DNA from: Artemia franciscana
Taxonomy: Eukaryota; Arthropoda; Branchiopoda; Anostraca; Artemiidae
Direction of reading: 5' to 3'
NCBI RefSeq assembly: GCF_032884065.1
Contig: NC_088873.1
Location: 38,303,823-38,367,822, forward strand
Length of the DNA: 64,000 nucleotides
The translations under genes were made by a program, and so were the position numbers. Shown one piece after another: positions 1 to 64,000 of this stretch. The notes below the pieces were generated by a model. That model did no database searches and had not been told where the DNA came from. It saw only the letters and a program-made list of their open reading frames with translations. Position 1 is the stretch's first letter, and every line of letters begins with the position of its first letter.

Positions 1-19
1 TTATATAGATAGATATATA

Positions 20-1680
<1,661 letters not shown>

Positions 1681-2395
1681 CTGAAGTTTTGGCTTAAGTT
1701 GGCAGTTATTTGCTTTTTATCTATGATGAAGTTAGTGCTGCAATCATGATTGGCTTCTTCTAGACTCATTTACAAGCTGATCGAAGACAAAAGAACTTGC
1801 ATATTAAGAATCAATGCAACAACATTTTCAATTATTTTTGTTTAGACTGCTTTATCTTTGTGCGCAAGCTTCTTAAGCTAAGCTGAATCGGGGAAAACAA
1901 CCGTTCTTTTTATATTTTCGTCTCACAAAGCTGATGGAACTAATCACTTGTTGCTTTTTTTGTAGCCGATTTTTTTTATTTAGTTTCAGGTGTCATATGA
2001 CACTCTTTTCAAAAATATCTTGTGTTTAGTTTATTTATTTCTACCTAGATTTCAAGCCTATTAGAAAGAAATGCATTTAGGCCCCATTTTCATGTTTCAC
2101 AATTTGATCAATCTAAAATTAATTTTAATTTTTTCCCTGCATCCAAAAGCTTACAAATATAGTAGTTTTGAAAAATGCAGTTTCTGTTACTTCAGTGTTT
2201 TACCAAATATATTTATGGTGACTTCAGAAAAAAAACCTGAACACCGTTTAAAATGACAATATCTAGATCAAAATAAAAAGTGAATCATTCGAATTAGTAT
2301 GGTCAAAAACACAGAATAGGGAAATTACAGTCCCTCATCTTGAACAACTAGGAAAATTACTTTTTTTTTGGATCGGTAGCACTGATCTTTCTCCC

Positions 2396-2398
<3 letters not shown>
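1681..2398. other. AT-rich intergenic DNA, no gene seen
   Basis: No convincing reading frame, RNA gene or repeat arm was found. The short frame at 2071-2256 has no recognisable motif and is AT-rich like its surroundings. Confidence 0.6.

Positions 2399-2457
<59 letters not shown>
2399..2457. repeat. (TA)n microsatellite
   Basis: About 29 uninterrupted TA units preceded by CCCGTT and followed by TTAGAGTATATTAGAGTGG. Confidence 0.95.
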
Positions 2458-2461
<4 letters not shown>

Positions 2462-2836
2462 GTATATTAGAGTGGCGAAACCCTATATAGGCCAGTGTAT
2501 TCTCCTGATGAGCCCTTATGTTGGGTGTTGCCTCTGAATTATTTGTCTATATTATTTTTTTCTATTGTTCGGTAAATGACGACTTATACTTATTGACGAC
2601 ATGACTGCCTGTCCATGGATTATTCTTTATGGTTGATTGTGTGTGGCTATGCTGTTTGACCTATGTGATTGTATGGATGAGTAGGGTTAAGGCCTCATTC
2701 AAGTGCTGGTCTATATTAATCACTAATTTAGGAAAACAGTCTTCCTTTTCTCCTTCTGTCTCTTTTTTTTCTTTTTTTTGTGTTTGTGCTGTAGCATTGG
2801 TGATTTCTCTTTTCATGATATATATATATATATATA
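2458..2836. other. Unclassified sequence with hammerhead-like core motifs
   Basis: Non-coding stretch between a TA tract and a Helitron terminus. It contains GAAAC at 2477-2481 and CTGATGAG at 2505-2512 followed by a short CCC/GGG stem (2513-2515 with 2523-2525). These are pieces of a hammerhead ribozyme core, but the GAAA expected right after the stem is absent. It could be a decayed ribozyme of a Penelope-like element or coincidence. The rest (2540-2800) shows no coding potential. Confidence 0.3.
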
Positions 2837-2997
2837 CTAGCTGTTGGGGTGGCGCTTCGCGCCACCCCAACTAGTTGGAGGGGGTGCTTCACCCCCCAAG
2901 CCCCCCCACGCACATAAGTCGTTACGCGCCATATTATTTACGTGCCATTGTAATTTGTCCCTGTGTCCCACCTGTGAAAATAGATAGATATATATAT

Positions 2998-3205
2998 GTT
3001 ATAACCACGTAAAACTTGCGAATATACAACATTCTTCGCTGTCCCATTGTCTGTGCATATAAATAGATTGTCAGGTTTACCGACTCTTGAACATACAATA
3101 TATAATTGTCCATGGGAAAAACAATCGGTATTCAGATCTATATCTCATTATTCTAATGATTGCCCTTGAGCTTTGTTGATGGTGATTGCAAATCGAACAT
3201 TCCTT
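2998..3205 (-). pseudogene. Helitron helicase C-terminal remnant
   Basis: Minus-strand translation gives the SF1 helicase end: an AITI.KAQG segment, then the motif VI region (YVACSRVGKPDNL-like in relatives) and an AKNVV-type tail. This copy keeps five T in the homopolymer before CCCATGG, so the coding frame through that point is preserved, unlike the copies at 0.5 and 53.6 kb, which have four. It is only about 70 codons of a protein usually well over 1000 residues, so it is a passenger inside a non-autonomous element. Confidence 0.75.
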
Positions 3206-3391
3206 GTGTCCCCGTCGTCATTTATATATCCCCTTGTGCCCCCCAGCGTCGCCGTTGTAGTTGTATATTCCCTGTTTCCCGGTGTCCCGGTCTGTACTGC
3301 CATCTTATAATGACGTCATATACAAAGCTTTATATACTTATAATGACGTCATATGCAAACCCACAAACAAACAAACATGCCAACAAACAAC

Positions 3392-3409
<18 letters not shown>

Positions 3410-3471
<62 letters not shown>
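3410..3471. repeat. (TA)n microsatellite at a Helitron 5' end
   Basis: Uninterrupted TA run directly attached to ACAACTTATTTTTATATA, the reverse complement of the Helitron 5' terminus seen at 19012 and 51813. Confidence 0.9.
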
Positions 3472-4140
<669 letters not shown>

Positions 4141-5640
4141 AACAAAGAATTTTACCGAGCATTTGAAGTAGGTCTATCCTTATCACCCGAATGTCTCCCG
4201 ATACTTTCAAAAATTGAAAGAGAAGTTAGTAAACTACTTTTTTACATCCTTTTTGGTAAAATTCTAGTTGATTGACTTCTTGCTATCTCAGAAAGGCTTT
4301 AGGTTAGGAAAATGAAACTTTCAGGGATGGGTCTACAGGCTAAAGTATGTCCTGGGAAGGTATTTTAAAGTACCCACCTTCACCCTTTCTTCCTCTTGAG
4401 GGCCTTGAAATTTGCTACATGACAGGTTTTTTGCTATACCTATTGAAATTTTGACAAAACAACATTTTACCTTGATTTTCAGTTACTAGTTGCTTTTTCT
4501 CTGCCTTTAGTTCTAAAAATGCAATTCCTGGTATTTGAGTAGAATTTTGAGTCATATCAATGTTTTTTTTCAAAATTTAGGAAATGTATTTGCTTATCTT
4601 TAAAACCTTATAAAATAGAATTGAGCAAAGTTATGAAGCTGAAAACAATCCTTTTTCGGTTTTAAAGGTATTCCTTTTTTCTGTTTTATTTCTCCTTTGT
4701 AATTATTTATGTTTTAAACTTCTCCTTTTTTCTGTTTTAAAATTGTCTATAAATTATTTAAATAATTTCACTCACAATTTTATTGTTTTATCATATTAGT
4801 CCAAACTTAGTTTTCCTCAAAGTCTCACTGATAAAGTCTTCAGATGAAGATGGCTGAAAATTCGATGGAACAATTCCAGCCAATCGGATACTTTCGCCTA
4901 AAGAACCTTCGTGGAAACAGGAATTTTTCAGGGTGATATACGCAATACGCTCTCGGATTCTCATTAGATACGTGAAAGGTAAACATCTAAAATCTAAAAG
5001 CCTTAGGGAAACTTGTTTCCATTCAAAGGTGCCAAAACAGGGGCGGATCTACAACAAAATCTGGAGGGCCCATTGTGAAAAGAACACCGATGAGCAAAAT
5101 ATTGGGGGGGGGAGTGAGAAAGGTTCCGATAATTGACCAAATTAACAAATTTATTCAAAAACGAGTTGAATAAAGAGAAAAACTAGGAATGAGGGGGACT
5201 TAAGAATCTTGGCGGCACAGGGCCCCCTGCCATCTCCTGAATCCACCCACTCTGCTAAAACGTATGTTTATGCCTAAATTGAGATGAAATATTTACTTCT
5301 TAGGATTTATTTTTCAAAATGGACAACCGAAACGTATTAATTCCTGAAGCTATGAGGGAACTAAGAGCAAAATATTCATTATTTTGTTTGTTTTTCAAAT
5401 AATATTCCGATCGGAACTATCTTTTGAATGCTTAATCGCTTATTTTAAGGTGAAAGTCGATAAATTCAATGCAAAATTAATTATTCTATGTTATGAAAAG
5501 AGATATTGCTCTATGACCAGACATGTCAGCAAGATGAATTTGTGTACAAGGAATCTTTGAAAAATGATTAAAAATTTGGCCAGTATATTTCTTCTGATTT
5601 AATTACCAGAAAACAGAAACAAAATCTTAAGTGACACCTA
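4141..5640. other. Non-coding AT-rich DNA, no gene seen
   Basis: No reading frame with recognisable motifs. The stretch 4256-4470 (CAGAAAGGCTTTAGGTTAGG onward) has the character of a dispersed repeat, but no second copy is in the window. The frame at 4933-5136 lies in low-complexity sequence and is not supported. Confidence 0.5.
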
Positions 5641-6560
5641 GTAGTTTTTTTTTTAAAGGGCCTGGAGCGTTAAAAATATAAAAATTGGAACAGATTTAAA
5701 GTGGTGTATCCTGCTTTTGCTAGTTTGGCCATTTCCAGATAAACTAGGACGATGGCAGTTGGCAGGCGTATCATGAACTAGACTAGAATAAATTAGGAAT
5801 AATATCTTCCCCAATTCAACCAAGTGGGGGGGGGGGAAGCAAATAAGATAGTTGAGAATAATTTTAATTGCCAATACAACAAGAGCTAAAAGCTCACATG
5901 GCACTTGGGACGAAGTCAGAAGATTCAAGAGCCAAGAGCTGATATGGCATGAGCTTTAAATAAAATCTAAGAATCAATAGATAGATTTAAAAGGAAAATC
6001 AGAGGCTTAATGTCAGTCGGGATTTAAAATAAGAGCTCTGAGACACGAGGTCCTTCTAAATATCAAAATTCATCAAAATCCAATCGACCACTCGTAAGTT
6101 AAAAATACCTCGTTTTTTCTAGTTTTTTCCTCTCCCTTCACCCCCCCCCAGATGGTCGAATCAGGGAAAACGATTTTATCCAGTCAATTTGTGCAGGTCC
6201 CTAAGATGCCTAACAATTTTCATCGTCCTAGCCCCTCCAGAAGCACCAAAATCGCCAAAGCACTGGACCCCCTCCTAATTCAACCAAAGAGAACGGATCC
6301 AGTCCGGTTAAGTAAATCACGTATCTACGATATTTGCTTATTCTATCCACCAAGTTTCATTTTGATCTCTCCACTCTAACCCTTTTCCAAGATTATCAGT
6401 TCCTCTCCCCCCAATGACACTTGATCAGGCTAGAATTTAAAATAAAGATCCAAGTTACGAGGTTCTTCTAAATGTGAAATTTCATTAATATCTGATCACT
6501 CCTTTGTAAGCTAAAAATACCTCATTTTTTCTAATTTTTCATAATTAATCCTCTCACCAA
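5641..6560. repeat. Family A copies in head-to-head orientation
   Basis: At 5700-5830 the plus strand resembles the start of family A (GCTAGTTTGGCCATTTCCAG, then AACTAGGACGATG). From about 5870 to 6560 the minus strand matches the end of family A at 58430-58660: GAGCTC-like minisatellite, the ATCAATCTATTGATTCTTAG region, then the GATCGGATCTTAATGAAA-type body. The two parts face each other, so this is a rearranged or inverted pair rather than one element. Frames inside are not genes. Confidence 0.65.
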
Positions 6561-9500
6561 TTCCCCAAAAAGATCTTTTCTTGTAAAAATCTCTCCGGGA
6601 CTCACCTATTAAAATATTCTATTAAAAGGACAGAATGCTTGTGTTGTTTGCCAAATATTAACGGATAACTTTTGATAAACATCTCGTTTTTCAGTTACTT
6701 ACAATTTATGGTTTTACAATACTTCCAATTTAAGAGATAATAGAGATAATAAAAAAATAAACTATCAAATCGAATCTATTTTCTAAAAAGCTCTTTTTCA
6801 AGATCATAGAGATAAATGAAAATATGAATGGCATATAGTTTGAAACAGCTTGATTATCTAAAAGAAACTTTCGAAGTAGATTTTATTTATGTCATCTAAT
6901 TTCTTCAAAAACTTAGTTTTTAGTTTTTTTTCGAAAACGAACTCTATTAACACGACAAACCTTTTTTTTTTTGACCATATTACAGCCTATAAACCCAATG
7001 ATGATCAAGGATTGGTAAATCATTGTTATATGTATTTGTAAAAAAGATACTGCCTTTTTTATTACATAAGAAAATGTCCTCTAATGCCATTGTTTTTCAT
7101 TCGATTACGTCCATATCTTGTTTAAAAATACCGTTATCTTTGGACACAAAATTATTTCCTGTTACTTAGGAGTGTGAATTCCACATTGAATCTTATTAAC
7201 AGAATTGGGTTGACTACGACTTGATGTATACACAAGGTGTATGCCAAAGGGTCGTAGATTATTATACATGAAGTAATTTAAGATACCAAAAGGATTACGT
7301 TTCAATTCCTTAATTTTCTAACCCTCAATCCGCCTATTGATAAAATCTAATTGAGTCTTTGGGACTTGTCTAATTCTTCTTAGTTTCCGCGTACACTTTC
7401 AGGTTACAGCTTTATTATTTGTCCTAGTGTGGAAGGGGGCAAGTAGTAGCCCTAGTAGTGGTGGCTTAAAAAGGTGTTTAAAATTTTTGTTCCAATGAAA
7501 CCTCTCTCGATCTTATGGACCTTCGTTTTGATGGAATTACCCCTGAGAAAACTTATACCATTGAAACTTATATTAAAAACGCTTCCCAAGGGATAATCTT
7601 GCCATTAAACTTTTTTCCTGCTGAAACTTTCCTCGGGACAATTCCACTTCAACACTCTCTCCGTATGTAAGGAGGAATTTTGACAAAAAAAGAATTCGGG
7701 AGAGGAATTCATGGTAATTCTTCCCACTGAAAATACCCTAGGCAATCTCCCCCTCCCCTGCATAAAACTCCCTCGTAAAAAACATCTGCATGGTTCTTAA
7801 TAGTTGTGGCCAGTGTTTACCCGAACCCCCTCGCGGAAAGTACCCATCGGACAACACCCCCCCCCTTCCATGGAGTATATAAGAAAATGGAACATGATGG
7901 AGTCTAATAAAACAGAAACAAAAAAGATGTAAACTTTATCCATTAGAGTGACTGTCATAGGCAGTGCATCGCAATAACGCTGCCTTAGTAAAGAACGATG
8001 TTGGCCATGGCATAATGTATCATTTTTATTATTATTATTTTTTTTTTTTTTTAGACCAAGGCAAGTCGTATATAAGTTGTCGTAGAAATATTGAATGGCT
8101 CATTCAATTTAAAATTGAGAGGGTTAGTGTCCATTCTAATAGTCAAAAGTGACTGGAGGAAGAATTCATCTCCCCTCCCACGACCATCATTTCCCCAGAC
8201 GCCTCCAATCAAAATCTTGAGATAGCAATTTTGTTCAGCGCAGTTGAAATGTCTGGAAATTATGTCTTTGAGGATGACTCCCATCCCTCACAGTCCTTTT
8301 TGAGAGTCAAAGAGATCCAGGTCAGCTATCCTCCCTTCCCCAATTTGCACACATCTTTTTTTTCGAAATACAACTAAAAGACATTTTGAGATAGCCATTT
8401 TGTTCAAAACAGTCCAAATATCATACAAAAATGTTTTGGGGCTGGAACACACCCCCAGAGCTTGAGGGCAAGGATTTTAAGTTACGCCCGGTGGGTATTT
8501 AAGATTATTTTGGAAGGGATTGATGTTTAAGTTTAAAGAAGGCTCATTTGGTTGAAAATTAAAATGTCTAGATTTCAAGGAATAAAAGGGTTCCCTAATT
8601 CTTTTACACTTAGGGAGGGATAAATATTCATCAAAGGGTGTATTTTAATGCCAAAACATCCCAGCTCTCATTGAGCCTTCATATAAAAACAGAATTAGTT
8701 CTAAGGCAATGACGAGGGGAAGACAGAGGTAGAAATTGATATATAATCCACAGGAAAATAACCAGGACATTTGTTTTTTGTTTTTTTTTTGGGGGGGGGG
8801 GTTATTATGGAGGAGTACAATAGAAACTTTATGGACACATTGGAAAACGGATGAAATTGATATTTCATCAGTTTTGACTCATGGAAATATTCCTGGTCTA
8901 GGCTGTTACTATGAAAGTAAAGGGTAAGATTAAACCGCAAAATGAGTAGAATTTATACCGTACAAGAGGGGGGCGAGGGCTGTCCCCTCTTCACGCCCAC
9001 TATCCCTTCATGGTCGAAAACTTTCTTGAAGGTTAATTGCATCAGAAATGGTACTTCAGAGGAAAAAATGGTTTATACAAGACTTGTGGATATATTTTTG
9101 ATCAAAAGAGGTAAAGTGTTTTAATGTTCATTAGATATTGATGCCAGAAACTGATTCAAGCTTAGGGATCCCCCTAAACTACAATGGAAATTCTAAGATC
9201 TTCTAGGGATGAGCCCAATAATTATTGCCAAGGGGGTTTGGTGGTTGCTTGAAAACTTTCTTTAGTTGAAAATATTGCTTGTTTATTTGTCAAGTTTAGG
9301 TGTCTATTGGGATTTGAAGTGAATATAAAAGAAAAAAATCCCTTCTGTAATTAATTATTTTCTTGCTTTTTCCAAGTCATATCCTTGTGTATTACAAGTT
9401 TTGCCTCTCTCTTTTGAATTGTATCATATAAAACTTCAAACAGTGTAAACAAGAGTGCGGTAGATGACTTAAAGTGATTCGGCTTCGCTTAGAAGGAATT

Positions 9501-9659
9501 TGGCTGTACTTACCAAACTAAATCATACGCTGGCCGATATCAAAGCTTATGTTTTATTCAAAGCTCAACCTTTCGTATACTGTAACCGTGAATCCTGAGC
9601 AAGGTCAGTCAGATCGAAATTTTGAAGCAACAGTACGTGAGAGGTAAGTCATTTTGCTT
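6561..9659. other. Long non-coding stretch with dispersed repeat fragments
   Basis: No gene seen. 7400-7870 is C/T-rich sequence with repeated GAAAACTT/CCCCTCCC phrases, probably an old dispersed repeat. 8180-8480 resembles family C in inverted orientation (TTGAGATAGCAATTTTGTTC, then TTTTGAGATAGCCATTTTGT). Homopolymer runs at 8039-8053 (T) and 8777-8800 (T then G) are simple repeats. Reading frames at 7964, 8701 and 8942 overlap these runs and have no family motifs. Confidence 0.5.
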
Positions 9660-10077
9660 CTTTTTAGTTAGTGTTATATGAGGTCAATATAAACTTTCTG
9701 AACTTTGCAGTCTGTAAATTATTCCTTTGGCTCTTTTTGTGTTTTGTTGACTTTCGGGGAAAACGCTTAGAGTGGAGGGATTGGGATGAAACTTGGAGTG
9801 AAAAATAAGCACAAGTACTAGATGCATGATTGACATAACCAGAACGGATCCGAACTGGAAAAACAAAAAAAAACGGATCCATAACAGAAAAAATGAGGCA
9901 TTTTAAACTTACAAAGGAGTGATTGGATTTTAATGAAATTTGATATTTAGAAATACCTTGTAACTCAGATCCCTTATTTTAAATCCCGACTGGATCCAGT
10001 GTCATTAGGGGGAGCTGGAGGGGGTGGTGGTGGAAATCATGGAAAACGCTTAGAGTGGAGAGATCTGGATGAAACCT
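9660..10077 (+). repeat. Family A partial copy
   Basis: Contains the diagnostic phrases of family A: GATTGGATTTTAATGAAATT, TTGATATTTAGAA, a TCTTATTTTAAATCCCGAC-like step, GGGGGAGCTGGAGG, and GAAAACGCTTAGAGTGGAG followed by GATGAAAC. It ends abruptly at 10077, where the LINE coding sequence starts on the opposite strand, so the junction marks an insertion or deletion breakpoint. Confidence 0.75.
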
Positions 10078-13000
10078 ACCGAGCAACTCCACACGTAAAT
10101 CAGATTTAAACTGGCCAAGGCTACCTATTTCCTTGATATCTATACTCAGTTTACTCCAAAATTTTGAAGCTCTGTAAATAAGTGAAAAAGAAGACCTACT
10201 TGAAACTAATCGAGGAACCTCAGTATTACCTCGTATCCGAGTAATGTGTGGTGAACATCAGACCTCTCACAAAATATTCCTGTAAAACAATCAGGAAGGC
10301 TATCACTGTAATACTTATATATAAAAATCACGTAATCCAGCTCCAGGCATTATATTTAAATCTCTATACACAGACCTCAAAGACTCCTGGTTCCCAACAC
10401 CACAAGAAACTCGGATAGCATTATTCTGGATCACACGGATTGGACGAACTATCGAAGGGAAAGTACCAAGCTAAATCGACGAGCAATACAAAATGTAAGG
10501 GTGAATCAGGGAAAAATACAACAATCGTAGAACATTTGGGGGGAAATATGTTTTAATTTGCGCATGATACCTAAGTTACGTGACAATATTTTCGAAACAG
10601 ACTTCACATGATCTTTAAATGATAGGGTTTCATCAACATTGATTCCGAGGTATTTGGTGAATCTTGTTCGTTTAATAATTCCCCGCTCCGAAATCATTTC
10701 CGTAAACCAAGGGTAAAAATTCGGAGATCAGGAGAAAATAACAAAATTTGACTTATCTATATTCAGGTCAAGGTGGTTTATTTTAAGCCATGTACATATA
10801 CTGCTCATTGCTGCATTTATCGTTGACATGAGCAGTTGTTCTGTAGGGGCAACACACACCAAGGTTGTATCATCAGCAAACAAGGGCATAGTTAGCTGGG
10901 TCTTACTCAGACCATTGTCAACAAAGTCGTCAATTCTGGGCAGAGCTTTCACAACATGCGGTAGATCATTAATAAAAATTAAAAACAGAGTCGGACCCAG
11001 TACGGATCCTTGGGGAACCCCCCAATTAACAACATTTTTACTAGACAAAAATCCTTGTCAATTGACATACTGCTGTCTATTTTGAAGATAACTGCAAAGC
11101 AAACCCAATGTAGCACCCCTTAATCCATAAAATTCACATTTTTTTTAATAATATTCGATGGTCAACAGTGTCAAACGCCTTCATTAAGTCTAAAAATACA
11201 CCAGCTTTTTATCAAGAGCATCATTAATTATAGTAGTAATAAATGAAATCGCCATTTCTGTTGTTCTGCCCTTCCTGAAACCAAACTGATTTGGATGTAG
11301 AAGTTTATGACGCTCCAAATTCTCATAAATTCTAATATTAATACATTTTTCTAAAACTCGTGAAACAACAGGTAATAATGAAATTGGTCTATAATTCCCC
11401 AAATCATTCTTGTTACCACCCTTAAACATAGGATATTCTTGCAATTTTAAGACAATTGGGGAACTTCCCTTGCTTAAAACAAGCATTAATAAGGGACGTT
11501 AATATATGTGAAATGCTTGGAAACGCGGCTTTTAAAACAAGAATGTTAATGGAATCACTCCCAGCCGAAGAACTTTTCATCTCAAAGATAATCTTACGAA
11601 CTTCATCATGAGTGACAGGTCTTAGATACATTGATACATCGACAGCAGTACCCATAAAAGTATCAAGCAGAGGATCATTATCAGAAGCTACTGTAGTACG
11701 AGAAAATCGAGCCCCAACAGTTGCAAAATGTTCCGAAAGGGCATTACAAATTACATCAGGCTCATTCGATTTTAACCCATCACTTGTAGTAACTTTACCA
11801 GGCAGAACCGGATATGTTGAAGATATAACACTCTTAATAATTTTCCAAGTTTTAGCTGGATTACCACAATCATCTTTAAATTTACACTCAAAATATTTTT
11901 TCTTCGCGTTTCTCAAAAGTTTATTAAGAGCATTTCTATAATTTTTATAAACTCTTGTGCAAACTGGATCATTTTCATTCCTTATAGAATCCCTATATAA
12001 CTGGTCTTTCTTATTTATGCACCGCAGAAGACTAGGTGACAACCACGGCTTTTTGGGCATCTTTTTCCTTGACCTTGTCCGATTCATTACACAAGTTTTA
12101 CTCAAAATTGAGATCAATGCATCATAAAATCTCTGAAAACTTATATTTATATCATCTAGATTTTCAACTTTATTATTCCAATCAACATTAGAAACCTCTT
12201 GTTTAAACTTTTCTAAGTTACCCTGGTTGAGCACAGGTAACATATTCATTTTCAGTCTAGGGCCTTGCTGCCTCGGGAAACAAACTTTAAAACTTGCCGA
12301 AATCCCAAAATGGTCAGAAACATCAGTAACAAAAACCCCTGTATCTGAAAATTTATAATTAGAAAAAATATTATCAAGTAGCTTTGCCGTTAAAGTGGTA
12401 ACACGCATACAAATATTAATAGTGGGAAATAAACTATATGACATGCAAAGCTGTAGGAAGTCCATAGGAGTATTCGAATTCATATCGTTAAGGTCAATAT
12501 TAAAGTCCCCAAGCATGAAGAATGGGTGCGAACCAGTAGGTAGTTTATCCAACTGTTCCTCCAAAATATCCAAAAAGGCCGTATAGGCCCAGATGGCGGT
12601 CTATATAGTACAACGACATAAACATCTTTTGGCTTAAGCCTGAGCTGAAGGATAAGTGGCTCAAATAACATCTCGTGAAACAGCACTAGATCACTTCTTA
12701 CCAAAACCTCGATATCGCCCCGTATATAAGCTCCAATACCTCCATGTTGACGAAATTGACGATTCCTATGATAAAATGTATACCCTGGAATATCCAAGAG
12801 AGCAGAGTTATGCTCATTTAGCCATGTTTCTGTGAGACCAATAACCTGAAAAATGGAAAGTTCACATATCTCGCTTAAAAAATTAAAAGATGAATTCAAA
12901 CCCTGGCAGTTGAGATGGAAAACTCTGAGATCTTCAGAATCACCACCACTATTCCCGGACCTCAAACCACCTTTAAATAGGTACTTTGAATTACAAGAAA

Positions 13001-13139
13001 CATATTGAGCAGCAATCCCAATATCATAATTCCGGTGGAGCTGCTCCGTAAACATACTACCAAAATCCACAAATGAAGCTTCCAAATTTTTAAGACGGCT
13101 GTTGCCCGGGGTGCCACGATCACCATCAACCATATTCAT
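10078..13139 (-). pseudogene. LINE ORF2: endonuclease-reverse transcriptase, frameshifted
   Basis: ORF2 nicks target DNA and reverse transcribes the element RNA. From the minus strand: N-terminal endonuclease with LNCQGLNSS, LTETWLNE, YRPPSG, GDFNID and SDHFG (about 12900-12280), a linker with a KKPWLSPSLL stretch, then RT with NYRPISLLPV and NQFGFRKGRT (about 11420-11270), FLDLMKAFDT, WGVPQGSVLGP, the catalytic LFADDTTL (FADD near 10866-10880), YLGI (near 10650), and a C-terminal RGNTEVPR / ASKFW / SLGQFKSDLR motif at 10230-10085. Breaks: a one-base shift in a T run near 12573-12590, further shifts near 11460-11490, 11200, 11060 and 10720. Catalytic motifs remain but the frame is broken, so it is inactive as it stands. 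No stop codon is reached before the family A junction. Confidence 0.9.
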
Positions 13140-13490
13140 ACAGTTTTACAACAAAGTAATATGGCCTCATCTCCACAACAAAACAAAAAAGAAAAGAAAA
13201 ACAACTAAACAAGAACAAAATAGAATACAACAAACAACAAAAGAATGACACTTTCCATCTCGGAAAAAAAAACAACAAAAAAAGAAACAGGCCGTATTTG
13301 GTTTGCCCGTAACGAATCCATATACAAGTTACCAAATACAACGGCTACTAATTCCCACAATCACACAACCATAATTATCGCGACAAAATAGCAAGTTTTA
13401 TTTTTTATTTATTTTTTTTGTATTTTTTTTTATTTGATTTTTTCAATAACAAACAAACACTCACTAATTTTAACAACAGCAAAAAAAAAA

Positions 13491-14315
13491 TTAAGAATCC
13501 AACAAACTCTTAGCATTGTACCAAGGCACTTTAATAACACGGTTGTCCTTTTAAACAGAGATGCTGGGTGGTAGGGTAGGAGGTACCCAGCATTCCACAC
13601 CTTTATCCACCAAACGCTTACGTAACCCAAGTAATTCTTTACGCAAAACCCGTACACGCGGTGAGACATCATCACTAATAAAAACAGACTTATAAACACC
13701 GAACTCTTTCCCTTTTAATTTTTTTCGCATTATTTAGAATCAAGAAACGTGCCTGGACACTGTCCACCCTAATTTTAACAAAATTCTTGGAACAGTGAAC
13801 CACAGTGAATGGTGGCAACTTGTCAGTTGGGAGTGACAAACCAGCTACAATCACCTCGGAAACCCGAGATGCAGCCTCATTCAAGGGTACATCATTAAGG
13901 CCCCAAAACAGCAAATTATGCAACTTGTCCCGATTTTCATCAACAAGAGACTGGGACACAACCACATTCATTTCCTCATTGCATTTCTTAATCAGCTGTG
14001 ACTGGGCTTTTACAATACTTTGCAGAGCTAGAAATTCCGATTTCACTGTTGCAATTTCATTGTCCGTTGCACTACTTTTATTTTCTAGCACCATAACACG
14101 ACTGTTAACTGCACCCAAATCGTTCTGAATTACACTCTGCTTTAGGGTTTCCATGTTCACATTTATAGATTGGACCATTTCCAAAATTTTATGATATTCT
14201 CTGCATTCGTTTTCTGGCAGTCCGCATTGACACTCGCATCCGAATTACTAGTAGAATTCATAACAGGATCCGATAACTCAGCTTCTGTCCGGTTGCGTCT
14301 GGCTTTCTTTCCCAT
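13491..14315 (-). pseudogene. LINE ORF1: coiled-coil RNA-binding protein, frameshifted
   Basis: The start ATG is placed at 14315 because the frame then reads MGKKARRNRTEAEL, a basic N-terminus typical of ORF1 proteins. A shift near 14210 moves into the frame with EYHKILEMVQSINVN. A heptad-like coiled coil follows (NSRVMVLENKSSATDNEIAT and beyond, about 14100-13950), then an RRM-like segment starting NLLFWGLND (about 13920) and a basic C-terminal part with LRKELLGLRKRLVDKG (about 13640). An in-frame stop sits near 13555 and the frame ends at 13491. In relatives this protein trimerises and coats the element RNA. Confidence 0.75.
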
Positions 14316-14480
14316 TCTGACTTTATCAAAATAATACAAGTCACCTACATTTGCAAAAACTTATTTTTTACCCACGCTAGTTTACAGCGTGCAGTTTGCA
14401 TAAACCGTTAAAAGACCACGGCTAACACCCACATCAGGATTCCTCAGGAACTAGCTCGAACGCAGAACTCACTCCTTTGT

Positions 14481-16660
14481 ATCCAAGATTTTATTGTAAC
14501 AATTAATTTAAGCAATTATCACGCTATCATTCACTACATGGCATAACAACATAACAACATAAGTCTAAACATGGCATAGCAACCGTTGTATCCGGGGGAA
14601 AGCAGTCAGACAAGTTTATCCGTTGACTGCTAACACTGTTGCCAGATTGTCAACGCAGAAAAACGCCCAGGGGTTTTCAAAACAAGCCCGAACAAGCCCC
14701 AGAAAATTCTACCGAAATAATCCACTTTTGAGATTCCACTTTATAGTGAGCGCGTACGAAAGCTTGTTTCACGAAGAATGCTATATCTAGATGCAGAATT
14801 AATACTGAATTTTCAGTCCAAAGCTATTCTCATCGTTTTTTCTTTAAACTTCTGGAAGAGTCTCAATTTTGTTGATCTCCCCTCAACATTTGCAGGGAAG
14901 AAGAATAAACCTACCCGGCAGGCGGGAATACTTGACATTTTTTTCTGCTTTTAAGTTTGAAATATAAAAGAAATACCTTAAGCTGTATGGCAGCCCATAG
15001 CTCTGGCCTCTCCTAATATCGAGTTAATCTTTCGTTTCTTTTTTAAGCTGTATGGCAGCTAAATATTTTGAACTCATGTTTTTTTTCTGACGCTAAGCTT
15101 TTGCATTGACAAACTTATGGTGCGGAAGTAAAACTGTTTACTTGGAAACGAATTCGTCCATAGAATTTTCAAACTCGAGACTTTTGGAATCAAAGATTAT
15201 GTGTTCAGACCTAGGATCAAAGTTGGACCATTTAATTGTGACTGCTGCTATTTTAGATGAAAGCTAGATAAAAAAGACAAAGGGGCCATTTCCCAGCCGA
15301 GCCCTCGAGGCGAATCCTAATATGTTATTATTCCTTACAGTTTCAGTTTTCCCTCTGAATTTACACCTTTCAACAGAGTTGCCGCCTCTCCATGCCCTTC
15401 CGAAAGCTATAGCCATACACAAATAAAGCCACTTCCCCATGCCCTACTGCCCTAATAAGTGATATTTTTTTAATTTGTCACTAAATATTATGTTTTCTTT
15501 ATGTTTATCTCTTTAGAAACCTATTTTGAAGCAAGATTATTTAATCTAAAAATTACCTTAAGCTAAGTGGCAGCTATATATTTTGAACTTTTATGATTAT
15601 TTCGGATGTTAAGACTTTTAACTGAAAACCTTTTTTTTTCTCGTCACCTAGTTTTAATGGACGCGGTTCTCAGCTATTTCTTAATGTATTGACTTCATAA
15701 TACAACAAAAAAAAAATTCACAAGTAACAGAAAACACAATGAGATCTCTTCAATAAGCAAAATAATTTTTGTGAACAAAACAGAATTTTGGCCAAACTAT
15801 CACGACAAGAAATACACAGGCTGAATTACTTCTTTGGATAGAATGGTAAAATGCAAAAAAGAAAATAATTGAAGCTTAAAATTTTATAATACAAGGGAAA
15901 AAAGCTTCAAGAGAATAAACGCAAAGATTGAAAACTCTCAATACTTTTGGTACATTTTCTTAGTACCTCAAGTAAGAAAAGTTAAAAATAATTTTTGAGA
16001 AATGAGATACTATGTACAGCTTTTGACAAAAAAAAATGCTACAACAGCTGAAATACCAATATATTGAACGAACACGAGGAACTTTTGATTTAAAAAAGCT
16101 AACTGCAAGCTAAAATTTCAGCGTCATCACCTTAGGAAAATATACATATCAAAGGCTGATTATCTTGTAATACAGCATTTTGGTTTTGAAATGCAGCTTA
16201 TCAATCGATTTCTTTTACCAATCAGGCTTCAACCCGAAGATTCCTAGTTTTGGCTCCACTGAAGGGGCTCATTTTTATATTAATTTCACAGAATCTGAAG
16301 AATTCCAACATTCGTTTTTCTTTTTTTTTTAAACCGACGGTTTCTTATTCAATTCCTATTCGTACCTTGAGGTGCAAATTGAAAAAAAAACTCTTATTAA
16401 AAAATAATTTCGTATCTTATTTTCAATATTATTTGCTAGAATAATCAGGAAAACGTAGAATATTTAGCTTTCTCGTTGGATTTTCAAATTTTTTTTTTGG
16501 AAAGTCAGCAGAGTGTAAAATATAAAATTCTTTCATTGGAATTCCAAACTAATTGGTTGGACTTTGAAAAATTGGGTATTGGAAAGTCAAGAGAACATGA
16601 AATATCAAACTTTTCGCTGGACTTTAAACGTTTTTTACACCTTTGCTGAAAATTCAATTA
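14481..16660. other. Non-coding DNA between LINE and hAT
   Basis: No gene seen. Short related phrases recur: AAGCTGTATGGCAGC at about 14979 and 15045 and AAGCTAAGTGGCAGC at 15561, each followed in two cases by TATTTTGAACT. At 16440-16640 three diverged units of about 65 bp follow each other, each with a TTGGAAAGTCA / TTGGA..TTTCAAA pattern. The frame 16250-16444 overlaps T runs and is not supported. Confidence 0.5.
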
Positions 16661-16671
16661 TAATTTTTTTT

Positions 16672-18590
16672 TTAAGCAATTGATAGTTCAACACATTTTC
16701 TTGTTGGAAATCCATTTTTTTTTTTAAGTGTATATCTACAACTCAAGAAGTTAGAAAAGAACACCAAGAGAAAAACAGCATCAGATGAAAAGAAAACGAA
16801 TAAAGAGCCAGTTCTGCAATTCCATAGTAAAACCAGTATGTCATCAAGATCATTGTTAAAATTCATATCTGTGGTTGCAGTGGAACCCCCAAGCCTATAG
16901 ATTTTACTGTTGAACTGCAACATTTTTTTAGTAGGCTCAAACTGGGAACAGCAAATACCACACACTGACAACCACAGCCGAAAGACTACTATTGAGTTCA
17001 GCATAGGCAACAACATTCGATTCCGAAGTTTTTTCTTCACAATATTCATCATAGAAAATGACCTCTCAACTACAGCATTACTTATTGGCAGGCTGAGGAG
17101 GGTCAATGCCCACCTCGATAAGTCACGACATGGAGGAACACCAGCTGGATCAAGATGGTGCAGGACCTTGACCCAGAATTCACAAGAGTCACTTGGAATT
17201 TCTCCGCCACAAGCTGATGCCCAGTCAACTACCAAGAGTCTTCTCCACTGACTCTCTAACTCACTAATATTCAGCACTGGAATAACATCCAAAGGCAAAT
17301 CACTAAATCGAGGACGCAACTGCGACAAACAAATGGTCGGAGAAAGCACTTTCAGTTTCAGCAGAGAATCAAGAGCTGGGGGGCAAGCGCTTTAAAACTG
17401 CTCTAGCAGCTGTCTTGAGAAATTTGAGGCAACGCAGCTTTACTTCTTCCTTTTGATGACTGGTCAGCTTAGATCTTTCAAGCTCCAAATTGAACTCGTA
17501 TCCGTAGTCAACCTGGGCTGTAGGAAGGTAATAAATTTCGAAGTCCATATTCACTGTTAATGACACTGCAGACGTGTGCAATATTCTCTGCAGAAGACTT
17601 AATACAAACTCTTTTAGCTTTTGAAATAAACGAAAGTGATCTGCGTTAGTGTGTTGGAAAAGGAGGTTAACTCTCTGAAATTCGGCCAATAATGGCTTCA
17701 AGAAAACAATATATGCCTTATTTCGCTCATCGAGGTACATATCATGGAGCATTCGGGCAGTGTAGCAACTTTCCTTTTCCTTCGCTAATCGAAAGTGCGC
17801 TGACAGCTCAGAATACTGCTCGAGTATGCGAACGACTGCTCTATATCGAGACAGCCAATGGGTATTGGAAGGAGCAATCATTTTCAACGGAATATTCCCA
17901 TCGTTTATGAGCTGGAACATTTGCTGATATGCCTCTCTTCGTAAAGGACTAACGTTAAACCACTTGTAAGTCTCTGAGAGCATGAACTCCAAATTGCTTG
18001 GAAGCTCTCCAACAGCCTCGGAAGCACACAAATGTAGGGAGTGACATACACATTTGAAGAGTTGGAGTTGAGGCAACCTGTCATCTCGTAATAACGTGAA
18101 CAGCGAATGGTTCCCACCACACATGTTGTTTGCTCCATCTGTCCCAATACCTATCAGATTTTTTAGGGGAATTCCACATAAAGCTAAGACGTCTTTCAGT
18201 TCTTGATGTAAAATCACAGAAGTGGTCGAAGGTACTTCAACCATGCCCAAAGTAGCACAAGAACTTTCTTCATGTTGGGGCTATAGTATCTCACACAAAT
18301 ACACATGAATTTCATGGTGCCAACGTCGGTCGATTCGTCCAGAATAAGGGAATATCTGCTGTCACCAACATCAGCAACAATCTCTTGGAGACTTTCTGGT
18401 CCAAGAACATTCTTGATAAGGGCTGAACATTTTGTTCTCTTCAATTTCGTTGCCTCGGAAACTGGTCCAGGAAAAGCACTCTTGATAATGGTGGATAGGT
18501 GGTCAATAGTCATAATCGATGAATGACATGCGACATGTGCTGCCAAAATCAGTTCTGCTTTTCGTGCTTTGACATCGAGCTGAGTAATTC
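16672..18590 (-). pseudogene. hAT-superfamily transposase body (exon 2), frameshifted
   Basis: A DDE-type cut-and-paste transposase. The exon probably starts at 18590, after a TTTTCTTAG acceptor; the frame then reads GITQLDVKARKAELILAAHV. Visible parts: LILDESTDVG (catalytic Asp region, about 18345), GIGTDGANNMCGG (second Asp region, about 18130), CVCHSLHLCASEA, APSNTHWLSRYRAV, and the C-terminal hAT dimerisation region LSLPISNAVVERSFSMMN (about 17080) with KLRNRMLLPMLNSI. Two breaks are clear: a shift near 18260 (before GMVEVPSTTS) and a one-base gain in the G run 17378-17383, after which the correct frame resumes as ALDSLLKLKV. Both look like small slips in an otherwise well-preserved gene. 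The N-terminal zinc finger is not on this strand; a matching exon is at 23115-23374 on the plus strand. Confidence 0.88.
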
Positions 18591-19011
18591 CTAAGAAAAG
18601 AATGGGGTTTTAATTCAGCAGGTTAATCTGTAAAGTGTCAAATAATTCCTGCACTGCTTTCAACAGTTACTCACTTTTAAAAGTGAGAAATAATTTGAAA
18701 GAAGACTAAACTGACTTTTTGTGCAAGCTTTGGATAAGCATCTAACGCAAGGGTAAAGACGCCCTACAGGCTGAGGTTGGGGAAAGCCTCATATTCTCTG
18801 GTATTGACTTTGAATAAAAAGCTTTGAGATTGTAACATCCAGTTTGTGATATTTTTTTTTACTTCAATCGTTTGAGCTGACAAACCACAGTCTAGGCTAC
18901 TAGTTCTGCATGTAGTGAGGCCCTGAATATGTAATGAAGATTGAGGCTATATGGATCTTTTCGGCCTTCTGGCCTTTGCCTCCTTACACTCTATCTCCTT
19001 GTACATCTATA
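18591..19011. other. Putative hAT intron remnant, no gene
   Basis: Lies upstream (minus sense) of the hAT acceptor and ends at the 5' terminus of the Helitron at 19012. No coding potential seen. Confidence 0.5.
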
Positions 19012-19056
19012 TCTATATATATAAAAATAAGTTGTCTGTCTGTGTGTCTGTCTGTC

Positions 19057-19205
19057 AGGTGACGTCATGTTTCTATGTCGACTGACATCATGAAGTTAGT
19101 TGTCGTCATTTTTGCTATGACGGAGACGTCATTAAAGATATTTAATAATGAAGTTAGTTGTCGTCATTTTTGCTATGACGGTGACGTCATGAAAGATATT
19201 TAAGA
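19057..19205 (+). promoter_or_regulatory. CRE-like sites and 58 bp tandem duplication in Helitron 5' leader
   Basis: TGACGTCA occurs near 19061 and again near 19182. Two consecutive 58 bp units (19090-19147 and 19148-19205) share GAAGTTAGTTGTCGTC, TTTTTGCTATGACGG and an AAAGATATTTAA end; the first has GAGACGTCATT and the second GTGACGTCATG. The same ATAATGACGTCATA motif appears in the Helitron copies near 1390 and 3310-3350. The position, 30-170 bp ahead of the first ATG, suits a promoter with CREB/ATF-type sites, but this is inference. Confidence 0.45.
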
Positions 19206-19232
19206 CATATATCTTCACGTAGAAATCTATTA

Positions 19233-21250
19233 ATGTTTAAGTTTAAAATGACTGATGAACTTACAATAGCAAAAGCCGATGAAGATGCTCAAAGAGTCAA
19301 TGCCAAAAAACATGCTGCTGATAGAGAAAGTCAGAAAAGAAAGCGAGCCGAGGAATTAAAAGAACAGCAAGGAAACAGGCTTGAGGCTGATAGAGAAAGA
19401 AAGAACAAAAAGCGTGCCGAGGAATCAAAAGAACAGCAAGGAAACAGGCTTGAGGCTGATAGAGAAAGAAAGAATAGAAAGCGTGCCGAGGAACTACCAG
19501 AGCAACGAGAAAGCAGACTTGCTGCTAAAAGAGAAAGTGAAAAAAGAAGGCGTGCCGAGGAATCACAAGAACAGCAAGAAATCAGGTTTGCTGCTGATAG
19601 AGAAAGTAACAAAAGAAAGCGTGCCGAGGAATCACAAGAACAGCAAGAAATCAGGCTTGCTGCTGATAGAGAAAGTAAGAAAAGAAAGCGTGCCGAGGAA
19701 TCAGAGCAACCTGAAAGTTATCGCCTGGCATTCAGGTACAGCCCAGTCGATGATTATAGCTTGAGTAGATGTGTTCAAATCGGGACAATGTCTAAAATTT
19801 GTCCCTATTGCAAGGCCTTGAAATTCAATGGTGAAACAATGGGAATGTGTTGCGCCTCAGGAAAAGTTAAACTTCCTCTATTGGCTGCACCACCAGAGCC
19901 ATTGAAGACTTTCCTTACTGGAACTACGTCAGAATCTAAGCGTTTTTTGTCAAAAATCAGAAAATACAACTCATGTTTCCAAATGACGTCGTTTGGAGCC
20001 CAAATCGAAAATCCACATCAATTTATGTCTACTTTCAAAGTAAAAGGGCAAATTTATCATAGAGCAGGGTCCCTTCTACCATTCTCAGGCGAGAATCATA
20101 AATTTTTACAATTGTACTTCATCAGTGATAGAAATTCTGAATTGAATGCACGTTGCGAAATTTCTCCCAGCGTTGAAAGGACAATCGTTTCCCAATTGCA
20201 ACATCTTTTCCACGAAAATAATAATTTAGTGCGTCTGTTCAAAACAGCCATCGATTTGATGCCTACTGATACGCATAAAATTGTTATTTCCGCTGACAAA
20301 ACGCCTCCTGGACAACATGTGCGTAGATACAATGCTCCAACTATTGACGAAGTGGCAATCGTTATGGTCGGTGATCAGTTTTTACCTCGAGATATTATTC
20401 TTCATAAGCTAACGCTCAGTTGTTAAGAATTGCTGAAACTCATCGATGCTACGATGCCCTACAATATCCTATCATTTTTTGGGATGGAGCCAACGGCTAT
20501 CACTTTAATATTAAATTGATGAATCCAGCCACTAACAAAGAAATGAATAAGAAATGCAGTACAATGCATTATTATTCCTATAGACTAATGATTCGGCAGG
20601 ATGAAGAAAATTATATTTTAAAATGCCGTGAATTGTTTCACCAATTTGTCGTTGATATGTATGCTAAAATTGAATCAGAACGTTTGCTATATATCCGCCT
20701 GAATCAGACCAAGCTCCGCTCTGAACAATACATTCATTTGCGAGATGCAGTTATAAATGACGGTAATACCACAAACGTTGGAAGATTAACAATTTTACCT
20801 TCGTCATATGCTGGCAGTCCCCGTCATATGCATGAATATGCTCAAGATGCTATTGTGTATGTTCGTCTCTATGGTCGTCCAGATTTATTTATTACATTTA
20901 CATGTAATCTATCTTGGGACGAGATACTGCAGCTTTTACTTCAAGGACAATCGGCGGTTCACAGGCATGACATTACGGCCCGTGTCTTCCGGCAAAAGTT
21001 GAAACCACTGATAAACTACATAGTAAAACTTGAAGTGTTTGGGTCAGTGCGATGCTGGATGTACTCAGTGGAATGACAAAAACGAGGTTTGCCACACGCA
21101 CAAATACTAATCCGGCTACATAAAAAATTACTTCGAACGGAATTGATGATGTGATTTCCGCTGAAATACCTGATAAAAATGTCAATAAGGGGTTACATGA
21201 TATTATTGTAAAAAATATGATACATGGACCTTGCGGTGCACTGAACGAAA
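19233..21250 (+). pseudogene. Helitron Rep (Helitron_like_N) N-terminal half, frameshifted
   Basis: ATG candidates are 19233 and 19248 (MTDELTIAKADED). Residues about 30-165 are five to six tandem charged units of 22-23 residues (such as LEADRERKNKKRAEESKEQQ), encoded by 66-69 bp repeats and probably a long helix. A zinc-ribbon-like CPYCKALKF..CCASGK follows (about residues 190-215), then the conserved Helitron N region: TIVSQLQHLF, LMPTDTHKIVI, APTIDEVAIVMVG. Around 20408-20412 one base is lost; the next frame (20420 on) continues AETHRCYDALQYPIIFWDGA, KKCSTMHYYSYRLMIR, LPSSYAGSPRHMHEYAQDA and LFITFTCNLSWDEI. A second shift near 21060 leads to VEWQKRGLPHAHIL, the HUH nuclease signature, and a NMIHGPCG stretch before similarity ends. 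The helicase half is missing. Confidence 0.9.
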
Positions 21251-21279
21251 ATTCACCTGGGTAATCTCTCTATACATGC

Positions 21280-21378
21280 TAGGTCATCAGTCCATAGAAA
21301 GGTCAACCAGACTGGGTCATCAACCCAAAGAGAGGTCACCTAGACTGGGTCATGAACCCATAGAGAGGTCACCCAGAC
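21280..21378. repeat. Three 33 bp tandem units
   Basis: Units 21280-21312, 21313-21345 and 21346-21378, each of the form TGGGTCATGAACCCATAGAG followed by AGGTCACCCAGAC. The first part is a near-palindrome (TGGGTCATGAACCCA). The array begins about 25 bp after the point where Helitron similarity stops. Confidence 0.85.
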
Positions 21379-22255
21379 TTCAAGGTTGGTCCATCTGTCC
21401 CTGTAGTGATGACCTGTCAAATGAGCGGTCACCCAGATAAAAACTTTTGGACCCCACTGTCAAATTGGGTGATTGTGAGATTCAAGGGTTGTAAATTATG
21501 TAACATCTATATTCAAGGGTCAAAGGAAATTCAACTGTTGAATCTAGTGCCAATCTTTAATCCTCATTGCTGTTGTAAGAAAGTTGCATACCCTATTGGA
21601 TTCAGGTAGCTTCCTAGACAAGGTTTGCCTGTTATTAAAAAGCATATTTTTGGTGGAAGTTGAGCAGGTAGTTTACTGACTTTATGATAGAGGCATGCTT
21701 ATTTGAAATGCCTAGATTTTAACTGTATAATTTTGGGCTGTATAGAAGAATGAAGATGCCAAACACCTATTCATGTATTTTGAGAGGCCCTTAATTACCT
21801 TCTGTGGCTAATTGGTGGTCAGTTTTAGTGACAGCAAGGGCATGAAAATGGCAAACTTCAGAACAAGCAAATATTCAACTAAGCATACCTCTAATGTAAT
21901 GGGTATTATGTAGATTTGCATTTTTTAGCACTTCTCTGACTGCTGCACTATTTTATGTTTATTTTTTTTTTTTTTTATTTTTTTTTTTACAAAGCAGTCA
22001 AATTAAAAAGAAAATTAGCAGACTAAATATCAGCTAATACTCCATTACTGCAGACAGGAGATGAAAACCCAAATATAAAACCTAAACATAAATATCCTAT
22101 CAAAAAATTCATGTTAAAATTGACCCTATTAGACTATGTATGCAATACTGACCCATTATCTAAGACAAAAGATGAAAGTATTATTGGGAGCCAATGTGCC
22201 AACATAGATACCTTAGATGTTACCTGCAGATGTTGAGTGTGTGCAATTAAGTATA
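21379..22255. other. Intergenic, no gene seen
   Basis: Moderately AT-rich sequence with T runs at 21961-21990. No motif-bearing frame. Confidence 0.5.
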
Positions 22256-22975
22256 GCAGATGAACTGCCCTTTCAGACTTGAATGAAAATTGAACCAACC
22301 ATGCCTAAGACCATGACTTATGTCAAGTTTGGATGTGAAGACCCTAGCTCAAATAGGGCAAGAGAGAGGAGACTTTCAGTGCTGAAGAAAATTGAGCTTC
22401 TTGTTTAATTCAGTATAACTTATGTATAGATTGATGGTTCTTAATGAAAGCTAGATCAAAGATGCCTAAAATCATTACTCAAATCAAACTCTGAGATCAA
22501 GGACCCTAGCTCAAACAGATTGAGGGAATTTGGAGTGTTGAAAAAAGTTTAATTTCGCAGTTTTCAATGAAAGTCAGATCAAATTCCAAACTCTTCATCT
22601 CTGAGATGAAGACTCTAGGCTAAATAGTATGAGGGGGAGTCAGATTGAAGCGTTCAAAAAGTTGATTTTTTTCGTTTTGTTTGTATAGTATATGAATGTA
22701 GTGACAGATTTGAATCAAAGATGGACAAAAAATGCCTAAAATCATGAATCACATCAAGTGTTGAGATGAAGATCCTAGTCAAATAGGAAAGGAAAATAGG
22801 GTTTGAAGTTTAGAAAAAAACAGAATTTTCATTTGACTGTGAACCAGTGAATCAATTGTCAAGTTTATATGGAAATTGAAACAAAGATGCCTGATACCAT
22901 TACTGATATTAACTTCTGACCTAAAGACCTTAAGTAAAATAGGGCCAAACCGAGTTCTTCAGTTTATTAGCATAA
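22256..22975. repeat. Diverged tandem repeat, about 150-165 bp units
   Basis: The phrases ATCAAAGATGCCTAAAATCAT, TGAGATGAAGA.CCTAG and CAAATAGG recur at intervals near 22300, 22455, 22600, 22720 and 22880. Each unit also has GAAAATTGAA / AGATTGAATCAAA-like starts. Units are strongly diverged, so the array is old. Confidence 0.6.
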
Positions 22976-23114
22976 CTTATGAAAGAGGTACTAAATTTAA
23001 ATAAAAGTTGAAAAACTATTCATAGCAAAATACCAATGCATTTGATCCTACTAAAATTTTTCAGACTTGTTTTATCAGAAATATTATTTGTGGAGCCTTT
23101 GTTGTTAATTGCAG

Positions 23115-23374
23115 ACACGCATAACACGCCATCTATTCCTCCCACAAAAAAAGATCGCAAAATGGTCTACAACCCTAAATGGGAGCAGGAACCTGATTTC
23201 AAAGGATGACTACAGCCTTTGTCTGGAAACAACACAAAAGCCTGCTGCAAAATCTGCAATGGAGCAGTACTCCGAGCTCACAAGTCTGATTTGCTTTGCA
23301 TCAGCATTACAATTCAGCCAAACATAAGAAGAACTCTCAAGCCATGAGGATTCAGGAACCTGTTATAAGCCATG
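23115..23374 (+). pseudogene. hAT transposase N-terminal zinc-finger exon, opposite strand
   Basis: An AATTGCAG acceptor at 23107-23114 and a CATGGTAAGT donor (exon ends at 23374) frame an exon that reads SIPPTKKDRKMVYNPKWEQE, then an in-frame TGA where Trp is expected (GGA TGA CTA, near 23205), then NTKACCKICNGAVLRAHKSD, and after a one-base loss CHQHYNSAKHKKNSQAMR. The CxxC..HxxxxxH spacing is that of BED/TTF-type fingers at the start of hAT transposases, which bind the element ends. The exon ends in phase 1, which fits the exon start at 18590 on the minus strand (G + GA = Gly). It is either the displaced first exon of that gene or part of a second copy. Confidence 0.75.
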
Positions 23375-24044
23375 GTAAGTTGGAAATGTGTTAGCACCTT
23401 AACAGTGTACAAAAGGGATATCTCAGCTACAGTGCTGTGACAGAAAGATCGCTGGATAGCTTTTCTGTCCTGACCTAATCCCAACTCTCAAGAGCCTGAT
23501 AAGGACCCTTGCTAAGAAGAGCCAAAAGACCACAGCAAATCCTTTTTTACAAAACTGGATGGAACTTGCTTTATAAGGTTACAAATTATTTTTGTAAATT
23601 GTAAATATTTCTGTATTTGTGAACCTTCAATACACTGAACAAGCGCCGTAGAGAATAAAAAAAAAATCGGTGCTTATCCTCTGTAGGCTGATTCTCTATT
23701 ACACTCTATTCTTCCGAGTTAATACAGGTTTCATAGTCAAAAACCATAATAACTATGTCTTTGGGAATGACTTACTCCCCCATAGTCCCTGGGGGAGGGG
23801 CTGCAAGTTACAAACTTCGAACAGTGCTTACATATAATAATGGTTATTGGGAAGTGTACAGACGTTTTCAGAGGATTTTTCTTTTTGGTTTTGTGGGTGG
23901 GGTTGAGGTGATGGGGCTATGTGGGAGGATCTTTCATTGGAGAAATATGTCATGGGGGAACAGAAGTTCAATGAAAAGGGCGCAGGATTTTCTAAAATTA
24001 CTATAAAAAACAATGAAAAAATAAACATGGAAAAGCCTTTTCAA
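23375..24044. other. Intergenic / hAT intron side, no gene
   Basis: Starts with the GTAAGT donor of the hAT exon. The frame 23755-24006 is glycine-rich through G runs and has no family motif. Confidence 0.5.
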
Positions 24045-24345
24045 TTGAAAGTAAGGAATAGCAATTGAAACTTAAAACGAACAGAGATTATTATGCATAT
24101 GAGGGGTTCTAAAAATTCTTTAGCATAAAGAGCGAGGTATTTAGGAGGAGATAAATACCTCGCTCTTTATGCTATAGTATTTTTAGTAATTTCAATTATT
24201 TATTTTACGGCCTTTCTGATTCAGGGGTCATTCTTAAAGAATTGGGACAAAACTTAGGATTTAGTGTAAAGAGCGAGGTATTAACGAGGGTACAAACCTC
24301 CTCATATACATAATAAAAATTTAAGAATATAAAAGTTTGTTACGT
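24045..24345. mobile_element. Family B foldback element, diverged copy with a perfect hairpin
   Basis: Left arm phrases ATTGAAAGTAAGGAATAGCA and AACTTAAAACGAACAGAGAT match the family B arm at 24624. Inside, 24121-24143 and 24152-24174 are perfect 23-base reverse complements separated by 8 bases, both carrying the family's AAAGAGCGAGGTAT core. A third occurrence of the core at 24267-24283 is followed by ACAAACCTCCTCATATAC. The right arm end is eroded. No protein is encoded. Confidence 0.75.
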
Positions 24346-24605
24346 AAGTTAATTCTTAAGTTACGTATATTTTTTACTAATAAAAACATTCGTTAAAATT
24401 ACAATTTATAGTTGCCATTTTATGTAACCAAAAAATTGCAGGGCAACTAGGCCTCCTTCCCCGCCCCTTATTTCTCAAAACCGTCTGATCAAAACTAAGA
24501 GAAAGCCATTTAGCCAAAAAAGGAATTAATATACAAATTTCATTTTAATAATTTATGTGTGGAGAGCCAAAATCAAACATGCATTAATTCAAAAACGTTC
24601 AGAAA

Positions 24606-24903
24606 TTACATAAAAAAACTAATTTTTTTAACTGAAAGCAAGGAGCGACATTAAAACTTAAAACGAACAGAAATTACTCCGTATATGAAATAGGTTGTCC
24701 CCTCCTCAATGCCTCGCTCTTTACGCTAACGTTTTTAATTGTTTTAAAAAGTAGAATTGTGGCCAAGAGTCAAACTTTAGCGTAAAGAGCGAGGCATTGA
24801 GGAGGGGACAACCCATTTCATATACGGAGTAATTTCTGTTCGTTTTAAGTTTTAATGTCGCTCCTTACTTTCAGTTAAAAAACTATTTTTTTTTATGTAA
24901 TTC
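24606..24903. mobile_element. Family B foldback MITE, near-perfect palindrome
   Basis: Arms 24624-24729 and 24777-24882 are 106-base reverse complements with only two differences seen (GAAAGC/GAAAGT and AAATAG/AAATGG). The similarity extends weakly outward through ATTACATAAAAAAA on the left and its complement on the right. The 47-base centre has no coding capacity. The arm carries AACTTAAAACGAACAGAAAT and GCCTCGCTCTTTACGCTAA. High arm identity suggests recent insertion or gene conversion between arms. The superfamily of its transposase partner is unknown. Confidence 0.88.
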
Positions 24904-24918
24904 CAAACAGAAATTGGG

Positions 24919-25206
24919 CGAAAAATATGGTACTATTTCTACGGCTATAACGAGGGAAAGGTTGAGATGGCTAGGACACTTTGTGCGTATGAAATCATTC
25001 TTTTTATCCAACGATTTAGGGCCGAACGAGAAGCAGGTTGTTTCCGAATCGGGTGGGAGGAGGTCGTAAGGAAGGACTTAGGGGAAATTTTAACTACTTG
25101 GGAGGTTGTAACGTGGGAGGCTTTAAATAGACTGGGGCAGAGAAATAGCGTGCGTAGCTGTTTCAGCCTCATGTGGCTTAGAACTGTAGTGAGTTGTTGG
25201 CAGTAG
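24919..25206 (+). pseudogene. RTE-like LINE ORF2 C-terminal fragment
   Basis: The first frame reads YGTISTAITRERLRWLGHFV, the conserved post-RT motif of LINEs (RLRWLGH), then shifts near 25005 to a frame with EEVVRKDLGEILTTWEVV and WEALNRLGQRNSVRS, the C-terminal Trp-rich part, ending in a TAG at 25204. The following CAGTAGTAGTAGTTGTAG looks like the short-repeat tail found at RTE 3' ends. A 5'-truncated dead copy. Confidence 0.7.
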
Positions 25207-26092
25207 TAGTAGTTGTAGCTCGGTTGAATCAATATAACGCTTAATATGTCTGAATCAACGGCTATTAGAAATGTTTTTTCACCCCAGAACTTCTTTGAAA
25301 ACCTGCCTTACTATTTTGGTTATTGTGGGCCACTTATTAAGTTGCTGCTACCGCTCTGACCGTAATAGGTGATTGTAAACCTTCAATTGAAGTTTTGCAC
25401 CAATGGTGATTTTAATGGTATTCATCTTTGTTTTCAAGATAGTACAGAGTAATTCTTGTTTTTAAGATGTATAAGACAATGGCAGTTAAAATGATATGAT
25501 GTTCATTTCAATGTGGCATGACGTCATAATCAAGGGGTTTCAGGCTCTTGTCGAAATTCTTTCAAATATATGTTTTCATAATTAAACTGTGCTGATATGT
25601 CGAATCAATATGTATAATTTTTTTGCAAAATCTGTGTCTTTTGGAATTCTTTTCACTAAATAGTTTCTTTGCAAATGTGTTTTTAAAATGTCTATTAGTA
25701 TGAAATACGGTTTACTCTTTGCTACGTTGCTGCTACTGCTTCAACCACAGTTGAATACTGTAAACCTGACGTTGAAGCTACAAAGTGATGGTGGTTTTAA
25801 TTCGTCTAGTGTTAATGTTTCCTAACCTTCTCCACTCTAGAAGTAGCACGAAAAACTGTCATTTTTTATGCTCTAGCACTTCACTCTGGTGCTACCAATG
25901 CAAATAAAAAGCGGGCAGATATTACATTACCTCTACAATTAGCCATAGCCTTTATCTTTACTATCTTCTAGTAGCATGCTAGCGGTAGATTAAAGAAAAA
26001 GGATCATCAGAAGTTTGACCTTATCTCTAATTCTTTCAGAGACACTCCTGAAACACAAGGGTCGTCTAATCAGAATAAAAAAGTTAATTTAA
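25207..26092. other. Intergenic with a diverged 375 bp-spaced duplication
   Basis: GTTGCTGCTACCGCT..GATTGTAAACCTTCAATTGAAG at about 25343-25390 recurs in altered form near 25728-25775 (GTTGCTGCTACTGCT..ACTGTAAACCTGACGTTGAAG), both followed by a GGTGATTTTAAT/GGTGGTTTTAAT phrase. No gene seen. Confidence 0.5.
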
Positions 26093-26222
26093 GTATTAAA
26101 GAGCATTAGTGTGAGAAGCGAGGTATTGATTAGGGGTAACTCTCCACACATACACAATAATATCTGTTCTTTTTAAAGTTTTAATCTTGCTCCTCATTTT
26201 GCATTGATTTTTTTCTTTTTTA
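26093..26222. repeat. Family B partial arm
   Basis: AGAAGCGAGGTATTGATTAG, then AACTCTCCACACATACACAA, TAATATCTGTTC, TTAAAGTTTTAATCTTGCTC follow the order of the family B right arm at 24777-24882 with many substitutions. Confidence 0.6.
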
Positions 26223-26831
26223 ATTCAAAATCTAAAGAGGCTGTAATATACCATTTTCTTGAGGTATTGGAATTCAGATCAGTTTGGAAGACAAAATTTG
26301 AATGAAAATCAAATTTAGCGATCGGATTTTGAATGGGGTTATTGGGTCACTCCTGTTGTTGACGAGCTTGTATTGGTATATTTCGGTCAGCTAACAGTCC
26401 TAGGAAAGCTATCAATGCTAATTTGGTCACAATAAGCTACTCTAGTCATTTCTGGCTTGCAAAGAATCATTTTAAAAAGTTTATCAACGATTTTTTTTCT
26501 TGAATGAAAGGTGAGTAAGAAGTCCGAAGTGGCTTCAAACGAAAAATTTTCCAATATTCACAAGGCAATGGTTTACCATCTATTTTCAATTGACTTACGT
26601 CGTAAAGCCAATTTCAAGGTTGTAATAGTGAATGACTAGAAGCAACAGACACTTATCAAATGTGCAAAGCAATAAGCGCAAAAATTTCTTAACTGTTTTC
26701 TTGAGAAGAAAAAAAGACACTAGAACCAACAAAAAACAAATTAAATTTATTAATAAGCTTTCATACACATAAAGCGATACGTAACAGGCACTACTTACTT
26801 ATATGTCATTTAAAATAAATACGATAAGTGT
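26223..26831. other. Upstream region of the triple pseudokinase gene
   Basis: No reading frame. AT-rich, ending in AAATAAATACGATAAGTGT before the ATG. No confident TATA box or splice acceptor could be chosen, so an upstream non-coding exon is possible. Confidence 0.4.
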
Positions 26832-29291
26832 ATGATGTATTCAGAGAAAAATAAATATGCTACTGAGAACTATCATATTGATAATGATAGTTTAAAAGAT
26901 GTTGAATTACTTTGCAAGGGTGTACACCATACTATCTATTCGGGAAAACGGTGTCTTTCTAGTACAGAATCAGAAACATACGTGTCTGTGCCCATTGTTC
27001 TTAGGGATTATTCTGGTGATGACATAGACGTATTTAGAAAGCAAGTGGATATACTAAAAGACTTGAAGCATGACAAACTAATAAAGTTTGTTGGTGTTTC
27101 TACTTTATCGTTAGACTCAAAGCATCATGAGCAAATAGTGCTGGAAAAGGCTCTTGGTGGAACCTTAAGAGAAAGAATTGAAAACTATGCTAACCCTTTG
27201 TCTGTAGAGGAGGTATTAACTGCAGCAAGAGATATTGCAGACGTGATGAAGTACTTACACACAAAGAAAATAAGGTACAGAGGTCTGTCAACAAAGAAAA
27301 TCTTTCTTAGACAAAACAACACCATAGCACTTACTCCCTGTTCTCAATCCATCCGCAAGTCAGACATAGAAAAGAAGGATTGGAGAAGGGTTGCAGAAGG
27401 AGTATATAATAGTCTGTGTGATGTTTATTCATATGGGATGGTATTAATTGAAATGCTTTTGGGAAAATCCTTAAATGATTTAGAGAAATCAAAACAAATA
27501 AAGTATTTAGCTAATGGTACTATCGATGTCGACCATGTGGCCAATTATCTGCCGCACAAAGAATCTTCTTTGCTGCTCTTCCAGATTGCTAGGAGATGCC
27601 TCAAAGAGAAATCTAAAGAAAGATTGTTTTCCTTTAAAGTTATTCATGAAGAGCTAGAAGAATTAAGTAAGATATTCTTGCCATCTAAAAGTTTTGAGGA
27701 TGTCCAGAAAATAAGTGATGGGACGCATGCTAATATCTCAAAAGCAAGGTACGAAAAAACATGGGTGGCCTTAAAAGATTTCTGTGGTTATAATAACAAA
27801 GCTTTTCATGGAGAATTCTTGCAACTGAAAAAACTGAAACATAAGAATATCGTGCGTTTACTTGGGGTGGCAAGTGGCATCAAAGATATAGAATCGATAA
27901 GGGGAGAACAGTTAGTCCTTGAGTACTGTTCTGAAGGATCACTAGCACAAAGAATAAAAAAGCCTTTCAAATTTATGGACCGAATCTTTATAGCTAGGGA
28001 TATAGCTGAAGGTATGGAGTACCTTCATTCAAAGGAGCTACTGCATAGGAATTTGTGTTCCAGCAATATTTTAGTGAAACAAGACGGTACTGCCGTGATA
28101 TGTGATTTCCGAATGACAATCGAATTTTCAGAGAAGGTTAAAGAAAAGTTTGATAATCATCCACGCAGTGCTCCTGAAATGACAGAAGATGAAGGATATG
28201 ATTTAAGCTCAGATGTTTACTCATTTGGAATGCTTCTATTAGAACTAGCTTCAGGAAAAACGTTAGAAGAATTAACACTTGATTACAAAGAAAGTGGGTA
28301 TGTCAATCTCGACAACTCTAGACAATTGATGGGCAGCATTTCTAACGATGCGGAAGCGGAATTTCTGGTCAGCTTGGTCAAGAAGTGCGTAGAAGAAGCG
28401 ACTTCATCACGGTTGTCATTTCCAGAAATCGTTGAAGAGATTCGTAAGAATAAGGTATGTGCAATTCACAAAGAGCCACTTGATCCAGTATTTCAGTGGA
28501 GAAATGATTTTTATGAAGTTTATAAGGCACATCTTGATACAAGCACTGTAAACATATTTATATTTGTATCCAAAGAAACTACAGATAAAGAAGTCCTAGA
28601 AAAGGAATTGCCATTCATTGTAAGCTTAAAGCATGAAAATATTATTCAATTAAGGGGATTAACAACAATAACCACAGCAAATTCTCAACTAAACAAACAT
28701 TTGGTATATGATTGTCTGGAGGAGAGTATTGATACCACCAATAGTGGCATATGGCCCATAACCAGAGTGCTGGAAGGTAACAGACATCTAAAAAAGGCCG
28801 ACGTCATCAAAGCTGCAAAGGAAATTTCTTCTGCTTTAAATCAACTGCATATAAATGAAAAAACTCACAAAAGGCTGACCAATTATTGCATATTTATGTC
28901 AGAAAAACGGTGTTTACTTATAGACCTTGCAGTAGCAAGTATTTCATTAGACAACCATGGAAACGGAGGCTCAAAATTGCGCACCCCACCTGAAGAGAGG
29001 AGAAAAGAAGAAAATATAGATGAAAAGCGTGCTGATGTGTATAGATTTGGTGTTCTATTTTGTGAACTTATTTTTGGGAAAGTTTTTGAAGACTTAAAGC
29101 TTCCAATAGAAAAAGATGAGAAAAGAACTGAAGTCATTGATTTCAATCAGATGAGACGACAAAACAGAAAACTTTTAAAAAGCAATAGAAAAAAATTATA
29201 CAAATTTGCTATTAGGTGCTTAAACTCCTGTCCAATAAACAGACCGACTCTTAAAAATGTAATTGAGAAACTTGATAACACCAAATGGTAA
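26832..29291 (+). CDS. Triple tandem pseudokinase (three degenerate kinase-like domains), intronless
   Basis: One uninterrupted 819-residue frame with three protein-kinase-like domains at about residues 20-283, 290-540 and 553-817. Each repeats the alphaC-beta4 signature (DLKHDKLIKFVGV 77-89, KLKHKNIVRLLGV 334-346, SLKHENIIQLRGL 598-610), a YLH/LH helix, and the DVYSFG-type helix F (197-202, 461-466, 735-740), then an RCL/KCV..R end. Catalytic residues are lost. Domain 1 has no beta3 Lys (VLRDY), YRG for HRD (149-151) and no DFG. Domain 2 keeps VALK (Lys315) and SAPEM but has HRN (405-407) and DFR (425-427). Domain 3 has FIF for the Lys strand, HKR (679-681) and DLA (698-700). No signal peptide or membrane segment is evident. 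The style is tyrosine-kinase-like/TKL. Likely a scaffold or allosteric regulator rather than an enzyme; function unknown. The start is the first of two adjacent ATGs. It is the only long clean frame in the window. Intronless form may reflect retrocopy origin. Confidence 0.9.
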   Translation: MMYSEKNKYATENYHIDNDSLKDVELLCKGVHHTIYSGKRCLSSTESETYVSVPIVLRDYSGDDIDVFRKQVDILKDLKHDKLIKFVGVSTLSLDSKHHEQIVLEKALGGTLRERIENYANPLSVEEVLTAARDIADVMKYLHTKKIRYRGLSTKKIFLRQNNTIALTPCSQSIRKSDIEKKDWRRVAEGVYNSLCDVYSYGMVLIEMLLGKSLNDLEKSKQIKYLANGTIDVDHVANYLPHKESSLLLFQIARRCLKEKSKERLFSFKVIHEELEELSKIFLPSKSFEDVQKISDGTHANISKARYEKTWVALKDFCGYNNKAFHGEFLQLKKLKHKNIVRLLGVASGIKDIESIRGEQLVLEYCSEGSLAQRIKKPFKFMDRIFIARDIAEGMEYLHSKELLHRNLCSSNILVKQDGTAVICDFRMTIEFSEKVKEKFDNHPRSAPEMTEDEGYDLSSDVYSFGMLLLELASGKTLEELTLDYKESGYVNLDNSRQLMGSISNDAEAEFLVSLVKKCVEEATSSRLSFPEIVEEIRKNKVCAIHKEPLDPVFQWRNDFYEVYKAHLDTSTVNIFIFVSKETTDKEVLEKELPFIVSLKHENIIQLRGLTTITTANSQLNKHLVYDCLEESIDTTNSGIWPITRVLEGNRHLKKADVIKAAKEISSALNQLHINEKTHKRLTNYCIFMSEKRCLLIDLAVASISLDNHGNGGSKLRTPPEERRKEENIDEKRADVYRFGVLFCELIFGKVFEDLKLPIEKDEKRTEVIDFNQMRRQNRKLLKSNRKKLYKFAIRCLNSCPINRPTLKNVIEKLDNTKW

Positions 29292-29511
29292 AAAAAGAAG
29301 TAACCAGGGGGATTAATAGCCAAAACACAGAGAAAAGGTGATCTGGCGACCAAAGACACATGAAAAGAATTCTCTTTCAATTTAATTCAAAATATACAAA
29401 GTTCATCAACTTTAAAGTTATGCATCAGAAGCCTCAAGACTGAGAAAAGTCATCTAATTTTTAATTTAGAAAAAAGGTTAAGGGAGCAAAGGATGTTTAT
29501 GAAAATTATAC

Positions 29512-29517
29512 AATAAA
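29512..29517 (+). terminator. Candidate polyadenylation signal AATAAA
   Basis: AATAAA about 220 bases after the stop codon of the triple pseudokinase frame. It is the first canonical hexamer found downstream; use is not shown. Confidence 0.4.
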
Positions 29518-29560
29518 ATTTAGCTAAGAACTCGGGATGGAAAACTGATTTCAAATCATT

Positions 29561-30050
29561 ATGACTTCCCAGTTTAAGACGCCACACGGTGGTATATTCA
29601 TTCCGAAAACTAAAATCCGTCGTACATATGGTACAATTGTTAATTATCAGTTTCATTTGAATAGAGCCCATCTTGCGAGAATTTACAATAGTGTTGTCCT
29701 GCCACATATTCTGTATTTAGTACCGTTTTACCCTATATTTAGTGGTTCTGACCATCTTAGGATGAAGCACGTTTTCTTCAAAGTTGCTAAGTTTCTGTTT
29801 TGAGTTCCTCCGTAGAACCGCAACTCTTATTTGATGAAAAAATATAGCTTGTCTAACCCGTGTGCTAAGTTAACTGAGTTGAATGTACACATGTGCAACA
29901 AGCAAACTGGCCATGAATGACAAAATGTTGTTTTTTACGAGGAATTATTTCTGTTTGCATTTTAGAATGTAACACGATATGTTGTTTCATTCTTTTTTTA
30001 AATGTACTCCATCACTTCATTATTTTGTATGATGGGTTATAAATCAATAC
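29561..30050 (+). pseudogene. LINE ORF2 C-terminal end and 3' UTR
   Basis: The frame HLARIYNSVVLPHILYLVPF followed by KVAKFLF is the region after the RT domain in CR1/Jockey-type LINEs. A stop follows, then a degenerate continuation (RNSYLMKKYSLSNPCAKLTE) in the same register. The presumed 3' UTR ends near 30050 in TATAAATCAATACATACATA, a short-repeat tail. It differs from the LINE at 10-14 kb. Strongly 5' truncated. Confidence 0.6.
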
Positions 30051-30054
30051 ATAC

Positions 30055-30625
30055 ATACAAAATGTGAAAGCTACTAGGGTTCAATAAACTTAGGGGACTT
30101 TCTCTATAAAACGATGATAAATACATGCATACATACAAACATACGAAACGATACATACATACATACATACGATAAATACAGGCATACATACATACAAAAT
30201 GTGAGAACTACTAGGGTTCAATAAACTTAGGGGACTTTCTCTATGCATACATATATACAAAATGTGAGAACTACTAGGGTTCAATAAACTTAGGGAACTT
30301 CCTCTATAAAACGATGATAAATACATGCATACATACATACATACGAAACGATAAATACATACATACGATAAATACATGCATACATACATACAAAATGTGA
30401 GAACTACTAGGGCTCAATAAACTTAGGGGACTTTCTCTATAAAGCGATGATAAATACATACATACATACAAAACGATAAATACATACATACATACATACA
30501 AAATGTGAGAACTACTAGGGTTCAATAAACTTAGGGGACTTTCTCTATAAAACGATGTAAATACATGCGTAAATACATACATACGGAACATATATAAAAC
30601 GAAACATATATAATACATATATAAA
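30055..30625. repeat. Minisatellite with ACTACTAGGGTTCAATAAAC core and (ATAC)n
   Basis: Five units contain ACTAGGGTTCAATAAACTTA followed by GGGGACTTTCTCTATAAAAC and a variable run of ATACATAC (cores at about 30074, 30211, 30274, 30402, 30515). Spacing varies from about 63 to 137 bp because the ATAC part changes in length. The array begins where the LINE tail ends. The long minus-strand frames here are translations of the repeat. Confidence 0.9.
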
Positions 30626-31440
30626 ACGATGAATTTTTGGATGAAATCAAAGCTGCTTATTCTTTCAGACAGATGGCAATAGCAGTTCTAAGCATAGAAC
30701 GAAAAATCTTGTCAAAACTAAGAAAATCCTGCATAATTCAAGCATCAGCAGAAACGGGTCAGTTTACATTTGGATATCTTTCCCTTTTTTGTTACTATGT
30801 GGCTCATTTTTTTAGTTTTCACTGTCATTTCCACTTGATTTGAGAAAATTGGCTCCAACTTCGCCCATCCCCCACCCTTAGGATTTAGATGAAATTACAA
30901 CACTGCTGCCGTCATTGCGTAACTGCTGCCACTCCATACTAGATTTCCATTTTTGAAGCTTGAATTTTGCCTACGTAGGCTGAAAGCCTACAAGTAGCCT
31001 ACAAGTAGGCCAGAACATATTTTGTACTTAACTGAAAAAAAACAACACATTTTAAATGTTTTCACTTTTTTACTTTAATACATAAAGAACTATTAACATT
31101 TTAAGGAATAAATATCAGATTAAACTGACAATCCATGGTCATTATTATTTTTTTAAGTAAAGTGCAAATTATGTTCTGGTCTTGAGAAGACACGGGAGTT
31201 GTGAGCCCTACTTCTTTTCATTTTGCTTGTTTTGACTAGGTTATCATTTGTAATATCTGTTCGTTTTGGATTTTATTTATTATTAGTGGTCATTTGTGGT
31301 ATTTTACAGTATGAAGATAAGAAGAACTAACTCATTTGACAAATAAGTTTCAATTCAATCGAATAAAACGCATGCTTAAATCTCAGCCTCTTGGGTAACC
31401 AACTAGTTTAATCGTTACTATCTATCAAATAAAAAAAAAA
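30626..31440. other. Intergenic, no gene seen
   Basis: The frame 30637-30843 shows no known motif. A short direct repeat GCCTACAAGTAGCCTACAAG lies at about 30987. Otherwise AT-rich. Confidence 0.5.
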
Positions 31441-31745
31441 GTTTTTCAACTGAAAGACAGGAGCAGCATTAAACCTTAAAACAAACAAAAATTATTAAAT
31501 ATGCTTCTTCAACACCTCGCTCTTTACGCTAAAGTTTTCTAGAACTTTTATAAAAGTGTCTTATTGTTCCAACTAAACGGCCCTTGTGTTTTAGGAGTCA
31601 TTCTTAAAGGCCTGGGACAAAGTTTAAACTTTATCGTAAAGAGTGAGAGCGTTGAGGAGGGGGGCAACACCCTTCATTTACGCAATAATTTCTGATCATT
31701 CTAAGTTTAATATGTTCCTTCTTACTTTCAGTTGAAAACTTTTTT
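31441..31745. mobile_element. Family B foldback element, diverged full-length copy
   Basis: Left arm GTTTTTCAACTGAAAGACAG to CACCTCGCTCTTTACGCTAA (31441-31542), right arm ATCGTAAAGAGTGAGAGCGT to TTACTTTCAGTTGAAAACTT (31633-31742). The centre shares GGAGTCATTCTTAAAG.CCTGGGACAAA with the copy at 24045-24345 but not with 24606-24903, so two subfamilies differ in the spacer. Confidence 0.8.
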
Positions 31746-32129
31746 TTTTATTTAATTTCTGATCGTCTTTTAAATAATCCAGGAAATCTGGCCTAGACTC
31801 CACGAAAAATCCCTGAAGCCCATGGAAATATTCTCTAGGCAATTCAATCCCGGTGAAAATTTGCTCTCTACAATTACTTTTAACAACTCCACGCGAATGA
31901 TTGAGACGGAAAAGAGAAAGCAAGACATATAAAAAGAAATATGTATAAGAATTCTTTCAAATTCCCCCAGCGTATAATTTTCCCTGACAAGTTCACTCCC
32001 TGGAAACTTCCCTTCCCGTGGAAAAATTCCCTGTGGAAAAACCCCCAGCAGATAATTTGTCCCCCTACTCAAAAAGCTATGGTAACATTCCAATAATAAA
32101 TGCTATACGTAAAAAATAGGCAATTTCTA
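31746..32129. other. Intergenic, no gene seen
   Basis: Contains GGAAAATTCCCTG-like phrases resembling the old dispersed repeat near 7700. No coding frame supported. Confidence 0.4.
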
Positions 32130-32440
32130 TAACTTAAGGACCTTTCCCATGGGGCTCTGGGCGTGTCATGATATGCACAAAGGCATAGTTATTAAGCCTT
32201 TCAACTATGTTGGACAAAATAGCTATCTCAAATTTTTTATTGGACGGTTTTGGAAAAAAGGGCGAGGGAGGGGGCCTACTTGCCATCAAATCTTTTCTGT
32301 CACCTAAAGAGGGCACTAGACCTTTTATTTTCGGTTAAAATGATCTCTCTTGCGATATTCTTTGACCACTGGATCGATACGATCACCCATGGTTTCAATA
32401 CAAATAAACACGCATTGGTGATCTTTTTTCTGGCAAAAAT
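32130..32440 (+). repeat. Family C copy
   Basis: CCCATGGGGCTCTGGGCGTG, then AATAGCTATCTCAAATTTTTT, GGAAAAAAGGGCGAGGGAGG and AGAGGGCACTAGACCTTTTA follow the same order as the family C units at 61960-63415. Confidence 0.7.
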
Positions 32441-33041
32441 ACAAAATTCCACATTTTTGCATATAGGAGCTTGAAACCTCTTCAGTAGGGTTTTCTGATA
32501 TACTAAATCATATGTTGTCATTTTCATTATGTTGTCAGATTTTATTACTTTTGGGGTGTGTTTCCCCCTTTGTTTGAAAATTGAGCAAATTTGCTTTGGT
32601 TCGTAACTTTTAATAGGTAAGACAACACTTAATGAAATTTGTACATTTAGAGTTTTTTCGGCTTTCTTAGAGTTTTGGTTACGGTAGGGCTGGGTCGCTT
32701 CTTACTTACAGTTTGTTACCACGAACTGTTTGATAAGTGAATTGTTGTAGCTGTGACGTCATAATCTTTTAGTTAGAGACGTTTTAGATAAGTTTCATTT
32801 TAATTAGTTCATCAGAGAAGTTTCACGAACAAAAAAAAACAACATGCAACATGTTTCACGAAAAAAATATTAAGAAAAATTAAGTTTCACAAACAAAAAT
32901 CAGCATGCATTAAGTTCCACGAATAAAGCCGGTTTTGCGACGGGAGAAATTAATGTGCAAGTTTCACAAAGAGAAAAATCAACATGTAACAAGTTGCATT
33001 ATGAAAAAATAAAAATATAACAAGTTTCTCGAAGGCTTAAA
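32441..33041 (+). repeat. Family D minisatellite, short locus
   Basis: From about 32810 to 33041, AAGTTTCACGAACAAAAA and ATCAACATGCAACAAG-type units of about 30-45 bp recur five to six times. The preceding 32441-32809 is single-copy-looking non-coding DNA. Confidence 0.7.
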
Positions 33042-33636
33042 TCAAGGTACCACAGTTTAAAGTTTAGGTGGGAGATGTTAAAATTATTTTTCAGCTAGTG
33101 GGGGACCGAAATGAGGTATTTCCATTAAGACCTATGAGAAATAGCTCTTAATAAGGCTTAAATTTATCTCTAATACCCCCCCCCTCTGTAACTGATTGCT
33201 AGGGTTCCCAACTTTCTTTAATTGTTTATATTGTATCCTTTATAAGCTTTTTTCACGTTTTGTTTTTCATTTATTGTGTTTTAACTGCTTTTATTGGATT
33301 TTATAATGCTTGTAAATATGTTTCTATTAAAAGAATTCGTATGTACAAAAGCTTTAATCTATATATATTTAATGTTCCAGAATAAAAATTCAATAAGTAA
33401 TAATTTACGTAATGAAATATCTAAACCCACTGCTATGTAGTATCTGCTATTTAACTTAACCTGTCTAGGTCTTGTTCGAGCAATAATATAGTGTTCGAGG
33501 ATGCGGGTGTGTCCAATAGACCAAAATCAATAGCTTTGCTGGATAGTATCGTTCTAGAAAGCGTGCAGGGAATTATCTGCGTGGAGGAAACACCTAGTCG
33601 CGTAGAGTGCACTACCCGAATCAAATATTATGAATA
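33042..33636. other. Intergenic, no gene seen
   Basis: Non-coding. A C run follows at about 33178-33184. No reading frame with motifs. Confidence 0.5.
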
Positions 33637-33716
33637 GTTTGCTGGTTCAGATGGTTTAAGCTCTTATCCAGTAATTGGGGAAATCTCTGGTCTTATATTC
33701 GAATCCTAAAGCAGAC
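33637..33716 (+). pseudogene. Degenerate tRNA-like sequence
   Basis: GTTTGCT (33637-33643) can pair over seven positions with AGCAGAC (33710-33716), one pair being G-T, like an acceptor stem. Between them lie GGTTCAGATGGTTTAAGC, resembling an A box/D arm, and ATTCGAATCCTAAA, resembling a B box/T loop. The T stem pairs only in part and the anticodon stem is poor, so this is a decayed tRNA or tRNA-derived SINE head, not a working tRNA. Confidence 0.35.
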
Positions 33717-34082
33717 AAAAATCTTTGACTATAAAGTTTCCCTACGAAAAAAACATCATGAAAGATAATAAAATCCCGAAGGAAAAAAATTTCTTAAAGT
33801 ATTATGTAGCACGCGTGTTTGTACCGTCTTTATATAACAACCCACGTTTGCGCTGTCATTGCTTCATTTTCAATAAATCTACCAAGGCACGTAAGATTAC
33901 ATCACCTCAATAAATCTAACAAGTCACGCAAGATTACGTCACATCCCATGTGTGCACCGTCACTACGTAACACCCAAGTGGTCTCCTCTTATTTACTAGC
34001 GGGAATCCCGTATTTGACTAGGGGCTCTAACAAGTCATATTACATAACACCCATAAGTAAAATAATAAAAAAAAAACATTAA
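33717..34082 (+). repeat. Family D associated repeat block
   Basis: ACAAGTCACGCAAGATTACG, then TGTGCACCGTCACTACGTAA and CACCCAAGTG match the block at 41140-41340 in the same order and orientation. Internal direct repeats (AATCTACCAAGGCACG, AATCTAACAAGTCACG) are present. Confidence 0.7.
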
Positions 34083-34084
34083 GT

Positions 34085-34765
34085 AACACGCACCTGCTGG
34101 GTGTAATTCGTTGCTAGGGACCCGGGGAAATTGGATGCTAAGGTCCCGGTTGACTTGGATGCTAGGGCCCCTGTTGAAACTGACCTCTTTGCCCCCCTCC
34201 CATTGGAATCTGTTGCTAGACCCTCCTTTGGAATGGGTTGCTATCCCCCTGTTGGTCAGGTTAGGTTAGGGGCCTGGTGACATTGGATGTTAAGGCTTCT
34301 TTGAAATTGGATACTAGGGGCCCGGTGAAATTAGATACTAGGACCCTAGTTGAATTGGATGCTCGGTCCCTGTTGAAATTGACTGCTCTAGCAGTCAGTA
34401 AACTGCTCAAGCACATCTCCCCTGTTAGATGTGCTTGTTAGAGCTCCCCCGGTGGTTAGGTTAGGGACCCGTTGAAATTGGATGCTAGGGCCTCGGTGAG
34501 ATTCGATGCTAGGGCCCCGGTGAAATTCGATACTAGGGCCCTGATGGAATCTGATGCTAGGTGTCTGTCGGAGTTGGTTGCTTGGGTCCTGTTGGAATTG
34601 GTTGCTAGGACCTTGGGGGAATTAAATGCTGGGGCCCCCGTTGACATTGACTGCTAGAGTTCCGGTGGAATTGGAATTTAGGGCCTCCGTTGGAATTGAC
34701 AGTTAGGGGCCCCTCTTTGGAATTGACTCCTAGGGTAACCGTTTAAATTGGTTGCTAGATTCATA
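34085..34765. repeat. Minisatellite of about 30 bp units (GAAATTGGATGCTAGGGCCC type)
   Basis: At least 18 units of 27-33 bp such as GTTGAATTGGATGCTAGGG with variable GCCCC ends; between some lies AGGTTAGG. Because the unit is close to 30 bp, frames on both strands give ten-residue repeats (such as SNLTEALASN), which are not evidence for a protein. Confidence 0.9.
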
Positions 34766-37700
34766 AGAATTTTAATTGTTATTTGACTTTATTTCAGGTA
34801 GTCTTAGGTTTAACTTGGCTCTTTACTTTTCTTTGAACAACTTGTTTTGAGGAAAAAATCTTTTTTAATTAATCCTATTAAAAAAAGAAGTCTCTACATC
34901 ACCTTCCTTCGGCACAGACGCCAATGGTACTTTTGGAGGAAGGACAGCTGAGTCCAAAACTATAAGAGAACGCCATCCATAAAGATCTATTTCCTGGAAA
35001 CATTCATTTCCAAACACATATTTTGAAACTTCTCCAGACTCTATGGCCAGACAGGTTAGAAACCTGTTTTTAAGCCTCTTGCTGGGTTTCAGCCTCTAGG
35101 GGGCTAGAAAGCCTCTGTCCTCACCCAAAAAAATTAAGAGCAAAATAAAAGAAAAACTAAATTTCATTTTGCCACAAGCTTGAAAACATAAAAAATGTAA
35201 ATGATGCCGAGGAAAAAGTAAATGATTAACGCAATTAACGTTGGCTATTGCGTGGGAAATACAGCTTGCCTATTAACATCCAAATTTGAGCATGCGCTTA
35301 AAAGTTAATTTCCGAATGCCGAACTAATCATCAAATTTACTTGCTAGAAGGAAATAATTCAGTCTTAATGTTTATTTGCTAGTATGTGGACAAACATTTG
35401 ATAACATAGAGGATACTATAATATGATAACGGCTCAGGATGAAGTAGGATTGGATGATGGGAATTTTGTGTACTTCCGAAGAGTTAAGGTTAGCTTTCGA
35501 ATTAAACATTTATATTCTTCTCCCCCTAGGCTCCCTTGGAAGATCATACCTCGTGAGCACCAATTCCAGAAAAGGCAGTAGAGGTGGATAAAAATTATGG
35601 TAGGACTTAAGACTGGGGTACCATCTGAAGGAAACCCTAAAAATTCTAAAAACTACCTTAAAACAATTACAAATACTTACTTATGTGGAATGCTTCAATT
35701 TACCCCATCCCTGAGTGGTATAAATTATATTTTACAATAGTGAACGGCGAACTCTTACGTTTCACAGTGGCGAAGAAAAGAGTAATGATGTATAAAACGA
35801 GTCTATAGTTTTTCATAAATTGCAGAGGGGGTAAAGTGGCTTAGGACTGATATAAGTAATCATTTATGATTGCTTTAGAGCTGATTAAAGTTTTCCTTTA
35901 AATTTCCCAAGTCTTAGACATTACCGGCTTTGTTTTCATTTTTATAAGATAAGAAAATATTATTTGGCAATTCTAGTTGGGGTATTTATTTATTTATTTG
36001 AGAATTTTCGTGATTAAGGTATATCGTATGGCAAAAAAACGATTAAAAAACAAAAAGAGAAATATACCATTAGATTGTCCATTACATCTTCTTTTTAAAA
36101 AGAATAATCACTACCATCATAATTATATCCCAATCCCCTCTCCCCACTATTCATTATACATACAAATAGCCAAGGAACTATCCAGGATTTTGGTTTCGAG
36201 GGTTTTTTTCAGGGGGGGGGGTAAACAAACTTTACAAACATGGTCAAAAATTTATTTATATATATTGTTGCTACTTTTTAATGCATCGTATAAAATTAAG
36301 GAGGGTTCAAACCCTGAACCCCCCCCCCCTCGATACCACCTTGCACGTACCCCCTTGCTAAACATTATCATTGGCTTTTGCCTGATTTTGTTTTTTAAGT
36401 ATTTTCTTTAATTTGTTTTATCTGAAATTATGAACCAACTATCATTGGAAAAAAAATCACAAAACAAGATGACAACCGGCAAAATCAGCTAATTTTGATT
36501 TATAGCAGAGTAGTCTATCTGGCCCCATTGGGGGGGGGGCAGGGATGCCGTTGCGAAGATAACGATGACAACTAATACAAAAGGCACTGAAGGAAAAATC
36601 TAAACTGTGTTTTCCTTTTTCCTCTGTAATATACCTTAAAAGCTTTTGTCTAATCATACCGGCTGAGTTGGAATCACTTGGTCCTTAGATCTAAGATTTA
36701 CTGAGGTAGAACCTTTCCACCATGCGTGATGCGCTTTCACGTGTGAACACTGGTGTCATTTGGCGTATATTTGTAAAAACAGAGAACAGGGGTCGGAGGA
36801 GGGGAAAGTAGCCTCTTTAAGGCTGTTCAAGAAAGCCTCGCTTTCCATCAAACAACGCTTTCTTGGATTAAACAGATCAACAGAAGATTTGATTAAAAAT
36901 ACGTAATAACAAAATGTATTATTGATACTGATTCTGAATATGAAGAATTCGTCAATTTTAAGATCATGAATACGTTGATAGTTTAAGAAAAGTTGGGTTA
37001 AGCTTCCCAAAAACGGGTAGGTTCCTGGTGAAATTCAGCATATATGAGAACCTTTTTTATTTCTTTTAAAGAAGGATAGTCATGCATGCGGGTTGTTTTT
37101 TTTTTTTCAGGGGTAATCGCATCAAACCAGCAACCGCAGATGATTGAAAGAGGGCTTACTGGAAAGAAAATTTGAGATATGGTGAACCTTTTCAGTAGCC
37201 CACACAGCATAGTTACAATACAGTAATGAGAATTCTGTAGCACAAGCAGGAGTAAGGTTTCATATGCATCATACAGACCGAGATGTCATTTACACTTTCT
37301 TGAAAACAATTTCTATTTCTAGCCGTGAATTTGTATTTGTCATAACATCAACAAAAACCTAGATTAGCCTACTGAAAGGGACTAATGGAATTGACGGTTT
37401 AATGTATATAATGATATTTATCCCTGGAAGTCTTAGCAATTGTGCATTGATTAAAGTTTAAAATCTACTTTGTCCTCAGTAACGCACAAATGACATTCTG
37501 ATCTTTAAAAAGCATAGGATGGTGTGAACACTACTCCTTATAAAACAGGGTTGTGTTAGGGGGTCGAGGATTGCTGCCCTCCAATTTCCTTCGACTCTTA
37601 AAAAGAGAACTAGAACTTTGATCCCAAACTGACGTGACAATTTCTGGCTGGCCCACCAATTCCAAAGGAAGAAGTTTGTTATTAGAGGTAAAGTTTTATT

Positions 37701-37796
37701 TACGCTTTGGTTCACGTTTTACAAAGCTACTTTAAGCAAAAAAAGGAATTTTGATTTTTTTTTTGTGTAAGAAGAAAGATCACAGATGCGTATGCG
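34766..37796. other. Long non-coding stretch
   Basis: No gene recognised. Scattered fragments of dispersed repeats: 37000-37200 (GGGGTAATCGCATCAAACCA) resembles 54320-54360, and 37540-37640 resembles family C inverted. G and C runs at 36211-36220, 36321-36330 and 36530-36539. The frame 35977-36411 spans these runs and has no domain motif. Confidence 0.5.
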
Positions 37797-38740
37797 CTGT
37801 GGGACAGTCTTTTTGGCTAAAATAAATATCTATGTCAACCGTTTATTTTGTGGGTCTACCTGCAACTTTAAAAATGGATGCGCCACCGTACGGCATTACT
37901 GTCTCTGAAACTAGACGCTCAACATGCGTATGGGTTTTCGATTATTCTAAATCAATTAACCATCTCAGAATTTCTACAAAATAGCTTTTTGGACTTATTT
38001 TGGCTTGAATGGTTGTTTTGCACCACAAAATGGCTGAAAACACCATTTTGCTGTGGGACAGGCTAAAACAAATGTCTCTGTTGACTGTTATTTTGTGAGA
38101 CTACCTGCACCATTAGAAACGAATACTCTATCGTACGGCATCACTTTCTATGAAACTGGAGGCTCAATATGCTATAGTTTTTTTATATTTCTAAATAGAT
38201 TGACTATCTCAGAATTTTCAGACAATAGCATTTTGGCCTCCTTATGGCACCACAGTTGTTTTGCACCACATAATGATGAAATTGTTGTTTTGCACCACAG
38301 CATGGCTGAAAACACCACTTTTCTGTGGGTCAGTCTTTGTGGCTAAAATAAAGGTCTATGTTAACCGTTATTTTGTAAGACTACCTACACTTTTAGAAAC
38401 GAATGTACCACCGTATGGCATTATTGTCTCTAAAACTGGAGACTCAAGACGCGTATTGTTTTTTTGATAAATTTAAATCAATTGACATCTTAGAACTTTC
38501 AAACAATAGCTTTTTGATTTTCTTAGGGCTAGAATTACTATTTTGCAGCACATAATGGCTGAAAACGCCAATTCGCTTGGGATAGTCTTTTTGTCTAAGA
38601 TAAATGTCTTTCTTAATTGTTTATTAGGTTTGACTAACTGCACCATTAGAAACGAATGTCCCACCGTACGGCATTACTGCCTCTGAAACAGGAGGCTCAA
38701 TATGCATCTGGTTTTTTGAATCAATTAACTATATCAGCAT
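37797..38740 (+). repeat. Tandem array, 254-272 bp units, about 3.7 copies
   Basis: Unit starts at 37797, 38051, 38323 and 38576, each CTGTGGGACAG-like followed by TTGGCTAAAATAAA, AACCGTTTATTTTGTG, CACCGTACGGCATTACTGTC, TCTCAGAATTT and AATGGCTGAAAACACCA. The last unit is partial. Unit 2 has an extra TTTTGCACCACA segment. Frames within it are not genes. Confidence 0.9.
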
Positions 38741-38749
38741 TTTCAAATA

Positions 38750-40990
38750 AAACCAGAGTATGTCGATTTTTTTTTCATCGTAAAACTTATTGTATGTTAA
38801 TTTTTTCTTCATGAGACTTGTTGTATTTTTATTTTATCTTCATGAAAGTTGTTTTATGTTGATTTTCCCTTCGTGTAACCTGTTGCATATTGTTTTTTTC
38901 TTCGTGAGATTTGTTCTACGTCAATCTTTTTTCTTTGTGAAAGTAGTTGCATGTTGATTTTTTTTTTGTTCGTGAAATATGTTGCCTGTTGATTATTTTC
39001 TCGTAAAACCTTTTTAATGTAAATTTTTGCTCGTGAAACATGTTGTTTTAGTTTTTCTTCACGAAACTTGTTTTACGTTGATTTTTGCTTCCATGAAATT
39101 TATTTTATCTTGTTATTCTTCTTCTTGAAACACGATTTTTTCTTCGTGAACTTGATGCATGCTCATTTATTTGAAACTTGTTGCATATTGGATTTTTCTT
39201 CGTGAAACATAATGGATGTTATTTTTTGTTCGTGAAACTTGTTGCCTGTATATTATTTCATCAATAAACTTAATTTATCTGGATTTATGTCTTTGAAAAA
39301 CTTGTTACGTTTTCATTTCTTCTTCATGAAATTTGTTGAATGTTGATTTCTCTCTTGGTGGAAAATGTATGCCACTGTTTTACATGCTAGAGCCGAAACT
39401 TAGCTTTATGGCCCAAACCCTTCGAAAACAGGTTTCACCTACAGCTGCCTTCTTGGTACACGCAACCAACCTACATATCGTCCGGTTACATGCAGACAAT
39501 CCTCAGCTTCCCCCTAGTACCTGCAGTCAAATTACCACAACTAGCGCACCTGCAACTATCCTATTTTTCTTTACCTAGGTTACAATACGTTAGCTGATTT
39601 TAAGCTAGGTTCATTTCAGTTCAGCAAGCGCGCCCGCACGTTTGCTGAGCCAAAATAGATCTAGCTTAAAATCAATTAGCATAATTTAACCTATGTTAAG
39701 AAAAATAGGTTGGTTCCAGGTACGCTCGTTGTGGTAGGTTGACTGCAGGTAGCCAGGGGGCGTAGGTTGGTTGCAAGTACCTGGGAGGCAGCTTTAGGTA
39801 TACCCTGTTCTCGAAATGTTTGGGCCATGAACAAAAATCTGGGCTCTAACATGTAAGAAAAAGGCGCACAAGTTTCACGAAGACAAAAATCAACATGCAA
39901 AAAGTTCTCTGAAGATTAAACCAAAATATAACAAATTTCTTGAAGACATAAATTAAATACATTAAGTTTCGGGCCGATATTTCGAACCAAAATATAACAA
40001 GTTTCTTGAAGACCATAAATTATATACATTAGGTTTCGGGCCGATATAATCTATACGCAACACGTTTCACGGACAAAACCAGCATGCGCCATGTTTTACG
40101 GTGAAAATACCAACTTGCTTTAGTGAAACAAGTTTCACTAAAAAAAAATCGTGATAAATTAAGGTTCAACATAATCAACATACAACAAGTTCCACCCACA
40201 AAATTGGTTTTAAGAGGAGAAAATCAATATACAAGTTTCACGAATAGAAAAATCAACATCCAACAACATTTGCAAAGAAGAAATAAAAAAATAACAAGTT
40301 TCTCAAAAACACAAATCAATATACATTAAGTTTGCTTGAGAAATTATCCACATGTAACGATTTTCACGAAAAAACAGCATGCATTATGTTTCACGAAAAA
40401 AAACCAAAGTGCAATAGGATTCACAAAGAAAAATAGCATGGTAAATTAAGTTTCACGAAAGAATAAGTCAACATACGACAAGTTTCTCGGAGAAAAATGT
40501 CAAGATAAATTAGGTTTTACAAAACAAAATGAGCATGCAACAATTTCCACGAACAAAATCGGTTTCACGATGAGAAAAATCAATGTACATGTTTCATGAA
40601 GAGAAAAATCAACAAGCAACAAGTTTCATGAAGAAGAAATAAAACTACATCATGTTTTTTGAAGACATAAATCCAGATGTGTTAAGTTTCTTGAAGAAAT
40701 AATCCGCATTCAACGAGTTTCACGAACAAAATTCAGCATGCATCATATTTTACAAAGAATAAACCGACATGCAACGAGTTTCACGAAGAAAGTTGAATTA
40801 GTGAAGTCGAATTAGTGAAGATAAATTAAGTCTTACGAACAAAAATCAGCACGCAAAGAGGTCCACGAACAAACCCGGTTTCGTGAGGCTAAAAATCAAT
40901 ATATAAGTTTCACGAACAGAAAAATCAGCATGCAACAAGTTTCATGAAGAAGAGGTGAAAATACAATATATTTCTCGACGACATAAATCG
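38750..40990. repeat. Large imperfect inverted repeat with family D minisatellite in both arms
   Basis: Centre near 39620-39650, with AGCAAGCGCGCCC and its near complement GGCTCAGCAAACGTGC. Inner arms 39340-39610 and 39660-39890 are reverse complements at good similarity: GCCCAAACCCTTCGAAAACA versus the complement of TGTTCTCGAAATGTTTGGGC, and TGATTTTAAGCTAG versus CTAGCTTAAAATCA. Outer arms are family D minisatellite, inverted on the left (38750-39350, CATGTTGATTTTT..CGTGAAAC) and direct on the right (39865-40990). The right outer arm is about twice as long. The paired frames at 39333 (+) and 39900 (-) both read FYMLEP/SYMLEP..FMAQT, which follows from the inverted repeat. Confidence 0.88.
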
Positions 40991-41400
40991 GGATTTTTCA
41001 GTTCCCTGAAAAAAAACATCATGGAAGAATGGAATCTCAAAAATAATGCCTTGAAAGAAAATGAAATCCCAAAGAATAAAACGCCTTGAAAGAAATCTGA
41101 AATCGTTAAGAAAAAATATCTTAAAGTATTAAATTACACACATGTGTGCATCGTCATTACTTAATACCCAACGTGTGCACTTCCATTATATCTTTCCCAA
41201 GAAATCTACCAAGTCATGCAAGATTACGTTACCCCCGCATGAATCTACCAAGTCACGCAAGATTGCGTTACATTCCAATTGTGCACCGCCATTGCGTAAC
41301 ACCCACATATGTGCCCCCTTCAGTTACAACCGGGGATTCACCGCTACACTAGTAGACTTTGACATTCCTGATTAGGTAAAAATCAAACCCTATTACACAA
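40991..41400 (+). repeat. Family D associated repeat block, second locus
   Basis: CTACCAAGTCACGCAAGATT, TGTGCACCGCCATTGCGTAA and CACCCACA mirror 33717-34082. In both loci the block follows family D minisatellite, so minisatellite plus block is one composite repeat. Confidence 0.7.
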
Positions 41401-43479
41401 TAAGCAAAGAAATCCTGATTTAAAGAATCCCTGGTCCTCGCAGGTTTTTTAAGAAAAAACACTCTCTAAGACGTAGTGTACTATATCGTTACAGTGCGCT
41501 ATAGTGTTGCGTCAGACTCAGGTGCGCTTAATAACGTCTTGAGGAACTAGTGGCTCCTTTTGCACACCCCTTGTGTGGGTGCCCGAACCTTAAAAGCCCT
41601 CACTACTAATCTCATAACTTACAGGCCTCTCCCCATGGACTGTGGGGGTTCATTATACAACTAAAGACATAATTATTTGATCGTTCAACTATACTGAATA
41701 AAATTGTTATCTCAAAATTTTGATTAAATAAATCAAAAACAAAAAGAAAACAGATAAACACGCATCCGTAACCTGTATTCTGGAAAAATATAGCAAAATT
41801 CCACGTTTTTACAGATAGGAACTTGAAACTTCTATAGTATGGTTATCTGGGCCGCTGAATCTGAATCTGGCAAATTTTCTCAGGCTCGTAACTTTTGCTG
41901 GGTAACACTAAATTGATGAATCTTATATATTCGGAATCAGCATTATAAGTTGATTCGTTTGATATATCTATTGATACTAACATTCCACTTTTTAGAGTCT
42001 CGGTTACTATTGAGCCGAGTCGCTCCTTTACTTACATTTCATTACTGTGAAGTGTTTGATTCTGGTTGAGAAAATTGTTAGTCGCTAGGTTTTTGGTGAG
42101 GACTGACCTTTCTTTATTTGGATTTATGTTTCTTTTCACCTGTTATTTTATTCCCCACTGTTAGCTTTTTAAATCTTCCTATCTGGGTTTTTGTTTCATT
42201 TTGAAATCCAAGCTGGTTTTTTTTTGTCTTTTTATTGATTTCATTCACTTATTTTCTAGTCTATAGTGTTTCAATTTTACCTCAATAGATGAGAACTAGA
42301 CATTTTGAGACTTTTTCTAATGCTGCTTAAAAGAAGCAGTCCCTTTTTCGTTTTCTTTGCTTTTTCTTTTTAACGCTGGCAGGCTAATGTGGTTTATAGA
42401 ATTGTATTTATATGTAAAGCGTTGAACCTTTATGTTCATTATAACTTAACGCGTAAAACTGTTTAATTTAAGAGCTGATTTCTCAGAATGAAAGTAGATG
42501 GGTGGGATTCAGTGGAGTCAATTTGAGAGGGAGTATTTTCTCTTTAAAAAACAAACAAAAAAGCCTACAACATAAACACCGAATACCTAAGAAATTAAAA
42601 AAGGAGACAAACATGGAGGAAAATAAAACACACACTAAAATGGAAAATAGCAATGAGCAAATGCTTTGTCTAATGAACAAAATCAAATATAATTTTCAAC
42701 TTCTCTGTAAAAAAAAAATTGCTTGAAATTTAACATGTTTTTTTAATGTTCATCAACAAAAAAATGGAATTTCAACAGCTGAAAATCGTGTTACAAAGAT
42801 TAACATTTGCACAACCACTTGTGCCAACGTAACAGCAATAACACCATATAACAGCAACAGCCTGGACAGTTAGCAACAGTACATAACAGCAGCATGGACG
42901 GTCCCCAATAAAGAACTTCCAATGTGATACAGAACTTGTCTTTCTCCCGCTCAAAGACAGACTGGAAGGTTTCTCTGAGTTTTGTTTGTGTTTTAGACTA
43001 ACTGTGTCCTGTTTTAGAATAAACATATTCCTGTCTTGTGATTATGTAAAAACGGCCTAAATAGTTTGTTTCTTTTTTATTAATGCACTGTAACTATTCC
43101 AGAAGCAATGCAAGATTTTTAAGAACCTATGATATTCTTCTATTCCTCCCAAATATTAATTAAAATCCAGGAATGTTTGTACATCAATATGTGTATATAG
43201 GAACGTTTATAAATAAATTTACTTTAAAGGGCACCAAATTAAATTTTAATATGATAATCAAGAAATTTCAATCTACATTGCAAATCCAAACTTTTATATT
43301 AATAATACCTATATACGTTGAGAATTATATTTCTACTGGAAAGTACATAAATATTGATAATTTCAACAATTTGTTGAACTTCAAACACGAATCAGAGTGT
43401 AAACAAAAAAAATACATTTTTTGTTTTTACTCTTTTTAAATTCCAGCAAAAATTTTGTTGAAGTCCATTTTTTTTTTTT
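41401..43479. other. Non-coding stretch with one family C copy
   Basis: 41600-41900 is a family C copy (CTCCCCATGGACTGTGGGGG, TTGTTATCTCAAAATTTTGA). The rest is AT-rich. The frame 43173-43439 (88 codons) is AT-biased, has no recognisable motif and no clear splice sites, so it is not called. Confidence 0.5.
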
Positions 43480-45190
43480 TTATGGCACTTGGTATTAACC
43501 AAGTGACATATAGCAGTCGCCAATTCTGTCGGTCTGTCTGTCTGTCTGTCTGTCTGTCGGTCTGTCCCGGTTTTGCTACTTTAGGCACTTCCAGGTAAGC
43601 TAGGACGATGAAATTTGGCAAGCGTATCAGTGACCGGACCAGATTAAATTAGAAATAGTCGTTTTCCCGATTTGACCATCTGGGGGGGAGTGGGGGCCCG
43701 ATTAATTCGCAAAAAATAGAAAAAATGAAGTATTTTTAACTTATCAGCGGGTATTTGGATCTTAATGAAATTTAATGTTTGGAATGATATTGTGTCTTAG
43801 AGCTTTTATTTTAAATCGCGACCGGATCTGATGACATTGGGGGGAGTTGGAGGGAGAAAACCTAAAGTCCCGGTTCTGCTACTTTAGGCACTTCCAGGTA
43901 AGCTAGGACGATGAAATTTGGCAAGCGTATCAGGGACCGACCAGATTAAATTAGAAATAGTCGTTTTCCCGATTTGACCATCTGGGGGGGGAGTAGGGGC
44001 CGGTTAATTCGGAAAAATAGAAAAAATGAAGTATTTTTAACTTATGAGCGGGTGATTGGATCTTAATGAAATTTGATGTTTGGAATGATATTGTGTCTCA
44101 GAGCTCTTATTTTAAATCCCGACTGGGTCTGATGACATTGTAGAAATAGTCGTTTTCCCGATTTGACCATCTGGGGGGAGAGTAGGGGCCGGTTAATTCG
44201 GAAAAATAGAAAAAATGAAGTATTTTTAACTTATGAGCGGGTGATTGGATCTTAATGAAATTTGATGTTTGGAATGATATTGTGTCTCAGAGCTCTTATT
44301 TTAAATCCCGACTGGGTCTGATGACATTGGGGGGAGTTGGAGGGGGGAAACCTAAAATCTTGGAAAACACTTAGAGTAGAGGGATCGGGATGAAACTTGA
44401 TGGGAAAAATAAGCGCAAGTCCTAGATACATGATTGACATGATCGGAACTTAGTTGCTCTCTTAGGGGTAGTTGGGGGGGGGGGGGGAGTAAGTCTTAAA
44501 AATTAGAAAAATGAGGTATTTTCAACTTACGAACGGGTGATCGGATCTCAATGAAATTTGATGTTTAGAAGGATATCGTGTCTTAGAGCTCTTATTTTAA
44601 ATCCCGACCGGATCTGGTGATGGGGGCGGTGAGTTGGGAGGGGGAAACCTAAAACTTGGAAAACACTTATAGTGGAGGGATCGGGATGAAACATGGTGGG
44701 AAAAATAAACACAAGTCCTAGATAGATGATTGACATAAACGGAACGGATCCGCTCTCTTTTGGGTAGTTGGGGGGGGGGGTTAATCCTGAAAAATTAGAA
44801 AAAATGAGGTATTTTTAACTTACGAACAGGTGATTGGATCTCCATGAAATTTGATTTTTAGAAGGATATCGTGGCTCAAAGCTCTTATTTTAAATCCTGA
44901 CCGGATCTGGTGACATTGGGGGAAGTTTGGGGTGGGGAGACCTAAAATGATGGGAAACGCTTAGATTTAAAATTGAGGTATTTGTAACTTACGAAAGGGT
45001 AACCAGATCTTAATTAAATTTGATATTTAGAAGGATCTTGTGCTATAGTTCTAATTTCAAATTCCGACCAGATCCTGTGACATTCGGGGGAGTTGGAAGG
45101 GCGGATCCGGTCTCTTTGGGGGAGTGGGGGCGAGGGTTAATTCTGAAAGATTATAAAAATTAGGTATTTTTAACTTACGATTTAGGAAGG
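43480..45190 (+). repeat. Family A array with recent internal duplications
   Basis: Starts after a T run with ATGGCACTTGGTATTAACCA, which forms a hairpin (CACTTGGT/ACCAAGTG), then a (CTGT)n tract at about 43529-43557. CCCGGTTTTGCTACTTTAGG to ACCATCTGGGGGG occurs at 43566 and again at 43877. The segment 43952-44140 is repeated almost exactly at 44141-44330 (189 bp period). Further diverged units of about 280-300 bp follow, each with GATCGGGATGAAACTTGATG and GGAACGGATCCGCTCTC. The short minus-strand frames are translations of the repeat. Confidence 0.9.
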
Positions 45191-45541
45191 AAACATGTTT
45201 GAGAAGGAAGCATGATAAGAAAACAATTTACAATATGCATAACAATTGTAGCAAACAGATTTTGCATGGAACCCCCTATATTTTACCTCCCCCCCCCTTA
45301 ATGTGTAAATATACAGTCGAAATTATATATTTCCCCTCTATTCCCCCAATGCGTCTCTCTTGTTAAAATGCGTAAAGTGGGCTTGCTTACAGGTAACATT
45401 ATCTATAGAGCGAAGCTCCATGAGCCCCGCTGGCAGCGGGGTGAGGTTTATATTCTATATTTTTTCAAAAAAGTGTTAAAAAAAACCTCATACTAGGTTT
45501 TTTAAATAAATATAGAACAACATATATAAAACAAATTCCAA
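45191..45541. other. Intergenic with two adjacent hairpins
   Basis: At 45408-45418 GAGCGAAGCTC and at 45425-45441 CCCCGCTGGCAGCGGGG are perfect short hairpins, both next to TCTATAG. The pair resembles the hairpin-rich 3' ends of Helitrons read on the minus strand, but no CTRR end or matching element body was identified. Confidence 0.4.
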
Positions 45542-45547
45542 TTTATT
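45542..45547 (-). terminator. Candidate polyadenylation signal (AATAAA, minus)
   Basis: Minus-strand AATAAA about 80 bases after the stop codon of the spliced gene ending at 45625. Position is typical for the last exon. Confidence 0.5.
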
Positions 45548-45624
45548 CAAACAATTAAAAGATCAGTTTTTTATGCAAGTTATTTTTTAGAAATGATTTC
45601 ATTTTTTTGTGATTCATATTTAGT

Positions 45625-46848
45625 CTATGGGTCCGATTCTACGTCTTCTTCGCTTAGGGGTGGTGCTTCTAAATCTTCTAAAGTTGTATCTATGTCAATC
45701 CCGTGAATGACCAGTCTACTGATTACTGCAGTATATGAGGCTTCTTTAAGTATGGCCAGTTCCTCTTCGGGCATTAATAGGATGTCAGCAAACTGAAAAA
45801 AAAAATCTTTTAATTTGTGTGTTTTTTTTCTCGTGAATGGGTTGCTATTGGGTCGACTTTTCAATGAGATCACAAAGACGAATATTTATTGGACGATTTC
45901 CTTGTGAACTACAACTAAGCAAAAGCCCAAGTCTTATTAGGAATGGTATTTCCATAGGGAATGGTTGTGAAAAAAAGTATTTTGAAAATAATATATCTTT
46001 CTACTTGAAATTAGCGATTTTCTGGTAAAACTTTTTTTTATTTTATTTTTGAATGTTTTTGAATTAATGCACGTTTTGATTTTGGTTCACCGCACATGAA
46101 TAATTAAAACCTAAGACGAACATTTATTGGACGATTTTCTTTTGAACTACAATAAAACAAAAGCTCAAGTCTTTCTAGGAATGGTATTCCCATATGGAAT
46201 GGTTGTGAAAAAAAAAGTATTTTGAAAATAATATGTTTTTCTACTTGAAATTAGCAATTTTCTGATTAGCGCTTGTCTATATCCAGCTTTCCTGTTTTCC
46301 AATTATTATATAGCCTTATAGCATAGGTGGTTTGAAAGGTATTAGATAGTACCCGATTTCGAATATTTTGTTTATAAGAATAACTTAAATACTTACATTG
46401 GGATTTATTGATACCATCTGTCCATTGATGAAGACTCCTTCTTCATCTCGGACTATGGTTGGATTTGGAATTCTTATAACTTGACGTTGAGGCAGGGCGG
46501 GGTGGCGTCCCAGGCTGATTAATTTGGTTGGGACGATCAGTGATGGAACCAGGTTTGTACTATTCCTGAAGATATTTATATTGGCGTTCACTATTGCATA
46601 TCTATCAAGAATAGTAACGTCATATTTTTTATCTGGTTTTTCCCAAAGCATCATCTGTGCCACTGCTGTCAGGTCGTCACTGGCTATTATTAGTTTTGTT
46701 GTCGGCCGGTTGCTGGCTGTTGGTTGCAACCTTTCTATCTTTAATAGCAAACCAACAAAACTAATGAGTTTGTTCGCATTTTCGGCGTTGGACGCGTATA
46801 TTAAATCGTGTAGATTTAGAAGTTGCAGTACTGGTAGACTCTCTGCAA
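45625..46848 (-). CDS. Last two exons of a spliced gene; OB-fold-like, otherwise unknown
   Basis: Exon 46848-46397 follows a TTTTCCCAG acceptor and ends at GTAAGT (46396-46391). Exon 45792-45625 follows a T-rich TTTTTTCAG acceptor and ends in TAG. The splice is in phase 0 and keeps one frame: INGQMVSINPN joined to FADILLMPEEELAIL. About 205 residues are visible. The first exon starts with two bases of a split codon, then AESLPVLQLLNLHDLIYA, and has TTKLIIASDDLTAVAQMMLW..KYDVTILDRYAIVNANINIF. That pattern (Asp, strands, MMLW) resembles OB folds of RPA-like single-strand DNA-binding proteins. The C-terminus is acidic (SEEDVESDP). Upstream exons are not found. Function is unknown; the OB-fold idea is a visual resemblance. 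Intact splice sites and a poly(A) signal favour a real gene end. Confidence 0.6.
45877..46267. repeat. Intronic tandem duplication, about 150 bp, 238 bp apart
   Basis: TTTATTGGACGATTT, TTCTAGGAATGGTAT or TTATTAGGAATGGTAT, GGAATGGTTGTGAAAAAAA, AGTATTTTGAAAATAATAT and CTACTTGAAATTAGC occur in order at 45886-46020 and again at 46122-46262. Both lie in the intron of the minus-strand gene 45625-46848. A TTGAATTAATGCACGTTTTG phrase between them also occurs near 50062, so they belong to a dispersed repeat. Confidence 0.8.
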
Positions 46849-46929
46849 CTGGGAAAATAGGAAGTTACAAATACGATAATTGCGGATATACTTGACCCCT
46901 CCCCCCTAACCGATAAACTGAGATCATAC

Positions 46930-47436
46930 ACCCCTCGTCGGTTTTATAAAGTCGAAAACTACAGGTGTAACAGCATTGAGTTAATAAAAGTTACAATAGA
47001 GCATCCACAACAGACAAATTTCATATTCTGTATTTACAAGCCAAACCACGTGCGCATTAATACACTCATTAACTGCATTAGCGACTTACTAACCCCATGT
47101 ATTGACAACGGTCATACAATATTGTTAGGGGACTTTAATATAAACAGTAAAGAAACAACAAATACTGAATACAATACTTTACAACATGCCCTTAGTAATC
47201 TTCGACTTCTACAGCTCATACAAGAGCCCACTACAATTAACGGCTCAACAATAGATCTGATTTTTACAAACATACTTTCTGATCAACAACATTCCGGAGT
47301 CCTAGAACAATATTACAGCGACCATTATCCCATTTTCATCACTTTTCCAAAATATGCTAAAAAAGATAAAACATCAAAAAGAAAAATTCGACAAGAATAC
47401 AACAATGAAACAATAAAAACAAGAAGAATACAATAG
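46930..47436 (+). pseudogene. LINE endonuclease-domain fragment
   Basis: Frame PRRFYKVENYRCNSIELIKV, then FIFCIYKPNHVRINTLIN, ILLGDFNINSKETTN, LLQLIQEPTTINGSTIDLIF and YYSDHYPIFITF. GDFNI and SDHYPI are the metal-binding and catalytic motifs of APE-type endonucleases of non-LTR elements. It starts after the N-terminal Asn/Glu motifs and stops after SDH with a basic tail, so it lacks the RT. Located just upstream (minus sense) of the internal exon at 46848, so it probably sits in an intron of that gene. Confidence 0.75.
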
Positions 47437-47589
47437 AATTCACGAAGAAAAAAAAACGCCAAATGTAACTAATTTATTTTCTTTACAGGTAGAATACCGA
47501 ACAAGAAGAGACTATAGAAACATTGTATTTTCAAGTTTATCTTTATAATAATTGCCAATAAACAAAGTACAGCAAATTCGATAACTCTA

Positions 47590-48485
47590 GTACCGAGTCT
47601 AACTTTAGGTTCTGACCTTCTCACAAGTGCCAAATGAGCTCTTGGCTCTTGGCTCTTCCGACCTCGTACCATATGAGCTCTCGGCTCTTCCGACCTCGTC
47701 ACAAGTGCCATATGAGCTACACTTACCCCCCCCCCCCCCCAACAAGCCATTCAAAGAAAACGAAGAAACGTTCGAACAGAAGCTAGAATACCTGAAATTA
47801 TGGAAAGAAATCGAAAAATTACTAAACAGTTTGAAACTTGGGTCTGATCTAACTTTTGAGGCCTTTAACTATTTTAAACACTGATGAAGAAACGTACATC
47901 AAATTCTGAAAAATAAGAAAAATAACGTATTTTTAACTTACGAAGGAGTGATCGGATCTTCATGAAACTTCATATTTAGAAGGACCTCGTAACTCTGATA
48001 TCTTATTTTAAATCTCAACCGGATCAAACGTAATTGGGGGGGGGGGGGGCAGTTGGGGGGACCGGAAATCTTAGAAAATACTTAAAGCGGTGAGATCAGG
48101 ATGAAACTGGATGGGAAGAATAGAAACCTGTCTAAGATACGTGACTGACATAACTGGACCGGATTTGCTCTCTTTGGTGGAATTGGGAGGGGGGAGGTAA
48201 TTTTGAAAATTGAGGTATTTGTAACTTACGAAAGGGTGACCAGATCTTAATGAAATTTGATATTTAGAAGGATCTTGTGCTATAAAGTTTAACTTTAGGT
48301 TCTGACCTTCTCACAAGTGCCAAATGAGCTCTTGGCTCTTGGCTCTTCCGAACTCGTACCATATGAGCTCTCGGCTCTTCCGACCTCGTCCAAATGAGCT
48401 CTTGGCTCTTCCGACCTCGTACCATATGAGCTTTCGGCTCTTCCGACCTCGTCACAAGTGCCATATGAGCTCTTAGCTCTTGTCT
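47590..48485 (+). repeat. Family A tail with GAGCTC minisatellite, two rounds
   Basis: GAGCTCTTGGCTCTTCCGAC and TCGTACCATATGAGCTC units (about 29-45 bp) occur at 47625-47715 and again at 48315-48480, both preceded by AACTTTAGGTTCTGACCTTC. Family A body (GATCGGATCTTCATGAAACT, then GGACCTCGTAACTC) lies between at 47930-48290. A long C run is at 47727-47741 and a G run at 48037-48049. Confidence 0.85.
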
Positions 48486-48588
48486 TATCTGGAATTGAAC
48501 CAGAAACATCAGCCATGCGTGGGTATCAAGGAAATAAAAGTGAAACAAAAATAAATAAAAACATATACATACACAAAATATAATACAA

Positions 48589-49825
<1,237 letters not shown>

Positions 49826-50030
49826 AAGTTTTTTTTAACTGCAAGTAAGGAGTGACATTAAAACTTAAAAGGAAAAATAAACTATTCAGCATATGAAAGG
49901 GGTTGTCCCCTCCTCAGCGCCTCCCTCTTTACGCCAAATTTCGGCTCTTTGTCACAGCTCTACTTTTTAAAACAATAAAAAACTTTAGCGTAAAGAGCGA
50001 GGAACAATTTTCTTACTCGTAGTTAAAATA
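49826..50030. mobile_element. Family B fragment
   Basis: Left arm TTTTTTTTAACTGCAAGTAA to CTCCCTCTTTACGCCAAATT, then a CTTTAGCGTAAAGAGCGAGG start of the right arm, which breaks off at about 50010. A right-arm-like end (AATAATTTCTGTTCGTTTTA) reappears at 50320-50375, so the copy was split or two copies overlap. Confidence 0.7.
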
Positions 50031-50116
50031 AACTTTTTTAATTAATTTGTGAACGTTTTTGAAATAATACATGTTTTGATTTTGGCTCGCCGCACATGAA
50101 TAATTAAAACGAAATT

Positions 50117-50120
<4 letters not shown>

Positions 50121-50198
<78 letters not shown>
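50121..50198. repeat. (TA)n microsatellite
   Basis: About 38 TA units, followed by GGCTAAATGGCTTTCTTATA. Confidence 0.95.
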
Positions 50199-50200
<2 letters not shown>

Positions 50201-51139
50201 TAAATGGCTTTCTTATAGTTTTGATTGGACGATTTTGATAAAAGAAAATGGATGGGGAAGGAGGTTTAGTTGCCCTCGGTATTGTGGCGTATTGTGGAGG
50301 AGACAAACCCCCTTATATACGTAATAATTTCTGTTCGTTTTAGGTTTTAACGCTGTTCCTTACTTCCAGCTGAAATTTTTTTTTTTTAAATAATGCTTGA
50401 TGCGACTCCTTCATGGAAATTATCTTCCTTCATGATAAAGTCTTCCATTAAAAGATCTTCCCATGTAACCCCCTCTCCGGACCCCTCCCCTTCAACACGA
50501 CAGTTCGTTACCACGAACTGCTTGAAATTTTAATTTTGTCCATATTTTTTGCATAAGAAAACTTTCATTTAATTTCGAAAAAGGTGGGGGGAGTCCCCTA
50601 GGAGTGCTTTGATCCCGACGAAAACTGCGTCATAAATTCAACATGTTGTGAACAAAACAAAGATTTCAAGCTCACATTTGCAAAAACATGAAATTTCGTT
50701 TACTTCCCATGAAGGATAGTCACTGATGTATCTCAAATGTACGTTTTATACAGTTATGCCGAATGATGAGCTGTTTCTTTTTACGGAAAAGATGTTGCAT
50801 TCTTGGCAAATTATTTTAAATTCCTGAAGCATGGACACAAAACGAAGATAATTTGCTTACCAAGAAACCTAACAAATCTAATATTGAAAATAACCCAAAC
50901 TATTGAGAACTTTCAACTTCAACTATTGAGAACTTATTCAAACTTCAAAATCAACCTAAACAGGGGCTCAAAATAAGTGTCAACCTAGAGAGCAATCATA
51001 ATTTAAAAGCTGTTGTAAAATATTCTCATATTGAATAAATACGGCTGTTTTCAGCTCAAAATAAATACTACATCGGTCCAACTTTTAAAACCCTTTAAAG
51101 CAACTTTTGGTATCAAACAGAGCGACCTATGCCAACAGT
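50199..51139. other. Non-coding, no gene
   Basis: Contains a family B arm end (50320-50375) and the second copy of the 49150-49275 repeat (50735-50872). Otherwise nothing recognised. Confidence 0.5.
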
Positions 51140-51560
51140 AACTTAAACCTTATAAAACTCAAATTGATACAAAAAAAGGATATAAGAAAGGATATAACAG
51201 GGATATAAAGAATGTAAAGCATATAAGGAAATGATATAATAATATAACAACACAAGAAAAGGATATAAAGGATATAAGGAAAGGATATAACGCTATAACA
51301 ATACAACAAAAGGATATAAAAAAGGACGTAACAGTAATATAAGGATTTAAAGGATAGAAAGAAAGGATATAACATTAAAAAAAACTCAAAATAGGATATA
51401 AATGGGATTTAAGGATATAAAGGATATAAGGAAAGGACATAACGATGCAGAAAAAGGACATAAAAAAGGATATGATAGGAATAAAAGGATGTAAATGATA
51501 TAAGGTAAGGATATAACAATATAACAATACAAAAAAAGGATATGCTTTTGTTGCAGATTG
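51140..51560. repeat. GGATATAA-rich minisatellite
   Basis: Irregular tandem units built from AAAGGATATAA, AGGAAAGGATATAAC and ATATAACAATACAA, more than 20 GGATATA occurrences. The hydrophobic minus-strand frames (YILYILF-like) are translations of it. Confidence 0.85.
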
Positions 51561-51572
51561 CAAATCTATGAG

Positions 51573-51812
51573 ACTTACTAGTTTTAAATTACCCACAAAA
51601 AACCATTAATTGAAGAATAATTTTCACTTGAATGTAGAAATAGGAGGGGCGCCCCCAGAGGCGGCTTTGTCCTGGAGATAACCGCATCATAGTTTCAATA
51701 TATTCTGGATCTTACAAGTAGTGACGTCACTTGCCGAGGCAGGGGGACTGTGTCTCTATATATCCCCCATAGATACTTACTAGTTTTAAATTACCCACAA
51801 AAAAAACATTAA
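51573..51812 (+). repeat. Tandem duplication: full copy 1 (empty site) and left part of copy 2
   Basis: Copy 1 is 51573-51774 (202 bp), starting ACTTACTAGTTTTAAATTAC. Copy 2 starts at 51775 with the same sequence and is interrupted after CATTAA (51812) by the Helitron; it resumes at 53930 with TTGAAGAATAATTTTCAC and ends at 54074. Copy 1 has CATTAATTGAAGAAT uninterrupted at 51604-51618, so it preserves the pre-insertion site. The right parts differ by three substitutions and a 20 bp indel. Confidence 0.92.
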
Positions 51813-53557
51813 TCTATATATATAAAAATAAGTTGTCTGTCTGTCTGTGGATGTGTGGATGGATGTGTCAGGTGACGTCACCTGAAAAAACTGGATCAGG
51901 TGACGTCAAAACTGAAAAAACTAAAAAAGGCAAAAACTACAAAAAAAACTAAAAACTAATAAAAAAAATAAAAAAGCTAAAAAACTAAAAAAACTATAAA
52001 GGTAAAAACCAATAAAAAACTAAAAAAAAAACTGAAAAAACTAAAAATAGGCAAAAACTACAAAAAAAAACTAAAAACTAATAAAAAAAGTAAAAAAGCT
52101 AAAAAACTAAAAAAACTAAAAAAACTAAAAAAAGGTAAAAAACTAAAAAAAATAAAAAATAAAAAAAAAATAAAAAAAAGGAAAAAACTGAAAAATAAGC
52201 TAAAATAAAGGTAAAAACCAATAAAAAACTAAAAAAAAAGGAAAAAACTAATAAATGACGACACTCAAAGAGAAAGCGACCAGGACAAAAGGAATGTTCG
52301 ATTAGCAATCAACAAAGCACCGGGACACAGGGAGTATAAATGACGACCAGGACATAAGTAAAAAAAAAAACTATCTATATATATAAAAATAAGTTGTCAA
52401 ACTAAAAAAAGGCAAAAACTACAAAAAAAACTAAAAACTAATAAAAAAGCTAAAAAACTAAAAAAACTAAAAAAAAGGCAAAAACTACAAAAAAAACTAA
52501 AAACTAATAAAAAAAAATAAAAAAGCTAAAAAACTAAAAAAACTAAAAAAACTAAAAAAAGGTAAAAAACTAAAAAAACTAAAAACTAAAAAAAAAATAA
52601 AAAAAAGGAAAAAACTGAAAAATAAGCTAAAATAAAGGTAAAAACCAATAAAAAACTAAAAAAAAACTGAAAAAACTAAAAAAAGGCAAAAACTACAAAA
52701 AAACTAAAAACTAATAAAAAAAGGAAAAAACTGAAAAATAAGCTAACATAAAGGTAAAAACCAATAAAAAACTAAAAAGAAAAAAAGGAAAAAACTAAAA
52801 AAAATTTTCATCTAAAAAACTAAAAAAAACTAAAAAAGGTAAAAACTAAAAGAACTAAAAAAGAAAAAAATAAATGACGACACTCAAAGAGAAAGCGACC
52901 AGGACAAAAGGAATGTTCGATTAGCAATCAACAAAGCACCGGGACATAGGGAGTATAAATGACGACCAGGACATAAGTAAAAAAAAAATTAACAAAACTA
53001 AAAAGAAGGTAAAAACTACAAAAAAACTAAAAAGAAAAAAAAACTAAAAACTAATAAAAAAACTAAAAAATCTAAAAATCTAAATAAACTAAAAAAGAAA
53101 AAAAAGGAAAAAAATAAAGGAGAAAAACAAAACTAAAAAACGAATGTATATACAGACCGGTACACCGGGATACAAATGACGACCGGGACAGAGGGAATAT
53201 AAATGACGACCGGGACACAGGGACACAACTACAACGGGGACACCGGGGGAAACAGGGGGATATAAATGACGACCGGGACAAAAAAACTAAAAAGAAAAAA
53301 AAACTAAAAACTAATAAAAAAACTAAAAAATCTAAAAATCTAAATAAGCTAAAAAAGAAAAAAAAAGGAAAAAAATAAAGGAGAAAAACAAAACTAAAAA
53401 ACGAATGTATATACAGACCGGGACACCGGGATACAAATGACGACCGGGACACAGGGAATATAAATGACGACCGGGACACAGGGACACAACTACAACGGGG
53501 ACACCGGAGGAAACAGGGGGATGTAAATGACGACCGGGACACCGGGACAGGGAATGG

Positions 53558-53755
53558 TCGATTAGCAATCACCATCAACAAAGCTCAAGGGCAATCATTA
53601 GAATCATGAGGTATAGATCTGAATACAGATTGTTTTCCCATGGACCATTATATGTTGCATGTTCAAGAGTCGGTAAACCTGACAATCTATTTATATGCAA
53701 AGACAATGGGACAGCAAAGAATGTTGTATATTCGCAAGTTTTACGTAGTTAAAAC
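53558..53755 (+). pseudogene. Helitron helicase motif VI and C-terminus remnant
   Basis: AITINKAQGQSLES then a stop, GIDLNTDCF, and in the next frame SHGPLYVACSRVGKPDNLFI followed by CKDNGTAKNVVYSQVLRS. YVACSRVG is SF1 helicase motif VI. The frame changes at a TTTT run before CCCATGG (four T; five are needed to stay in frame, as at 3.1 and 3.9 kb). Confidence 0.85.
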
Positions 53756-53893
53756 CATATATATATATATCTATCTATATTCACAGGTGGGACATAGGGA
53801 CACAACTACAATGGCGCGTAACTATTATGGCGCGTAACGACTTACGCGCGCGGGGGGGGCTTGGGGGGGGGCGAAGCGCCCCCACCAACTAGG

Positions 53894-53929
53894 TGTTGGG
53901 GTGGCGCGAAGCGCCACCCCAACAGCTAG
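53894..53929 (+). other. Helitron 3' terminal hairpin and CTAG
   Basis: Stem 53894-53907 and 53911-53924 (14 perfect pairs, GC-rich), loop GAA, then G and CTAG at 53926-53929. In Helitrons this structure signals transposition end. The same hairpin occurs inverted at 2840-2870. Confidence 0.9.
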
Positions 53930-54074
53930 TTGAAGAATAATTTTCACTTGAATGTAGAAATAGGAGGGGCGCCCCCAGAGGCGGCGTTGTCCTGGAGATA
54001 ACCGCATCATGTTACAAGTAGTGACTTCACTTGCCGAGGCAGGGGGACTGTGTCTCTACATATCCCCCATAGAT
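53930..54074 (+). repeat. Right part of duplicated copy 2
   Basis: Continues the tandem copy interrupted at 51812. Lacks 20 bp present in copy 1 (AGTTTCAATATATTCTGGAT region, about 51690-51710). Confidence 0.9.
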
Positions 54075-55310
54075 TTTAAATAAAACTTTTTCGGGTATTT
54101 TCATTGAAAAGTACATTTTTTCGACATTTCGTTGAAAAAATAGCAAACTTTCCCTCCCAAGATTTTGTAAAAACACAGACTCCCCCCTTCCAATTTTCTG
54201 AATTGACACCACTATTTAGAAGCAGAGGTTTCAAGCTCGCATGTCCAAAAATATGATTTGTGCATGTTTCCTGTAGAGAATGATCACTGATATATGTATA
54301 TATGTTTTCTACTTTTTTTTCCAAGGGTAATCGTGTCGAACACGAGGTGAAAGAAAATCAGCAGAGGGCTGAAATTAAAAATTCAAAAATTTTGAAAAAT
54401 GAATAGTTAGAAAAGTAGAAAAGAAAAAGTTTTATGTTAATATTCTTCTTTTAGTTTTATTTCTTTTAAAGACATAGAGCAATGGTGCCTAAATTACTTT
54501 TAGAAAATGAATAGTTAAATTTTTTGAAGAAATGCATTTTATTCTTTGCAGTGATGTTTTGCAATAATGAATCTATTTTGGCTCTTATTTCTGTATTTTT
54601 CTAACACTGAAATCAAAAATTTTGCGCTGTTTTAATCAACAAAAGAGATCACACTAAAGTAAAGTGACGATTTCTATCATTCTGTGCCACAAAATTTTCA
54701 GATAATCTGGTTAGAACCTACAAAAAGCTGTTCTTATAAACTTTAAGTTTTAAATATCGTACTCTCGGGCAATGGCGTATTTTGTTCTTAAACATTTATG
54801 CACTCCATTCGGAAAAATTTGTTATTAGGGGCTATATGTATACAGTTATACCTCAGCCATTATACAATGACGAAGCTATTTTTGAGCCATGATGAAACGG
54901 ATATTTTGGGTCAAATATACAGTTATACCTCGGCCATATTACATTGAAAATGGATACATCTGTGCCATAATAAAATTGTTATTATGTGCCATTTATGCAA
55001 ATATAATTCGCGTAAACCACATTGGCGTGCCATCACAAAAAAAGAGAAAAGAAAAACAAGAAAAGGGTTTTGTAAAGCCAACGGAAATACTGGATGAAAC
55101 AATATTTTGGAATCAGGATTTTTGGCTTTAAAATTTTAAATTCTCCTATTTTTTCATTTTATCTGTTTGTCATTTATGTGGTTTTCCTTGTTGTTTGGTT
55201 TCTAGGTTTGCTTTTTGTTGTTGTTTTTTATTTTGTTTTCCCAGTTTTTAGGTTCCCATGTTGCAATAATTTTAAGTTCTCATGTAATTCAAACCCTGTT
55301 TAACTCAACC
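54075..55310. other. Non-coding, dispersed repeat remnants
   Basis: 54075-54360 resembles 59700-59930 and 37000-37200 (CCTCCCAAGATTTT, TGAATTGACACCAC, GGGTAATCG). The phrase ATACAGTTATACCTC..CCAT occurs at 54839 and 54919. Frames 54889-55131 and 55094-55303 lack motifs. Confidence 0.5.
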
Positions 55311-55625
55311 CCGTCACCCCAATGCTGTTCAACAGGCAATTAAACCCCTGCAACAGGGTAATTTCAGTTGCGTTGAATTGGTTTAAATGAAATGGAAGCT
55401 GGGTTCAACGGGGGTAAGAGGGGGAATTGAATAAATTTTGAGTTACAGAGAGTTTTGGTCAATGGGAATCACTTAAAAGGGGAGGGGGACAAAATGGGAT
55501 TGAGTTAAAAGGGAATTGAGCTAAAATGAGGTTGAGTTGAAGAGGAGTTGAGTTGAACGTAGGTTGCGTTAAATGGAATTGAATCAAAAAGAGGCTGAGT
55601 TACAAGCACAGCTAATCTTTATGGT
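55311..55625. repeat. GTTGAGTT-type minisatellite, diverged
   Basis: Short units such as GGGATTGAGTTAAAAGGGAA, TGAGGTTGAGTTGAAGAGGA, GTTGAGTTGAACGTAGGTTG repeat with 15-20 bp spacing between about 55370 and 55610. Confidence 0.75.
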
Positions 55626-55924
55626 TGACCGACCGGAGTGAGGATTTTATGTAGCTTATAATTTTTTATGGCACTTGGTATTAGCCAAGTGACATATAGC
55701 AATCGCAAATTCTGTCGATCTGTCTGTCGGTCCCGGTTTTGCTACTTTAGGCACTTCCAGGTAAGCTAGGACGATGAAATGTGGCAGGCATATCAGGGAC
55801 CGGACCAGATTAAATTAGAAATATTCGTTTTCCCGATTTGACCATGGGGGAGAGTGGAGGCCGGTTAATTCGAAAAAAATAGAAAAAATGAAGTATTTTA
55901 ACTTACGAACGGTTGATCAGATCT

Positions 55925-56808
55925 AAATAACGATGAAGACCACACTGCCTTTCCATCACAAACACCAAAAACAAGAAGAACAATAGGGAATTTTTTAAGA
56001 CAATGGGAAACAAATTAGAATGAATATTTCGGCCCTATGTCCAAGGGCCGTCCTCAGCAATACAAATAAGAAAAAACAACTTACAAGAGGATAAAATCAA
56101 TAAAACTAAAATGAACAGTTTTTCAAAACAGTCCCAGCATCCTTACCTCAGCGAAGTTCAACCAGGACTGATAAATAAACTGTTATGAAACGAGGCAATT
56201 CATTGAAATGAAAGAAAATGATTTAAAAAGAGGTTTTTAATGTCATCCTAGCTTTTTTCGCTGCTGATCTTATAGGTCTATTTGAGACAGGTTCTGTGTC
56301 AGACTTATAAGAATTAAATCAGAATTAAGATTAAATCAGACTTAAGAAATCAGACTTAAGATTAATAATTATATCTCCTTAAATAGGGATTTAGGAGAAT
56401 GTTCACTGAATGCTTTATACACAAATTTAATTAAAAATGACCTTACGAAATATTATAAAAAACCAATAGATATTAACACAGAACCTGTCACAAATAGACC
56501 AGCAGCGAAAAAAGCTAGGCTGGCATTAAAAGCCTGTTTTTAAATCATTTTCTTTCATTTCAATGAATTGCCTCGTTTCATAACAGTTTATTTATCAGTC
56601 CTGGTTGAACTTCGCTGAGGTAAGGATGCTGGGACTGTTTTGAAAAACTGTTCATTTTAGTTTTATTGATTTTATCTTCTTGTAAGTTGTTTTTTCTTAT
56701 TTATGTTGCTGAGGACGGCCCTTGGACATGGGGCCGAAATATTCATTCTAATTTATTTTCCACTGTCAACAAAAAAATCCCTATTGTTCCTCATGGTTTT
56801 GGTGTTTG
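55925..56808 (+). mobile_element. Penelope-like element remnant with inverted terminal arms
   Basis: TTGATCAGATCT flanks it on both sides (55913-55924 and 56809-56820) as a 12 bp target duplication; removing the insert plus one repeat restores the family A consensus. Arms of about 340 bp (about 55955-56300 and 56478-56808) are inverted copies, sharing AAACGAGGCAATTCATTGAA and GAAGTTCAACCAGGACTG. The spacer holds a C-terminal coding remnant (56364-56543). Each arm carries CTGAGGA, a GGCCC stem-loop and GAAA (56709-56739; inverted at 56027-56057), resembling a hammerhead core. Penelope elements are known for terminal repeats in either orientation and for hammerhead motifs, which fits. Assignment is by these features only. 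Confidence 0.6.
56364..56543 (+). pseudogene. Putative Penelope-like ORF C-terminus
   Basis: An open frame without its own ATG: NNYISLNRDLGECSLNALYT, then LIKNDLTKYYKKPIDINTEP and TNRPAAKKARLALKACF, stop at 56541-56543. The basic RPAAKKAR tail and position just before/within the terminal repeat fit the end of a Penelope-like protein. The left arm carries a decayed inverted copy of the last 20 or so codons (56222-56290). Confidence 0.5.
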
Positions 56809-58663
56809 TTGATCAGATCTTAATGCAATTTGATGTTTGGAAGGATATCGTGTCTATAAATCCCGACCGGATCTGGTGACATTGGGGGGGCAGGGTTTGG
56901 AAGGGGAAAACCTAAAATATTGGAAAACACTTAGAGTGGAGGGATCGGGGTGAAACTTGATGGAAAAATAAGCACCTAGATACATCATTGACATAACCGG
57001 AACGGATCCGCTCTCTTTGGGGTAGTAGGGGGGGGGTAACTTTGAAAAATTAGAAAACATGAGGTATTTTTAACTTACGAACGGGTGATTGGATCTCAAT
57101 GAAATTTGATATTTAGAAGAATATCATGTCTCAAAGCTCTTATTTCAAATCCCGACCGGATCTGGTGACATTGGGGGGAGTTTGGGGGACCTAAAATCAT
57201 GGAAAACGCTTAGATTGGAGGGATCGGGATGAAACTTGGTGGGAAAAACAAGCAGAAGCCTTAGGTACGTGATTGACATAATTGGAACGAATCCGCTCTA
57301 TTGGAGGGGGGGGGGTTAATTCTGGAAAATTAGAAAAAATGACGTATTTTTAACTTACGAAGGAGTGATCGAATCTTCATAAAACTTCATATTTAGAAGG
57401 ACCTGGTAACTCAGATCTCTTATTTTGAATCTCAACCAGATCCAGCGTCATTGGGGGCAGTTGGGGGGAGACCAGAAATCTTAGAAAATACTTAAAGCGG
57501 AGAGATTAGGACGAAACTGGATGGGAAGAATAAAAACCTGTCTAAGATACGTGACTGACATAACCGGACCGGATCTGCTCTCTTGGGTGGAGTTGGGAGG
57601 GGGGGTTTGTTCGGAAAAATGAGGTATTTGTAACTTACGAACGGGTGACTAGATCTTAATGAAATTCGATATTTACAAGGATCTTGTGCTTTAAAGCTCT
57701 ATTTTTGAATTCCGGCCAGATCCTTTGACATTGGGGGGAGTTGGAGGGGAAAACCGGAATTTTTGGAAAACGTCAAAATTGGGGTATTTTTATCTTACGA
57801 ATAGGTGATCGGATCTTAATGAAACTTGATATATATAGAAGGAACTTATGTCTCAGATGCTCCATTTTCAACTCGAATTTGATCCGGGGACATAGGGGGC
57901 TGGAGGAGGGAAACAAAAAATTTTGGAAAACGCTGAGAGTGGAGAGATCGGGATGAAACTTGATGGGAAGAATAAGCACAAGATGTAGATACGTGATTAA
58001 CATAATAGGAACGGATCCTTTCTCTTTTAACTTAAGAACGGGTGACCGGATCTTAATGAAATTTGATATTTAGAAGGAATTCATGTCTCAGAGCTCTTAT
58101 TTCAAATCCCGACCAGATCTGTTGACATTGGGGGGGAGTTGGAGGGGGAAATCTTGGAAAACGCTTGGAGTGGAGGAATTGGGATGAAGCTTGGTGGATA
58201 GAATAAGCCAATGTCATTGATACGTGATTGACGTAACCGTACTGGATTTGCTCTCTTTGGGGGAATTGGGGGGAGGGGTTCAGTGATGTGGTGAGTTTGG
58301 TGCTTCTGGACGTGCTAGGACGATGAAAATTGGTAGGCGTGCCAGGGAGCTGCACAAATTTACTTGATAAAGTCGTTTTCCCAGACTCGACCATCTGGGG
58401 GGCTAAAGGGAGAGGAAAAATTAGACAAAATGAGGTATCTATAAATTACGAGTGGGTGATCAGATCTTAATGAATTTTGATATTTAGAAGGACATCGTGA
58501 CTCAGAGCTCTTATTTTAAATCCTGACCGGCATTAAGCCTCTGATTTTTCCTTTAAATCAATCTATTGATTCTTAGAATTTTTTTAGAGCTTATAACATA
58601 TGAGCTCTTGGCTCTTAGCTCTTCTTGCCTCGTCACAAATGCCATATGAGCTCTTAGCTCTTG

Positions 58664-60179
58664 TTGAAATTAGAAAATACGGAAACCTGGAACAATTCCA
58701 TCGTTATAAAATCATTTCCCACTAAGTATCAAATTGTGCTGAAAATTATGAAAAAAAACAAAAATAAAAAGGATCTTGCAGGAATTTCGATCAATTTTAA
58801 TAGAAATCAAGCAACCCTTAAGTTTCAGTCTGAGGGCGCTCGCATCCCTGGGGCTTTGAAAGAAATATTTGGGGTGACTTCTTAAGGAATTTTATGCAAT
58901 TACCTTCAAGGGCACTCACAGGGTGCTTTAAGTGCTCCCTTAGAATACCAAATATGTGTACAAGGTTTTCTAATGCTAAAAAAAGTGGCATTTTATTGGA
59001 AAAAACAATAGAAAAAAAATTTCAAAGCTTAACCCTTTCTTGGATTTTCTTTGCAACTCGAAAGGGGATATGGGATCGGATCGTACCCAAAGGGAAATGG
59101 GCCAGGAACAGGATAAGGGGGAAGGTTAAACATTTCAATACAATTTGAAGTCATACGAAACTACAAATATTATTTTTCAGTGTTTAACGCACTGCTTGAT
59201 TTAGATGTACAAAAATGATTTGCTAGGTGCTTAGTTTTCAAAATATTGCTTTTTCGTGGTTTGAAGAAGAAAGGACGTATCATTTTTAAACTAGACCTTC
59301 ACTCTTGAAAAGTTAACTATTTTCCCTTTTTCTTTTTACTTGTCAGAAGTTTAATAATGTGAAATAACCGAAGGATAGGGAAGCCAAATAACTAAGAATA
59401 ACTTTTTGATCGATTCAAATCGGCTAAAGAATTCGAAATATTACTAATGGCTGCAATTTACAAGAATAAAAGGGAGGGAACATTTCTTTATGAAAATTGG
59501 AAAAAAATATTTCTCTAAAATTTGCGCGAAAAATGTTTTCCGATTTTAAAATTAAATTTATTTTTCAAGAGGTCTGTAGGGGCGATAGTTCTCTCCCTAT
59601 CCCATCTAATTGGCACCCCGTTTGTTACTCTCATACAGATTATAAAAAAAAGAATAGATGCGTGATTATCGCTGGTTGGTGACGTTTACTCTACTGGCCA
59701 AAGTTAAATTTCAAATTGTAACATCCAGCATAGCCCGTGGTGTAAACTGAGGGGGGGGGTTCCTTGTCCCCCTGGATTTGAGAAGAAACCTATTTGGCTG
59801 GATTTTTGTGGAAAAATACCACCTGTTGGTTTTTTTATTAAACAAATTGAAAAATAACAAATTTGCCCACCCTTGGATTGAATACATATTCCTCCCCCTA
59901 AGTTTTCGTGAATTGACGCCACAGAGCGTAACACTGGCTCACTCCTAGTTTCCCATTGCTGCGATTTGCGGAAAACTCAATTCGAATTACGTATGTAATG
60001 TAGGGAAAAAACTTTCAAAAATATCTGAAATTCGCAGTTACGATGCGGGAAAAATTGCGATTACCCTTACCTTGTCTTATAGAAAACGAATTTCGGTGAT
60101 TTTTAACTTTTATTATTAACACACAGAAGGAAAAGAATAGTTATTTCAAGATTGTAGTATATAAACAATTTAAAACCAA
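58664..60179. other. Mostly non-coding; two unassigned short frames
   Basis: The frames at about 58664-58885 (AGISINFNRNQATLKFQSEG) and 58894-59148 (MQLPSRALTGCFKC) are adjacent, on the same strand and less biased than their surroundings, but no domain was recognised and no splice sites clearly join them. 59700-59930 is a dispersed repeat also seen at 54075-54250. Confidence 0.4.
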
Positions 60180-60430
60180 TTACAAATTTGATTTCCGAAC
60201 AGGTTTGATCGCATCCTGTTGAAAAATTTCATCACACACGGATTTGCGTTTTGCTACAAAATACTGGTAAAAGAATTGTCGCCAATCCACAAAATTACTA
60301 CGGTTTCGTCCAAAACGCCCAAAACGCAGGATGTGGGAGCTAAGTGTTAACAGTGAAATCTGACCGCGAAGTTTTTTTCGCAATCTGGCCTCTACTCTTC
60401 TTTTATCTCTACGTTTACACATCAGGGCCG
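60180..60430 (-). CDS. Possible terminal exon, unknown protein
   Basis: Minus-strand frame with a strongly basic sequence (KRRDKRRVEARLRKKLRGQI) followed by LLTLSSHILRFGRFGRNRSN, FVDWRQFFYQYFVAKRKSV, then a stop at 60180. Composition is unlike the surrounding AT-rich repeats and a minus-strand AATAAA lies at 60113-60108. The N-terminal part of the open frame beyond about 60430 (GVRPDSPLNTAL) comes from a dispersed non-coding phrase and is probably not exon; the only candidate acceptor is a weak one near 60416. Not recognised. Could be chance. Confidence 0.25.
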
Positions 60431-60720
60431 TATTTAGGGGGCTATCTGGTCTGACCCCCCGCAAAAAATACGACTCATCAAAAAGTAAAAAATGCATATA
60501 AAATGTTTTTGAAATGTTTTGTATATATTTTACCCCTCTCTCCTCCTGAGCAAAATCTTGGATATAGCCTTGTTATACACCAATGTTTTTTTCTAGAAGG
60601 GCAGAAAACTATATTAAACCTAATTATTATTTAAAACATAATTAAATTATTTATAACTATTCAAAATCTAATTGTTTTAAAACTAGTGATTAAAAGCTTA
60701 ATTATTTAAACCTATAGTGA

Positions 60721-61895
60721 GCTTAAATTGAATACGTTAATCAAACTTAAAACGCACAAAATCTTTTACTATTGAAGCAGAAATGAAACCCAGAACGGAC
60801 AAAAAATACATAAGGAATCATATAAAACAAATAACCGACAGGTAATAATAAAAATGAATAAATAAATCTTATAACCAGTACAGCTTTTAATTAGATGTCA
60901 AGCTTAAAACGAACAAAAATCTTTTACTGCTGAAGCATAAATGAAACCCAGAATCAACAAAAAATACACAAAAAATAATGAAAAAATAAACATACAATAG
61001 GTACTGATATAAATATATAATATAATCTTAAAACGAGTGCTTAAATTGAATATGTAAATCAAGCTTAAAACGAACAAAAATCTTATACTATTGAAGCATA
61101 AATAGAATCCAGGACAAACAGAAAATTCATAAAGAATCATAAAATAAAAACATACAACAGACTATAATACAAATGAATAAACAAGTCTTAAAACGAGTGA
61201 AGCTTAAATTGAATATGTAAATCAAGCATAAAACGAACAAAAATCTTTTACTATTGACGAATAAATCAAGCCCAAAACGAACAGAAATTGTGTAAGAATC
61301 GTAAAAAACAAATATTCAACAGATACTAATATAAATGAATAAATAAATCTTAAAACGAGTAAAGCTTATACTGAATATATAAATCAAGCTTAAAACAAAC
61401 AAAAATATTATACTGTTAAAGCGTAAATGAAACCCAAAACGGAGAGAAATTACACAAAGAATCATACAAAAAACATCCTACAGATACTAATATATATGAA
61501 TGAATATATCTTAAAACGAATAAAGCTTAAATTGGATGTGCAAATGAAACTCAAAACAAACAAAAATCTTCTAATATTGAAGCGCAAATGAAACTCAAGA
61601 CGAACAGAAATTAAACGAACAATCATAGCAAACAAACATCCAACAAATAATAACTAAAATGAATAAATAAATCTTAAAATGGGCAAACCTTAAATTGAAT
61701 ATGCAAATCAAGTTGAAAACGAACAAAAATCTTTCACTACTGAAGCATAAATGAAACCCAAAACGAACAGAAATTACACGCAGATTCAAAAAAAGCAAAC
61801 ATGCGACAGGTACTAATATAAATGAATAAATAAAACTTAAAACGAATAAAGCTCTAAACCCAAGAAGAACAGAAATTAAATGAACAATCATAGCA
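60721..61895 (+). repeat. 162 bp satellite array, about 7.3 units
   Basis: Unit starts at 60721, 60886, 61039, 61202, 61364, 61525, 61688 and a partial at 61851 (lengths 165, 153, 163, 162, 161, 163, 163). Each has GCTTAAATTGAATATGTAAA, CTTAAAACGAACAAAAATCT, TGAAGCATAAATGAAACCCA, CGAACAGAAATTACAC and ATAAATGAATAAATAAATCT. The AAAACGAACA(G)AAAT motif recurs twice per unit, suggesting an older half-unit of about 80 bp. It is also present in family B arms. Confidence 0.93.
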
Positions 61896-61959
61896 AATAA
61901 TCTTGTTTTTGTTTTCACTCTCGTAATATGTACAAAAGGAAATATTTGAAATATAATTC

Positions 61960-63415
61960 CCTTTTAGTAAAATGCCAATTATGCAGTAGCTTTTAGACGA
62001 ATGAACCCCCTCCAAAGCGAATGTGACCATCCCATCCAGAAATGCCTTATATGTAAAACTTCTGTAAAACTTCTAAAAATTGCAAAACTTCTAGCCCTTG
62101 CCCCAAGAGCTGTGGGTATTAAACCTGGAATATGTTATTTGACATTTTGACTATTTTGAACAAAATGGATCTCTCAAAACTTGTTTAACCTGGAGGCATT
62201 GTTAAATGACCGTTGGCTTATTTTTAACAAAATTAACGTCTCAAAATTATGATTCGATGCATTTGCAGGTAGGAGGGCGTGGGGGGCTAGTTACCCTCCG
62301 ATCGCTTTTGACTCTTCAAAATAAAACTAGAACTTTCAATTTCCAATCAAATGAGGCTTCTTCGAAACTTATATGACCATCCCTTCCATAAGAACCTTAT
62401 ATGCTTCAGGGGCATGACTTACAACTTGCCCACCTGCTCTGGGACGTTGTGTCAACTCCTTAGGCATTGTTAAATGATCTTAGGGATATTTTGGAAGAAA
62501 TGGGTATCTAAAATTACATCGCTTGCCCCCGCTGGGGGTTTGTATAGACTCTGGAGTTTTGGTATCTCGTCTTTGAAGTATTTTAAGCACAATGGCTGTC
62601 TCAAACTTTGGATCTGGTGCATTTGGAAAAAGAGGGCTTGGAAGGGATTAGTTGACCTCAATCAGTGTCGGCTCTTCAAAAAGCATTAGAACTTCCAATT
62701 TCCAATCGAAAAAGGCCCGTAAAAAAGCTTATATGACCACTTCCTCCACATGGATGTGAGCCTGTGTGTAAATAAGTGAGTTAGTTTGAGTGAGCGAGTG
62801 ATTGAGTATGTAAGTGATCGAGTTTGAGTGAGAGAGTTTGAGCATTTGTGAGCCCCATTCTTTGCATAAAAAAAACGTTTGCATACCCACGGGACATAAC
62901 TAAATCCTTGCTATGGAGTTCAGGGAGGCTTTGTCAAACCCAGAGGCACAGCTGTGTATCTTTGAACTGTTTTGAAGGAAATAGCTATTTCAAAATTTTG
63001 GTCGGATGAATTTGAGGAAAAGAGGGCCTGGGAGCCTAGTTGCCCTACAATCACTTTTGACTCTTCAAAAGGGAACTAAAACTTCTGATTTCCTTTAAAA
63101 TCGGGTTCCTCCAAAGTTTAAACAACCACCTTTTCCATAGAAATCTTATATGTACCTGGGGCATAAATTAAAACCCTTTCCCCAGGACTCTGGGGGTCGT
63201 TTCAAGCTCCAAGTTTTTTTTTTTTACCTGGTCTTTGGACTATTTTGAAGAAAATAGCTATGTCTAAATTTTAATCGGATAGATTTGGGGAAAAGAGGGC
63301 ATGGAGGGCCTCTATTCGCCCTTTCAATTTCGAATTGAATGATCCCCCTTCAAAGTCCATGTGACCACCCCTTCCATACGAACTGCCTGTGGGGTTAAAA
63401 TAATAAATTAGAAAA
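61960..63415 (+). repeat. Family C tandem array, diverged
   Basis: Cores near 62168, 62238, 62503, 62597, 62985 and 63259 resemble CTATCTCAAAATTTTGATCG followed by GATGCATTTGGGGAAAAGAG, then TTGCCCTCCGATCACTTTTG, ACTAGAACTTTCAATTTCCA and TATGACCACCCCTTCCATA. Spacing is uneven (70-390 bp), so units were deleted or truncated. A (GAGTGAGT)-like patch lies at 62775-62845. Confidence 0.85.
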
Positions 63416-63439
63416 TATTGAAGCCATGTGGCCTTTACT

Positions 63440-63465
63440 ATAGGCAACGCTACAGCGTTGCCTAT
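63440..63465. other. Perfect 12 bp stem hairpin
   Basis: ATAGGCAACGCT (63440-63451) and AGCGTTGCCTAT (63454-63465) separated by AC. It marks the border between the family C array and the duplicated block to the right and may be an element terminus. Confidence 0.7.
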
Positions 63466-63482
63466 GATTAGATGGTTTTCAC

Positions 63483-63975
63483 TTTTTGCATTTTCAATAT
63501 TTTGGGATGTATGAGTGTACTATTCCTCCTAGGTGCTTAGGTAAAAATTTTATTTGGAAGAGATAGTTTCCCATTGAAACGGATATTAAACATCGCGAAA
63601 AGCAATTAAAAAATAACTGATGGGAACATTATAGGTAATAGGGGATGAGAGTCGCAGAAAGTGTTTTGTATTATCCCTAGTTTATTTTCTTATACTTTTT
63701 GTCTTCAGTGAGTTGGTTTTTTAGGGCAGAGGGTGTCAAGATTTTCTTTAACGGAATTTGCGTTATTTCTTTTGACATTAGGGGTTTTTTTCTTTTTAGT
63801 TATACTTTGGGATATATGGGTTTACTACTCCTCATTGGGGCTTAGGCAAGGATTTTATTCGGCAGGAGTAGTTTTTCGGTGAAGTGGACGTTAAACGTGG
63901 AGAGAAGCGAAGAAACGTAGATGATATGACCATTATATGTAATAGGAGATATGAGTCACAGAAACTAAGAGATTT
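63483..63975 (+). repeat. Diverged direct duplication, about 305 bp period
   Basis: TTTTGGGATGTATGAGTGTA, CTATTCCTCCTAGGTGCTTA and GATGAGAGTCGCAGAAA (63501-63660) recur as CTTTGGGATATATGGGTTTA, CTACTCCTCATTGGGGCTTA and GATATGAGTCACAGAAA (63806-63965). No coding capacity. Confidence 0.75.
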
Positions 63976-64000
63976 TGGAAGCATTAAAGGGTGTATCCAG

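Follow-up and report, generated by a model that had tools for sequence, protein, structure and literature searches.

An uninterrupted gene for three tandem pseudokinase domains, and its relatives, in the brine shrimp Artemia franciscana

The stretch of Artemia franciscana (brine shrimp) DNA analyzed here, 64,000 nucleotides long and called the window below, contains an uninterrupted gene for three kinase-fold domains in a row, none of which possesses the aspartate of the HRD motif. Our favored interpretation, held with moderate confidence and based on sequence comparison and on analogy with studied pseudokinases, is that this window gene is functional and that its product would be a catalytically dead triple pseudokinase, acting as a scaffold or allosteric regulator, from a family that expanded in this lineage.

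The window gene and its domains

The gene and its landmarks, all on the forward strand, are as follows.

26832..29291, +, uninterrupted coding frame, 819 aa, with three tandem kinase-fold domains (frame list and Pfam)
26832..27680, +, domain 1, aa 1-283, degenerate (alignment; PF07714 83.0 bits, E 2.7e-23; PF00069 57.6 bits)
27681..28451, +, domain 2, aa 284-540, best preserved (alignment; PF07714 132.3 bits, E 2.5e-38; PF00069 110.5 bits)
28452..29288, +, domain 3, aa 541-819, degenerate (alignment; PF07714 54.9 bits, E 1.1e-14; PF00069 46.3 bits)
27774..27776, +, codon of Lys315, the beta3 Lys of domain 2 (alignment)
28050..28052, +, codon of Asn407, which replaces the HRD Asp of domain 2 (alignment)
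28104..28106, +, codon of Asp425, the Asp of the domain 2 DFR motif (alignment)
29512..29517, +, first AATAAA 3' of the stop, 221 bases away, a putative polyadenylation signal (consensus match only)

The original prediction of a single 819-codon frame with three kinase-like domains was confirmed. The frame opens with an ATG at 26832, its stop ends at 29291 and no codon in between interrupts it; it is the longest of the seven frames in the window that reach 200 aa (the runner-up has 397 aa). In the whole protein Pfam recognizes only PK_Tyr_Ser-Thr (254.9 bits) and Pkinase (191.4 bits), both in three stretches, and each third alone scores above the cut-offs of both PF07714 and PF00069, which assigns it by sequence to the eukaryotic protein kinase-like superfamily. 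The gene is intronless, as proposed, with respect to its coding frame, while an intron in the 5' UTR is possible. Upstream exons, which might have supplied an active domain and thereby overturned the prediction, were not found: the N-terminus aligns with the N-termini of five paralogues, so there is no sign that such exons have been lost. Similarity to 14 NCBIfam families, the best being the MAD6 antiphage kinase (128 bits vs a cut-off of 460), is read as generic kinase similarity because none of the families listed reaches its cut-off.

Alignment bore out the reported loss of catalytic motifs. In place of HRD the three domains carry YRG, HRN (N407) and HKR, respectively; the beta3 Lys is present in domain 2 alone (K315), with Arg in domain 1 and Phe in domain 3; DFG is absent, changed to DFR (D425) and changed to DLA; and APE is lost, kept (SAPE) and altered (TPPEE). 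Every domain is a pseudokinase in the sense that at least one of the beta3 Lys, HRD Asp and DFG Asp is missing from it. The fold-defining motifs were said to be kept throughout, to which minor corrections apply: helix F varies (DVYSYG, DVYSFG and DVYRFG in domains 1 to 3), and the LKH.N motif of domain 1 lacks its Asn (LKHDKLI). Domain 2 retains K315, E328 in alphaC, N412 in the catalytic loop and D425 of DFR, and in its Gly loop (SDGTHANI) the first and third Gly are changed. With the HRD Asp in no domain, ordinary phosphotransfer by the protein is unlikely, although loss of this residue is no proof of inactivity. On the strength of the four residues kept, domain 2 is probably nucleotide-binding.

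The family in the Artemia genome and its history

The window gene is no lone oddity: it is one of six triple genes, which are accompanied by six single-domain relatives. The genome searched comprised 1,270,528,402 bases in 6,468 contigs (the assembly is described as 1,270,721,445 bp in 6,486 scaffolds, with 34.71% GC; PMC11492255), and only the best candidates were scored, so that family counts are lower bounds. The window protein gave 35 matches, of which the top 24 all belong to the family or to one intact-looking kinase, called here the C8 kinase: they are the gene itself, pieces of the five triple paralogues, two pieces of a decayed copy, the C8 kinase and six single-domain frames. Besides the window gene, the family thus includes at least five uninterrupted triple-domain frames on the C3 and C7 scaffolds, at least six uninterrupted single-domain pseudokinase frames, and one decayed copy. 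The triple paralogues are listed below.

C3a (locus L012), 835 aa, open from ATG to stop
C3b (locus L013), 851 aa, open from ATG to stop
C7a (locus L009), 781 aa, open from ATG to stop
C7b and C7c (loci L010 and L011), 770 aa each, open from ATG to stop

All five are collinear with the window gene, at 29-33% identity over nearly the full length. We define the Artemia triple-pseudokinase family by three kinase-fold domains encoded in a single uninterrupted frame, collinear similarity over the full length and loss of the HRD Asp, and the window gene has each of these properties. The decayed copy (C3:20.937-20.939 Mb) is 64-75% identical to the C3 genes in its best pieces, contains stops and is partly inverted. 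Over 5,335 bases C7b and C7c, which lie in opposite orientation, are 99.3% identical. One of them may be a duplicate created in assembly, so that the independent triple genes may number five. The flanks of C7a and C7b remain about 93-96% alike beyond the frame, and the C20 pair is 92% identical over 2.1 kb. Such sharing of flanking DNA suggests that the later spread of the family occurred by DNA duplication. Comparison of the flanks of the window gene with those of its paralogues gave matches of 22 and 66 bases only, the 66-base one coding, and did not indicate the origin of the gene. A 1.2 kb inverted repeat at another locus (L026, G000:C7:47286000-47292500) consists of two single-domain pseudokinase frames in head-to-head arrangement, its arms being 97.9% identical and 230 bases apart.

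For a comparison of motifs, all 18 domains from the triple genes and the six single-domain frames were aligned with the C8 kinase and two other kinases. In 24/24 family rows the HRD Asp is absent, its position being occupied by N, S, A, G or R; the beta3 Lys is retained in 17 of these 24 rows and the DFG Asp also in 17 (both counted by eye). In the C3 genes the set of Lys, alphaC Glu, catalytic-loop Asn and DFG Asp is kept in domains 1 and 2. Domain 1 of the C7 genes keeps the Lys, Glu and Asp, with the catalytic-loop Asn changed to Asp (HRSIIADD); their domain 3 keeps the Lys and Asp and has Cys at the catalytic-loop Asn.

The C8 kinase is the nearest HRD-intact relative of the family that was found. 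It is an uninterrupted single-domain frame of 287 aa from its Met, scoring 150 bits against Pkinase, and its motifs (GxGxxG loop, VAVK, HRDLKSDN, DYG, APE) are intact. When it served as the query, the best 14 non-self matches were all family domains (115 to 73 bits), the next other kinase following at 61 bits. Its nearest solved structures are JAK1, LCK, LIMK and RIPK1, for which reason we name it TK/TKL-like without assigning a subfamily; its matches to 17 NCBIfam families are again read as generic kinase similarity. A match of the window gene to a family with active sites would have contradicted the original prediction, and none was found, the intact-looking C8 kinase being a separate gene.

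In a tree of 35 rows, third domains grouped together with support of 100/98 and second domains with 85/75, first domains formed no resolved group, and the C8 kinase adjoined the family in a joint group (94/91). A smaller tree of 23 rows, from which C7c (three domains), a single-domain frame and eight of the ten outgroup rows were dropped, had branches that set apart the first (56/88), the second (92/91) and the third domains (97/98). On the same 23 rows a single clade of the window gene's three domains, as expected if that gene had been triplicated on its own, was rejected (p-AU 0.00276). Because the domains group by position and this clade is rejected, the triple architecture existed before the six genes diverged. 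A single clade of all 15 triple domains was not rejected (p-AU 0.116), though it is absent from the best 23-row tree, and that tree separates the pseudokinases from the C8 kinase by a weak split (53/33). The branches of the window gene in the 35-row tree are long (1.22 for domain 1, 0.72 for domain 2, the shortest, and 1.88 for domain 3), and tree placements are to be read with care.

The simplest history suggested by the motifs on the tree is that the HRD Asp was lost before triplication. The family may have arisen from an uninterrupted TKL/TK-like kinase resembling the C8 kinase, which would have lost its catalytic base, then been triplicated within the protein, and then multiplied by DNA duplication. 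An intron-bearing parent gene was not found; beyond the family, the best-scored genome matches of the window gene and the C8 kinase were weak, generic kinases.

A separate problem is the possibility that the window gene is a neutral relic of a processed gene that happens to be still open, or cargo of a mobile element or virus. Its surroundings include the following frames, recognized by Pfam.

16675-17349, -, hAT-like frame
20420-21073, +, Helitron-like frame
47050-47433, +, frame of endonuclease/reverse-transcriptase type (LINE-type endonuclease)

Among the eight window frames examined with Pfam besides the gene, four had no match and one matched a short repeat family only. Such transposon-rich surroundings are ordinary for a genome reported to consist of 67% repeats (PMC11492255). 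Nothing in the repeats around the gene marks an insertion. An uninterrupted frame among transposons, in a family with a decayed member, is what a relic or cargo might look like. However, 819 codons have stayed open despite saturated synonymous divergence, the paralogues are under purifying selection, and the flanking DNA common to duplicates (C7a/C7b, the C20 pair) speaks for DNA duplication in the later spread. As to a viral source, no relatives were confirmed in viral contigs, where a pattern search with an alignment of the three window domains gave 137 stretches and no confirmed one, and the matches of the window protein in phages are to generic kinases (nine records, of which the eight listed have 24-27% identity over at most 31% of the query). 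We therefore consider a relic or cargo very improbable. Bacterial and archaeal genome contigs searched with the C8 kinase yielded 31 stretches, none of them confirmed. Downstream of the gene, at 30045-30300, a 56-base direct repeat occurs three times (93-100% identity) with ATAC-rich spacers; Rfam had no match in the window at the gathering threshold.

Several other sets of frames were seen in the same genome. Repeated, uninterrupted kinase-bearing frames reach 1677 aa, and one of them (L023, G000:C137:69787-70569) is a fusion with a DEAD/RecQ-like helicase. Nine more frames, grouped with it solely by the place and length of the Pkinase match, lie at C5172:5789-6616, C5:21981984-21982811 (L019), C668, C12 (L025), C14:24573426, C4990, C137:53615, C7:50047029 and C5841; a mobile or virus-like element with a kinase is a possible explanation of this set. 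A second multi-copy set, of 580-830 aa and likewise uninterrupted, combines a C-terminal kinase domain with a long N-terminal part (G000:C11:6592210, L014; C11:6621218, L015; copies on C156; C3:354727, L016; C3:404089, L017; C3:50371827, L022; C5:43943452, L024); in L014 the HRD motif is intact (HRDLRANN) and the N-terminal part has no Pfam match. A different tandem-kinase frame of 1401 aa (L018, G000:C5:50404500-50411000) has three Pkinase stretches, with HRD intact in at least one (HRDLKPAN). Finally, cox1 has 75 matches in nuclear contigs, many of which span most of the gene and have yet to acquire a TAA/TAG (for example, C4:9980752-9982092 and C12:16543503-16544840). They appear to be abundant, partly recent nuclear mitochondrial DNA, some perhaps assembly artefacts.

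Selection and the proposed function

About 137 stop-creating hits are expected in the window frame per one neutral substitution per site, equal rates assumed, and no stop is observed. Such an outcome, together with the low identity to the paralogues and the saturation of synonymous sites, excludes an open frame by chance. Judged by its sequence, this is probably a functional protein-coding gene, and it appears to be selectively maintained now, or to have been until recently.

Close members of the family are under purifying selection. The dN/dS ratio is 0.281 for C7a/C7b (95% bootstrap interval 0.178-0.423; p 2e-8 against neutrality, Fisher's test on sites) and 0.288 for C3a/C3b (0.224-0.359; p 1e-23, same test). 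In both pairs it is lowest in the Lys-bearing domain 1 (0.124, 0.323 and 0.470 for the C7 domains in order; 0.222, 0.262 and 0.399 for those of C3). The difference between domain 1 and domains 2 and 3 together has a p of 0.033 in the C7 pair but lacks significance for C3 (p 0.27), and for domain 3 of the C7 pair by itself neutrality is not rejected (0.47, interval 0.23-1.21, p 0.096). Broken copies with a neutral ratio had been named as a result that would refute the prediction; there is one decayed copy, but five paralogues are intact. Between the window gene and its paralogues synonymous sites are saturated (pS 0.75-0.80, with pN 0.44-0.45) and it has no close copy; constraint on it is suggested by its open frame and by its family.

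The idea that selection acts on the fold rather than on catalysis was correct only in part. Selection is evident through the paralogues (0.28, 0.29), but the contrast with catalysis is too strong, since domain 2 of the window gene keeps the four residues that ATP-Mg binding usually requires and the Lys-bearing domain has the lowest ratio in the pairs. One plausible explanation would involve a nucleotide-switch domain, which is suggested by the kept nucleotide-site residues, by that low ratio in domain 1, and by the shortest branch of the window gene falling at domain 2. By analogy, the protein would act as a scaffold or allosteric regulator of genuine kinases. Each gene has one domain whose nucleotide pocket is largely retained and which, by binding ATP, may serve as a conformational switch: domain 2 for the window gene, domain 1 (and domain 2 as well) for the C3 genes, and domain 1 for the C7 genes. 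The more degenerate domains would provide protein-binding surfaces, and the C8 kinase is a candidate partner.

The same residues could instead mean that domain 2 is an active enzyme with an atypical mechanism, either weak phosphotransfer without HRD or another nucleotide transfer, and that domains 1 and 3 are its regulators. The retention of K315, E328, N412 and D425 would fit such an enzyme, as would the strongest constraint on the Lys-bearing domain in both pairs, and a plant Raf-like pseudokinase, ILK1, is reported to be active by an atypical mechanism (PMC9403797). However, not one of the 24 aligned family domains has the HRD Asp, in domain 2 the DFG Gly is replaced by Arg and two loop glycines are changed, and the missing catalytic-loop Asn in domain 1 of the C7 genes speaks against a shared catalytic role. 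We regard atypical catalysis as improbable.

Comparison with known tandem kinases and pseudokinases

The plant tandem kinase proteins WTK1/Yr15, RPG1 and Sr62 resemble the window gene in having two or three kinase-fold domains per protein, in the loss of key residues and in lineage expansion. As described in PMC6170490, PMC8956640 and PMC6997164, such proteins have at least one domain with key residues and fall within plant receptor-like kinase subfamilies. The Artemia genes differ in that the HRD Asp is found in 0/18 domains of the six triple genes, and in their animal host. The likeness raises the possibility that the Artemia proteins are immune decoys or sensors equivalent to those of plants, with domains that would mimic kinases attacked by pathogens and a fast duplication driven by conflict. 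Expansion by duplication within the lineage, the decayed copy and the long branches of the window gene agree with it, and in plants the pseudokinase has been proposed as an effector decoy (PMC8956640). On the other hand, positive selection was not seen, overall dN/dS being well under 1 in both pairs; no pathway or pathogen link is known; and the plant proteins owe their name to one or more kinase-like domains that retain the key residues, while the HRD Asp occurs in no window domain. Thus, we think an immune decoy unlikely. A related and equally doubtful idea is an all-dead animal tandem-kinase receptor or decoy, similar to the plant immune proteins yet with no active domain in the chain, in which one ATP-binding domain of a duplicating triple family would be the switch, while partner or pathogen proteins would be sampled by the other two dead domains.

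Among animal proteins, Janus kinases (JAK1, TYK2) also have tandem kinase-fold domains, and the best PDB match of the window protein is a Janus kinase (7t6f_A, 78.8 bits). In these enzymes the JH2 domain is a pseudokinase, the JH1 domain is active and C-terminal, and FERM and SH2 domains precede JH2-JH1. Unlike them, the window protein has only kinase-family Pfam matches, with neither FERM nor SH2, and the HRD Asp in no domain. Pseudokinases of the HER3/ErbB3 type have HRN for HRD and keep the beta3 Lys and the DFG Asp. They are single-domain receptors that retain the DFG Gly, whereas domain 2 of the window protein has DFR and two further domains beside it. KSR and RAF proteins have one kinase domain, accompanied by a cysteine-rich or Ras-binding domain of the Raf type. 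The window protein, with three kinase folds and no other Pfam domain, differs from this plan of a single kinase domain with Raf-type N-terminal parts. In KSR, KSR3 and other allosteric pseudokinases a kinase-dead fold activates a partner kinase allosterically, as proposed for the window protein, and B-Raf is among the nearest solved structures of the latter; in non-chordate animals KSR3 is reported to activate RAF while being kinase-defective (PMC10322840).

Searches of open-licence PubMed Central papers turned up no account of an all-dead triple kinase family. Among papers on Artemia genomes, the words "pseudokinase" and "intronless" occur 0 times in PMC8406910, and "kinase" occurs once in PMC11492255 and 0 times in PMC10827361. 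We rate the Artemia genes as a new family within a known kind, the pseudokinases.

Studies of pseudokinases usually deal with single ones or with ones linked to an active kinase domain. Here, triple dead folds kept by purifying selection, single dead relatives and an intact-looking relative occur in one genome, a natural series on what selection keeps in the absence of catalysis, in which the position of the best-preserved domain shifts between genes, from domain 2 in the window gene to domain 1 in the C7 genes. As Artemia is a laboratory-friendly animal, this question is accessible to experiment.
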